From Vicinamibacteria bacterium (GTDB taxonomy: Bacteria > Acidobacteriota > Vicinamibacteria > Fen-336), in contig JAMPXO010000004.1 of assembly GCA_023701125.1 (NCBI GenBank), forward strand, positions 1 to 64,000: 64,000 nucleotides of DNA, given 5' to 3'. Shown here piece after piece: positions 1 to 64,000 of the stretch (position 1 is its first letter; the number at the start of each line of letters is the position of its first letter). Under the pieces are notes generated by a model. That model saw only the letters and a list, made by a program, of their open reading frames with translations. It was not told the origin of the DNA and did not search any database. Both the position numbers and the translations under genes were made by a program.

Positions 1-515
1 CCGCGCGAGCGGGAGCGGGCGAGCTGCTCGAACGCGCGCGGGTCCTTGCGCAACAGGCGCAGCACGTCGCGGGCCTCGTTCTCGGTCGGCACCAGGATCT
101 GGCTGAGCGTGACCGTCTCCTCCGTACGGTAGGACTCGCGACGGGCCTCGAAAGCCTGAGCCACGTCGGCGTCCTCGACCGGCGCCGCCGTGGCGGCCGC
201 CTCGGCCAGCAGCGCCTGGACGGCGGTCCGGACCTGGTCGGGGCTGGCCTCCTCGGGCAAGCGGCCGGTGGCCCGGGCTTCGAGCTCGACGACTCGCTCC
301 GCGAGGAAGTCCTCGAGCAGGCCGCGTCGGACCGCGGGGGCGAGCGGCGCCCCGCCCTGAGCCTCGAAGCGGGCCAGCTCCGCGAGGAAGGCACTGCGCC
401 GCACCTGACCGGCGCCGAGCTGCAGCACCACGGGGTCGGCGTCGACGCCACCGCGGCAACCGAGCAGGGCGAGGCCCAAGGCGAAAGCGGAGACGGCGCG
501 GCGAGCGTTGTTCAC
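1..515 (-). CDS. Peptidyl-prolyl cis-trans isomerase lipoprotein (PpiC/SurA-like), C-terminus cut by window edge
   Basis: About 171 N-terminal residues are visible. The protein starts at a GTG whose first bases overlap the mfd stop (GTGA, 4 nt), so it is translationally coupled to mfd. It begins with a short hydrophobic segment ending in a lipobox (LALLGC, Cys20), so it is probably a lipoprotein. It then has a helical SurA/PrsA-type N-terminal region with residues such as LEDFLAERVVELEA. The sequence LSQILVPTENEARDVLRLL near residue 140 is the start of a parvulin domain, the fold that isomerises prolyl bonds in proteins being folded outside the cytoplasm. The catalytic core lies outside the window, so activity cannot be judged. 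Family placement is fairly secure from the SQILV segment and the overall layout; substrate and exact orthology are unknown. Confidence 0.75.
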   Translation of the reverse strand, partial: MNNARRAVSAFALGLALLGCRGGVDADPVVLQLGAGQVRRSAFLAELARFEAQGGAPLAPAVRRGLLEDFLAERVVELEARATGRLPEEASPDQVRTAVQALLAEAAATAAPVEDADVAQAFEARRESYRTEETVTLSQILVPTENEARDVLRLLRKDPRAFEQLARSRSR

Positions 516-3500
516 GGCGATCCCGCCATTGTACGGCCCCGCCACGCACTGACGCCCTGCTCCAGCGCCAGCAACGTCGCCTCGAGGGCGTCCATCGGTT
601 CGCGGCCGGCCGCGACCGGCAGCCGCAGCCCACCCTGCGGCAGCAGCGCGGCCCCGGGCTGGGCGCGGACCAGCGCCACGAGGTCGTCGACCGGCAGCGG
701 CGGTCGCTCGCCGAAGAGCAGGGCGAGGCCGTGGGCCGTGCGATCCACCTGGCGCAGGCCGAGCGCCTCGGCGCGGGCTCGCAAGCCCGCGTAACGCAGC
801 AGCGCGTCGGCCTCGGGCGGCGGCGCACCGTAGCGCTCGCGGACCTCGGCCCGCAGCGCGTCGAGCTCGCGCAGGTCGCGGGCCTGGCTGGCCCGCTTGT
901 AGAAGGCCATGCGCTGGTTGACGTCGGGCACGTACTCCGGCGGCACGCGCAGGTCGAGGCCGAGGTTCAGCGCGGTGCGCAGCGTCTCGGGCGCGACCTG
1001 GCCGCGCAGCTCGAGGATCGTCTGGTCGAGCAGCTTCAGGTAGAGGTCGAGGCCGACGGCCTCGATGTGGCCGCTCTGCGCGCCGCCCAGCAGGTTGCCA
1101 GCACCGCGCAACTCGAGGTCGAGGGCCGCGATGCGGAAACCGGCGCCCAGGTCGGAGAACTCCTGGATCGCCGCCAGCCGCTTCTTCGCGATCTCGGACA
1201 GCGCCGTGTCGGGGGGCACCAGCAGGTACGCGTAGGCGCGGCGGTCGGAGCGACCGACGCGGCCGCGGAGCTGGTAGAGCTGGGCCAGGCCGTAGCGGTC
1301 GGCGCGGTTGACGATCAGCGTGTTGGCGCGCGGGATGTCGAGCCCGTTCTCGATGATCGTGGTGGCGACCAGCACGTCGGCGCGGCCTTCGACGAAGCTG
1401 AGCATCTGCTTCTCGAGCTGGCTCTCCGGCAACTGGCCGTGGGCGACCGCGACCCGCGCCTCCGGCACCAGCCGCTGGACCAGGCCAGCCAGCGCGTAGA
1501 TCGACTCGACCCGGTTGTGGACCAGGTAGACCTGGCCGTCGCGCGAGAGCTCCTGGCGGATGGCGGCGGCGATCGCCTGGGTCGAGAACTTGACGATCGA
1601 GGTGTGGATCGCCAGCCGGTCCTTGGGCGGGGTCTCGATCACCGACATGTCGCGCAGCCCGGACAGGCCCATCTGCAGCGTGCGCGGGATCGGCGTCGCC
1701 GACAGCGTCAGGCAGTCGATCGCCGTCTTCAACTGCTTCAGCTTCTCCTTGGCGGCGACGCCGAAGCGTTGCTCTTCGTCGATCACCAGCAGGCCGAGAT
1801 CCTTCCAGACGACATCTTTCGACAACAGGCGATGGGTGCCGATCAGGATGTCGACCTTGCCGTCGGCGAGCAGCGCCAGGGTGCGCTTGACCTCGGCCGG
1901 GCTGCGGAAGCGGGAGACCATGTCGACTGCCACCGGGAACGGCGAGAAGCGCTTGCGGAACGTCTTCCAGTGCTGGAACGCGAGCACCGTCGTCGGCGCC
2001 AGCACCGCGACCTGCTTGCCGTCGAGCACGCAGCGCATCGCCGCCCGCATCGCGACCTCGGTCTTGCCATAGCCGACGTCGCCACAGACCAGGCGGTCCA
2101 TCGGCGACGGCTGCGCCATGTCGTTCTCGACCTCGCCGATCGCCGCCGCCTGGTCGACCGTCTCCTCCCACTCGAACGCGTCCTCGAACTCGCGCTGCCA
2201 CGGGCCCTCGGCGGTGAACGCGTGACCGGGTTGCGCCTTGCGCAGCGCGTACAGCCGCAGCAGCTCCGCGGCCATGTCGCGCATCGCCTTCTTGACGCGC
2301 TTCTTGACCTTCTCCCAGGACCCGGAGCCGAGCTTGTCGACGTTGGGCCTGGCACCCTCCGCGGAGGCGTACTTCTGGACCCGGTCGAAGGCGTCGACCG
2401 GGACCTTGAGCTTGTCGCCGCCCTGGTAGGCGAGGACCATGAACTCGCGGGTCTGGCCACCGAGCTGCAGCGTCTCGAGACCGACGAAGCGGCCGATGCC
2501 GTGCTCGTCGTGGACGACCAGGTCGCCGACCTTGAGATCGCGGAAGTCGGACAGGAAGCCGCGCGCGCGCCGACCGCGGGCGCGGGCGTGGACGTGGACC
2601 TCCTCGGGGAACACGTCGCCGTCGGCGAGCACCCGCAGCGGCGGGCTCTCCAGCTCGAAGCCGGCCGACAACACGCCCGTCCGGACGTCGACCCGGCCGC
2701 CCTCGGCGACGGCGACGCCGGCCTCGCGCAGCACGTCCGCGACCCGCTCGGCGCGCCCGGCATTGCCGAGGAACAGGACCGTCGCCTCGCGCTGCGGCAG
2801 CTCGTCGGCCAGTCGCCGCAGGTCACCCGCGTAGCGCGGCGCGGGGCGGCTGCCGACGCGCACTCCGCGGGCGTCGAGGTCGAGCGCGCGCACCTCCACG
2901 CGGGGGCCGGTGGCGAGGCGCTCCTGCAGCACCTCCGGCGCGCACAGCGCCTCCTCGGGCCCGGGCCACAGCGCGTCCTCGTGACGCTCCCACTCCTCGC
3001 GCGCCCGGGCGACGAAGGCCTCGGTCTCCTCGGCGAGCTGCTCCGGCTCGATCAGCACGGTGAGCATCGGCGGCAGCAGCGTCCACGGTGCCACCAGCGC
3101 ACCCGCAACCAGCGACAGCAGTTCCGGCAGGTCGTCGGGGAACAGTCCGCGGTGCAGCTTCTCGAGCAGCGCGTCGCGCTCGCGCGAGGGCGGGAAGCGC
3201 TCCTCGATGCGGGCCGGCAGTGCCTGCAGCAGCGAGCGGGTCGGGAACACGTCCGACAGCGGCAGCACGTCGAGCCGACGCAGGTGCTCGCGGCTGCGCT
3301 GGGTCTCGGGGTCGAAGCCGCGCAACGTCTCGATCGTGTCGCCCAGGAACTCGAGCCGGACCGGGTCCTCGCGATCGGGCGGGAAGAAGTCGACGATGCC
3401 ACCGCGGCGCGCGACCTGGCCGGGTGCCGTGACCGGGTCCTCGCGTACGTAGCCGGCCTCGTCCAGCGCCTCGAGCAGGATCTCCGGCGTCATCTCCTCG

Positions 3501-3964
3501 CCCGTCGCCAGCGAGAAGGCGCGGGTCTCGAACAGCTCGCGGCGCAGCGACGGCCGCAGCAGCCCGGCGGGCGAGGCGACGAGTCCCGCCAGCGTGCCGC
3601 GCTGCGCGGCGTGCAGGGCGGCGGCGCGGCGCAGCAGCGCCTCGGGGTGGCGGGCGAGGCCGCGGTACGGCGCAGGGCCCGGCGCCGGGAAGCCGAGCAC
3701 GTCGCCTTCGCGGCCGAGTTCGCCCAGCAGCGTGCGCAGGTCGGCGGCGACGCCCTCGACGTCGCGCTCGCGAGGCACGACCAGCAGCAGTGGCTGCGAG
3801 GGCCGCTGTTCGTCGCCCTCGGCCAGCAGCGCGGCGGCCAGCGGCGCGGCCGCATCGGCGATCCCGTGCAGGGCGATCACACCGTCCGCGGCCAGCCGGG
3901 AGCGGGCCTGCTGCAGCCAGGCTGCGCCGTCGAGGCGCGCCAGCCAGGCCGCGCGCGCGCTCAT
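512..3964 (-). CDS. mfd: Transcription-repair coupling factor Mfd
   Basis: A 1150-residue protein, the usual Mfd length. Mfd is a DNA translocase that removes RNA polymerase stalled at lesions and recruits UvrA. Visible in order: a UvrB-like N-terminal part, the RNA-polymerase interaction domain near residue 475 ([19 protein letters not shown]), Walker [10 protein letters not shown] near 626, the DEEQ box ([11 protein letters not shown]) near 730, and the translocation (TRG) region with [20 protein letters not shown] near 895, followed by the C-terminal UvrA-binding-like domain. The start ATG overlaps the stop of the cytidylyltransferase gene by 4 nt (ATGA). The frame stays open far upstream of this ATG, but that part is not Mfd-like and belongs to neighbouring genes. 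It is co-directional with the exporter genes above and the prolyl isomerase below. Confidence 0.97.
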
Positions 3965-4425
3965 CGCGTCCGGATGCGGTCGAGGGTGGCGGAGGTGGAG
4001 CGGCCCGGCACCAGCTCGACGCGGACGACCCGGCCGCCGGCGGCCTCGACGACGTCGCGGCCCACGATCCTGTCGAGCGCCCAGTCGGCGCCCTTGACCA
4101 GCACGTCGGGCACCAGCGCTGCGATCGTCTCGGCCGGGGTGTCTTCGTCGAAGACGACGACGTGGTCGACGCACTCGAGGGCCAGCAGCGCCTCGGCCCG
4201 CTCGTGCTCCGGGATCACCGGCCGTTGCGGGCCCTTCAACGCACGCACCGAGCGGTCGGAGTTGAGGCCGACGACCAGCAGGTCGGCGGCGGCGCGGGCG
4301 GCCTCGAGCAGGACCAGGTGTCCGGGGTGGAGCAGGTCGAAGCAGCCGTTGGTGAAGGCCACCGTGCGGCCCGCCGTCCGCGCCTGCTCGCGCATCGCGA
4401 GCGCCGACTGCAGGTCGTGGCTCAC
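3961..4425 (-). CDS. HldE/RfaE C-terminal-type ADP-heptose nucleotidyltransferase, stand-alone domain
   Basis: A 154-residue protein corresponding only to the nucleotidyltransferase half of HldE. It has the fold signature [13 protein letters not shown] near residue 25 (HxGH nucleotide-binding motif), [17 protein letters not shown], and [11 protein letters not shown]. In the known pathway this domain couples D-glycero-beta-D-manno-heptose 1-phosphate with ATP to give ADP-heptose for the lipopolysaccharide core. The ribokinase-like HldE N-terminal domain is not present here or elsewhere in the window, so a separate kinase would be needed. Its GTG start overlaps the ABC ATPase stop (GTGA) and its stop overlaps the mfd start. 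The position after wzm-wzt supports a surface-glycan role. A different sugar-phosphate substrate is possible. Confidence 0.88.
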
Positions 4426-5774
4426 GCGTCCCCTTCGTCGCCGAGGTCCAGCTCCGGCCGCGGCTGCGGCGGCGTGATGTCGACGCCGGTGAAGCGCCAG
4501 GCGTGACGCGGGCGCCAGACGCCGACGTCCTTGGTGCGGCTCTTGACGCGGAACGAGTAGAGCCCGCGGTGGTAGTCGTAGGGCGTGCCGTCGCGGCGAT
4601 GGCTGGCGACGTCGACGAGGTACGTGCCCTCGACCAGGTCGAGGGCGTCGATTTCGAAGCGGACCTCGCCGTCGCCGGCGAACGACTGGCAGACGTGGTC
4701 CTCGACGTGGGTGTTGGTGCCGTAGACGCTGACGCCGTCGGCAGTGAACAGGCCGATGCCGAAGACGAAGTCGCTGACCGGCGCGGCGGCGCGGACCTTG
4801 AGCACGACGTGGAGCGCCTCGCCGTGGGCGTAGACGTGGCGCGACTGGCCGCGCGCGTCGCGCAGGCTGACCTCCACGATCTCGACGTCGCGACTTCCCC
4901 AGCGCCCCTCGTGGTAGCCGCTGGAGCCGGGCCCGCTCTCGCCGGGCGCCGCCTCGGGCGCGGTTGCACCGCTCTCCAGCGCGGCGGGAGCGCCGTGCTC
5001 GTGGGCGAGCAGCGCCTCCTCGCCACCGGCGACGTAGGTGAGGTAGGCGTCGACGACGCGCTTGGCGTCGCCTTTCTGCATCAGCTTGCCCTTGCGCAGC
5101 CAGGCGATCTCGTCGCACATCTTCTCGGCCAGGCCGAGCGAGTGGGTGACCAGCACGATGGTGCGGCCGCGGCGGCGGAACTCGCCGATCTTGTCCAGGC
5201 ACTTGCGGGTGAAGCTCTCGTCGCCGACCGCCAGCACCTCGTCGACCAGCAGCACGTCCGGGTCGACGTGGATCGCGACCGCGAAGCCGAGCCGCATGTA
5301 CATGCCCGACGAGTAGGTCTTGACCGGCGCGTCGATGAAGGCGCTCATCTCCGCGAAGTCGACGATCTCGTCGAAGCGGCGGGTGATCTCCTCGCGGGTC
5401 AGGCCGAGCATGATGCCGTTGATCATCACGTTCTCGCGGCCGGAGATCTCGGGGTGGAAGCCGGCGCCGAGCTCGATCAGCGCGGAGATGCGGCCGTGCA
5501 CGTCGAGCGTGCCGCGGGTCGGCCGGGTGATGCCGGCGGTCAGCTTGAGCAGCGTCGACTTGCCGGAGCCGTTCTCGCCGATGACGGCGAACGTGCAGCC
5601 CTGCGGCACCTCGAACGAGACCGAGTCGAGCGCCGTGAAGGTCTCGTCGGGGCGCAGGTCGGAGAGCAGGCTGCCCTTGAGCAGCGCGCTCTTCAGCGTC
5701 TTCCACTGGTTCTTGTGGACGAAGCGGCGATAGACCTTGGTGACGTCCGTGGCGACGACGGCGGGGGCGCTCAC
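4422..5774 (-). CDS. wzt: ABC exporter ATPase with C-terminal glycan-binding domain (Wzt/TagH-like)
   Basis: A 450-residue cytoplasmic ATPase that partners with the adjacent permease to export an undecaprenyl-linked polysaccharide such as O-antigen. Residues 1-250 are the nucleotide-binding domain: Walker [10 protein letters not shown] (66-74), signature YSSGM (154-158), Walker B LLVDEV (175-180). The extra C-terminal domain (about 300-450), with [18 protein letters not shown] and [20 protein letters not shown], matches the beta-sandwich found in Wzt-type ATPases that bind the capped end of the glycan. An acidic, low-complexity linker (about 260-300) joins the two. The GTG start overlaps the permease stop by 4 nt. 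Family identity is strong. The exact glycan is unknown, because no glycosyltransferases are in the window. Confidence 0.93.
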
Positions 5775-6565
5775 ACTTCCTCGGCGAGCGTGTCGCGCAG
5801 GCGCTCGAACAGCCAGGCGCCGGCCGCGAACGCGAACAGTGCGACCAGGAACGCGGCCAGCAGCCCGCGCCAGTGGACGAAGTGGCCGAAGAACAGCGCC
5901 TCCTGGTAGCCGATCATCACGTGGGTCATCGGGTTCAGGCGCAGCAGCGGCTGCAGCGCGGGCACGTCGTCGTAGGCGTAGAGCACCGGGGTCGAGAAGA
6001 ACCACAGGTGCAGCACGTGGCCGAGGATGTTGCCGATGTCGCGGAAGTGCACGGTCAGCGCCGAGATGAACAGCGCGAGGCCGAGTGTCAGCAGCAACTG
6101 CACGAGCAGCGGCGCCACCATCAGCAGTGCCGTGGGCGACAGGTGCCCGGACCACAGCAGCACCACCAGCAGGATCGGCAGGCCGAAGCCGAAGTGGGCG
6201 AGGTTGGCGAGCACGGTGACGACCGGCAGCACCTCCGCCGGGAACAGCACCTTCTTGATCAGGTTGCCCGACGAGATCAGCACGCCCGAGGCCTCGAGCA
6301 GCGACGACGAGAACCAGGTCCAGGGCAGGATGCCGCAGAACAGGAACACGAAGTAGGGGTCGGTCTGCGGCGAGCGCCGGACCGGCAGCATGTAGGTGAA
6401 GACCAGCCCGTAGGTCGCCAGCAGCAGCAGCGGGTTGACGAAGCTCCACACGAAGCCGAGCAGGCTGCCGCGGTAGCGCGCCTTCAGCTCGCGGGAGACG
6501 AGGCTCTGGATCAGCGCCCGGTAGCGGACCAGGGTCGCGACCTGGCGGACCAGCGTGCTCAGCAT
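5771..6565 (-). CDS. wzm: ABC-2 type polysaccharide export permease (Wzm-like)
   Basis: A 264-residue integral membrane protein of the ABC-2 permease family. It opens with an amphipathic segment ([20 protein letters not shown]) typical of Wzm/TagG proteins, followed by about six hydrophobic segments, including [19 protein letters not shown] and [18 protein letters not shown]. It would form the inner-membrane channel for the ATPase encoded immediately downstream, with a 4-nt coupled overlap. The gene begins 39 nt after atpC with no obvious promoter in that gap, so it may be read through from the ATP synthase operon. ATG start chosen because it precedes the amphipathic segment and fits the family length. 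Confidence 0.93.
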
Positions 6566-6604
6566 GCGCCCGCTTCGGTCGGAAGGTGCTCCGTGGGCGC
6601 GGCT

Positions 6605-7021
6605 CTACGCCTCGCGGCGCTTGCGCGCCACGGACAGGCGGGTGACCGCCTTCATGTACGTGGCCTGGGCCTCCTTGAAGCCGGCCTCGTCGCGCAACGC
6701 CTTCAGTCGCTCGGCGGCGCTGTGGCGGTCCTTCTCGGCGCGGGCGACGTCGATGTCCTCAGCCCGCTCGCCGACCTCGGCCAGGATGCTGACGCGGTCG
6801 GGCAGCACCTCGCAGAAGCCCCAGAAGCAGGTCAGGTGGCCCGACTGCTTGCCCGCCTTGTACGAGATCTCGCCCATGCCCAGCGCCGAGAAGAACGGGC
6901 GGTGGCCGGGCAGCACGCCGAAGTAGCCGAGCTCGCCCGGCGCCTGGACGGTGTCGACCTCCTCGCGCAGCAGCAGCCCCTCGGGGGTCACCACTTCGAG
7001 CAGGAGCTTGTCGGGCAGCAT
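6605..7021 (-). CDS. atpC: ATP synthase F1 epsilon subunit
   Basis: A 138-residue protein with the N-terminal beta-sandwich of the epsilon subunit (LLLEVVTPEGLLLREEVDTV, then APGELGYFGVLPGHRP, the conserved GxxGxLPGH loop) and a C-terminal helical hairpin ending in a basic tail. It sits on the central stalk of F1, links gamma to the c-ring and can inhibit ATP hydrolysis. It is the last gene of the atpHAGDC cluster, 11 nt after atpD, in the usual order. Length and motifs are normal. Confidence 0.97.
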   Translation of the reverse strand: MLPDKLLLEVVTPEGLLLREEVDTVQAPGELGYFGVLPGHRPFFSALGMGEISYKAGKQSGHLTCFWGFCEVLPDRVSILAEVGERAEDIDVARAEKDRHSAAERLKALRDEAGFKEAQATYMKAVTRLSVARKRREA

Positions 7022-7032
7022 CTTCGCCTCGC

Positions 7033-9375
<2,343 letters not shown>

Positions 9376-9399
9376 GGAGTCCTCGCGGAGTGCGGTCCC

Positions 9400-10914
<1,515 letters not shown>

Positions 10915-10946
10915 GGTTCTGTGGCTACTCCGGGTCTTGCGGTTTC

Positions 10947-11495
10947 TTACGCGCGGGCCGGGGACAGCGCCCGGCGCAGGCTGGCCAGGCGGGACTTCAC
11001 GCTGCCGTCGTAGGTGCGGCCCTGCATGGTGAGGCGGACGCCGCCGAGCAGGCTCGGGTCGGTGGCCGTCTCGAGCTCCACGGCGTGGCCGGTGGCGGTG
11101 CGGATCGCCGTCGTCAGCGCGTCGCGCTGGCCGGCCTCGAGGGCGACGGCCGTCGTGGCCTGGGCGGTGATCACGCCGGCGGCCTCGGCCACCTGCTCGG
11201 CGAACGCCCGGGCGATGGCCGGCAGCAGCACCATCCGCCCGCGTTCGGCGAGCAGCTTCAGCAGGCGGCCGGCGGACTCCGCGGCGCCGGCGAAGACCGC
11301 GCCTGCCAGTCGGCCGCGGGTGTCGGGCCGGACCGCCGGATTGGTCAGCGCTTCACGCAGCTCGGTGTGGCTCGCAAACGCGGCCGCGGCCTGGTGCAGG
11401 TCGTCGCGCACCACACCACGCTGGGCCTCCGGGGCCACGTCGAACAGGGCACGGGCGTAGCGCCGCGCCGCCAGCATCTCCCCCTGGGCTGCCAT
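10947..11495 (-). CDS. atpH: ATP synthase F1 delta subunit
   Basis: A 182-residue delta (OSCP-like) subunit, the cap that ties F1 to the peripheral stalk. The N-terminal helical bundle begins with [11 protein letters not shown] and the C-terminal part has [27 protein letters not shown], the conserved GG[IV]-type segment followed by a DGS(V/I)xxxL motif. It is the first gene of the F1 cluster. The stalk b subunit that usually precedes delta is absent: the next gene upstream is selD. A promoter-like sequence lies about 150 nt upstream of the start. Confidence 0.96.
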
Positions 11496-11642
11496 GCGAC
11501 CTGTTCGTTCCCCTCGCCTGCTCGAACGTCAGTCCACTGGAGGGCGGGCGCAGCACCGGGCGTGGAGGCCGCGAGTGAGCGGGACACCGCGCGGGGCCCG
11601 CGGAGCAGGTACTGACGGACCCCTCAACCCAAAAAGCGTCGG

Positions 11643-11672
11643 AGCGTAACACGCGGCGGCGACGGACGTCAA
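11643..11672 (-). promoter_or_regulatory. Candidate sigma-70-type promoter of the F1 ATPase operon
   Basis: On the minus strand there is a TTGACG -35 (11667-11672), an 18-bp spacer and a TACGCT -10 (11643-11648), giving a start near 11636. It lies in the 215-nt selD-atpH gap (11496-11710), which holds no gene. The leader to the atpH ATG would be about 140 nt. The -35 is 5/6 and the -10 only 3/6 to consensus. Confidence 0.45.
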
Positions 11673-11710
11673 AGCTGCCGAAGGCCGTGGGCGCGGCCGC
11701 GCGGGCCCCT

Positions 11711-12745
11711 TCAGCGGACCCGGATCGGCCTGTCGGCGGCGGGCTCGACGCTGCCGATGACGCGCGCCTCCGGCAGCTGGGCGAGCATCTCGGCGACGGC
11801 GGCCGCAGGACAGGCGATGGCCAGGCCGCCGCTGGTCTGGGGGTCGAACAGCAGCGGCTCCCAGCGCGGGTCGAGCCCGGCCAGGTCCAGGAACGGACCG
11901 TAGTGGCGGCGGTTGGCCTTGAGGCCGCCCGGCTGATACGACGCGGCCAGCTCCAGCGCGTGCGGCAGCAGCGGCAGCGCCGCGGCGTCGAGGCTCAGGC
12001 TGACGCCGCTCTCGCGGGCCAGGCCGCGCAGGTGGCCGATCAGGCCGAAGCCGGTGATGTCGGTGGCGGCGCGAGCCCCCAGTTGCACGGCCACGTCGCC
12101 GGCCTGGCGGTTGAGCCGCGCCATCGACGCGGCGGCGGCCGTGGCGGCGGCCGCCGGGGCCGCTCCTGCCTTCAAGGCGGTGGCGATCACGCCGGTGCCG
12201 AGCGGCTTGGTCAGCACCAGCACGTCGCCGGGCCGGGCGCCGGCATTGGTCAACATCCGGGCCGGGTCGACGAGGCCCGTCACCGCATAGCCGAACTTGA
12301 TCTCCGGGTCGCGCACGCTGTGGCCGCCCAGCAGTGCGCAACCCGCCTCGGCCAGCTTGGAGGCCCCGCCGTCGACGATCGCGCGCGCCCACTCGAGCGG
12401 GAAGTCGCGGTCCGGGAAGGCGGCGATCGACAGCGCCGTCAGCGGTCGGCCACCCATCGCGTAGACGTCGGACAGCGCGTTGGCCGCGGCAATCGCGCCG
12501 AAGGCGAACGGGTCGTCGACGACCGGCGTGAAGAAGTCGACCGTCTGCACGAGTGCCGTGTGCTCGTCGAGGCGGAACACGCCCGCGTCGTCGCCGCTGC
12601 TCTGGTCGACGAGGACGCGGGGGTCGGGGTTGCGGATCAGGCCGCCCAGGACCTGGGCGAGCTCGGCCGGGCCGAGCTTGCTCGCTCAACCAGCGCTGGA
12701 GACGCGCTCGGTCAGGCGCCGGATCCGCTCGCGCTCGTCGCTCAT
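11711..12745 (-). CDS. selD: Selenophosphate synthetase SelD, itself a selenoprotein (in-frame UGA = Sec20)
   Basis: SelD uses ATP and selenide to make selenophosphate, the selenium donor for selenocysteine and selenouridine. Reading from ATG 12745 gives MSDERERIRRLTERVSSAG, then TGA (12686-12688), then ASKLGPAELAQVL, and continues without a stop to 11711 (344 residues if the TGA is read). The TGA sits exactly where E. coli SelD has catalytic Cys17: the lysine three residues later (Lys23) matches E. coli Lys20. Downstream family motifs are intact: SSGDDAGVF, FFTPVVDDPFAFG, GGHSVRDPEIKFG, TDITGFGLIGH, DPQTSGGL. A hairpin with a GUC loop lies 27-43 nt after the TGA. The start ATG overlaps the bactofilin stop by 4 nt. 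An unaware caller would begin at the GTG or ATG-like codon near 12580. A frameshifted or dead gene is unlikely given perfect conservation on both sides. Confidence 0.92.
12643..12678 (-). promoter_or_regulatory. Candidate bacterial SECIS element of selD (two adjacent perfect hairpins)
   Basis: Just 3' of the selD UGA the minus strand can form two hairpins back to back. The first (12660-12678) has an 8-bp perfect stem around a CCG loop. The second (12643-12659) has a 7-bp perfect stem CGCCCAG/CTGGGCG around a GTC loop, 34 nt after the UGA. The second resembles the SelB-binding apical part of the E. coli fdhF SECIS, which also presents a GGUC-type loop on a short stem. From known SECIS rules (apical loop about 16-37 nt from the UGA, G early in the loop), the second hairpin is the better candidate. 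No selA, selB or selC is in the window. Confidence 0.6.
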
Positions 12746-13128
12746 GCCTTGTGGCCTCCGCTGCCCGCGGTATCGCTGCGCGGGCCGGTGTCGCAGTCGC
12801 CCTGAAACAAGGCACCCTCCTCGATCACCAGCCGCGGCGAAGACAGCGTGCCGTGGACCCGCGAGCCGGCCAGCAACTCGATGCGCTGGCGGCCGTGGAT
12901 GTGGCCGGTGACCGTGCCGCGGATGGAGACGACGCCACAGTCGATGTCGGCCTCGACGTGGCCGGTCTCGCCGACGATCAGGGTGTTGTCGGAGACGATC
13001 CGGCCCTTGACGTGGCCGTCGACGCGGAAGGTGTCGCGGAATCGCAGCTCGCCCAGGAACTCGGTGCCCTGGTCCATGAACCCGTTCAACTCGTCGCCGA
13101 CGAGCCCCTTGAGCTGGCGCAGGACCAT
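12742..13128 (-). CDS. Bactofilin-family cytoskeletal protein
   Basis: A 128-residue protein with a bactofilin (DUF583) beta-helix core: repeated hydrophobic strands such as FLGELRFRDTFRVDGHVKGR, DNTLIVGETGHVEADIDCG, and VTGHIHGRQRIELLAGSRVHG. Bactofilins polymerise into filaments without nucleotides and organise cell poles, chromosome segregation or wall synthesis. The gene lies 5 nt after parB and overlaps selD by 4 nt, the same parA-parB-bactofilin order seen in some delta-proteobacterial genomes. That context points to a chromosome-positioning or pole role, as inference. Start ATG is 13128; the frame is open further upstream but that part belongs to parB. Confidence 0.93.
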   Translation of the reverse strand: MVLRQLKGLVGDELNGFMDQGTEFLGELRFRDTFRVDGHVKGRIVSDNTLIVGETGHVEADIDCGVVSIRGTVTGHIHGRQRIELLAGSRVHGTLSSPRLVIEEGALFQGDCDTGPRSDTAGSGGHKA

Positions 13129-13133
13129 CGGCC

Positions 13134-14012
13134 CTAGACCCCGCGCGCCAGGCGCACCAGCGCGTCGTACAGGCGCGACAATTCTGCCTCGCTCCCGAAT
13201 TGAATCTTGAGCAATCCCTTGCCGCCGCGCTGGCGCGCAATCTGGACGCGGGTGCCGAGCGCCGCCCGCAGCTTCTCTTCGGCGGCTCGCGTGTTGGCGT
13301 CGACCGACTTCTTGGTGACGGGACGCGGTGCGCGCAGGTGAGCGACGCGGGCCTCGATCTCGCGGACCGAGAGGCCCTTGCGGGCGGCCTCGCGGCCGAG
13401 CGCGACCTGGTCCTCGGCGGACTCGACGGCCAGCAGCGCGCGGCCATGCCCGGCCGACAGCCGCCCCTCCCCCACCAGGTCGCGCAGCTCGCGTGGCAGC
13501 CGCAGCAGGCGCAGGGTGTTGGCGACGGTGGCGCGGTCGCGCCCGACCTTCTGCGCGACCTGCTCCTGGGTCAGCCGCAGGTCGTCTTGCAGTCGTTGGT
13601 AGGCGACGGCCTCCTCGATCGGCGTCAGCTCCTCGCGCTGGATGTTCTCGACGATCGCCAGCTCCAGCAGGCGATCGTCGGGCACCTCGCGGACCGTGAC
13701 CGGAACGCGGCTGAGGCCCGCCCGCTGCGCAGCCCGCCACCGTCGCTCGCCCGCGATGATCTGGAAGCGGTCGCCGTGGGGCCGCACGACGATCGGCTGC
13801 ACGATGCCGCTTTCGCGAATCGAGTCGACCAGCTCCTGCAGCCGGGCCTCGCCCATCACGCTGCGCGGCTGCAGCGGGTTGGGCTCGAGACGGTCGACGG
13901 CGACTTCATGCGGCACCACGGGCCCGGCCACCGGAGGTGGCGGGGCCGCCGGCGCCGGCTCAGGCTCCGGCAGTAGCGCCGAGAGGCCCTTGCCCAGTGC
14001 CTTGCGCGTCAT
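13134..14012 (-). CDS. parB: Chromosome-partitioning protein ParB
   Basis: A 292-residue DNA-binding CTP switch protein that loads at parS and spreads along the DNA. The N-terminus RKALGKGLSALL is the usual ParA-stimulating segment. The ParB/Srx CTP-binding domain follows, with the motif GERRWRAAQRAG near residue 90. The helix-turn-helix has LTQEQVAQKVGRDRATVANT near 150, and the C-terminal dimerisation domain follows a linker. The start overlaps the end of parA by 53 nt, which is long for this genome, but MTRKALGKGL is clearly the family start. Two parS sites lie about 0.8 kb upstream. Confidence 0.98.
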   Translation of the reverse strand: MTRKALGKGLSALLPEPEPAPAAPPPPVAGPVVPHEVAVDRLEPNPLQPRSVMGEARLQELVDSIRESGIVQPIVVRPHGDRFQIIAGERRWRAAQRAGLSRVPVTVREVPDDRLLELAIVENIQREELTPIEEAVAYQRLQDDLRLTQEQVAQKVGRDRATVANTLRLLRLPRELRDLVGEGRLSAGHGRALLAVESAEDQVALGREAARKGLSVREIEARVAHLRAPRPVTKKSVDANTRAAEEKLRAALGTRVQIARQRGGKGLLKIQFGSEAELSRLYDALVRLARGV

Positions 14013-14766
14013 TTTCGAGGATCTCCCTGGCGAGGGCGAGGTACGCTTCCGCGCCCTTGGACTTGATGTCGTAGAGGATGATCGGCTTGCCGAACGACGG
14101 CGCTTCGCCCAGCCGAACGCTGCGCGGGATGTGGGCGCCGAAGACCCGGCCCGGGAAGTGCGAGCGGACCTCGGAGATGACCTGCTGGGTGAGCGTCATC
14201 CGCAGGTCGACCATGGTCAACAGCACGCCTGCGATGTCGAGACGCGCATTGAAGGCGGACTGGACCCGGCGCAGGGTCGACAGCAGTTCGGTCACGCCCT
14301 CCAGCGCGAAGTACTCGCATTGCAACGGTACCAGCACCGCGTCGGCGGCCACCAGGGCGTTGAGGGTCAACAGCCCGAGCGACGGCGGGCAGTCGATCAG
14401 CACGTAGTCGTACTCGGCGGCGGCCGTCGCCAGGGCGGTCCGCAGCCTGTACTCGCGCTCGTCAGCCGTCACCAACTCGATCTCGGCCCCGATCAGGTTG
14501 CGGTCGGAGGGCACGAGATGGAGGCTGGCGAGATCGGTGGCCAGCCGGGCCTCGGCGACCGTGCGCTCGCCGGAGAGCAGGTCGTAGGCGCTCGGGCGCG
14601 GGTCGCGGGAGCGCCGCCCGAGCCCCGAGGTCAGATTGCCCTGGGGATCGAGGTCGATCGCCAGCACCTTCTTCTCGGCCGCGGCCAACGAGGCGGCGAG
14701 GTTGATGACGGTCGTGGTCTTGCCCACTCCGCCTTTCTGGTTCGCTACAGCCAGGATGCGCGCCAC
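13960..14766 (-). CDS. parA: Chromosome-partitioning ATPase ParA (Soj)
   Basis: A 268-residue ParA-type ATPase. It has the deviant Walker A KGGVGKTT (11-18), a switch I-like DLDPQGNLTSGLG segment, Walker B VLIDCPPSLGLLTLNAL, and the MVDLRMTLTQQV region. It binds DNA non-specifically as an ATP dimer and pulls ParB-parS complexes along the nucleoid. The C-terminus runs 17 codons into parB. The first parS site lies 51 nt upstream of its start, so ParB binding could also affect its own transcription, as inference. Confidence 0.98.
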   Translation of the reverse strand: MARILAVANQKGGVGKTTTVINLAASLAAAEKKVLAIDLDPQGNLTSGLGRRSRDPRPSAYDLLSGERTVAEARLATDLASLHLVPSDRNLIGAEIELVTADEREYRLRTALATAAAEYDYVLIDCPPSLGLLTLNALVAADAVLVPLQCEYFALEGVTELLSTLRRVQSAFNARLDIAGVLLTMVDLRMTLTQQVISEVRSHFPGRVFGAHIPRSVRLGEAPSFGKPIILYDIKSKGAEAYLALAREILENDAQGTGQGPLGATAGA

Positions 14767-14816
14767 GGCAGGCCGACCTCCTCCACTACGGGCCGAGAGG
14801 ATACCACCCCGGCGAA

Positions 14817-14832
14817 TGTTCCACGTGAAACA
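14817..14832. promoter_or_regulatory. parS site 1 (one mismatch)
   Basis: TGTTCCACGTGAAACA, one base away from the 16-bp palindromic parS consensus TGTTTCACGTGAAACA. It lies between the parA start and the rsmG stop, 29 nt from site 2. Such sites load ParB next to the origin. Confidence 0.9.
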
Positions 14833-14861
14833 GGCCCCCAGGCCGCGGCGGAGCCGTCCGA

Positions 14862-14877
14862 TGTTTCACGTGAAACA
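14862..14877. promoter_or_regulatory. parS site 2 (perfect palindrome, overlaps the rsmG stop codon)
   Basis: TGTTTCACGTGAAACA, a perfect match to the consensus parS. On the minus strand it supplies the last codons and the TGA of rsmG (stop at 14866-14868). It is about 4 kb from the dnaA region, as expected for an origin-proximal centromere. Confidence 0.96.
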
Positions 14878-15339
14878 TCGGGTCGAGACGTGCACGTCCG
14901 GAGCCCATCCCGGCTCTGGCTGGAACCCGCCGCGCGAGGCTGGCGCGGCGCCCACCTGAACCCACTGCCCACCGGGCCGCAACAGCGGCCACAGATCGCG
15001 CGCCTCCAGCTGCAGGGCCCGCAACACGATGGCGTCGGCCGGGGCGCCGGCGTAACCGTCGTGCCGCGCCCGCACGGCCTCGGCCTGCGCTCCGGTCGCC
15101 CGAATCGCCTCGCACAGGAACGCCCAGCGCCGCATTCGCGGTTCGAGCAGGGTGACCACCAGATCGGGCCGCAGGGTCGCCAGCACCAGGCCGGGGGAGC
15201 CGTTCCCGCTGCCGATGTCGAGCACGCGGGGGCCCTGCAGCCGGGCAGCCCAGGCGGGAATGCCCGCGACGAGCCGCAGCACCCGGCTCTCCGCGTCGCG
15301 AGCCCCGGTCAGGTTGATGCGGGGGTTCCACTCCGCCAC
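14866..15339 (-). CDS. rsmG: 16S rRNA (guanine-N7) methyltransferase RsmG (GidB); true start probably upstream
   Basis: RsmG methylates G527 of 16S rRNA using SAM. Motif I is VLDIGSGNGSPGLVLA, and the N-terminal WNPRINLTG matches the family WNxxxNLT segment. From the first canonical start (GTG 15339) the protein is 157 residues and starts inside the conserved first helix. The same frame is open upstream and encodes a good RsmG N-terminus (AALARLGLEGPPRERLGRYL, then DLVAEWN), but that stretch, 15340-15420, has no ATG, GTG or TTG. A CTG at 15399 is the best alternative start. The gene lies 79 nt after jag; mnmE and mnmG, often neighbours here, are absent. The stop lies within parS site 2. Confidence 0.85.
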   Translation of the reverse strand: MAEWNPRINLTGARDAESRVLRLVAGIPAWAARLQGPRVLDIGSGNGSPGLVLATLRPDLVVTLLEPRMRRWAFLCEAIRATGAQAEAVRARHDGYAGAPADAIVLRALQLEARDLWPLLRPGGQWVQVGAAPASRGGFQPEPGWAPDVHVSTRCFT

Positions 15340-15418
15340 CAGGTCGAGGTAGCGGCCGAGGCGCTCGCGGGGCGGGCCCTCCAGGCCCAGCCGGGCCAGC
15401 GCTGCGCCGTGAGCCGAC

Positions 15419-16120
15419 TCAGGCGTGCGGCGCCTCGCCCTCGGCCCGGCGGCTGACCACGACCCGGCGCTCCCGGCCCTCGCCCTGGCTCTGGCTGGCC
15501 ACGCCCGGCACCTCGGCCACGGCCATGTGGACGATCCGCCGGTCGTACGCGTTGAGGGCCGGCATCGGCCGCGGACGGCCGTCCTCGGCGACGGCCCGGG
15601 CCACCGCCAGCGCCTCCTCCCGCAGGTGCTCGTCGCGGCGCAGGCGCACCGCCTCGCACCGCAACTCGACCCGCGCCGCGGGGTCGGCGTTGGCCGCCAC
15701 TCGCTGCAGCACCAGCGTCAGCGCTTCCAGCGCCTCCCCGTTGTCGTGGAGCAGCACGCGGGTCCCGTCGCCGCTCAACGAGAGGACCTCACCTCGTGAG
15801 CCGCTCGCGGCCTCGACCTCGATCGCGCCTCCCGCGGCCTCCGCCAGGGCGGCAATCACGCGCCGCACGGCGGCCGCCGGATCGCCTGTCGCCTGGGGGG
15901 CTTCCGGGGCGCGGGTCGGAATCGGTCGCACGGCCTCGGCTCGCGCCGGCGGAGCCACGATCACGGCGATTCGGGCCGGCGTGGCGGGTGCGTTACGGCC
16001 CGCCGCGGTTCCCGGCTCCAGGACCGCGTAGCGCAGGCTGGCCGCGGGCACGCCCAGGGTTCGGGCCGCATCGGCCACTGCCGCCGCCTCGTCGACGCCC
16101 GTGAAGACCGGGTCCCTCAT
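15419..16120 (-). CDS. jag: Jag/KhpB RNA-binding protein (Jag-N, KH, R3H)
   Basis: A 233-residue cytoplasmic RNA-binding protein. It has a short Jag N-terminal domain (residues 1-40, AAAVADAARTLGVPAASLRY), a Pro/Ala-rich linker, a KH-type segment around 100-150, and an R3H domain near the C-terminus (ALNAYDRRIVHMAV, with Arg and His three residues apart). In other bacteria Jag/KhpB binds many transcripts and affects division and envelope growth. The ATG overlaps the yidC stop by 4 nt, the standard yidC-jag pair. The end is Arg/Glu-rich. Identity is strong from context and R3H. Confidence 0.92.
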   Translation of the reverse strand: MRDPVFTGVDEAAAVADAARTLGVPAASLRYAVLEPGTAAGRNAPATPARIAVIVAPPARAEAVRPIPTRAPEAPQATGDPAAAVRRVIAALAEAAGGAIEVEAASGSRGEVLSLSGDGTRVLLHDNGEALEALTLVLQRVAANADPAARVELRCEAVRLRRDEHLREEALAVARAVAEDGRPRPMPALNAYDRRIVHMAVAEVPGVASQSQGEGRERRVVVSRRAEGEAPHA

Positions 16121-17769
16121 CGCTTCTTCCTCTCGGGGGCAGGTTCGGCCGGGTGCAACAGCTTCAGCGTGATCGCCTGCTGCACGATCGCGCAGACGTT
16201 GGAGGCCAGCCAGTACAGGTTCAGCCCGGCCGGTGCCGCGAAGAACATCACGACCAGAACCAGCGGCATCAGCATCATGATCCGCTGCTGCGCTGGGTCC
16301 ATCGCCGACGGCGTGAACTTCTGCATCAGCACCATCGACAGGCCCATCAGGATCGGGGTGGCGAACCAGGGGTCGCGGTGCGACAGGTCGGGAATCCACA
16401 GGAAGGGCGCGCCGCGCAGGTCGATCGAGACCTGCAGCACGCGGTAGAACGCGAACAGGAACGGCATCGTCAGCAGCAGCGGCAGACAGCCGAGCAGCAT
16501 CTGGCTGCCCATGTTCATGCCGTGCTTCGCGTACAGCGCCGTCATCTCCGCGTGCATTTCCTGGCGCTTCGGATCGAGCGGCGGGACCTTGCGGTAGCGC
16601 TCCTGGATCACCTTCATCTCGGGCGCCATCTTGGCCATCTTCATGCCGTTGGCGATCGAGAGATGGCGCAGCGGCGCCATCACCAGGTTGATGAACACGG
16701 TCAGCGCCACGATCGCCCAGCCGTAGTTCCCGACGTAGCCGTGGACGAAGCGGAGCAGGCGCAGCAGCGGCACCACGATCGGGCCGATCCAGTCCCCCAC
16801 TCCGACCACCGCGTGGAGCTGATGGCCCACCCGGGCCAGCCCGTCGTAGTCCTTGGCGCCGACGAACAGCAGGGCGCCGGCGGGCCCGAGCGGCAGCAGC
16901 GCGACCGGCAACTCCAGCTTCGGCACCGCGGGATCGGTCGACGGAACCTCGACTCGGCGCACCTCGGCCGGCGCGGGCTCGGCCGGAACCATCAGCGCAG
17001 CGAAGTATTGGCTCTCCACCCCGACCCAGCGCACCGCCGGGGCCGCAACAGGAGCCTCGAGACCGTGAACCACAACCCGGTGTGTCGCCCCTCCGTCGAA
17101 CCACACTCCCTGGGGCGCGACATAGCCCTGAACCGCCTGCTCGGCGGCGGTCGGATTGCCGAGGCCGGGCCCCCAACTGAGCCGCACCGGCAACTCCCGT
17201 CCGGCCTTCCTGACGACGGCCCTGACCTCGACCAGCCCGTCCTTCCGGAAGTTGAGCTCCTTGTTCGCCTCCAGGTCGCCGGCCGCGAATGCGAAGCGCA
17301 ACAGGCTGCCCTCAGCTCCCACCGTCAGCATCTCGCTGGAGCTCTGGAACAGCGCCGCGCGCAGCGCCGCATCGACCTCGCGGTCGCCGGTTTCCAGGTC
17401 CAGCGGCCACGGCCCGCCCACGGCGGCGCGCACCAGCTCCAGCGGCGCGCCGCGCTCGTCGTGGAAGCGGTCGAGCCGCCACGACACCAGGCGCGCGCCG
17501 CGGTTGCTGAAGGCCAGTGCCCGGCCCAGGCCGGTCACCTCGACGCGGCGCTCGCGCTCGTCGACGACCGCTTCCACGGCCGGCGTGGGCGTCGCCTCGG
17601 CGCTCGGCCCGGCGACCACCGCGTCCGGCGCCGCGGCGCTGGCCGCCGGAGCCGCCGGAGCCGAAGTCGGCGGCCGCTGTGGCCGGGCCGGCGGTGGGAA
17701 CAGCAGGCGGTAGCCGGTCAGGACCAGGAACGACAGCGCCACCGCGAGTAACAGACGACGTTCTTCCAT
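16117..17769 (-). CDS. yidC: Membrane protein insertase YidC (Gram-negative type)
   Basis: A 550-residue inner-membrane insertase. Transmembrane segment 1 (LLLAVALSFLVLTGYRLLF) is followed by a Pro/Ala-rich stretch and a large periplasmic beta-domain (about 60-350), the Gram-negative layout. The C-terminal hydrophobic core has NYGWAIVALTVFINLVMAPL, the cytoplasmic loop MKMAKMAPEMKVIQERYRK and later helices ending with a basic tail PERKKR. It inserts and folds membrane proteins such as ATP synthase c, alone or with SecYEG. It lies between yidD (19-nt gap) and jag (4-nt overlap). Confidence 0.98.
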   Translation of the reverse strand: MEERRLLLAVALSFLVLTGYRLLFPPPARPQRPPTSAPAAPAASAAAPDAVVAGPSAEATPTPAVEAVVDERERRVEVTGLGRALAFSNRGARLVSWRLDRFHDERGAPLELVRAAVGGPWPLDLETGDREVDAALRAALFQSSSEMLTVGAEGSLLRFAFAAGDLEANKELNFRKDGLVEVRAVVRKAGRELPVRLSWGPGLGNPTAAEQAVQGYVAPQGVWFDGGATHRVVVHGLEAPVAAPAVRWVGVESQYFAALMVPAEPAPAEVRRVEVPSTDPAVPKLELPVALLPLGPAGALLFVGAKDYDGLARVGHQLHAVVGVGDWIGPIVVPLLRLLRFVHGYVGNYGWAIVALTVFINLVMAPLRHLSIANGMKMAKMAPEMKVIQERYRKVPPLDPKRQEMHAEMTALYAKHGMNMGSQMLLGCLPLLLTMPFLFAFYRVLQVSIDLRGAPFLWIPDLSHRDPWFATPILMGLSMVLMQKFTPSAMDPAQQRIMMLMPLVLVVMFFAAPAGLNLYWLASNVCAIVQQAITLKLLHPAEPAPERKKR

Positions 17770-17788
17770 GGTCTCCTCGGGCTCCCCG

Positions 17789-18043
17789 TCAGGGCACCGG
17801 GTCGGGTCCGCCGCGGCTCAGCGGCTGGCAGCGAGCCAGGCGCCACACCGTGAGGCGGAAACCACGCCACGCCCCGTGCCGCTCGAGGGCCTCCTCCGCG
17901 TACGCGCTGCAGCTCGGAACGAACCGGCAATGGCCCCCGAGCCAGGGGGCCAGCGTGATGCGGTAGATCTCAATTCCGGCCAGCAGGGCGGCTTCGCCGC
18001 GCCGGCCGGCCTTCCAGGCGGCGCAGGCGCTGGGCCAGCTCAC
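17789..18043 (-). CDS. yidD: Membrane protein insertion efficiency factor YidD
   Basis: An 84-residue YidD protein with the conserved core [20 protein letters not shown], then [12 protein letters not shown] and [18 protein letters not shown]. It is a small membrane-associated protein that assists YidC. The GTG at 18043 overlaps the rnpA 3' end by 74 nt. Such an overlap is common for this pair. The first 20 residues are not conserved in the family, so a later start is possible, but no better start codon lies between 18043 and the core. Confidence 0.9.
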
Positions 18044-18338
18044 GCGTCACCTCCTGGGCAGAACGGCTGGGGAGCTCGGGCTTGCCGACGGCCACCAGGT
18101 CGGTGCCACGGTCGAGCGACAGGCCACGGAACGCTTCGCGAAGCAGGCGCTTGGCGCGATTGCGCACCACCGCGCCGCCGACCTTCCGGCCCACGGCCAG
18201 ACCGAGCCGAGCCGAGGTCCGCTCGCGGTCCAGGGCGAAGAGGACGAACAGCGCCCCGTCGAGTCGCAGGCCGTCCTTGAGGACCCGGCGAAAGTCGCCA
18301 CCCGAACGCAGCCGACGCTCCCGACCCAGGTCCCCCAC
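17970..18338 (-). CDS. rnpA: Ribonuclease P protein component
   Basis: A 122-residue basic protein that helps the RNase P RNA mature tRNA 5' ends. Family motifs: [18 protein letters not shown] at the N-terminus and the RNR box in [14 protein letters not shown]. The GTG at 18338 is chosen because it comes 15 nt after the rpmH stop and leaves the usual length. The frame is open well upstream but that part is rpmH DNA in another frame. The C-terminal basic tail ([12 protein letters not shown]) extends into the yidD overlap. Confidence 0.93.
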
Positions 18339-18352
18339 GAGCCGCCCCGGCT

Positions 18353-18487
18353 CTAGAGAGCGATCCGCTTGCGCCCCTTCTGACGACGCCGCTTCAACAC
18401 GAGGCGTCCGCCCTTGGTCCGCATCCGGACCAGGAAACCGTGGGTGCGATGGCGGTGGCGATTGTTCGGTTGGAACGTCCTCTTCAT
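18353..18487 (-). CDS. rpmH: Ribosomal protein bL34
   Basis: A 44-residue very basic protein starting [20 protein letters not shown] and ending [12 protein letters not shown], the standard bL34 sequence. It is part of the large ribosomal subunit. It is the first gene of the minus-strand run and is divergent from dnaA, the classical rpmH-dnaA arrangement near the origin. A strong promoter match lies 80 nt upstream. Confidence 0.98.
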
Positions 18488-18567
18488 GGTTCTCCCAGCA
18501 TCGAAGGCGCAGGCCCGCGGTCGCGTGAGGCGCTCGGGCCTGAAGAGACCGGCCGACGAAAGCGGTA

Positions 18568-18597
18568 AGTTTACGATCGCCCGCCACCCGCTGTCAA
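18568..18597 (-). promoter_or_regulatory. rpmH promoter
   Basis: Minus strand: TTGACA (18592-18597, perfect -35), 18-bp spacer, TAAACT -10 (18568-18573, 4/6). Predicted start near 18561, about 75 nt before the rpmH ATG. It is one of the best promoter matches in the window and probably drives rpmH-rnpA-yidD-yidC-jag. Confidence 0.6.
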
Positions 18598-18629
18598 ACT
18601 GGGGTCACCGATCGCAAGGCGCCCCAGCG

Positions 18630-18659
18630 TTGAGTCGCCGCCGCTTCGTGTGCTAACGT
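18630..18659 (+). promoter_or_regulatory. Candidate dnaA promoter
   Basis: Plus strand: TTGAGT (18630-18635), 18-bp spacer, TAACGT (18654-18659). Matches are 4/6 and 3/6. The DnaA-box-like sites at 18702-18733 lie downstream of it, which would allow autoregulation of dnaA. Weak evidence on its own. Confidence 0.3.
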
Positions 18660-18842
18660 CGCCGCTTCGGACGGACGCGCTCCCGCTCCCGTCGACACTC
18701 GATTTCCACAGATGTTGAAATCTCTGTGCAAAACCCGCCCACTCGGGCGCGGCGCGGGGCGTCGCTGGCCGGCCCTTGGCTCAAGCCCTTTTCAGCAAGG
18801 CACTTACGTCCCGTCCACGTCGTCGCGGGGAGCGCAGCTTCG

Positions 18843-20147
18843 GTGAACCTCTGGGATCAGATCCTCGGCCAGCTCGAGCGCAAGCTGACCCGCCATACCT
18901 TCAGCCTGTGGTTCCGCCCGACGACGCTGCTGGCGGAGGACGCCGACGCGCTGCGCGTGCGCGTGCCGTCCGCCCAGTTCAAGGACTGGCTGACCAAGAA
19001 CTACCAGCCCGTGCTGCAGGAGGTCCTGGTCGAACTGGGCCGGCCCGACGTGCGGATCGTGTTCGAACCGGAGGAGGCCGAGGCGCCGACGCCGGCGGCC
19101 ACGTCCGCCCCGGACGCCCAGCGTGACGACGCCCTGGCTCCGCTCAACCCGAAGTACACCTTCGAGAGCTTCGTCGTCGGCTCCTCCAACCAGTTCGCCC
19201 ATGCCGCGGCCCGGGCCGTCGCCGAGATCCCCTCGAAGTCCTACAACCCGCTCTACCTCTACGGCGGCGTGGGCCTCGGCAAGACCCACCTGATGCACGC
19301 GATCGGCCACTACATCCAGGCTCGCAACCAGAAGCTGCGGCTGCTCTACATCTCCTCCGACCGCTTCATCAACGAGATGATCAACTCGATCCGCTTCGAC
19401 CGCCTGCCGGCCTTCCGACAGAAGTACCGCGCGATCGACGTGTTGCTGGTCGACGACATCCAGTTCATGGCCGGCAAGGACCGCACCCAGGAAGAGTTCT
19501 TCCACATCTTCAACGCCCTGCACGACAGCCAGAAGCAGATCGTGATCTCGTCCGACTGTCCGCCGCGGCAGATCCCGAGCCTCGAGGAGCGGCTGCAGTC
19601 GCGCTTCGAGTGGGGGCTGATCGCCGACATCCAGCCACCGGACATCGAGACCAAGGTCGCGATTCTGCGCAAGAAGGCCGAGTCGGAGCGGGTCGAGGTG
19701 CCGGAGAACGTCGCGCTCTTCATCGCCAGCAAGGTGCGCACGAACATCCGCGAGTTGGAGGGCAGCCTGATCCGGCTGGTCGCCTACGCGAGCCTGACCG
19801 GCCGCGACATCGACCTGCCGCTGACCCAGGAAGTCCTGAAGGACCTGCTCCACACCGAGGACAAGCCGATCAGCCCGGAGATGATCCAGAAACTGGTCGC
19901 CGACCACTACAATGTGAAGCTCGCCGAACTCAAGACCCGAAACAACTCCAAGGCGGTCGCGCTGCCGCGCCAGGTCGCGATGTACCTGATGAAGACGTTG
20001 ACCGACGCCTCGCTGCCCGAGATCGGGAAAGCTTTCGGCAAGCACCACACCACGGTCATCCACTCCGTGCGGAAGATCGACGACCAGCGCAAGAAGGATC
20101 CCGATTTCGACAGGTTGATCCACAGCCTGATGCACTCATTCCGATGA
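18843..20147 (+). CDS. dnaA: Chromosomal replication initiator DnaA
   Basis: A 434-residue initiator that binds DnaA boxes and opens the origin. Domain I starts with NLWDQILGQLERKLTRHTFS. A short acidic/Ala-rich domain II follows (about 75-100). The AAA+ domain has Walker A GGVGLGKT (141-148) and Walker B VDDIQF (203-208). The DNA-binding domain IV carries GKHHTTVIHSVRKID at the C-terminus. The GTG at 18843 is preferred because it gives the usual domain I start and has GGGGAG 10 nt upstream. The frame is open to 18726, but the upstream residues are not DnaA-like. Confidence 0.98.
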   Translation: MNLWDQILGQLERKLTRHTFSLWFRPTTLLAEDADALRVRVPSAQFKDWLTKNYQPVLQEVLVELGRPDVRIVFEPEEAEAPTPAATSAPDAQRDDALAPLNPKYTFESFVVGSSNQFAHAAARAVAEIPSKSYNPLYLYGGVGLGKTHLMHAIGHYIQARNQKLRLLYISSDRFINEMINSIRFDRLPAFRQKYRAIDVLLVDDIQFMAGKDRTQEEFFHIFNALHDSQKQIVISSDCPPRQIPSLEERLQSRFEWGLIADIQPPDIETKVAILRKKAESERVEVPENVALFIASKVRTNIRELEGSLIRLVAYASLTGRDIDLPLTQEVLKDLLHTEDKPISPEMIQKLVADHYNVKLAELKTRNNSKAVALPRQVAMYLMKTLTDASLPEIGKAFGKHHTTVIHSVRKIDDQRKKDPDFDRLIHSLMHSFR

Positions 20148-20383
20148 ACTTGCGCCGCTTTTCCTGCTCCTCCCCCTGTGGGCGCGTGGCGTTCGCCATG
20201 TGCATCGCCATCCTTCCTCAGGCCGGCGCGGCCCGCGGCCTGCTTGTGCACAACTCCGCCCACAGCCGGACCACTTCCGGCTCAGCGACTTGCGACGTTA
20301 CCCGCAGCTTCCACAGCCACCTCTTTCACTTCTTGTATTCCCCCTCCTGGTCGAATTGAAGGGAACGAGGAAGGAATAGACCC
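20148..20383. other. dnaA-dnaN intergenic region with DnaA-box-like sites
   Basis: This 236-nt gap carries no gene. DnaA-box-like sequences are TTGTGCACA at 20244-20252 (one mismatch, nearly palindromic) and GCTTCCACA near 20307 (two mismatches). TGATCCACA at 20116-20124 (one mismatch) lies just inside the dnaA end. A pyrimidine-rich stretch around 20320-20350 and the AT-richer tract up to 20380 precede dnaN. The gap could be the unwinding part of oriC, but this rests on weak matches. Confidence 0.35.
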
Positions 20384-21493
20384 ATGGAATTCGTCGTCCG
20401 CAAGACCGACCTGGTGAAGGAACTGTCGCTCGTCCAGGGCATCGTCGAGCGCAAGAACTCGATCCCGATCCTCGCCAACGTCCTGCTCGAGGCCGAGCGC
20501 GGCGGCGGGCTGCGGATCTCGGCCACAGACCTCGACGTCTCGCTGCGCTCGTCGTGCCCGGCCGACGTGGCGACGCCCGGGGCGCTGACGCTCGGCGCCA
20601 AGAAGCTGTTCGAGATCGCGCGCGTGCTGCCCGACGCCGACGTCCGCGTCGCCGTCGGCGCCGACGGCTGGGCCAGCCTCGAGTGCGAGCGGGTCCGGTA
20701 CCGGATGGCGGGTCTGCCCCGCGAGGACTTCCCCGCCCTGCCCGAAGCCGAAGGCGCCGCCGGCGTCGAACTGCCCGCAGCGCCGCTGCGCGAGATGATC
20801 CTGCGCACCGCGTTCGCGATCACCGCCGAGGACGCCCGCTATTACCTGTCGGGGGCACTGCTCGTGCTGGAGCCCGAGGGCTGCGTGCTGGTCGCGACCG
20901 ACGGTCACCGCCTCGCCTACACCCGGGCCGCCGCCACGATCGACGTCAAGGAGCCGCGCCGGGTGCTGGTCCCGCGCAAGGCCGTGCACGAACTGGCGCG
21001 GCTGATCGAGGGCGCCGAGAGCGTCGCCTTCGAGGCCCGCGACGCGCACCTGCTGTTCCGCTCCGGCGGCCGCACCCTGGCCTGCAAGACGATCGAGGGC
21101 CAGTTCCCGGCCTTCGAGCGGGTGATCGCGGTCACCGGCGAGCGCCGCATCGAACTCTCTCGCGACGCTCTCGTCACCGCCGTGCGCCGCGTCAGCCTGC
21201 TCTCGTCCGAGCGCAGCCGCGCCGTCCGCGTCGGCCTCGGCAAGGGCAAGCTCGAGTTGTCCGCGCAGTCCCCCGACCAGGGCGAAGCGCGCGAGACGCT
21301 GGTCGTCGACGAGAACGGGCCGGAGTTGGAAATCGGCTTCAACGCCGCCTACCTGCTCGACTTCCTCGGCGTGGTCGGCACCGACACGGTGTGGCTGGAG
21401 TTGAAGGATGCCGAGAGCCAGGGCCTGCTGCGGCCCGGCGGCGAACCCGGCGTCGTCGACTACCGCTACGTCGTGATGCCGATGCGGTTCTAG
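20384..21493 (+). CDS. dnaN: DNA polymerase III beta sliding clamp
   Basis: A 369-residue ring-clamp subunit that tethers the replicative polymerase to DNA. It starts MEFVVRKTDLVKELSLVQGI, carries the IPILANVLLEAERGG and LVATDGHRLAYTRA segments typical of domains 1 and 2, and ends DYRYVVMPMRF, matching the family C-terminus. It follows dnaA and precedes recF with a 22-nt gap. The ATG has AGGAAGGAATA upstream as a ribosome-binding site. Confidence 0.98.
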   Translation: MEFVVRKTDLVKELSLVQGIVERKNSIPILANVLLEAERGGGLRISATDLDVSLRSSCPADVATPGALTLGAKKLFEIARVLPDADVRVAVGADGWASLECERVRYRMAGLPREDFPALPEAEGAAGVELPAAPLREMILRTAFAITAEDARYYLSGALLVLEPEGCVLVATDGHRLAYTRAAATIDVKEPRRVLVPRKAVHELARLIEGAESVAFEARDAHLLFRSGGRTLACKTIEGQFPAFERVIAVTGERRIELSRDALVTAVRRVSLLSSERSRAVRVGLGKGKLELSAQSPDQGEARETLVVDENGPELEIGFNAAYLLDFLGVVGTDTVWLELKDAESQGLLRPGGEPGVVDYRYVVMPMRF

Positions 21494-21515
21494 GCGGGGT
21501 GGCGCGTCCCGAACG

Positions 21516-25008
<3,493 letters not shown>

Positions 25009-25039
25009 GCGCGACGGCAAGAGAGAACGAAGAGCAGGC

Positions 25040-27517
<2,478 letters not shown>

Positions 27518-27551
27518 GTCGTAGCCGGGGAGCGCTTCTGAAGGAGGAGCC

Positions 27552-28208
27552 ATGAGACTTCGTGACGGGGCGCTGGTGCTGCTGGCCGCCTTCGGCGCCG
27601 CCTGCGGTGGAGACCAGGTCGTCGAGAACTACTTCCGGGCCGTGGCCGCCAAGGACACGCAGACCGTGTCGAGCTTCGCGATCGTGCTGTTCGACAAGGT
27701 GCCGCAGTCGTGGAAGGTGCTGGGCAGCTCGCCCGAGAATCGCAAGCCGGCGCCGATCGCCGAGATCGTCAAGAAGCACCAGGAGGCCGACAAGGGCCTG
27801 GCCGACAACAAGAAGGCCTACAACCAGTACTACCTGGACAACATGAAGGACGCCGGCGAGGCCCAGGAGCTGATCAAGAAGGGCGCGCCGATCCCGCCCC
27901 GGCTGACCAAGGTCGCGGAAGACTGGCGCAACTTCATCGAGAAGGAGAAGGAGTACAAGCGCGCGGTCGCCGACACGACCCAGGCGCTGGAGCGCGAGAA
28001 GCGCGTCGTCACCCTCTCGATCGGCCCCAACGAAGACATCGAGAAGCTCGTCGGGGAGATGGTCGAGAAGACCGTCGACGTCGCGGTCACCGTCGACGGC
28101 GCCGTCGAGAACTACACGATGACGCTGCACAAGTACGAGATGAAGGACCCGGCCGGCGTCGCCCTGCCGATGAGCCGCTGGGTCGTCACCGGCCTCGACA
28201 AGAAGTAG
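27552..28208 (+). CDS. Lipoprotein of unknown function
   Basis: A 218-residue protein not recognised as a named family. It begins with a short signal ending in a lipobox (AFGAAC, Cys18), so it should be lipid-anchored. Residues 22-55 (VENYFRAVAAKDTQTVSSFA) look like the start of an NTF2-like fold, but this is only a resemblance. The middle is strongly helical and charged (about 65-150, many Lys/Glu), probably coiled coil, and the last 60 residues look like beta-strands with a repeat of VTVDGAVENYTMTLHKYEMK. The ATG has AAGGAGGAG just upstream. The gene follows gyrA by 34 nt and ends at a strong terminator. Confidence 0.75.
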   Translation: MRLRDGALVLLAAFGAACGGDQVVENYFRAVAAKDTQTVSSFAIVLFDKVPQSWKVLGSSPENRKPAPIAEIVKKHQEADKGLADNKKAYNQYYLDNMKDAGEAQELIKKGAPIPPRLTKVAEDWRNFIEKEKEYKRAVADTTQALEREKRVVTLSIGPNEDIEKLVGEMVEKTVDVAVTVDGAVENYTMTLHKYEMKDPAGVALPMSRWVVTGLDKK

Positions 28209-28227
28209 CCGGCTTCGTCGCCCGGTC

Positions 28228-28277
28228 ACGGGCCGCGGACGGGGCGCCTTCGCCCTCGCCGCGGCCCGTTGCCTTTT
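28228..28277. terminator. Intrinsic terminator between the lipoprotein gene and uvrD (convergent)
   Basis: An 11-bp perfect stem, ACGGGCCGCGG (28228-28238) with CCGCGGCCCGT (28259-28269). An inner small hairpin GGGCG/CGCCC sits in the loop, and TTGCCTTTT follows. On the plus strand it ends the gyrA-lipoprotein unit. The T-tract overlaps the uvrD stop. Confidence 0.7.
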
Positions 28278-30643
28278 CAGGCCTCTTCGAGCCCCGCGTA
28301 GCGGGCGACCAGGCGCTTGGCACCGACGCCCGGGAACGACACGGTGACCTTCAGATCGTCACCGTCGCCCTCGCGGCGCACCACGGTGCCGACGCCGAAC
28401 AGCGGGTGGCGCACGCGAGCCCCGGGGTTCAGGTCCGGTCCGCCACCGGAAGGAGCCGCCGCCGCGGCGGCAGCCAGTCGTGGCGGCAGCGATGTCGGTG
28501 ACGACGGCCGCGACAGCACCGGCTCCGAGTACGGGGCGCGGCCACCCGAGCGCCAGCTGCTGCCCCCGCCAGCGCCGGGCCGGGGGGTGTCGAAGCCCTG
28601 GCCCGTGCGCCGCAGGCCGACCGGCGGCAGTTCCTCGAGGAAGCGGCTGGGGTCGACCAGCTTGCGCTGGCCGAAGATCGCGCGGGTGACGGCCCAGGTC
28701 AGGTGCAGCCGTTCCATCGCGCGGGTCATTCCCACGTAACAGAGCCGACGCTCCTCCTCGAGTCCCTCGTCGTCGCTGGCGGCCCGCGCGTGGGGCACCA
28801 GGCCCTCCTCGAGCCCGACCAGGAACACGTCCTCGAACTCCAGGCCCTTGGCGGCGTGGAACGTCATCAGCACCACCGGCGCCTCGCCCTTGGCCTGGTC
28901 GACGTCGGAGAGCAGCGAGATCTCGTCGAGGAAACCGGCCAGGCCGGTGGCGTCCTCGCGGGCCTCGTACTCGGCCACCGAGTTGATCAGCTCGGCCAGG
29001 TTGCTCGCCCGCTCCTGGGCCTCGCGCGTGTCCTCGCTGGCCAGTGCCGCCCCGTAACCCGACAGCGCCAGCAGCCGCTCGACCAGCCCGCGCAGGGTGA
29101 GCCGCGGGGCGTCCTCGCGCAACTGGCGGACGAGGTCGCGGAAGCGGCCCAGCGGCAGCGTCGCCCGCCCCGGCAGCAGCGCGTCGTCGACCACGCGTTC
29201 GACCGCGCCCAGCAGCGACAGCCGCTCGGCCGCGGCCAGCTTCTCCAGCTCGCCGACGGTCTTGTCGCCGATCCCGCGCGGCGGCACGTTCAGCACCCGC
29301 CGCAGGGCGACGTCGTCGTCCGGGTTCTGCACCAGCCGCAGGTAGGCGAGGACGTCCTTGACCTCCTTGCGCTCGTAGAAGCCGACGCCGCCGACGACGA
29401 CGTAGGGCAGGCCCTGGCGGCGTAGCGCCTCTTCGAACAGCCGGCTCTGCGCGTTCATCCGGAACAGCACCGCGGCGCGCCGGTTGCGGCGCGACGCGAT
29501 CCGCTCGACGACCCACGCCGCTTCCTGGTACTCGTCGCCGCAGCGGTGCAGCCAGACCGGGTCGCCGCCGCCGCGGGTCGCGTGCAGGGTCTTGCCCTTG
29601 CGCTTGCGGTTGTGGGAGACGAGCGACGCCGCGGCGTCGAGGATCATCTGCGTCGAGCGGTAGTTCTGCTCCAGGCGCAGCACGCGGGCGCCGGGGAAGT
29701 CGCGCTCGAAGTTGAGGATGTTCTCGATCGTCGCGCCGCGCCACGAGTAGATCGACTGGTCCTCGTCACCGACCACGGTGACGTTCCCGCTGCCGCCGGC
29801 CAGCAGCCGGACCAGCTCGTACTGGGCGCGGTTGGTGTCCTGGTACTCGTCGACCAGCAGGTACTGGAAGCGCCGCTGCCAGCGCTCGCGGGTCGCGGCG
29901 TCCTGCTGCAGCAGCAGCACGGTCTTCAGCAGCAGGTCGTCGAAGTCGAGCGCGCGCGCCGCGTCGAGGAACCGCTGGTAGCGCTCGGCCACCCGCGTCA
30001 CCAGGCTGCCTTGCAGCGAGGTCGCGTCGTCCTCGGGGTCGCGGCCGGAGTTCTTGCGGGCCGAGATCCGCGACAGCAGCCGCCGCGGCGGGTGCAGCTT
30101 CTCGGAGAGGTCGAGCTCCTTCATCGCCTGGCGCACGGCGGAGAGCTGGTCGGCCTCGTCGTAGATCACGAACTCGCGCGGCAGCCCGGCCGCCTCGAAC
30201 TCGCGGCGCAGCAGGCGCACGCACAGCGCGTGGAAGGTGGACACCCACAGCCCGCCGCCGCTGCCGCCGCCCAGCAAGTGCAGCACCCGCTCCTTCATCT
30301 CGCCGGCGGCCTTGTTGGTGAACGTCACGGCCAGGATCGCGTCGCGCGGCACGCCGCGGTCGAGCACGAGATGGGCGATGCGCTGGGTGATGACCCGGGT
30401 CTTGCCGCTGCCGGCGCCGGCCAGGATCAGCACCGGCCCGTCGGCCGCCAGCACGGCCGCCCGTTGTTGGGGGTTGAGTCCCGCCAGGCGGTCGACGGGT
30501 TCCGGGGCCGAAGTGAATTCGGCCCCGGTCCCATGGGGGCTCACGCCGCGAGACGGACGCGGCTCCGCCCCCAAGCCCCGGGCGGGTTCCGGGGTGGACT
30601 CGTCAGGCCCCGGCCAGGGGCCGCGCACGACGTTGCCGGTCAT
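28277..30643 (-). CDS. ATP-dependent DNA helicase UvrD/PcrA
   Basis: A 788-residue superfamily 1A 3'-5' helicase. The Q motif is LNPQQRAAVLA, Walker A AGAGSGKT is at 75-82, motif II is LVDEYQDTNRAQYELV, motif III region GDEDQSIYSWRGA, and motifs V-VI have VVLMTFHAAKGLEFEDVFLVG and EEERRLCYVGMTRA. The C-terminal end LVARYAGLEEA follows a Tudor-like segment typical of PcrA (ARVRHPLFGVGTVVRREGDG). The first 50 residues are a Pro/Gly-rich extension without conservation. It begins 4 nt after the glmS stop. UvrD and PcrA cannot be told apart here. Confidence 0.95.
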   Translation of the reverse strand: MTGNVVRGPWPGPDESTPEPARGLGAEPRPSRGVSPHGTGAEFTSAPEPVDRLAGLNPQQRAAVLAADGPVLILAGAGSGKTRVITQRIAHLVLDRGVPRDAILAVTFTNKAAGEMKERVLHLLGGGSGGGLWVSTFHALCVRLLRREFEAAGLPREFVIYDEADQLSAVRQAMKELDLSEKLHPPRRLLSRISARKNSGRDPEDDATSLQGSLVTRVAERYQRFLDAARALDFDDLLLKTVLLLQQDAATRERWQRRFQYLLVDEYQDTNRAQYELVRLLAGGSGNVTVVGDEDQSIYSWRGATIENILNFERDFPGARVLRLEQNYRSTQMILDAAASLVSHNRKRKGKTLHATRGGGDPVWLHRCGDEYQEAAWVVERIASRRNRRAAVLFRMNAQSRLFEEALRRQGLPYVVVGGVGFYERKEVKDVLAYLRLVQNPDDDVALRRVLNVPPRGIGDKTVGELEKLAAAERLSLLGAVERVVDDALLPGRATLPLGRFRDLVRQLREDAPRLTLRGLVERLLALSGYGAALASEDTREAQERASNLAELINSVAEYEAREDATGLAGFLDEISLLSDVDQAKGEAPVVLMTFHAAKGLEFEDVFLVGLEEGLVPHARAASDDEGLEEERRLCYVGMTRAMERLHLTWAVTRAIFGQRKLVDPSRFLEELPPVGLRRTGQGFDTPRPGAGGGSSWRSGGRAPYSEPVLSRPSSPTSLPPRLAAAAAAAPSGGGPDLNPGARVRHPLFGVGTVVRREGDGDDLKVTVSFPGVGAKRLVARYAGLEEA

Positions 30644-30647
30644 GGCG

Positions 30648-32486
<1,839 letters not shown>

Positions 32487-32510
32487 GCTGGACGCTCTCT
32501 CCTCCTCGGT

Positions 32511-32566
32511 CCGTGGCAGAATGGCCACGGCCGACCTCGCTCGCGGTCCCCGCTGCAAGAGCGGGG
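32511..32566 (-). other. Two hairpins in the glmU-glmS gap
   Basis: On the transcribed (minus) strand: a 7-bp stem CCCCGCT/AGCGGGG with a 5-nt loop (32548-32566) and a 7-bp stem CCGTGGC/GCCACGG with a 6-nt loop (32511-32530). No T-run follows either, so they are not standard terminators. The 87-nt gap is too short for a glmS ribozyme. They could affect mRNA stability or glmS translation. Confidence 0.4.
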
Positions 32567-32573
32567 CCTGAGG

Positions 32574-33965
32574 CTAGTGCTTGCCGCCCCCGCGGCTCTC
32601 GCGCCGCCGGCGGGCCCAGCCGTCCTTGACGACCTGGCTCGCGCGCGACACCGCCAGCGCGTCCGCCGGGACGTCCTTGGTGATCACCGATCCCGCGCCC
32701 ACGTAGGCGCCGTCGCCGACCTGCAGCGGCGCGACCAGCGTCGAGTTGGAGCCGATGAAGGCGCCCTCGCCGATTGCGGTCGGGTGCTTGGCGTGGCCGT
32801 CGTAGTTGCAGGTGATGGTGCCGGCGCCGATGTTGGCCCGGGGCCCGATCACCGCGTCGCCCAGGTAGGTCAGGTGCGGCGCCTTGGCGCCACGGCCGAG
32901 CCGGGTCTTCTTCAGCTCCACGAAGTTGCCGACCTTGGCGCCCTGCTCGATCACGGTCTCCGGCCGGATGTGGGCGAACGGGCCGATCGCCGCCCCGGCT
33001 TCGACCCGGCACTCGCGCAGCAGGCAGTGGTCGAGCACCTGCGCGCCTGCGCCGACGTGGGCGCTCTCCAGCCGCACCCACGGGCCGAGCTGGGCGAAGG
33101 CCTCGATCCGGCTGCGGCCCTCGACCACGGTGTACGGACGCAGCACCGCGTCAGCCGCGACCTCCGCGTCCTCGCCGACCCAGGTCGTCGCCGGGTCCTC
33201 GATCACCACGCCGCGCTCCATCAGCGCCTGCAGGCGCGCGCTGCGGCGCACCGCCGAGGCTTCCGCCAGCTCCGCCAGGGTGTTGACGCCGCAGCCTTCG
33301 TCGACGCTCTGCGCGGGCACCGCGGCCACGCGGTGGCCGCCAGTGGCCAGCGCCGACACGACGTCGGTGAGGTAGTACTCGCCCTGGGCGTTCTGGGGTG
33401 AAAGCGTGGCGAGCGCCCGCTCCAGCGCCGCCGCGTCGAAGGCGTAGACGCCGACGTTGACCTCGCGCAGCGCGCGTTCGTCGGGCGTCGCGTCGCGGGC
33501 CTCGACGATGCGCGTGACGAATCCGTCGGCACCGCGCACCACGCGACCGTAGGCGCCGCCGTCGGGCAGGACCGCGGTCAGCAGCGCGGCGGCCTCGCCC
33601 TGTTCGCGGTGGGCGAGAAGCGCGCGCAGCGATTCCGCCCGCAGGTGGGGCAGGTCGCCGTTGACGACCAGCACGGTACCGGCAGCGCCCGCCGCGAAGG
33701 CTGCGCGGGCGACCATCACCGCGTGGCCCGTGCCCCGTGGCGGGTCCTGGCGCACGAACGAGAACCCGCGCCCGGCGAACGCCGTCTCGACGGCATCCGC
33801 CTCGTGGCCGGTGACCACGACGACCTGCTCGACGCCCGCTGCGGCCAGGGCCCGCAGCGGGTACTCGAGCAGCGGCAGCCCGTGGACGCGGTGCAGCACC
33901 TTGGGCCGCGCGCTGCGCATGCGGGTGCCCTTGCCGGCGGCCAGCACGACGGCGCAGACGCTCAT
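32574..33965 (-). CDS. glmU: Bifunctional GlmU: N-acetylglucosamine-1-phosphate uridyltransferase / glucosamine-1-phosphate acetyltransferase
   Basis: A 463-residue two-domain enzyme that finishes UDP-GlcNAc synthesis. The N-terminal pyrophosphorylase has LAAGKGTRMRSARPKVLH at residues 8-25 and the CGV-type NTLAELAEASAVR region. The C-terminal half is a left-handed beta-helix with hexapeptide repeats (VLRPYTVVEGRSRIEAFAQL, IGPFAHIRPETVIEQGAKVG) and the acetyltransferase site YLGDAVIGPRANIGAGTITC plus NYDGHAKHPT. It starts 13 nt after a TPR gene and heads the glmU-glmS-uvrD run. The basic tail RRRESRGGGKH is typical of GlmU ends. Confidence 0.97.
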   Translation of the reverse strand: MSVCAVVLAAGKGTRMRSARPKVLHRVHGLPLLEYPLRALAAAGVEQVVVVTGHEADAVETAFAGRGFSFVRQDPPRGTGHAVMVARAAFAAGAAGTVLVVNGDLPHLRAESLRALLAHREQGEAAALLTAVLPDGGAYGRVVRGADGFVTRIVEARDATPDERALREVNVGVYAFDAAALERALATLSPQNAQGEYYLTDVVSALATGGHRVAAVPAQSVDEGCGVNTLAELAEASAVRRSARLQALMERGVVIEDPATTWVGEDAEVAADAVLRPYTVVEGRSRIEAFAQLGPWVRLESAHVGAGAQVLDHCLLRECRVEAGAAIGPFAHIRPETVIEQGAKVGNFVELKKTRLGRGAKAPHLTYLGDAVIGPRANIGAGTITCNYDGHAKHPTAIGEGAFIGSNSTLVAPLQVGDGAYVGAGSVITKDVPADALAVSRASQVVKDGWARRRRESRGGGKH

Positions 33966-33978
33966 CGCGGGCCCTCGA

Positions 33979-34473
33979 TCAGGCTTCGAGCAGGGCCGCG
34001 ATCTCCTCGTCCTCGCGCAGCGCCTCGAAGTCGGCGTCGCGGCGCGCCTGGACGCGGCTCTCGGGCGACAGGTCGACCGCCTTCTGCAGCGCCTTGCGCG
34101 CGGTCGCGTCGTCGCCGTTGCGGGCGGCGGCGGCGGCCAGGCAGTAGTGGGCGACGTCGCTCTGCGGGGCCAGGCTGGTGGCCTGGGCGAACAGCTTCTG
34201 GGCCTCGGCGAACTCACCGCGGTTGTGGAGCAGGCTGCCGTAGGCGACGTGCTCCTCGGCCGTCTTGGGCTTGAAGCTGCCCTTCTTGTCGGTGTGCTTC
34301 GCGCACACCGCGAGGTAGGTGCGGGCGCGCTCGGCGAGCTCCACGGCCTCGCCCTTCTCGAGCGGCGCGAGCAGCTCCTGCGCCTTCTCGTAGTCCTTCT
34401 TCCAGAAGGCCTTGAGCGCCTTCTCGTAGGCCTCGACGCTGTGCGCGGCGGCCTTCTCCAGCTTCTTGCTCAT
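33979..34473 (-). CDS. Small TPR-repeat protein, function unknown
   Basis: A 164-residue cytoplasmic protein with no signal peptide. It looks like about three tetratricopeptide-like helix pairs, e.g. ALKAFWKKDYEKAQELLAPL (residues 20-40), HVAYGSLLHNRGEFAEAQKL and AHYCLAAAAARNGDDATARK. Such repeats mediate protein contacts. The end is acidic (FEALREDEEIAALLEA), resembling the ends of other TPR proteins. ATG 34473 was chosen; the frame extends upstream with a Pro/Arg-rich sequence that is not repeat-like. It lies 13 nt upstream of glmU and is divergent from the aminotransferase gene. No more specific role can be claimed. Confidence 0.75.
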   Translation of the reverse strand: MSKKLEKAAAHSVEAYEKALKAFWKKDYEKAQELLAPLEKGEAVELAERARTYLAVCAKHTDKKGSFKPKTAEEHVAYGSLLHNRGEFAEAQKLFAQATSLAPQSDVAHYCLAAAAARNGDDATARKALQKAVDLSPESRVQARRDADFEALREDEEIAALLEA

Positions 34474-34605
34474 GGGGGCGCGACTCGTCCTTCCCGGGGC
34501 CTTCGCGCCGGGGGCGACCTCGCCCCTGCCGCGGCTCCGCAAGCGATCAGTTTAACAGGCCGGCCCGGCAGCCGTCAGGCGGGGGGCTTTACAATCCCGA
34601 TCACC

Positions 34606-35799
34606 ATGGACGACGCCTCGCTCACCGCCCTGCGTGCCCGCTTCCCGATCCTCGGCCGCTCCACCTACCTGGTCAGCCACTCGCTGGGGGCGATGCCGGC
34701 CGCCGCCCGGGAGCGCCTGAACGCCTACGCCGACGCGTGGGAGAACCGCGGCGTGCGGGCCTGGGCGGAAGGCTGGTGGGGCATGCCGGTGACCACCGGC
34801 GACAAGCTCGGCCGCCTGCTCGGCGCCGCGCCCGGCTCGATCGTCATGCACCAGAACGTCTCGGTGTGCCAGGCGCTGATCCTGTCCTGCTTCGAGTTCA
34901 CGGGCAAGCGCAACAAGATCGTCTACGACGACCTCAACTTCCCGTCGGTGATGTACGTCTACGAGGCCCACAAGCGGCTCGGCGCGCGGGTCGAGATGGT
35001 CGCCTCGGAGGACGGCATTACGGTCCCGCTCGACAAGCTGCTGGCGGCGATCGACGAAGAGACGCTGCTGGTCCCGATCTCCCACGTCGTGTTCAAGAGC
35101 GCCTTCGTCCAGGATCTGGCCGCGATCACCCGCCGTGCCCACGAGGTGGGCGCGCTGGTGGTCGCCGACCTGTACCAGTCGGCGGGTACCGTGCCGGTCG
35201 ACCTGACGGCGTGGGACGTCGACTTCGCGACCGGCGGCTCGGTGAAGTGGTTGTGCGGCGGGCCCGGCGCCGGCTACCTGTACGTGGCGCCGCGGCTGCG
35301 CGACACGCTGCAGCCGCGGGTCACCGGCTGGATGGCCCACGCCCGGCCGTTCGCGTTCGAGCCGGGCGAGATCGAGTACGCGAGCGACTGGACCCGCTTC
35401 CTCCACGGCTCGCCGGGCATCCCGGCCCTCTACGCGGCCGAGGCCGGTTACGAGGCGGTGGCCGAGGTCGGCATCGCGGCGATCCGCGCCCAGTCGCTGC
35501 GCCAGGTCGCGCTGCTGCTCGACCGCGCCCGCGAGCACGGCCTCGAGCCGCGAGTGCCGACCGATCCAGCCCAGCGCGGCGGGATGGCGATTCTCGGCGT
35601 GCCGGAGGGAGAGGCCGTGACCCGCGAGCTGCTGCGCCGCGAGATCGTCGTCGATCACCGCCCCGGAGCCGGCATCCGGCTGTCGCCCCACTTCTACACG
35701 ACGGACGCCGAGCTGCTCCACGCGGTCGACGAAATCCGCGCGATCCTCGACAGTGGCGCCCACCGGAAGCACCTGGCCGCGGGCGGCACCGGCTTTTGA
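34606..35799 (+). CDS. Class V aminotransferase-fold PLP enzyme (kynureninase-like)
   Basis: A 397-residue fold-type I PLP enzyme. The likely Schiff-base lysine is Lys214 in GGSVKWLCGGPGAGYLYV, and the PLP-binding aspartate is Asp188 in VVADLYQSAGTVPVDL. The layout and the SVKWLCGGPG segment resemble kynureninases and related class V enzymes, but the kynurenine-specific residues cannot be judged by eye. No tryptophan-degradation genes are nearby. A TACAAT sequence 10 nt before the ATG could be a -10 box, implying a very short or absent leader. It shares a divergent 132-nt region with the TPR gene. Substrate unknown. Confidence 0.85.
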   Translation: MDDASLTALRARFPILGRSTYLVSHSLGAMPAAARERLNAYADAWENRGVRAWAEGWWGMPVTTGDKLGRLLGAAPGSIVMHQNVSVCQALILSCFEFTGKRNKIVYDDLNFPSVMYVYEAHKRLGARVEMVASEDGITVPLDKLLAAIDEETLLVPISHVVFKSAFVQDLAAITRRAHEVGALVVADLYQSAGTVPVDLTAWDVDFATGGSVKWLCGGPGAGYLYVAPRLRDTLQPRVTGWMAHARPFAFEPGEIEYASDWTRFLHGSPGIPALYAAEAGYEAVAEVGIAAIRAQSLRQVALLLDRAREHGLEPRVPTDPAQRGGMAILGVPEGEAVTRELLRREIVVDHRPGAGIRLSPHFYTTDAELLHAVDEIRAILDSGAHRKHLAAGGTGF

Positions 35800-35820
35800 G
35801 GTTGTGGCTCCCGGGTCACT

Positions 35821-35838
35821 CGTGGCTCGAAAGCCACG
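35821..35838 (+). other. Short hairpin after the aminotransferase gene
   Basis: CGTGGCT-CGAA-AGCCACG, a 7-bp perfect stem with a four-base loop, 22 nt after the aminotransferase stop and upstream of lpxC. No T-run follows, so it is at best a weak terminator or an mRNA-stability hairpin. Confidence 0.3.
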
Positions 35839-35923
35839 CCCCGCGGGCCGGCGCCGCCCTTCCAAGCTGTTGAAAAAGCACAACTTGGTTGGCACCAGCC
35901 GAGCGCGACCGCGGGCCTGAATA

Positions 35924-36856
35924 TTGCATCTCGTGCGTGCGGTGCCGCAAAGACACACCTTGGAACGCTCCGTTACCTGCGCGGGCATTGGCTTGCATTC
36001 CGGCAGGGTCGTGCGGCTTTCCCTGCACCCGGCGGCGCCCGGCCACGGCATCCGCTTCCGGCGCACCGACGTCGGGGTCGAGATCCCGGCCAGCCTGGAG
36101 CATCTGTCCCGCACCGACCACGCGACGACGCTGACCGCCGAAGGCGTCTCGGTCGGCACCGTCGAGCACCTGCTCTCGTCGCTGCACGCGCTGGCGGTCG
36201 ACGACGTCCTGGTCGAGGTCGACGGGCCCGAGGTGCCGGTCCTCGACGGCTCGGCAGCCCCGTTCGTGATGCTGCTGCACGAGGCCGGCCGTCGTGCTCA
36301 CGGCGGCGCTCGCCAGTATCTCAAGGTGCTGCGCCCGGTCGAGGTCGTGCGCGGCGGCCGGTTGGTGCGCTTCTCGCCGTCCGACGCGCTGCGCATCACC
36401 TACACGATCGGCTTCGACCACCCGCTGCTGACCCACCAGCAGGGCAGCTTCCGGGTCGACGCCCAGTCGTTCACCGAGCAGATCGCGCCGGCCCGCACCT
36501 TCGGCTTCATGGCCGAGGTCGAGTTGCTGCGCCAGCACGGCCTGGCGCTCGGCGGCAGCCTGGAGAACGCGATCGTGATCGGCGAGAGCGGCGTGCTCAA
36601 CGGCCACCTGCGCTTCGAGGACGAGTTCGTGCGCCACAAGGTGCTCGATGCGATCGGCGACCTGGCGTTGCTGCCGTGGCCCGTGGTCGCCCACGTCGAG
36701 GCGGTCAAGGCCGGCCACGCGCTGCACGCGGCGGCCGCCAAGGCTCTGCTCGAGGCCGAGGACGCGTGGACGCTGGTCACTCGTCCGGAGTTGCCGACGC
36801 TGCCCTCGCTGCGTCCCGTCGAGTCCGGCGCAACCGCTCCCGTCCCCGCCGTCTAG
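35924..36856 (+). CDS. lpxC: UDP-3-O-acyl-N-acetylglucosamine deacetylase LpxC
   Basis: A 310-residue Zn-dependent deacetylase, the committed step of lipid A synthesis, so the cell should make lipopolysaccharide. The N-terminus has RSVTCAGIGLHSGRVVRLSL. Zinc ligands are visible: His82 in TVEHLLSSLHAL, and His and Asp in RHKVLDAIGDLALL. A later conserved His is in KAGHALHAAAAKALL. The start is uncertain: TTG 35924 and GTG 35933 both lie before VPQRHTLERSVTCAG. The gene stands alone on the plus strand between the aminotransferase and the convergent DUF1573 gene, with a 34-nt gap to the latter that shows no clear terminator. Confidence 0.95.
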   Translation: MHLVRAVPQRHTLERSVTCAGIGLHSGRVVRLSLHPAAPGHGIRFRRTDVGVEIPASLEHLSRTDHATTLTAEGVSVGTVEHLLSSLHALAVDDVLVEVDGPEVPVLDGSAAPFVMLLHEAGRRAHGGARQYLKVLRPVEVVRGGRLVRFSPSDALRITYTIGFDHPLLTHQQGSFRVDAQSFTEQIAPARTFGFMAEVELLRQHGLALGGSLENAIVIGESGVLNGHLRFEDEFVRHKVLDAIGDLALLPWPVVAHVEAVKAGHALHAAAAKALLEAEDAWTLVTRPELPTLPSLRPVESGATAPVPAV

Positions 36857-36890
36857 CCGGGTTCCGCCGCACCCGTCGCCGGCCCCGTCC

Positions 36891-37298
36891 CTACTCCCCC
36901 ACTTTCACGTCGGCCCGCACCCGCAGCTCGAGTTGCGTCTGCTTCGGGTCGTTGGTGCGGACCAGGACCTTGCGCTGCAGCGCGCCGCGCGCCTTGCGGG
37001 TCTGCAGGCTGACGCGCAGAGCGGTCGAGGCGCCGGGCTCGACCCGGCTGGCGCCGAGCCACGCCGCCGCGCAACTGCAGTCGCTGGCGATCGGGCCCAG
37101 CACCAGCACCGCGTCGCCGTGGTTGCGGATCGTGAACTGGGTCGACAGCGTGCGGTCCTGGCGAGCGGCGCCGAAGTCGAACACCGCGGGCTCGACCACC
37201 GCCCGCGGCGCTGCGGCCCTCGGCGGCGCGTCGGCGGCGGCCCCGGCGACGCAGAGCGCCGCGGCCAGCGTCGCGAGCCGCGCCCGGTGTCGCGTCAC
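36891..37298 (-). CDS. Secreted DUF1573-domain protein
   Basis: A 135-residue protein with a signal peptide (residues 1-22, LATLAAALCVAGAAADA) and one DUF1573-type Ig-like domain: VVEPAVFDFGAARQDRTLST, FTIRNHGDAVLVLGPIASDC, SCAAAW and LRVSLQTRKARGALQRKVLV. DUF1573 domains are common in envelope proteins, but the role is not known. The paired CSC at about residues 74-76 is typical of the family. Its ATG overlaps the stop of the small gene upstream by 4 nt, so it is the last gene of the ECF/STAS cluster. Confidence 0.82.
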   Translation of the reverse strand: MTRHRARLATLAAALCVAGAAADAPPRAAAPRAVVEPAVFDFGAARQDRTLSTQFTIRNHGDAVLVLGPIASDCSCAAAWLGASRVEPGASTALRVSLQTRKARGALQRKVLVRTNDPKQTQLELRVRADVKVGE

Positions 37299-37603
37299 GC
37301 CCGGCCGGCCGGCCGGCCGCGGCTGCGCTTCTTCGCGGGCGGCGCCGTCAGCTTGCGCATGTAGGCGTCGAGCATCTCGTTCTCGTAGGTGACGGAGTTC
37401 AGGAACAGGCTCTCGACCAGGTAGCTCTTGCGTTCGTCCTCGGTCATCTGCTCGACCAGGCCGCGGATCTCCGCCATCACGTCTTCGAACGACGCCCGCA
37501 ACTGGCTCTTCAGCGTGACCTCGCGGTAGAGCGCCTCGAGCACGGCCAGGATGTCGCCGTCGAGTTCGATCGTCGCTCCCTGCCGCAGCCGCACCTTACG
37601 CAT
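37295..37603 (-). CDS. Small helical protein of unknown function
   Basis: A 102-residue protein not recognised. The first 30 residues look beta-like, then a long acidic helix (FEDVMAEIRGLVEQMTEDER) and a helix with YLVESLFLNSVTYENEMLDA, ending in a basic tail ([12 protein letters not shown]). The gene overlaps the STAS gene by 8 nt and the DUF1573 gene by 4 nt, so it is almost certainly co-translated with both. It could be a partner of the sigma factor or the STAS protein, but nothing in the sequence proves that. The last codons lie in a run of CCGG repeats (37301-37320). Confidence 0.75.
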   Translation of the reverse strand: MRKVRLRQGATIELDGDILAVLEALYREVTLKSQLRASFEDVMAEIRGLVEQMTEDERKSYLVESLFLNSVTYENEMLDAYMRKLTAPPAKKRSRGRPAGRA

Positions 37604-37952
37604 CGCCGCGCTCCCCGCCCAGCGCCTGCACGGCGTCCTCGCAGGTCTTGTGCACCGAGACGATGCGGTGCACGCCGGTCATCGACAGCATGGTCTCGAC
37701 CCGGGGCTGCAGCGAGCACAGGTGGACGATGCCGCCGTGCTCGGCCAGCAGGCGGTGGATGTCCATCAGGCAGCCGATCGACGCGCTGTCGATGTAGCCG
37801 ACCGCGCCGAGATCGACCACCAGCTTGCGGCTGCCCTGCTCGACGAGGCCGCGGACCTCGCCGAAGAAGCTCGCCAGGACGGGGTAGGTGAGCTTGCTCT
37901 CCTTGACCCTCACGATCTTCACGTCGCCCCGGCTCTCGTGGCTCAGCTCCAT
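37596..37952 (-). CDS. STAS-domain protein (anti-sigma factor antagonist type)
   Basis: A 118-residue single STAS domain like SpoIIAA/RsbV. Core: YPVLASFFGEVRGLVEQGSR, KLVVDLGAVGYIDSASIGCL and MDIHRLLAEHGG. The DSASIGCL segment has the loop Ser residues in the position where SpoIIAA-type proteins are phosphorylated by an anti-sigma kinase. No kinase of the RsbW/SpoIIAB type is in the window. It overlaps the upstream sigma gene by 10 nt and the small helical gene by 8 nt, so a regulatory tie to that sigma factor is likely, as inference. Confidence 0.88.
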   Translation of the reverse strand: MELSHESRGDVKIVRVKESKLTYPVLASFFGEVRGLVEQGSRKLVVDLGAVGYIDSASIGCLMDIHRLLAEHGGIVHLCSLQPRVETMLSMTGVHRIVSVHKTCEDAVQALGGERGDA

Positions 37953-38566
37953 CGTTCTTTCCCCCCGCGCGCACGCGCGGCGCGGACGGCAGCCGTGCCG
38001 CGACCCGCGTGGGTCCGCAGCAGCAGCCGCGCCAGCTCTTCGCGCCCGCGATTGATCCGGCTCTTGACCGTGCCTTCCGGCAGCCCCAGCTTGTCCGCCA
38101 TCTCCTGGTACGAAAGGCCGACCAGGTCGCGCAGCACTACCGCCTCGCGCAACTTGTCGGGCAACTGGTCGAGCCCGCGGCGCACGAAGCTGGTGCGATC
38201 ACGCGACTCCAGCTCGCGGTACGGGTTGCCCGAGGCGGCCGGCGCCAGGTCGAACGCCAGCAGGTCCTCGACCACCACTTCGCGCTCGCGCTTGCCCGCG
38301 CGGTAGCGGTCGATGCAGTAGTTCCGCGCCACGCTCGACAGCCAGGTGCCGAAGTCGGCGTCGCGATGGAAGCGGTCGAGGCTCTTGAAGACCTTGAGGA
38401 AGATCTCCTGGGTCAGGTCCTCGGCCTCGGCGTGGCGGCCCGTGAACTTCCAGGCGATGTGGAACACCCGCCGCCGGTAGCGGGCGACGATCTCCTCCCA
38501 CGCCGCGTCGTCGCGGGCGAGGCAGCGCTCGATCAGCAGCGTGTCGGCGCGGGTGGGCGGGGCCAA
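37943..38566 (-). CDS. ECF-type RNA polymerase sigma factor
   Basis: A 207-residue sigma-70 family protein with region 2 (ARYRRRVFHIAWKFTGRHAE, AEDLTQEIFLKVFKSLDRFH, WLSSVARNYCIDRYR) and region 4 (LPDKLREAVVLRDLVGLSYQ, EMADKLGLPEGTVKSRINRG). There is no region 1 or 3, so it is of the ECF type. The first start codon is TTG 38566, 17 nt after the upstream stop; no ATG or GTG is nearby, which makes the start somewhat uncertain. A tail after region 4 is Arg/Ala-rich. The STAS gene overlaps its end. Confidence 0.93.
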   Translation of the reverse strand: MAPPTRADTLLIERCLARDDAAWEEIVARYRRRVFHIAWKFTGRHAEAEDLTQEIFLKVFKSLDRFHRDADFGTWLSSVARNYCIDRYRAGKREREVVVEDLLAFDLAPAASGNPYRELESRDRTSFVRRGLDQLPDKLREAVVLRDLVGLSYQEMADKLGLPEGTVKSRINRGREELARLLLRTHAGRGTAAVRAARARGGKERWS

Positions 38567-38583
38567 GGGCGGTCGCGGCTGCC

Positions 38584-39396
38584 TTACTTCAGCGGCGGCC
38601 GGCCGGCCGCGGTCCAGGCGGTGTACCAGAAGCTGCCGACGGCGTCGGCAGCGCGCGACAGCCGCTCGCGCAGCAGGTCGCCGAGGCGGGTTCGCGCCGC
38701 GTCGAAGTAGATCGAGCCGTAGCCCGGCTTGCCGCGCGAGGCGAGCGACTCCAGGAACAGCACGTTGTCGACCCACACGTAGCTGCTGCCCATCATCGCG
38801 AACACGTGGAGCTGCGGGTTCTCGATCAGGTGGGCGTCGTCGGTCGACAGCTTGAGCTCGCCCGCCATCGCCTCCGGGAGCTTGACCGCGAAGCGCTGGT
38901 ACAGGCCGTGCTGCCCGGTCTCCGTGCCGTCGTGGTGGCGGCTGAAGTTGAGCGGGTTGGTCAGCTCGGCGACCAGCCCCGCCAGCGCGTCGGCTTCGCT
39001 CAGGATCCGCTCCTTGTCGCCGGAGCGGAACGCCTCCACCAGCCTCGCATAGCTCTCGTCGACCAGCCACGGCAGCCGGCCCACGTCACCGGCGGCGTCG
39101 CCGAAGCGGGCCTTCAACGCCTCCTCGCTGCGCGGCAGGTCCGTGAACGGGAACGGCAGCAGGCGATCGGCCAGGAAGCGCCGGTCCGGCGTGTCGGCCA
39201 CCAACGTGGGCTCCAGCGCCAGCGTCGGCATCTCCAGGCGGTGGGCCTTGAAGAATTCGCGCAGGCCGCGCGGCAGCGTCTCGATCGCCTTGCCGGTCAC
39301 GGCCTGGTGGGCGACCGGGCCCCAGGCCAGCGCCAGCTGCGGCATGGCCGCCAGGGCCAGGACCAGCAGCGCGCCGCGAAGCCTCGTCGTGGTCAT
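38584..39396 (-). CDS. Secreted S1/P1-nuclease / phospholipase C superfamily protein
   Basis: A 270-residue protein with a signal peptide (residues 1-24) whose predicted cleavage leaves Trp25 as the first residue of the mature chain (ALA-WGPVAHQAV). In the zinc-dependent phospholipase C / S1-P1 nuclease fold the N-terminal Trp and the following His (here His30) bind zinc. The middle has VAELTNPLNFSRHHDGTETG and STDDAHLIENPQLHVFAM, which fit the His/Asp metal sites. Substrate (lipid or nucleic acid) is not visible. It is the first gene of the ECF/STAS cluster and precedes the sigma gene by 17 nt. Confidence 0.82.
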   Translation of the reverse strand: MTTTRLRGALLVLALAAMPQLALAWGPVAHQAVTGKAIETLPRGLREFFKAHRLEMPTLALEPTLVADTPDRRFLADRLLPFPFTDLPRSEEALKARFGDAAGDVGRLPWLVDESYARLVEAFRSGDKERILSEADALAGLVAELTNPLNFSRHHDGTETGQHGLYQRFAVKLPEAMAGELKLSTDDAHLIENPQLHVFAMMGSSYVWVDNVLFLESLASRGKPGYGSIYFDAARTRLGDLLRERLSRAADAVGSFWYTAWTAAGRPPLK

Positions 39397-39449
39397 CTCT
39401 TCTCCCGTCCCCGCCCCGCCTGGATTCCCCTAGGTTAACAGGTCGTCCG

Positions 39450-40148
39450 CTAGAGTCCGGCGCGGGCCACCGTCAACACCCGCACCTCGCGAGCGCCGGC
39501 CTGCAACAGCGCCTGTGCGCAGGCCCGGGCCGTGGCGCCCGTCGTGTACACGTCGTCGACCAGGACGACCACGCGGCCGGCCACGGCGCAACGCCGGCGG
39601 ACCACGAACGCGCCCGCGACGTTGCGACGCCGCGCGGCCGCCTTGAGCCCGGCCTGGGCTGCGGTCTCGCGTCGGCGCACCAGCGCCTGGCGCTCGTGGC
39701 GCCCGCCGCAGGCGGCGGCCAGCGCCGCGGCCAGCACGTCCGACTGGTTGAAACCCCGCTCCCGCTCGCGGCGCGGGTGCAGCGGCACGGCGATCAGGGC
39801 GTGGGCGCCGTCGATCACCGCCTGGGCCTCGGGCAGCGCCAGCAGCCGCGCGGCGAGTGGCCGTGCGGCCCCCCGCCGGCGTTCGTACTTGAAGGCGTGG
39901 ACCAGCGCTCGCAGCGGGCCCTCGTGAGGGCCGAGCGACGCGCCGCGCGACAGCGGTTGCAGGTCGCGCCGACAGCGCCCGCAGCGCCCGGGGGCCAGCA
40001 GCGGGGCGCCGCAGTCACAGGCCGCCGCGTGGCGCGGCAGTCGCTCCCAGCAGCCGCCGCACAGCGGACCCAGGCTCGGCCGCTCGACCCCGTGACCGCA
40101 GCCCGGGCAGTCTTCCGGAAACACCGCGGCCAGCACGGGGTCGAGCAC
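39450..40148 (-). CDS. comF: ComF-family phosphoribosyltransferase-fold protein
   Basis: A 232-residue protein with an N-terminal zinc cluster (FPEDCPGCGHGVERPSLGPL, then CGGCW and CDCGAP..CGRC) and a C-terminal type I phosphoribosyltransferase domain. The latter has HPRRERERGFNQSDVLA and the PRPP-loop VVVLVDDVYTTGATARAC. ComF is needed for DNA uptake in transformable bacteria. dprA, another competence gene, is at 48569. The GTG at 40148 is chosen because it begins right before FPEDCPGCG; the frame is open upstream through the DksA-like gene's 3' end, so an earlier start is possible. Confidence 0.9.
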   Translation of the reverse strand: MLDPVLAAVFPEDCPGCGHGVERPSLGPLCGGCWERLPRHAAACDCGAPLLAPGRCGRCRRDLQPLSRGASLGPHEGPLRALVHAFKYERRRGAARPLAARLLALPEAQAVIDGAHALIAVPLHPRRERERGFNQSDVLAAALAAACGGRHERQALVRRRETAAQAGLKAAARRRNVAGAFVVRRRCAVAGRVVVLVDDVYTTGATARACAQALLQAGAREVRVLTVARAGL

Positions 40149-40192
40149 GTTCGCCCACGCCAGCGCGCCGACGCGGGCAGGGAGCGAGGCGT

Positions 40193-40546
40193 TCAGAGCA
40201 GCCCCTGCTCCTGCTTCTCCTGACAGGAGATGCAGTGGCGGGCCCACGGCACCGCCTCCAGCCGCTTCTTCTCGACGTCACCCTTGCAGCTGATGCAGGT
40301 GCCGAAGCGGCGCTCGTCGATGCGGACCAGGGCCTCCTCCACGAGCTGGAGCTGCGAGCGCTCGGTGGCCGACAGGCTGAACAGGAACTCCTTGGTGTAG
40401 GAGTTGGCGGCCTTGTCGGCGAGGTCCTGGGCGCCTTCCTCGTCCGCCGCCATGCCGTAGGCCTTGCTGCGGCCGTACGCCCGCACCATCTCGTCCTTGC
40501 GCAGGAGCAACCGCTCCTTGAAGCCCTTGATCGTCTTCTGATCCAT
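40193..40546 (-). CDS. DksA/TraR-family zinc-finger protein
   Basis: A 117-residue protein. The N-terminal long helix (TIKGFKERLLLRKDEMVRAY) is followed by an acidic tip region (AADEEGAQDLADKAANSYTK). The C-terminal zinc finger has FGTCISCKGDVEKKRLEAVP and ARHCISCQEKQEQ (two CxxC pairs). DksA-like proteins enter the RNA polymerase secondary channel and change promoter response, often with ppGpp. The tip here keeps an Asp-Glu rich run but does not show the exact DxxDxA motif of E. coli DksA at the expected place, so it may be a variant. It lies between the sigma-54-type activator and comF. Confidence 0.88.
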   Translation of the reverse strand: MDQKTIKGFKERLLLRKDEMVRAYGRSKAYGMAADEEGAQDLADKAANSYTKEFLFSLSATERSQLQLVEEALVRIDERRFGTCISCKGDVEKKRLEAVPWARHCISCQEKQEQGLL

Positions 40547-40552
40547 GCCGGT

Positions 40553-41505
<953 letters not shown>

Positions 41506-41509
<4 letters not shown>

Positions 41510-41849
41510 CGCTCGGCGAACTCCTTGCGGGCGGCGCCGCCCCACAGCCGCTCGAGGTCGTAGAACTCGCGCGCCTTGGCCGTCATCAGGTGGATCACCA
41601 CGTCGCCGTAGTCCATCAGCACCCACTCCTGGCGCGGGTAGCCCTCGACGTGGTCGGGCCGGTAGCCGTCGGCGCGCAGGACGTCCTGGATCGCATCGCA
41701 GATCGCGACCAGCTGACGCTGGTTCTGGCCGGTGGCGAGCAGGAACACGTCGGTGAAACTGCTGTCGGGGCGCAGGTCGAGGGCGACCACGTTCTCGGCC
41801 TTCTTGTCGAGCGCGGCACGGGCGGCCTTCGCCACCAGGACGGGCAGCT

Positions 41850-41853
<4 letters not shown>
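41506..41853 (-). CDS. rsfS: Ribosomal silencing factor RsfS
   Basis: A 115-residue RsfS protein, which binds bL14 and blocks joining of the two ribosomal subunits under poor conditions. Core segments: [60 protein letters not shown] and [16 protein letters not shown], the standard pattern. The GTG overlaps the nadD stop and the end overlaps the activator start, both by 4 nt, so the order obg-nadD-rsfS is fully coupled. Confidence 0.95.
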
Positions 41854-43504
<1,651 letters not shown>

Positions 43505-43768
43505 CTAGCTCGCGGCGGCGGGCTCGACGCAGAGGTACTGGCCGCGCGAGCCGTGGTCCTCGAACTTGACGGTGCCGTCGACCAGCGCGAACAGCGTGTG
43601 GTCCTTGGCCAGCCCCACGTTGCGGCCGGCCTTCCACTTGGTCCCGTGCTGGCGCATCAGGATCGTGCCGCCCTTGACCTTCTCGCCGCCGAAGCGCTTG
43701 ACGCCGAGGCGCTGCGCGTTGCTGTCGCGGCCGTTGCGGCTGCTGCCGCCGCCTTTCTTGGTCGCCAC
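43505..43768 (-). CDS. rpmA: Ribosomal protein bL27
   Basis: An 87-residue ribosomal protein. The N-terminus is [20 protein letters not shown], with the conserved basic core [20 protein letters not shown] and [20 protein letters not shown]. It lacks the cleavable prepeptide found in Firmicutes. It lies 17 nt after rplU and 75 nt before obg, the standard rplU-rpmA-obg order. Confidence 0.98.
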
Positions 43769-43785
43769 TTGTCTCTATTCTCCCG

Positions 43786-44106
43786 TCAGCCGAGCTGAAC
43801 GCGCTCGATGCGCAGCGCGGTGTAGGACTGGCGATGGCCCTGGGTCCGCCGGTAGCCCTTCCGCTTCTTGTACTGGAAGATGCGGATCTTGCGCTCGCGG
43901 CCCTGTTCGACCACGGTGCCGACCACGGACGCGCCCGCCACTTCTGGCGCGCCGACCGTGGCCCCCTTGTCCCCGGCCACGAACAGCACGTGGTCCAGGG
44001 TCACCTTGGCGCCAGCTTCGGCCGGGAGCTTCTCGACGTAGATCACGTCCCCGGGAGCGACGCGGTACTGCTTGCCGCCCGTCTTGACGATCGCGTACAC
44101 GGCCAC
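43786..44106 (-). CDS. rplU: Ribosomal protein bL21
   Basis: A 106-residue ribosomal protein starting MAVYAIVKTGGKQYRVAPGD with the core EAGAKVTLDHVLFVAGDKGA and the C-terminal KKRKGYRRTQGHRQ motif, all typical of bL21. It heads the rplU-rpmA-obg-nadD-rsfS run. A very good promoter match lies 48 nt upstream. Confidence 0.98.
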   Translation of the reverse strand: MAVYAIVKTGGKQYRVAPGDVIYVEKLPAEAGAKVTLDHVLFVAGDKGATVGAPEVAGASVVGTVVEQGRERKIRIFQYKKRKGYRRTQGHRQSYTALRIERVQLG

Positions 44107-44153
44107 GCCTCCTGAAGCGAAGGCGAGCGGAAAGACTCGCCCGAAAACCCCGG

Positions 44154-44183
44154 ATTTTAGAGTCAGAACGCCCCCAAGGTCAA
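44154..44183 (-). promoter_or_regulatory. rplU-rpmA promoter
   Basis: Minus strand: TTGACC -35 (44178-44183, 5/6), 18-bp spacer, TAAAAT -10 (44154-44159, 5/6). The start would be near 44147, giving a leader of about 40 nt to rplU. One of the strongest promoter matches in the window. Confidence 0.65.
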
Positions 44184-44220
44184 ATCGGGAGCCGGCGGCG
44201 CCGGGACCCCGGGAACCCGA

Positions 44221-47178
44221 TCAAAAGTCGTAGCCGATCCAGAAGTCGAAGCGGGTGTCGTTCGAGGTGACCTGCAAGTCGGTGAACTTGGTCCAGTCGA
44301 AGTGCAGCGGGTAGCCGAGGAAGAAGAACTGCAGCCCGAAGCCGTAGGACGCGCGGCCGTCGACCAGGTGGAAGCCGTCGATCGGCTCGCCGAAGACCGG
44401 GTCGTTGATGTACGAGACCCCCGGGCCGTTCTCGGCGAAGTCGGAGCGCTGGCCCTTGTACTTCGAGTGGCCGACCCCCGCGTAGACCGTGCCGCGGACC
44501 GGGCCCAGCACGCCGATCGGGGTCAGCATCAGCTCGATGATCGGGAAGCGCAGCTCGAGGTTGGCGAAGAACCCCTCGTTGCCGGTCATCGACAGGTAGT
44601 TGACCCCGCGCAGCTCCATGTTGCCGCCGAAGTAGAACGTCTCCGGGCTCTCGCCCCACGACTTGAAGCCGCGGGCGCGGGCCGCCAGCAGCGTCGAGCC
44701 GGTCAGCCGCAGGTACTTGCGGAAGTCGCCGTCGAGGGTGTAGCGCTGGAGGCTGTTGCCGATGTTGGGGGCGAAGGCGGCGCGGGCCAGGAACGTGCTG
44801 CCGGACAGCGGCCCGAACTCGCGGAAGCGGGTGGTCTCCTGGACCAGCGCGACCGACAGCGGCGCGAGCGTGCCCGAGTAGAGGTAGCCGAAGTCACCGG
44901 CCTGGGCCGCCGCCTCCTCGACCGCCTGCTGCACGGCCGGGTTCTCGAACTCCTGGCGCAGCCGCATCAGCCCGGCCCGGAACTCCAGCCGGCGGAACTT
45001 GTCGAGCGGGTAGATGCCGACCGCGGAGGCGCCAGTCAGGCGCTGGGTGGCGATCGCCCCTTCGCGGAAGAAGTCGTTCTGCGGGATGTAGTAGTTCGGA
45101 TAGAAGAAGTAGGTGTTGTCGAAGGCCGACAGCCCGTACTGGAAGCGCCGGCTCTGGTTCAGGAACGAGGCGTCGTAGGTGCGGAAGTCGCGCACCGAGG
45201 CGATCGTCACCACCAGGTTCTTGTCCTGCAGCACGTCGGAGAAGGCTACCTGCGAGCCGCCGAAGAAGTCGCCCGCGGAGGTCACGCCCACGTTCAGCGG
45301 TGGCCGCCCCTCGAGGAAGAAGTTCTCGAACGACCGCTTGCCGCGCTTGTTCTCGGCGACCACCTGGTGGACGAGGTCGGGCTGGAAGTCGACCAGGTCG
45401 CCCTCCACCGCCACCACGTCCTGCTCGACCTCCTTCAGCGCGCGCTCGGGTTCCATCGCGTAGAGCCCGTAGCCGCCCTTGAAGTAGGAGATGAAGGCGA
45501 CCCGCGACACGCCGCGGCCCGGCGCGGCCAGCACGTGGGGCGCGAGGTTGCCGCCGAGCACCTCGGTCCACTGCTGGATGACGCCGGTCTCCAGGTTCAG
45601 CGTGCGCAGGTTGAAGGTGTCGTCCTCCTCGTTCGAGGAGTAGATCAGGCCCTTGCCCTCCGGCGTCCAGGCCGGTGCCTTGTCGTCGAACGGGCCGAAC
45701 GTGAGCTGGGTCTTCTTCGACGGGTCGGCGAGCGGGAAGACCCAGATCTTCTCGTGGCCGCTGATGCGGCGGGTGTAGGCCACCGTCTTGCCGTCCGGCG
45801 AGATCCGCGGGTCGGAGTCGGCCCACGCGTCGCGGGTCAGGTTCTGCACCTGCTCGGTCTCGAGGTCGAGCAGGAACAGGTCGGAGACGCCGTCCTGCAA
45901 GGCGGCGAACAGCACCTGGCGCCCGCCCGGCAGCAGGCACGGCGCCTGCGCCTGGTCGACCGGCATCTGCACCTCGCGCAGGATGTCGCCCGACAGCGCC
46001 GAGACCAGGAACAGCGAGCGGCGCTTGTCGGTGCGGCCGAAGAAGGCCACCGCGTCGCCGTCAGGGGAGAAGTCGATCGTGCGCCCGGCCACGAAGTCGT
46101 CGTTGAACGAGATGCTCTCCCAGCGCCCGGTGTAGCCGCCGGTCAGGTTCTTGATCACCGACCCGTCGCGCGTCGACAGCAGCACCAGGTCGGCTTCGCC
46201 TTCGCCGCGGTTGCCGGTGATCGCCGCCACCATCTCGCCCGACGGCGAGGGCGCGAACGCGTACACGCCGACGTAAGGGGTCTTCTCCACGTCGGGCGCC
46301 AGGTTGATGCCGTAGTCCGAGGGCCGCTGGCGGTCGCGGAAGGGCTTGAAGCGCTCCTTCAGCCACTTCTCGAAGCCGTCGTCGAACTCGTCCGGCTTGA
46401 GCCGGAACGCCTGCATGTAGATGTCGTCGAGGCCGCCGCCGACCACCGCCTTGCGCAGCATGTAGAGGAACTGGCGGACGCCCTCCTTGCCGAAGCGGGC
46501 CTCGATGAACTCGAACGCCGCGTGGCCCATGTTGTAGGTGAGCCGCGGGTTGCCGAACGCCTCGAGCGAGCTCGTGCGACTCATCCGCGGCACCATGTCC
46601 GCGATCGCCGCGTCGCGGACCATCATCAGGTCGAGCGTCTCCCACGTCCCGCGCAGGTAGTCGGACAGGCCCTCGTCGACCCACAGCGGCACGTCGCGGC
46701 GCACCAGGCTGCGCGGGATGATGTCGAACTCGAAGATGTGGGTCAGCTCGTGGACGATCAGCCCGTACAGCTTGTCGGGTGGCTCGTCGATCGGCAGCAC
46801 CATCCGGTCGCGCACCGGCTCGGCGAACGCCATCACGCCTTCCGGCACGAAGGTCGGGTACAGGTTGGTCTGCTCGAACTCGGCGTGGGTCTTGTAGAGG
46901 ATGACGGGGATCGCGAACGAGATCTCGTGCTTGAGCTCGGACGAGACCTTCTGGTAGGCGCTCTCCATGTAGGAGGCGAGCCGCGGCAGGTGCTGTTCGA
47001 ACTCGGGGTAGTAATAGATCTCGAAGTGCGGCGACTTGTAGATGCGCCAGTCGAAGTCGTCGTACTTGATCTTGTTCTTGCCGAAGTAGGGCACGAACTG
47101 GGCGTGGGCGGGCGCGGCGGGTGCCAGTGCGGCGAACAGCGCCGCCGCCGCCAGCGCACCCCCGAGCAGGCGTCGCAT
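44221..47178 (-). CDS. Large envelope protein: gluzincin peptidase-like domain, TolB-like beta-propeller and Omp85-like beta-barrel in one chain
   Basis: A 985-residue protein with three recognisable parts. After a signal peptide (residues 1-26) comes a metallopeptidase-like domain with HELTH (His143-His147) and a downstream Glu169 in VDEGLSDYLRG, the gluzincin zinc pattern (HExxH plus a Glu about 22 residues later). Then a propeller-like segment (about 300-600) has repeated TolB-type blades, e.g. DSDPRISPDGKTVAYTRR and DKAPAWTPEGKGLIYSSNEE. The last third (about 640-985) is beta-rich, with FYFGGNMELRGVNYLSM and GPVRGTVYAGVGHSKYKG and ends in Phe (DFWIGYDF), as in outer-membrane barrels of the Omp85/BamA class. 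It should sit in the outer membrane. Function unknown. Confidence 0.85.
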   Translation of the reverse strand: MRRLLGGALAAAALFAALAPAAPAHAQFVPYFGKNKIKYDDFDWRIYKSPHFEIYYYPEFEQHLPRLASYMESAYQKVSSELKHEISFAIPVILYKTHAEFEQTNLYPTFVPEGVMAFAEPVRDRMVLPIDEPPDKLYGLIVHELTHIFEFDIIPRSLVRRDVPLWVDEGLSDYLRGTWETLDLMMVRDAAIADMVPRMSRTSSLEAFGNPRLTYNMGHAAFEFIEARFGKEGVRQFLYMLRKAVVGGGLDDIYMQAFRLKPDEFDDGFEKWLKERFKPFRDRQRPSDYGINLAPDVEKTPYVGVYAFAPSPSGEMVAAITGNRGEGEADLVLLSTRDGSVIKNLTGGYTGRWESISFNDDFVAGRTIDFSPDGDAVAFFGRTDKRRSLFLVSALSGDILREVQMPVDQAQAPCLLPGGRQVLFAALQDGVSDLFLLDLETEQVQNLTRDAWADSDPRISPDGKTVAYTRRISGHEKIWVFPLADPSKKTQLTFGPFDDKAPAWTPEGKGLIYSSNEEDDTFNLRTLNLETGVIQQWTEVLGGNLAPHVLAAPGRGVSRVAFISYFKGGYGLYAMEPERALKEVEQDVVAVEGDLVDFQPDLVHQVVAENKRGKRSFENFFLEGRPPLNVGVTSAGDFFGGSQVAFSDVLQDKNLVVTIASVRDFRTYDASFLNQSRRFQYGLSAFDNTYFFYPNYYIPQNDFFREGAIATQRLTGASAVGIYPLDKFRRLEFRAGLMRLRQEFENPAVQQAVEEAAAQAGDFGYLYSGTLAPLSVALVQETTRFREFGPLSGSTFLARAAFAPNIGNSLQRYTLDGDFRKYLRLTGSTLLAARARGFKSWGESPETFYFGGNMELRGVNYLSMTGNEGFFANLELRFPIIELMLTPIGVLGPVRGTVYAGVGHSKYKGQRSDFAENGPGVSYINDPVFGEPIDGFHLVDGRASYGFGLQFFFLGYPLHFDWTKFTDLQVTSNDTRFDFWIGYDF

Positions 47179-47188
47179 CTCGCGTCTC

Positions 47189-47980
47189 CTAGCGCAGCAG
47201 GACCCGCGTGCCGCGGATCCTCTGGGGCGTGATGACGCCCAGGAAGTTGGGCAGCAGCCGGTCCATCAGCTCGAAGTAGGAGGAGAGGGCCGAGACCTTC
47301 TGCTCCTCGGAGTAGAGCACCTCCTCGGTGAACTTCTCCTTGTGCAGCGTCTCGCCGGTGCGACCGTCGACGAAGTGGAACTCGGCGGTCAGGCTGTAGC
47401 CCTTGCGCTCCTGGAAACGATTGCTGCGCACCAGCCGCGGCCGTCCCGTGGCCGGGTCACGCACCACCCGCTCGTCGCCCTGGAAGCCCGAGCGGTTCTG
47501 CTCGGCGAAGTCGACCCGGCCGGTGATGATCAGCGGGTCCTGGTACTCCTCGCCCAGCCGCCGCCAGAAGGCGGCGTCGCCCAGCACGCGGTCGGTCTCC
47601 AGCCGGTACTGCTCGCGGTCTTCCTTGGTGAACCCGGAGCCCTCGCCGAGCGCCTCCAGCGCCCGCTCCAGCGCCTCGTGGATCGGCGGCCGGTCGGGCT
47701 CCAGCACCTGCAGCCGGGTGCCGGTGTTGCGCAACTGGTTCTGCAGCAGGCGCGCCGTCTCCGAGCCGATGTCGAACTCGGCCTCGCCCAGCTCGCTGGC
47801 GAAACCCGCCACCAGCACCCGGCGGAACTTGGAGACGTCGATCTTCGACTGCAACGGGGTCTCGACCGTGACCTCGACGAAGCTCGCGCAGCCGACGCCG
47901 GAGAGGACCACGGCCAGCAGGCCGAGGTTAAGGAGTCTTCGACTCGGCAGCTTTGCGGGCCTTGCGGTTGCGCTTGTCAT
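47189..47980 (-). CDS. Lipoprotein of unknown function
   Basis: A 263-residue protein with a lipobox (VLSGVGC, Cys31), so probably an outer-membrane lipoprotein. After it come VEVTVETPLQSKIDVSKFRR, VLVAGFASELGEAEFDIGSE and TARLLQNQL. These resemble the LpoB/CsgG-type pattern of a beta-strand pair (VLVAGF) followed by a helix and a later strand reading FHFVDGRTGETLHKEKFTEE. The match is by fold impression only. It lies 10 nt upstream of the peptidase-propeller-barrel gene and overlaps the TPR gene by 53 nt, so the three probably act together. Confidence 0.75.
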   Translation of the reverse strand: MTSATARPAKLPSRRLLNLGLLAVVLSGVGCASFVEVTVETPLQSKIDVSKFRRVLVAGFASELGEAEFDIGSETARLLQNQLRNTGTRLQVLEPDRPPIHEALERALEALGEGSGFTKEDREQYRLETDRVLGDAAFWRRLGEEYQDPLIITGRVDFAEQNRSGFQGDERVVRDPATGRPRLVRSNRFQERKGYSLTAEFHFVDGRTGETLHKEKFTEEVLYSEEQKVSALSSYFELMDRLLPNFLGVITPQRIRGTRVLLR

Positions 47981-48305
47981 CGGCTTCCCGGAACAGGTCG
48001 TAGTTCTGCTGGATGTAGAGGTCGTTGGGCTTCAGCTCCATCGCCTTCTCGTAGGCGGCGCGGGCCTTGTCGAACTCGCCCGACTGCTCGAGTGCGATGG
48101 CGAGGTTGTTCAGCGCGCTCGGGTTGTCGGGCTCGTGGTTGGCGGCCTTCTCGAAGCGCAGTCGCGCCTCGCGCCACAGCCCCTTCTGGGCGACCTCGAT
48201 CCCGAACGCGATCTCCTGGTCGGCCGAAGGTCCGGCCGCCAGCAACAGCAGCACGAGCGGAAGCGGCGCGAGCATGGACGATGCGCCTCCTCGAAAGTGG
48301 TTCAT
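47928..48305 (-). CDS. Secreted TPR-repeat protein
   Basis: A 125-residue protein with a hydrophobic leader (LAPLPLVLLLLAAGPSA) and two clear TPR motifs: AQKGLWREARLRFEKAANHE, ALNNLAIALEQSGEFDKARA and AYEKAMELKPNDLYIQ. TPRs mediate protein contacts; with the leader it should act in the periplasm. The tail is highly basic (RKARKAAESKTP). The start may be the ATG at 48275 (MLAPL) rather than 48305. It overlaps the lipoprotein gene by 53 nt and heads the three-gene envelope unit. Confidence 0.82.
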   Translation of the reverse strand: MNHFRGGASSMLAPLPLVLLLLAAGPSADQEIAFGIEVAQKGLWREARLRFEKAANHEPDNPSALNNLAIALEQSGEFDKARAAYEKAMELKPNDLYIQQNYDLFREADDKRNRKARKAAESKTP

Positions 48306-48568
48306 CTGGAGAGGTTGAGCCCCGAGTTTGCGATGTTACCTGAGGCTTCCGTCGAAGCAAGGCAGGTGCCACCACCCGTGCCGAAGCCCGGCGCCCGGGA
48401 CCCGCCGCGGCCTGTTCGCGGCGACGGACAGGCTGTCCCTTCGCCGAGGGACACCCGCCGCCGGCCGTTGACGGACCTTCACAGGCCGACCGGCGCGCGA
48501 CAATCGGGCGGTCCGGGCCGCCTCTCCCGCTCCCCGGCGCGGCGGGTGCGTCTTTCCCTGGAGGTGGC
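48306..48568. other. Divergent gap between the TPR gene and dprA
   Basis: This 263-nt stretch has no gene. A possible minus-strand promoter for the TPR unit is TTGCTT (48355-48360), 16-bp spacer, TAACAT (48333-48338). On the plus strand TTGACG (48468-48473) and GACAAT (48499-48504) are too far apart (25 bp) to be a standard promoter. A good ribosome-binding site (GGAGGTGG) precedes dprA. Confidence 0.35.
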
Positions 48569-49621
48569 ATGCTCACGATCCTCGACGGTCTCGTCGTCTC
48601 CTTTCTGCCCGGCTTGCGGCCCGGGACAGCGCGCGCGGTCGCTCTCCGCGGGGCCGGCGAAGTCCTGGCCCACCCGGCGGAGCACCCGGACCTGTTGCCC
48701 CCCCGCGCGCGGGAGGCGCTCGGCTCCGGCGAGCCGCGGCGCCGGGCCGAGGCCGAACTGCGGCGGGCGGCCGCCGCCGGCGTCGAGCTGGTGCCCCTCG
48801 GCGACGCCTACCCCGCCTGGCTCGGCCGCACCGCCGATCCCCCGCCGGTGTTGTGGGTCCGCGGTCGCCTCGACCCCGCCGAGGGCGAGCGCTGCGTGGC
48901 CGTGGTCGGCTCCCGGGCCGCTTCTCCCGAGGGCCGGGCACTGGCCCGGGCCCTCGGTCGCGAGCTGGCAGCGGCGGGCCTGACGGTCGTCTCCGGGCTG
49001 GCCCGCGGCATCGACGGCAAGGCCCACCAGGGGGTGGTCGAGGTGGGGGGGCGCACGATTGCCGTCTTGGGTTCCGGCCTCGACCGGATGTACCCTGCGG
49101 AGCATGCGTCCCTTTCCGAGGCCTTGTTGCGTGCCGGAGGCGCCCTCGTCTGCGAGCGGCCGTTCGGCTCGCCGCCGGTGCCCGAGGCCTTCCCGCGCCG
49201 CAACCGCATCATCGCGGGCTGGGGCCGGGGCGTGGTCGTGGTCGAGGCCTCGTTGCGCAGTGGTGCCCTCGGCACCGCCCGCTGCGCGCTGGACGAGGGA
49301 CGCGAGGTGATGGCCGTGCCGGGCCCGCCGAGTTGGCCCACCGCGGCCGGCACCAATGCCCTGATCCGGGACGGTGCCGTGCTGGTCCGTGACGCGGCGG
49401 ACGTGGCGCTGGAGTTGGGTGTGGAGCTCCCCACCGCGGCCCCGGCGACCGGGGCCGACCCGGTGAGCGCGGCGCTGCGCTGCGACGCCCCCGCCCGGCT
49501 CGAAGAGCTGGCGGCCCGCAGCGGTCTCGAGCTGTCCGCCGTGCTCGCGCGGCTGACCGAGCTGGAATTTTCGGGGCGCGTCCGGCGACTGCCGGGCCCG
49601 CTCTTCGTGGCAACTTCTTAA
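48569..49621 (+). CDS. dprA: DNA-processing protein DprA
   Basis: A 350-residue DprA. It loads RecA on incoming single strands in transformation. The Rossmann-like core has VAVVGSRAASPEGRALARAL (about 109-128), VVSGLARGIDGKAH and PRRNRIIAGWGRGVVVVEAS, and the C-terminal part folds as a winged helix (DAPARLEELAARSGLELSAV). ATG start with GGAGGTGG upstream. It precedes topA by 19 nt, a frequent neighbour. With comF in the same window, natural transformation is possible but not shown. Confidence 0.96.
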   Translation: MLTILDGLVVSFLPGLRPGTARAVALRGAGEVLAHPAEHPDLLPPRAREALGSGEPRRRAEAELRRAAAAGVELVPLGDAYPAWLGRTADPPPVLWVRGRLDPAEGERCVAVVGSRAASPEGRALARALGRELAAAGLTVVSGLARGIDGKAHQGVVEVGGRTIAVLGSGLDRMYPAEHASLSEALLRAGGALVCERPFGSPPVPEAFPRRNRIIAGWGRGVVVVEASLRSGALGTARCALDEGREVMAVPGPPSWPTAAGTNALIRDGAVLVRDAADVALELGVELPTAAPATGADPVSAALRCDAPARLEELAARSGLELSAVLARLTELEFSGRVRRLPGPLFVATS

Positions 49622-49640
49622 TCGTTCCCCCAGGAGAGAC

Positions 49641-52145
49641 TTGGCCAAGAACCTCGTCATCGTCGAGTCGCCCGCCAAGGCGAAGACCATCAACAAGTAC
49701 CTGGGCAAGGACTTCCTGGTGAAGGCCTCGATGGGCCATGTCCGGGACCTGCCCAAGAACCCCAAGAAGAAGAAGGGCAAGGCCGCGGGCCGGGCCATCG
49801 GCGGGGTCGAGATCGACAAGGGCTTCGCCGTCGAGTACGAGCCGCTCGAGAAGAAGAAGAAGGTCCTCGACGAGCTGAAGACGGCCGCCAAGGGCGCCGA
49901 GATGATCTACCTGGCGGGCGACCCGGACCGCGAGGGAGAGGCGATCTGCTGGCACCTGGCCGAGTCGCTCGGCGTCAAGGACAAGAAGAAGCTGCGCCGG
50001 GTGGTGTTCCACGAGATCACGAAGAAGGCGGTGCTGGCGGCGTTCGAGCACCCACGCGACATCGACGACAAGAAGGTCGACGCCCAGCAGACGCGGCGCA
50101 TCCTCGACCGCCTGGTCGGCTACGGCATCAGCCCGATCCTGTGGGAGAAGGTGCGGCGCGGGCTCTCGGCCGGCCGCGTGCAGTCCGTCGCGCTGCGGCT
50201 GATCTGCGAGCGCGAGCGCGAGATCAAGGCCTTCGTGCCCGAGGAGTACTGGAGCGTGCTGGCCCAGCTCCAGGCGGAGCACCCGCCCGTGTTCCCCGCC
50301 AACCTGCTGCGCAAGCACGGCAAGCCGCTGGAGGTGACGAACGAGGCGCAGGCGGCGGAAGTCCGCCAGGAGCTCGAGGCCGCCACCTTCAAGGTCGCCA
50401 AGATCACCCAGAAGGAGCGCAAGCGCCACCCGGTGCCGCCGTTCATCACCAGCAAGCTGCAGCAGGAGGCGTTCAAGAAGCTGCGCTTCCCGGTCAAGCG
50501 CACGATGCAGGTGGCGCAGAAACTCTACGAGGGCATCGACGTCGGGCCCGAGGGCAGCGTCGGCCTGATCACCTACATGCGTACCGACTCGACCCGGGTC
50601 AGCGACGACGCGCTGGCCGCGGTGCGCGGCCACGTGGCCGCGACCTACGGCGAGGACTACCTGCCGGAGAAGCCGAACGTCTACAAGTCGAAGTCGAACG
50701 CCCAGGACGCCCACGAGGCGATCCGGCCGACCGACCTGTCGAAGTCGCCCGAGGCGATCAAGCGCTACCTGGGCAAGGACGAGTTCGCCCTCTACCGGCT
50801 GATCTGGAACCGCTTCGTGGCCTCGCAGATGCGGCCGGCGATCTACGACGAGGTCGTGGTCGACGTCGAGGCCGCCGCCTACCTGCTGCGGGCCAAGGGC
50901 TCGACCCTGCGCTTCAAGGGCTTCCTCGCGGTCTACGAGGAGACCCCCGACGAGAAGCCCGAGCAGAAGCCGGCAGCCGAGGAGAAGGCGCCGCAGACCG
51001 ACGACACGGCGCCCGAAGAGGCCAGCACCGACCTGCCGCCGCTCGTCGAAGGCCAGCTGCTGAAGCTGCAGCAGCTCGACACCGACCAGCACTTCACCCA
51101 GCCGCCGCCGCGCTTCTCGGAGGCCGGCCTGGTCAAGGAACTCGAGGAGAACGGCATCGGTCGGCCTTCGACCTACGCCCAGATCCTGGCCACGATCGAG
51201 GCCCGCGACTACGTGGAGAAGCAGGAGGGCAAGTTCCGCCCGACCGAGATGGGCTTCCACGTCATCGACATGTTGATCCGCGACTTCGGCAACATCTTCA
51301 ACGTGGAGTACACGGCGGAGCTGGAGAAGGAACTCGACGCGATCGAGGACGGCTCCGACAACCTGCTCAACACTCTCGGCAACTTCTGGAAGAAATTCGA
51401 GCTGGACCTGCCAGCGCCGGGACCGAAGCCGCCGAAGCCCGACGTGGTTCTCGTCCCCGGGGAAGTCTGCGAGAAATGCGGCTCGGGGATGGTCAAGAAG
51501 TGGGGCGGTGGCGGCCGGCCGTTCCTCGGTTGCTCGACCTATCCCGAGTGCAAGTCGACGAAGAAGATCGAGGGCGAGGAGAGCGGCTTCCCGCCGGTCG
51601 ACCCCGAAGCCCTGGCCCTCAAGTGCTCGATCCACGACCAGCCGATGGCTCCGCGCTCGGGCCGCTTCGGCTACTTCATGGCCTGCACGCTCTACCCCGA
51701 GTGCAAGCAGACCCGCAAGCTGCTGCGCGGCAACGACGTCGACGGCACGCTCAAGCTCGAGCAGTTGCGCCAGATCGACGAGAACTGCCCCGACTGCGGC
51801 AAGCCGCTGGCGTGGCGGCGCGGTCGTTTCGGTCCGTTCATCGCCTGCTCCGACTACCCGGGCTGCAAGTACATCAAGAAGAAGGAAGCGATCGAGATCG
51901 GCCTGCTGTGCCCCGCCTGCAACGAGGGCCAGGTCGTCGAGCGCAAGGGCCGCTGGGGCAAGTCGTTCTACGGCTGCCGGCGTTACCCGACCTGCACCTT
52001 CACGGCGTACCACAAGCCCGTCGCCGAGCCGTGCCCGTCGTGCGGCCGCGCCTACCTGCTCGAGAAGGAGACGAAGAAGGAGGGCCGGGTGCTGTTCTGC
52101 GACAACGAGGGCTGCGAGTTCAAGAAGACCACGGCCGCGGCGTGA
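49641..52145 (+). CDS. topA: DNA topoisomerase I with extended zinc-ribbon C-terminus
   Basis: An 834-residue type IA topoisomerase that relaxes negative supercoils. The TOPRIM domain is LVIVESPAKAKTINKYLG and AGDPDREGEAICWHL; the catalytic Tyr312 is in GLITYMRTDSTRV. After residue 600 come five Cys-rich ribbons, among them CEKCGSGMVKKWGGGGRPFL, CPDCGKPLAWRRGRFGPFIA and CPSCGRAYLLEKETKKEG. One of them has CSIHDQ, i.e. Cys-x2-His instead of Cys-x2-Cys. The TTG start has an AGGAGA 5 nt upstream. It is followed by trmFO with a 4-nt overlap. Confidence 0.97.
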   Translation: MAKNLVIVESPAKAKTINKYLGKDFLVKASMGHVRDLPKNPKKKKGKAAGRAIGGVEIDKGFAVEYEPLEKKKKVLDELKTAAKGAEMIYLAGDPDREGEAICWHLAESLGVKDKKKLRRVVFHEITKKAVLAAFEHPRDIDDKKVDAQQTRRILDRLVGYGISPILWEKVRRGLSAGRVQSVALRLICEREREIKAFVPEEYWSVLAQLQAEHPPVFPANLLRKHGKPLEVTNEAQAAEVRQELEAATFKVAKITQKERKRHPVPPFITSKLQQEAFKKLRFPVKRTMQVAQKLYEGIDVGPEGSVGLITYMRTDSTRVSDDALAAVRGHVAATYGEDYLPEKPNVYKSKSNAQDAHEAIRPTDLSKSPEAIKRYLGKDEFALYRLIWNRFVASQMRPAIYDEVVVDVEAAAYLLRAKGSTLRFKGFLAVYEETPDEKPEQKPAAEEKAPQTDDTAPEEASTDLPPLVEGQLLKLQQLDTDQHFTQPPPRFSEAGLVKELEENGIGRPSTYAQILATIEARDYVEKQEGKFRPTEMGFHVIDMLIRDFGNIFNVEYTAELEKELDAIEDGSDNLLNTLGNFWKKFELDLPAPGPKPPKPDVVLVPGEVCEKCGSGMVKKWGGGGRPFLGCSTYPECKSTKKIEGEESGFPPVDPEALALKCSIHDQPMAPRSGRFGYFMACTLYPECKQTRKLLRGNDVDGTLKLEQLRQIDENCPDCGKPLAWRRGRFGPFIACSDYPGCKYIKKKEAIEIGLLCPACNEGQVVERKGRWGKSFYGCRRYPTCTFTAYHKPVAEPCPSCGRAYLLEKETKKEGRVLFCDNEGCEFKKTTAAA

Positions 52146-53488
52146 ACCAGGTGGTCCCCCGCGCCACCATCGTGGGCGGCGGGCTCGCGGGCTGCGAGGC
52201 CGCGTGGCAGCTCGCCCGCCGCGGCGTCGCCTGCGACATCTTCGAAATGCGGCCGGTGCGCCCGACGCCGGTCCACCAGACGGCGGACTTCGGCGAGCTG
52301 GTGTGTTCGAACTCGCTGCGCGGCAACGACCTCGGCCAGGCCGCCGGGCTGCTCAAGGCGGAGATGCGGCGGCTCGACTCGCTGATCGTGCGCATCGCCG
52401 ACTCGGTGCGGGTGCCGGCCGGCTCGGCGCTGGCGGTCGATCGCGAGCTGTTCGCGCGCCGGCTCACGGAGGCGGTCGAGGCGCTGCCCGGCATCCGCAT
52501 CCATCGCGAAGAGGTGACGGCGATTCCCGCCGGCGACGTCGTGATCCTCGCCACGGGCCCGCTGACGGCGCCCGCGCTGGCGGCTTCGATCCGCGCGTTC
52601 GTCGGCGCCGAGGCGCTCCACTTCTACGACGCGATCAGCCCGGTGGTCGAGGCCGACAGCCTCGACCTCACGAAGCTGTTCCGCGCCTCGCGCTACGGCA
52701 AGGGTGGCGGCGATGATTACCTCAACAGCCCGCTCGACGAGGCCCAGTACCGCGCCTTCCACGACGAACTGCGCAAGGCCGAGGTCGCCGAGGTCAAGGA
52801 CTTCGAGAAGGAGTTCTTCTTCGAGGGCTGCCTGCCGATCGAGGTGATCGCCAGCCGCGGCCCCGACACGCTGGCCTTCGGCCCGATGAAACCGGTCGGC
52901 CTGACCGACCCGAAGACCGGCCGCCGCCCGTTCGCGGTCGTGCAGTTGCGCCAGGACGACCTGGCCGCGACCCACTTCTCGCTGGTCGGCTTCCAGACCC
53001 ACATCAAGTGGGGCGAGCAGAAGCGGATCTTCCGCACCCTGCCCGGGCTCGAGAACGCCGAGTTCGTGCGCTTCGGCATGATCCACCGCAACACCTACGT
53101 GAACGCGCCGAAGGCACTGTCGCCGGTGTTCGAGACCAGGGCCCGGCCCGGCCTGTTCTTCGCCGGCCAGATGTCCGGGGTGGAGGGCTACGTCGAGTCC
53201 GCAGCCTCGGGCCTGATCGCCGGCATTGCCGCCGCCGCTCGCGCCCACGGCGAGGAGCCGCAGCCGTTCCCGGTCGAGACGGCCCACGGTGGCCTCGGCC
53301 GCTACATCTCGGGCAGCGACCCCGCCCACTACCAGCCGACCAACATCGCCTTCGGCCTGCTCCCCGAACTTCCGAGCCGGGTACGCGACAAGGCGAAGCG
53401 GCGGCTGGCCCAGGCCGAGCGCGCCCTGCGCGCGCTGGACGAGTTTCTGCCGCGGGTGGCGGCGGTTCCGTCCCCGGTCGGAGCGTGA
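52142..53488 (+). CDS. trmFO: Folate/FAD-dependent tRNA uridine-54 methyltransferase TrmFO
   Basis: A 448-residue flavoprotein that makes ribothymidine-54 in tRNA using methylene-tetrahydrofolate. The dinucleotide-binding motif GGGLAG is at 12-17 with the C-side CEAAWQLARRG; the conserved CSNSLRGNDLGQAAG around Cys55 contains an active-site Cys, and later motifs are FYDAISPVVEADSLDLTKLF and KWGEQKRIFRTLPGLENAEF. The GTG overlaps the topA stop and the end overlaps xerC, both by 4 nt. The topA-trmFO-xerC order is widespread in non-gamma lineages. The MnmG family is a relative, but length and the CSNSLRG motif support TrmFO. Confidence 0.97.
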   Translation: MNQVVPRATIVGGGLAGCEAAWQLARRGVACDIFEMRPVRPTPVHQTADFGELVCSNSLRGNDLGQAAGLLKAEMRRLDSLIVRIADSVRVPAGSALAVDRELFARRLTEAVEALPGIRIHREEVTAIPAGDVVILATGPLTAPALAASIRAFVGAEALHFYDAISPVVEADSLDLTKLFRASRYGKGGGDDYLNSPLDEAQYRAFHDELRKAEVAEVKDFEKEFFFEGCLPIEVIASRGPDTLAFGPMKPVGLTDPKTGRRPFAVVQLRQDDLAATHFSLVGFQTHIKWGEQKRIFRTLPGLENAEFVRFGMIHRNTYVNAPKALSPVFETRARPGLFFAGQMSGVEGYVESAASGLIAGIAAAARAHGEEPQPFPVETAHGGLGRYISGSDPAHYQPTNIAFGLLPELPSRVRDKAKRRLAQAERALRALDEFLPRVAAVPSPVGA

Positions 53489-54387
53489 GCGCGGCCGTCC
53501 CCGACCTGCGCACCGCGATCCCGCTCTTCGCGCGCCACCTCGACCGCGAGCGCAACGCCTCGCCCCACACCGTGCGCGCCTACACCCGCGACCTCGAGCA
53601 GTTCGAGGCCTGGGCCAGCGCCGAATTGAAGCGGACCGTGACGCCGGCCGAGGTCGACCACCTCCTGGTCCGCTCGTTCCTGGCCCACCTCCACCACCAC
53701 GGCCTGAAGAAGGCCTCGTCGGCCCGCAAGCTGGCGACGCTGCGCACCTTCTTCCGCTTCCTCGCCCGCGAGGGCGTGGTCGAGCGCAACCCGGCCCGGG
53801 CGTTGCTGTCGCCGCGGCTGGAGAAGCGGCTCCCGGCGCAGCTCGAGGAGGGCGAAGCCGCGGCCCTCGTCGAGGTGCCCGGCGACGGCCCCGTCGCGGT
53901 GCGGGCGCGGGCGGTGCTGGAGTTGCTCTACGGAACGGGCATCCGCTGCGCCGAGTTGACCGGCCTCGATCTACCCGAGGTCGACATGGATAACCGCATG
54001 GTCCGAGTTCTTGGCAAGGGCAGAAAAGAACGGGTCGTACCCTTCGGGCACGCGGCCCAGCGCGCCCTGGAGGCCTGGTTGCCGGTTCGGGAGAGTTGCC
54101 GGCCCCGGGAGGACGCCCTGTTCGTGACCCGCACGGGGCACCGGTTGTCGGATCGGGCGGTTCGGCGCCTTGTCGGCCAGAGAGTTCTGGCAATTTCACT
54201 AGAAAAGCACGTCAGCCCCCACACCCTGCGCCACGCCTTTGCCACCCACCTGCTCCAACGCGGGGCGGACCTGCGGGCCATCCAGGAGCTGCTGGGGCAC
54301 GCCAGCCTGTCCACCACCCAGAAATACACCCACGTCAACGCGCGCCACATTCTGGAAATTTACAAGAAAGCACATCCGCGGGCGTGA
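53485..54387 (+). CDS. xerC: Tyrosine recombinase XerC/D
   Basis: A 300-residue tyrosine recombinase for chromosome-dimer resolution. Catalytic residues are all seen: Arg154 (GTGIRCAELTGL), Lys178, His246 and Arg249 (SPHTLRHAFATHL), His272 (LLGHASLSTTQ) and the nucleophile Tyr281 (KYTHV). The N-terminal SAM-like core-binding domain starts FARHLDRERNASPHTVRAYT. It is coupled to trmFO by GTGA. The housekeeping context and lack of phage genes argue against an integrase. XerC versus XerD cannot be decided. Confidence 0.94.
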   Translation: MSAAVPDLRTAIPLFARHLDRERNASPHTVRAYTRDLEQFEAWASAELKRTVTPAEVDHLLVRSFLAHLHHHGLKKASSARKLATLRTFFRFLAREGVVERNPARALLSPRLEKRLPAQLEEGEAAALVEVPGDGPVAVRARAVLELLYGTGIRCAELTGLDLPEVDMDNRMVRVLGKGRKERVVPFGHAAQRALEAWLPVRESCRPREDALFVTRTGHRLSDRAVRRLVGQRVLAISLEKHVSPHTLRHAFATHLLQRGADLRAIQELLGHASLSTTQKYTHVNARHILEIYKKAHPRA

Positions 54388-54439
54388 AGGCCGGGTGCGA
54401 CTCCCGAGCCCGTTGCTGCGTCTCATCTCTGTGAAGGCG

Positions 54440-55045
54440 ATGGGGTTCCCACCCACCGACGAAGAACTCGTCGCAGCCGTCCAGGGTGGGGACTCGTCCG
54501 CCTTCGACGAGTTGGTGCGGCGCTGGGAGCGGAGAATCCGCGGCGCCGTGTACCGGGTCGTGGGCTCGGAAGAGGAGGCGCGGGACGTGACCCAGGAGGC
54601 GTTCCTCAAGGCGTTTCGTGGGCTCGCAGGCTTCAAGAGCGAGGCGCGCTTTTCTTCCTGGCTGTACCAGATCGCGCTCAACCTCTCGCGCGACAAGCTG
54701 CGGCGGCGCAAGCTGCGCAACCACGCGAGCCTCGACGCGATGGAGGAGGACGGGCACGCCTCGCCCGCGCTCGTCTCGCGCGCGCCCGACGCCCACGCCC
54801 AGTTCCAGCGCAACGACCTCGCGCGGCGGGTCGCGGCGGCGGTGGCCGCGCTGCCCGACGACCAGCGCGAGGTGATCGTGCTCAAGGAGTATCAGGACCT
54901 GACCTTCGTCGAGATCGCCGAGGTGCTCGAGCTGCCGGTGTCGACGGTCAAGACCCGGCTGTACCGGGGCCTCACCCTGCTGCGCGAGCGGCTCGAGCAG
55001 CAGGGCGTGGCCAGCTACGCGCGGGCCGGCCTGGCCCTGCTCTAG
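54440..55045 (+). CDS. ECF sigma factor (RpoE-like)
   Basis: A 201-residue ECF sigma factor. Region 2: DELVRRWERRIRGAVYRVVG, EARDVTQEAFLKAFRGLAGF and FSSWLYQIALNLSRDKLRR. Region 4: LPDDQREVIVLKEYQDLTFV and EIAEVLELPVSTVKTRLYRG. It is followed 4 nt later by a gene with an anti-sigma zinc motif, the normal partner. The ATG at 54440 was used; GTG 54431 is an alternative. The nearest upstream gene is xerC (52-nt gap). Confidence 0.95.
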   Translation: MGFPPTDEELVAAVQGGDSSAFDELVRRWERRIRGAVYRVVGSEEEARDVTQEAFLKAFRGLAGFKSEARFSSWLYQIALNLSRDKLRRRKLRNHASLDAMEEDGHASPALVSRAPDAHAQFQRNDLARRVAAAVAALPDDQREVIVLKEYQDLTFVEIAEVLELPVSTVKTRLYRGLTLLRERLEQQGVASYARAGLALL

Positions 55046-55049
55046 GACG

Positions 55050-55727
55050 ATGAGAACTGCCATGACGGACTGTGAACGCTCCCGCGAAGACCTGATCGAC
55101 GTGCTCTACGGAGAAGCGGGCACCGACGCGCGGCTGCGCGCCCAGGCCCACCTCGCCGCCTGCCCCGCCTGCCGCGACGAGCACGAAGCACTGCGCCGCG
55201 TGCGCGCGGAGCTCCCGGCGTGGAAGCTGCCCGAGGTCCAGGCGCAGCCGCGTCGGCTGGGGATGCCGCCCGTGGCTCGCGCGGGACTGGCGCTGGCGGC
55301 CTGCCTGCTGCTGGCGCTGGGCGCGATCGTCGTCAGCGGCTCCGAGCTGCGCTACGAGGGCGGCGCGCTCTCCGTGCGCCTCGGTCGCCCGGCGGCGAGT
55401 CCCGACCTGGAGGCGCGGCTCCAGGCCCAGGAGCAGCGCCACCGCGACGAGATCGCCGCGCTGCGTACCACCCTCGTGGCCCCGACGGCCGCCGAGAGCC
55501 CGCTGCTGGCCGCCGTCGACGAACGCATCCGCGCCGCCGAGGCGCGCCAGGCCGTGCTGCTCTCGTCGAGCCTCGCCGACTTCGCCGAGAAGAACGAAAC
55601 CCAGCGTCGCTACGACCTCGCCCGCGTGTCGCAGGGCCTGTCGTATCTCGACCGCCGCACCGGTCGCCAACTCGCCCAGACCTCCGAGCTGATGGGCTAC
55701 GTGTTGCAGGCTTCAGACCAGCGATGA
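55050..55727 (+). CDS. Membrane anti-sigma factor with ZAS (HxxxCxxC) domain
   Basis: A 225-residue single-pass membrane protein. The N-terminal cytoplasmic part has the zinc-anti-sigma motif HLAACPAC (His34, Cys38, Cys41), which in RsrA/ChrR-type proteins binds the ECF sigma factor. A transmembrane segment follows (about 77-96, ARAGLALAACLLLALGAIVV). The periplasmic part is helical and ends with SQGLSYLDRRTGRQLAQTSE. The gene starts 4 nt after the sigma stop (or at ATG 55062). Release by a signal is likely but the signal is unknown. Confidence 0.9.
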   Translation: MRTAMTDCERSREDLIDVLYGEAGTDARLRAQAHLAACPACRDEHEALRRVRAELPAWKLPEVQAQPRRLGMPPVARAGLALAACLLLALGAIVVSGSELRYEGGALSVRLGRPAASPDLEARLQAQEQRHRDEIAALRTTLVAPTAAESPLLAAVDERIRAAEARQAVLLSSSLADFAEKNETQRRYDLARVSQGLSYLDRRTGRQLAQTSELMGYVLQASDQR

Positions 55728-56740
55728 GAGCGATCCAGAAGACGATCCTCGCGCTCTGCGCCGCCGGCCCGCTGGCCGCGGCCCAGGCGCCGACACCGCC
55801 CACCACGCCGCCCCGCGACGAGCTCTCGGGGCTGGCCTCGGTGTTCGAGCAGGCGGTGCGCCAGAGCGCGCGCCCCGGCTTCCACTTCATGGCCATGGAC
55901 GCGCCGCGCAGCTTCTACCTGCCCGGTGTCGGGGCCGTGATCGTGCTCTCGCCGCGGGCGCTGCCGGCCGAGCGCCGGCCCGTGGTGCGGCGCAAGGTGG
56001 AAGCCGTGCCCTACGAGGCGGCGCTGCGCGAGCTGGAGGCGCGGCGGCGCGAGGCGCGCAGCCCCGAGGAGGAGCAGGCGCTGGCGCTGAGCATCGCCAA
56101 CCTGCGCCGGCTGCAGCAGATGCACGCTCGCGACAGCCAGGAGCGCGCGCGACAGGAGGCGATGGTCGCGACCTTCGAGCGCGAGGCCGAGCGAGCCGTC
56201 GCGGTTCCCGCGCCGATGGTGGCCGACGTGCGCGAGCTGGAACGGCAGGTGCTCGCGATGCAGGAAGAGGCCGAGCAGGCGCGCCGCGAGGCGGAGGAGC
56301 GGCTCGAGCAACTGACCCACGAAGTGCGGCTGCGGATGCCGCCGGCGCCGCCGGAGGCGCCTGACCCGGCGGCACCGCCCGCCCCGCCCGCGCCGCCGTC
56401 CCCGGCCGCCGCACCCGTCGCGCCGCGGAGCCCCGCACCGTGGGCGTTCTGGTTCGAAGTCGAAGAAGTGACGGAGCGCCGCACGCCGGAGGCCACGATC
56501 GCCGCGGTGCGACAGGCCCTGACCCGCGCGCTCGAGAACCAGGGCCCGCTGCTGACCGGCCTGCCGCCACAGGAGGGCATCGTGGTCGCGGTCGACCTCG
56601 TCTCCGGCGAGTGGTCGGGCCGCGCCCCGTCGCGGCGCACGCTGGTGGCCCGGGTCGCCAAGAAGGACCTCGACGCCCGCGCCGCCGGCAAGCTCGACTC
56701 CGAGGGCTTCGCGAAGAAGGTCCAGCTCCTCGAGTATTGA
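55724..56740 (+). CDS. Secreted coiled-coil / Pro-Ala-rich protein of unknown function
   Basis: A 338-residue protein with a signal peptide (residues 1-21, ending AAAQA). No family recognised. It has an N-terminal beta-like region (GLASVFEQAVRQSARPGFHF, YLPGVGAVIVLSP), a long helical part with many Glu/Arg/Ala (about 115-205, e.g. VRELERQVLAMQEEAEQARR), a Pro/Ala-rich linker (207-245) and a C-terminal domain ending DSEGFAKKVQLLEY. Its ATG overlaps the anti-sigma stop by 4 nt (ATGA), so it belongs to the sigma/anti-sigma unit and may be a periplasmic sensor or target. Confidence 0.72.
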   Translation: MRAIQKTILALCAAGPLAAAQAPTPPTTPPRDELSGLASVFEQAVRQSARPGFHFMAMDAPRSFYLPGVGAVIVLSPRALPAERRPVVRRKVEAVPYEAALRELEARRREARSPEEEQALALSIANLRRLQQMHARDSQERARQEAMVATFEREAERAVAVPAPMVADVRELERQVLAMQEEAEQARREAEERLEQLTHEVRLRMPPAPPEAPDPAAPPAPPAPPSPAAAPVAPRSPAPWAFWFEVEEVTERRTPEATIAAVRQALTRALENQGPLLTGLPPQEGIVVAVDLVSGEWSGRAPSRRTLVARVAKKDLDARAAGKLDSEGFAKKVQLLEY

Positions 56741-56760
56741 GGAGACGAAGATCGCCGCGA

Positions 56761-57153
56761 CTATCGCGAACGGCGGAGCAGCAGGGCGAGGGTGATCAGC
56801 GCCAGCGTGCCGTCGGTCGCCGCGAACAGCAGGAACGGGGCCGGCGAGGCGCGGGCGAAGTGGTCGTAGACGAACAGCGCGGCACCCAGCGCCTTGACGA
56901 ACACGCCGGCGACCCAGAAATAGCCGCGCCGCGCGACCACGTCGCCAGCGGCCCAGAAGTAGCCGAGCGCCAGCGTCACCGTAAACAGGCCGTTGAGCTG
57001 GGCGTTGATCACCGGCACCGGGTCGGGCGCGCCGAACAGCCGCGCCAGCGTCACCGGCATTGCGAGCAGCGGCAGCCCCAGCAGCAGGTCGTAGACCCCC
57101 GACACCCACGCCAGCGTCCGCAGCCCGGGTGCTCCCGACGTCTCCTCGCGCAC
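56761..57153 (-). CDS. Small four-helix membrane protein, function unknown
   Basis: A 130-residue protein with four likely transmembrane helices: [60 protein letters not shown] and [20 protein letters not shown]. The start of the second half (RRGYFWVAG) and the final basic LLRRSR put both ends in the cytoplasm. No family recognised. It is on the opposite strand to both neighbours, convergent with the coiled-coil gene (20-nt gap) and divergent from hslV (34 nt), so it must have its own promoter. Confidence 0.75.
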
Positions 57154-57163
57154 GCCCTATACT
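57135..57163 (+). promoter_or_regulatory. Candidate hslVU promoter
   Basis: TATACT -10 (57158-57163, 5/6), 17-bp spacer and CCGACG (57135-57140, 3/6) on the plus strand, 24 nt before the hslV ATG. A start near 57170 would give an about 18-nt leader. The -35 half lies inside the start of the opposite-strand membrane protein gene. Confidence 0.45.
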
Positions 57164-57187
57164 AGCCGCGCGTCCCCGGCGCACCCC

Positions 57188-57730
57188 ATGTCCGACGACT
57201 CCCGCCTGCACGGCACGACCATTCTCTGCGTCCGCCACCGCGGCGGCGTGGCGCTCGCCGGCGACGGCCAGGTCAGCCTCGGCAACACCGTGATCAAGAG
57301 CGGCGCGCGCAAGGTGCGGCGGCTCCACAACGGCCAGGTGTTGACCGGCTTCGCGGGCGCCACCGCCGACGCGATGACGCTCCTGACCCGCTTCGAGAAC
57401 AAGCTCGAGGAGCACCGTGGCGGGCTGGAGCGGGCCGCCGTGGAGCTGGCCCGCGACTGGCGAACCGAGCGCTCGTTGCGGCGGCTGGAGGCGTTCCTGA
57501 TCGTGGCCGACCGCGAGGCGTCGTTCCTGCTCTCGGGCGCCGGTGACGTGATCACCCCGGACGACGGACTGCTCGCCGTCGGCTCCGGCGGGCCGTTCGC
57601 GCTGGCCGCCGCTCGCGCGCTGGTCGCCCACGCGGACCTCGACGCCGCCGGCATCGCCCGCGAGGCGCTGAAGATCGCCGCCTCGATCTGCGTGTACACG
57701 AACGAGCAGCTCGTCGTCGAGGCGCTCTAA
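57188..57730 (+). CDS. hslV: ATP-dependent protease proteolytic subunit HslV
   Basis: A 180-residue peptidase of the HslUV complex. The N-terminal nucleophile is Thr10 after a nine-residue propeptide ([20 protein letters not shown]). The core keeps [20 protein letters not shown] and [20 protein letters not shown], and ends with [17 protein letters not shown]. It degrades unfolded proteins fed by HslU. hslU follows 4 nt later. Confidence 0.97.
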
Positions 57731-57734
57731 GGCC

Positions 57735-59119
<1,385 letters not shown>

Positions 59120-59123
<4 letters not shown>

Positions 59124-60343
59124 ACGTCCGCACCCTGGCCACCGTGGCCGCCGTGGCGGTCGCCGTCGTCGGCTGCGGCAAGCGCGGCGACCCGCTGCCG
59201 CCGCTGCGCCGCTCGCCGCTGCCCGTCGCCGACCTGCGCCTCGCCCAGCGCGGCACCGAGCTGGTGGTCACCTTCACCACCCCGCGCACCACCGTCAGCG
59301 GCCTCAAGCTGGGCCTGATGGAAGTGGAGCTGGTGCACCGCCTCGGCGCCGGACCGTTCGACGAGCAGTCGGTGCGCAAGACCCTGAAGGCGGCGCCGGG
59401 CGAGGCGCTGGGGGAGCGACTGCCGCTGCCGCCGCCCGGCACCCTGGTCCGTTACAAGGCGATCGTGCGCGCGGACGGCCAGCTCTCGCCGGAGGCCGCA
59501 CCACCGCCATTCGTCACGGTCGCGCCGCCGGAACCGCCGAAGGGCGTGGTGGCCGAAGTGGTCGCGACGGGCCTGCGCCTGCGCTTCACGCCGGCCCCGC
59601 TGCCGACGCCGACTCCGTCGCCGTCCCCGACAGCCTCCCCGACCGCGGGCGTCACCCCGACCGCGCCCGCTGCCCCGGCCGTGGGCGCCACCCCGACCGC
59701 AATGGCCTCCCCGACCGCGTCCCCGGCCCCGACCGAAACCCCCGCCTCGACCGCATCCCCGACCCCGGCCGTGCCCACGGCGCCGCCCGCCGCTGACGCC
59801 AGCCCGTCCGCCTCCCCCGCGGTCGCCCCGACGCCGACCCCGGCGCCGACGCCACCGACCGCGGGCACCCACGTCTACCGCCGCCCCGCCGACGGCGCGT
59901 ACGGCGCGCCGCTGACGACGGACCCGATCGCGGACGCCGTCTACGAGGACACCGTCGTGGCTCTCGAAGAACGTGTCTGCTACGAGTTACGCACGGTCGT
60001 CTCCACCAGCCCGCTGGTCGAGAGCGCAGCGACCGGCGAGGTGTGCCTGGTGCGCCGCGACATCGTGCCGCCGTCGGCGCCGCGCGGCCTGACGGCGCTC
60101 GAACGCGAGGGCGGGATCGATCTCGAGTGGAGCACCGCCCCGGACGCCGACGTCGTCGCCTACCGCGTGTACCGCACCGCGAGCGGCGGCGCGCCCCAGC
60201 GTGTCGCGGAAGTGGCGGAGACCCGTTACCGCGACCAGGCGCTGCCGGACGGCGCGCGCGTGCTCGTCTACCAGGTCGCGGCCGTCGACAAGGCCGGCAA
60301 CGAGGGCCCGCTGGGCGACGGCGTATCGGCGAGGAGACCATGA
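59120..60343 (+). CDS. FN3-domain lipoprotein with a 92-residue low-complexity insertion
   Basis: A 407-residue lipoprotein (lipobox AVVGC, Cys19). An N-terminal beta domain (about 35-135) is followed by an FN3 domain whose first strands (GVVAEVVATGLRLRFTPAP) are separated from the rest by a Pro/Thr/Ala/Ser-rich tract at residues 158-249. The domain then resumes with THVYRRPADGAYGAPLTTDP. A second, uninterrupted FN3 domain is at about 305-405 (GIDLEWSTAPDADVVAYRVY, VAAVDKAGNEGPLGD). It probably sits in the periplasm or at the surface. The GTG overlaps hslU and the end overlaps the FAH gene, both by 4 nt. Confidence 0.82.
59591..59866 (+). repeat. Imperfect CCCCGACCGC-type repeats coding for the Pro/Thr/Ala tract
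   Basis: Within the FN3 lipoprotein gene, 276 nt encode residues 158-249. The motif CCCCGACCGC (Pro-Thr-Ala in this frame) recurs at least four times between 59638 and 59722 with decayed copies after it (e.g. CCTCGACCGC near 59746). This points to growth by slippage or unequal crossover. Confidence 0.7.
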
Positions 60344-61116
60344 ACCGCTACTACCGTGTGCGGGACCGCGGCGCTGCCGTGTGGGCCCGCGAAGAGGGCG
60401 ACCGGCTGCGGCTGCTCGAAGGCAACCCGTTCCAGAGCCCGCGCGAGCGCGGCGAGACGATCGAGAAGGCGGGGGCCCACCTGGTGTGCCCGCTCCACCC
60501 CTCGAAGATCGTGGCCATCGGCCGCAACTACAAGGACCACGCGGCGGAGCGCGGCAAGCCGGTGCCGAAGGAGCCGCTCGTGTTCCTGAAGCCGCCGTCG
60601 AGCCTGATCGGGCCCGGGCAGCCGATCCGCCACCCGGGCTGGGTCGGCCGCGTCGACCACGAAGCCGAACTGGGGCTGGTGATCGGGCGCGAGGTGTCGC
60701 GGCCGCCGACGCCACAGGAGGCCGCCGCGGCGATCTTCGGCGCCGTCTGCGTCAACGACGTCACCGCCCGCGAGATCCAGGACAAGGACGTCCAGTTCAC
60801 GCGTGGCAAGGGCTTCGACACGTTCTGCCCGGTCGGCCCCTGCGTCGCCACCGGCCTCGACCTCGGCGCGTTGCAGGTCGAGGCCCGCGTCAACGGCAGC
60901 ATCCGCCAGCGCGGCAACACCCGCGACCTGATCTTCGATCCCGCCTACCTCGTGTGGTACGTGGCGCGGGTCATGACCCTGCTGCCCGGCGATATCATCT
61001 CGACAGGGACCCCCGCGGGCGTCGGCCCGCTCCAGCCGGGCGACGTCGTCGAAGTCGAAGTCGAAGGCGTGGGCGTCCTGCGCAACCCCGTGCAGAGCCA
61101 GGAAGGACCGCAGTAG
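60340..61116 (+). CDS. Fumarylacetoacetate hydrolase (FAH) family protein
   Basis: A 258-residue protein with the FAH C-terminal catalytic fold. Motifs: KIVAIGRNYKDHAAERGKPV, PLVFLKPPSSLIGPGQPI, metal-site region VDHEAELGLVIGREV, then NDVTAREIQDKDVQFTRGKG and the closing GDIISTGTPAGVGPLQPGDV. The family includes oxaloacetate decarboxylases and acylpyruvate hydrolases, so the exact reaction is not fixed. The ATG overlaps the FN3 gene stop by 4 nt (ATGA), and the stop directly abuts the transaldolase start. Confidence 0.92.
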   Translation: MNRYYRVRDRGAAVWAREEGDRLRLLEGNPFQSPRERGETIEKAGAHLVCPLHPSKIVAIGRNYKDHAAERGKPVPKEPLVFLKPPSSLIGPGQPIRHPGWVGRVDHEAELGLVIGREVSRPPTPQEAAAAIFGAVCVNDVTAREIQDKDVQFTRGKGFDTFCPVGPCVATGLDLGALQVEARVNGSIRQRGNTRDLIFDPAYLVWYVARVMTLLPGDIISTGTPAGVGPLQPGDVVEVEVEGVGVLRNPVQSQEGPQ

Positions 61117-61782
61117 ATGAAGATCTTTCTCGACACCGCCAGCCTGAAGGAGATCCGCGAGGCCACGTCGCTCGGCGTGGTCGACGGCGTGACCACCAAC
61201 CCGAGCCTGCTGGCGAAGGAGCAGGGCGAGCCGGAGGCGATCCTGCGCGAGATCTGCGATCTCGTCGACGGCCCGATCTCGGCCGAGGTGGTGGCGACCG
61301 ACCCCGCCGGCATGATCCGCGAGGGCAAGCACTGGGCCGCGCTGCACGAGAACATCACCGTCAAGGTGCCGTGCACGGTGGCCGGCATCCAGGCCACCAA
61401 GGCGCTCAGTGGCGAGGGGCACAAGGTCAACGTCACGCTGATCTTCTCGCCGACCCAGGCGCTGATCGCGGCCAAGGCCGGCGCGACCTTCGTCTCGCCG
61501 TTCGTCGGCCGCCTCGACGACATCGCCACCCCGGGCATGGAGATGGTGGCCGACATCGTCCGCATCTTCGCCAACTACGACTTCACGACCGAGGTGCTGG
61601 CGGCCTCGCTGCGCCACCCGATGCACGTGCTGGAGGCGGCGCGGATGGGCTGCCACGTCGGCACCATGCCGGTGTCGGTGTTCCACCAGCTGCTCAAGCA
61701 CCCGCTGACCGACCTCGGCCTCGAGCGCTTCCTGGCCGACTGGGAGAAGGCGAAGAAGGAGCTGGGCGCGAAGGCCCGCTGA
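61117..61782 (+). CDS. tal: Transaldolase (short, FSA/TalC-type)
   Basis: A 221-residue enzyme with the short transaldolase pattern: [32 protein letters not shown], and the catalytic Lys83 in [12 protein letters not shown]. Later motifs are [20 protein letters not shown] and [20 protein letters not shown]. It transfers dihydroxyacetone units between sugar phosphates. Short proteins of this type include both transaldolases and fructose-6-phosphate aldolases. It starts immediately after the FAH stop and precedes the FmdB gene by 2 nt. Confidence 0.95.
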
Positions 61783-61784
61783 AG

Positions 61785-62018
61785 ATGCCGCTCTACGAGT
61801 TCGCCTGCCTGTCCTGCCAGCAGAAGTTCGAGCAGCTCGTGCCCTCGTTCCGCTCCGAGGCCAGCTGCCCGAAGTGCGGCGGCCACGACGTCGAGAAGCT
61901 GCTGTCGACGTTTGCCATGAGCTCGGGCGGTGGCAGCCGCAGCGCTGACGCCCCGCGGATGCCGGCGATGGCGGGCGGCGGGGGCGGCTGCTGTGGCGGC
62001 GGCTGCGGTTGCCATTGA
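61785..62018 (+). CDS. FmdB-type zinc-ribbon protein with a Cys/Gly-rich tail
   Basis: A 77-residue protein. The first 45 residues are an FmdB/putative regulatory zinc ribbon: [18 protein letters not shown], then [16 protein letters not shown], with two CxxC pairs. After a Ser/Gly linker it ends [14 protein letters not shown], six Gly and several Cys/His residues that could bind metal. Function of the family is unclear. The TGA stop overlaps the next ATG by one base (TGATG). Confidence 0.88.
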
Positions 62019-63562
62019 TGCACGACCCGAACGCCGTCCTCCAGGACAAGGTCGCCCGCGCCGAAGCCGGCGGCGGCGCCGCCCGCCGCGAGCGCCAGCA
62101 CGCCGAGGGCAAGCTGACCGCGCGCGAGCGGGTCGAGCTGTTGCTCGACGAGGGCACGTTCGAGGAGCTCGACAAGCTGGTCGAGCACCGCTGTCTCGAC
62201 TTCGGCATGGCGGAGCAGAAGATCCCCGGCGATGGCGTCGTCTCCGGCCACGGCCGGATCGACGGCCGGCTCGCCTTCGTCTTCGCCCAGGACTTCACCG
62301 TCTTCGGCGGCAGCCTGTCGGAGACCAACGCCCAGAAGATCGTCAAGGTGATGGACCTGGCGATGAAGATGGGCGCACCGGTGATCGGCCTCAACGACTC
62401 CGGCGGCGCTCGCATCCAGGAGGGTGTCGCCTCGCTCGGCGGCTACGCCGACATCTTCCTGCGCAACACGCTGGCCTCGGGTGTCGTGCCGCAGATCTCC
62501 GCGATCCTCGGCCCCTGCGCGGGCGGCGCGGTGTACAGCCCCGCCATCACCGACTTCAACGTGATGGTCAAGGACACCGCGTACATGTTCGTGACCGGTC
62601 CCGACGTGATCAAGACCGTCACCCACGAGGAAGTCAGCAAGGAGGAACTGGGCGGGGCGATGACCCACAACGTGAAGTCGGGCGTCGCCCACTTCGCGGT
62701 GGACGACGACCGCGCCTGCCTGGCGCTGATCCGCGAGCTCGTCTCCTTCCTGCCCCAGAACAACCTCGAGGACCCGCCGGTCCTCAAGTCGGAGGATCCG
62801 CCCGACCGCGCCGACGAAGAGCTCGATACGTTGATCCCGCAGGAGACGAACAAGCCGTACGACATCAAGCGGCTGATCGCGGCGATCGTCGACGACCGCC
62901 ACTTCCTCGAGGTCCACGAGCACTACGCGCCCAACATCGTGGTCGGCTTCGCCCGGCTCGGCGGCCGCAGCGTCGGCATCGTCGCCAACCAGCCCGCCGT
63001 GCTGGCCGGTTGCCTCGACATCGACGCCTCGGTCAAGGGCGCCCGCTTCGTGCGCTTCTGCGACGCCTTCAACATCCCGCTGGTCACCTTCGAGGACGTG
63101 CCCGGCTTCCTGCCCGGCACCGCCCAGGAGTGGGGCGGCATCATCCGCCACGGCGCCAAGCTGCTCTACGCCTTCGCCGAGGCGACGGTGCCGAAGCTGA
63201 CCGTGATCACCCGCAAGGCCTACGGCGGCGCCTACTGCGTGATGGCCTCCAAGCACATCCGCACCGACGTCAACTTCGCCTACCCGACCGCGGAGATCGC
63301 GGTGATGGGTCCCGAGGGCGCCGTCAACATCCTGTACCGCCGCGAGCTGCAGGCCGCCGAGGACCCCGTCGCCTACCGCAAGGCCAAGGTCGAGGAGTTC
63401 AAGGACAAGTTCGCGAACCCCTACGTCGCCGCCGACCGCGGCTTCGTCGACGAGGTGATCCAGCCCCGGGACACCCGCCGCAAGCTGATCGCCGCGCTGG
63501 AGATGTGCAAGCACAAGCGCGACAAGAACCCGCCCAAGAAGCACGGCAACATCCCGCTGTGA
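62018..63562 (+). CDS. Acyl-CoA carboxylase carboxyltransferase (beta) subunit
   Basis: A 514-residue carboxyltransferase of the propionyl/acyl-CoA type. It begins [14 protein letters not shown] and [20 protein letters not shown], has the CoA pocket [20 protein letters not shown] and [17 protein letters not shown], and the second-half crotonase motif [20 protein letters not shown]. It moves a carboxyl group from biotin to acyl-CoA, giving methylmalonyl-CoA or a related product. Its ATG overlaps the FmdB gene stop, and its stop overlaps the biotin carboxylase gene by 4 nt. Substrate not fixed. Confidence 0.95.
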
Positions 63563-64000
63563 ACTTCAAGAAGATCCTGATCGCCAACCGCGGCGAGATC
63601 GCCGTCCGGGTGATCCGCGCCTGCCGCGAGCTGGGCATCCCGTCGGTCGCGGTCTACTCCGAGGCCGACCGCCTCGCGCTGCACGTGCGGCGCGCCGACG
63701 AGGCCTACGAGATCGGCCCCGCGCCGTCGCGCGACAGCTACCTGCGGATGGACCGCATCCTCGACGTCGCGAAGCGTTGCGGCGCCGACGCGATCCACCC
63801 CGGCTACGGCTTCCTGTCCGAGAACGCGGCCTTCGCCCGGGCCTGCGACGATGCCGGCATCACCTTCATCGGCCCGCGCGCGGAGACGATCCAGGCGATG
63901 GGCGAGAAGACCTCGGCGCGGCGGATCGCGGTCGAGGCCGGCGTACCGGTGGTGCCCGGCACCCTGCACCCGGTGACCTCGGACGAGGAGATCCGGCGCG
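63559..64000 (+). CDS. Biotin carboxylase / acyl-CoA carboxylase alpha subunit, C-terminus cut by window edge
   Basis: About 147 residues are present. The start [20 protein letters not shown] is the classic biotin-carboxylase N-terminus, followed by [20 protein letters not shown] and [20 protein letters not shown], the beginning of the ATP-grasp part. It would carboxylate biotin for the beta subunit encoded just before it (4-nt GTGA overlap). Whether a biotin carrier domain is fused cannot be seen. Confidence 0.95.

Follow-up and report, generated by a model that had tools for sequence, protein, structure and literature searches.

The selD gene of a Vicinamibacteria bacterium almost certainly encodes a functional SelD (selenophosphate synthetase) that contains selenocysteine (Sec), in which the UGA at codon 20 would be decoded as Sec by means of SelB and an mRNA hairpin at positions 12659-12643. 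The gene lies in the window, the whole stretch of 64,000 nucleotides analysed here (Table 1). The gene, its Sec site, the conserved hairpin and the Sec machinery of the genome are evident from the nucleotide sequence.

Table 1. Positions of selD and of the other features described in the text (window numbering unless stated)
Feature	Position	Strand	Description
atpH, ATP synthase delta subunit	10947..11495	(-)	Pfam PF00213, 142.6 bits
selD, selenide,water dikinase (selenophosphate synthetase)	11711..12745	(-)	344 aa, Sec predicted as residue 20
Predicted SECIS hairpin CGCCCAG-GUC-CUGGGCG	12643..12659	(-)	apical loop 33 nt after UGA; fits the bSECIS model
Second hairpin AGCUCGGC-CCG-GCCGAGCU	12660..12678	(-)	between UGA and SECIS hairpin; loop at +15
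TGA predicted to be read as Sec	12686..12688	(-)	codon 20, at the position of E. coli SelD Cys17
Bactofilin gene	12742..13128	(-)	directly upstream of selD; Pfam PF04519, 95.4 bits; start approximate
fdhA, formate dehydrogenase alpha subunit (L128 / L140)	same genome, contig 28:10376-12262		one in-frame TGA

The selD gene and its in-frame TGA codon

The selD frame on the minus strand runs from the ATG at 12745 to a terminal TGA at 11713-11711 and contains one internal TGA, at 12688-12686. The read-through product is similar over its full length to the curated SelD equivalog of NCBIfam (TIGR00476, 358.6 bits against a cutoff of 125), scores above the cutoff of PRK00943 (303 against 299), contains the AIRS and AIRS_C domains and resembles the SelD proteins of E. 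coli (3u0o, E=4e-66) and Aquifex (2yye). Alignment with E. coli SelD (3u0o) matches U20-A21-S22-K23 to Cys17-Gly18-Cys19-Lys20, and the essential Lys thus stands three residues after the catalytic Sec/Cys. The protein sequence is conserved on both sides of the TGA (RLTERVSSAG-U-ASKLGPAELAQ), and the coding frame is intact 3' of it. These results bear out the preliminary description, which had placed a single in-frame TGA at the catalytic Cys17 position, equated Lys23 with Lys20 of E. coli and read the part after the TGA as a normal SelD; its end of the frame at 11711 also stands, but of the two stop codons that it offered, TAG and TGA, only TGA is right. It had correctly noted Ser at the Cys19 position, where nearly all SelD relatives have Ser or Ala; since Aquifex SelD has the motif SSGCAAK at the equivalent site, the lack of a second Cys, with Ser or Ala there instead, is unremarkable. 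The selD of the window is confirmed by its sequence as a complete gene of the predicted Sec type, with TGA at the catalytic site.

The relatives of this gene were the 80 nearest matches from named genomes and the SelD matches of 17 genomes of the same order, which after removal of duplicates gave a tree of 92 distinct SelD genes, the one in the window included. In this set, which is biased to Sec forms because it was gathered as the nearest relatives of a Sec-type query and from the same order, the codon at the Sec site is TGA in 82 of the 92 genes and TGC or TGT in the other ten, with no other codon, and the in-frame UGA is therefore aligned with the conserved Cys of homologs. The nearest named genome, a Vicinamibacteria metagenome-assembled genome (MAG), has a SelD of 84% identity with a TGA as well. 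Since one codon is TGA in so many genes and Cys in all the rest, the TGA is not a product of chance or a sequencing artefact. Within a sample biased to Sec-type SelD, the predicted Sec form is the usual one among Vicinamibacteria and the nearest Acidobacteriota.

The TGA stop of the bactofilin gene overlaps the selD ATG (ATGA), and atpH is the first gene of an ATP synthase cluster downstream of selD. The row parB-bactofilin-selD-atpH-atpA, at 10947-14012 in the window, is conserved across the order near parA and dnaA, where it was seen at ten loci. Many other Acidobacteriota have parB and atp genes near selD, mostly without a bactofilin match.

A predicted SECIS hairpin 33 nucleotides after the UGA

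The bSECIS consensus model (PMC13188914) describes a loop of 3-9 nt with a G early in it, a spacing of 16-37 nt and a minimum free energy of -7.5 kcal/mol or lower. The hairpin at +33 has the loop GUC, a spacing of 33 nt (31 nt with the inner pairs counted as loop) and an energy of -11.2 kcal/mol (z -3.98). In 28 related sequences, 96.9% of the pairs of its stem are kept and three pairs show two-sided changes; when the structure is slid along the same sequences, the share of pairs kept falls to 22-45%. In one of the two-sided changes, a silent difference in an Ala codon (GCC/GCU) is coupled to a Gly/Ser difference (GGC/AGC), suggesting that the RNA is under selection. Of 83 Sec genes, 57 fit the strict model, while shuffling of synonymous codons gene by gene gives an expectation of 4.4 ± 1.9; none of the ten Cys genes fits. 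These counts are not independent trials because the SelD sequences are related. Many of the 26 Sec genes that the strict model misses keep a hairpin at +20 that falls outside the limits for loop, stem or energy. In the window sequence alone, a segment of 51 nt folded as a whole has an unexceptional energy (z -1.35 against shuffles); the mean synonymous-shuffle z of this segment, -1.56 in the Sec genes versus -0.26 in the Cys genes, is suggestive but not decisive, since the sequences are related. The argument for the predicted hairpin comes from comparison among relatives and not from the folding energy of the window.

A second hairpin lies between the UGA and the +33 hairpin, with its loop at +15. 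It is conceivable, but unlikely, that Sec is inserted in response to this +15 hairpin or to a combined structure, the +33 hairpin being a by-product of coding at high G+C. The +15 hairpin is the more stable of the two in the window (-13.2 versus -11.2 kcal/mol) and also covaries in part, with two-sided changes in two pairs, but its stem is less well kept (87.9% of pairs), and its spacing of 15 nt and the first two positions of its loop, which have no G, do not suit the SECIS model; the published rule for spacing and loop is satisfied by the +33 hairpin only. The GUC loop of the +33 hairpin resembles the GGUC loops of the organism's own fdhA and of E. coli fdhF, and the rarity with which codon-shuffled sequences fit the model argues against a by-product. 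With the +33 hairpin preferred as the SelB signal, the +15 hairpin, which is present mainly in genes of the +33 class, is probably a spacer or a lower helix.

Selenocysteine machinery and a second predicted selenoprotein

The genome assembly to which the window belongs (254 contigs, 95% complete) contains selA (516.1 bits), a complete selB (311.7 bits) and selC, the last as a tRNA-Sec (Rfam RF01852, 71.9 bits) to which ARAGORN assigns the anticodon TCA. The selB product has an EF-Tu-like GTPase domain, domain II, a SelB beta-barrel and winged-helix domains. In the window itself, the Rfam search returned no RNA family and ARAGORN no tRNA. The TGA of fdhA lies within CNRT-U-HAPSVVGL, the canonical Sec site of this enzyme, and a hairpin follows whose loop, GGUCU, stands 18 nt after the UGA; E. 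coli fdhF, read as a control, likewise has GGUCU at its hairpin tip. Together with the TGA-containing selD, this gene gives the genome at least two predicted selenoproteins by family searches. The window's genome yielded no second SelD above the cutoff, and the genomes of the order yielded no selenouridine synthase (ybbB/mnmH) above it.

The preliminary description had proposed that the organism decodes Sec and had named the absence of selA, selB and selC as evidence to the contrary; the presence of selA, selB and tRNA-Sec, with FdhA as a second candidate selenoprotein, settles at the level of gene content that the organism has the selenocysteine trait. It had also considered that TGC or TGT might have been misread as TGA, against which TGA is kept in close relatives and replaced there by Cys only, and a SECIS hairpin follows it. 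More generally, it is very improbable that selD is a pseudogene whose TGA really ends translation or arose from a sequencing error, or that translation starts downstream, for example at the GTG at 12580, to give a truncated SelD without the catalytic loop. An open frame of 289 aa from this GTG does exist, and automatic annotation without recoding would give the truncated 289-aa SelD here, but a protein so shortened would be without the catalytic residue and Lys23. The TGA recurs in dozens of independent genomes, both flanks are conserved as protein, including the sequence before it (RLTERVSSAG), the frame past it is intact and the genome has the full Sec machinery; a pseudogene or sequencing error was rejected on these grounds. 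Genome-wide reading of TGA as another amino acid (Trp, code 4; Gly, code 25), for which no support was found, is more improbable still and was rejected, since TGA is a normal terminator that ends atpD, parA, yidC and dnaA in the window, and selD, so that the code is otherwise standard, and relatives without TGA have Cys at this site in every case, never Trp or Gly.

Two registers of the selD hairpin and switches between Sec and Cys

Vicinamibacteria and their sister group have the +33 hairpin, as do gp4/Pyrinomonadaceae and one member of the Armatimonadota. In Terriglobia, Bryobacteria and several other phyla, the hairpin loop lies at +20 instead and mostly reads GGU or GGC; two-sided changes occur in this hairpin too. 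On the SelD tree, the SECIS register changes at least three times and the Sec/Cys label at least six times. Since the hairpin lies at +18 in fdhA and at +33 in selD and the genome has one SelB, this SelB would have to serve both. We somewhat favour the interpretation that the SECIS of selD has shifted by 13 nt (+33 versus +20) while the Sec codon stayed fixed, that one SelB serves fdhA at +18 and selD at +33, and that the hairpin has departed from the model in genes that changed from Sec to Cys. A narrow literature check found no earlier report of a register shift of the selD SECIS.

In one genome of the order (G004), a Cys SelD lies in the same parB, bactofilin, selD, atpH neighbourhood as in Sec-bearing relatives, and the +33 hairpin is gone; given the shared neighbourhood, an in-place change from Sec to Cys is the simplest reading. 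Two Cys SelD genes of Terriglobia (L041 and L044) do not fit the strict model but keep a +20 stem, which is possibly a SECIS remnant left after a recent change from Sec to Cys. SECIS remnants have been described in the literature (PMC1794560).

SelD exceeds the cutoff in 14 of the 17 genomes of the order, and among the matches listed, SelA is found in 12 and tRNA-Sec in ten. Among the same matches, three genomes are without SelD, SelA and tRNA-Sec, and five have a TGA-containing SelD, yet SelA, tRNA-Sec or both are missing. These gaps are tentatively attributed to fragmented or incomplete assemblies and to match lists of limited length; in G003, which has no SelA over the cutoff although it is 97% complete, fragmentation is perhaps the cause. 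G004 retains selA and tRNA-Sec beside its Cys SelD and a Cys formate dehydrogenase, and should therefore have another selenoprotein. Two genomes (G011 and G010) encode, in addition to the usual SelD, a Cys-type SelD fused to a NifS-like domain of the class-V aminotransferases, the domains having been checked in the former. NifS-SelD fusions are known and are reported to be rare (PMC4561486). Such a Cys copy could begin selenophosphate synthesis without Sec in these two genomes.

Comparison with known systems

A Sec-containing SelD is a classic selenoprotein, and so the present gene is known in kind. The statement of the preliminary description that such proteins exist in several phyla agrees with the literature (PMC4561486, PMC1794560): Sec-SelD/SPS2 makes up 19% of the SelD genes detected in bacteria in a reference set, with Sec always at this site (PMC4561486), and SelD ranks among the two most widespread selenoproteins of bacteria (PMC1794560). 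The present gene is like these bacterial Sec-SelD/SPS2 genes in enzyme, Sec site, Cys as the sole alternative, bSECIS downstream and Sec machinery, with no difference in kind. E. coli SelD (3u0o) is alike in family and domains, and its Lys20 is kept as Lys23, whereas its Cys17 and Cys19 are replaced by the predicted Sec20 and by Ser22. The SelD of Aquifex aeolicus (2yye, 2zod), moderately similar in sequence and from another phylum, has SSGCAAK where the present protein has SSAG-U-ASK, neither having Cys at the Cys19 position. The crystallised Aquifex chain has Cys; the wild-type protein carries Sec. Like the SECIS of E. coli fdhF, the selD hairpin has a small apical loop that opens with G and has U or G next, 16-37 nt from the UGA (PMC13188914), but its loop is at +33 and not near +20, and an extra hairpin stands in between. 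Sec-SelD is already known and common; what is less ordinary here is the position of the SECIS (+33 versus +20).

Implications for Sec insertion and selenophosphate synthesis

From the gene, its relatives and the machinery we infer both Sec insertion and the enzyme activity of the predicted Sec-SelD. SelB together with Sec-tRNA-Sec would bind the mRNA hairpin, and codon 20, a UGA, would be decoded as Sec. Sec20 would then replace the catalytic Cys in the mobile selenium-binding N-terminal loop, beside the essential Lys23, and SelD would make selenophosphate from selenide and ATP. SelA would use this selenophosphate to charge tRNA-Sec, and since SelA depends on the product of SelD, SelD would help to make the very residue that it needs. 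In this genome, selenophosphate would serve at least SelD and one Sec-containing formate dehydrogenase. One Sec site with two hairpin registers and several switches between Sec and Cys would be a natural experiment on how far from the UGA SelB binds.
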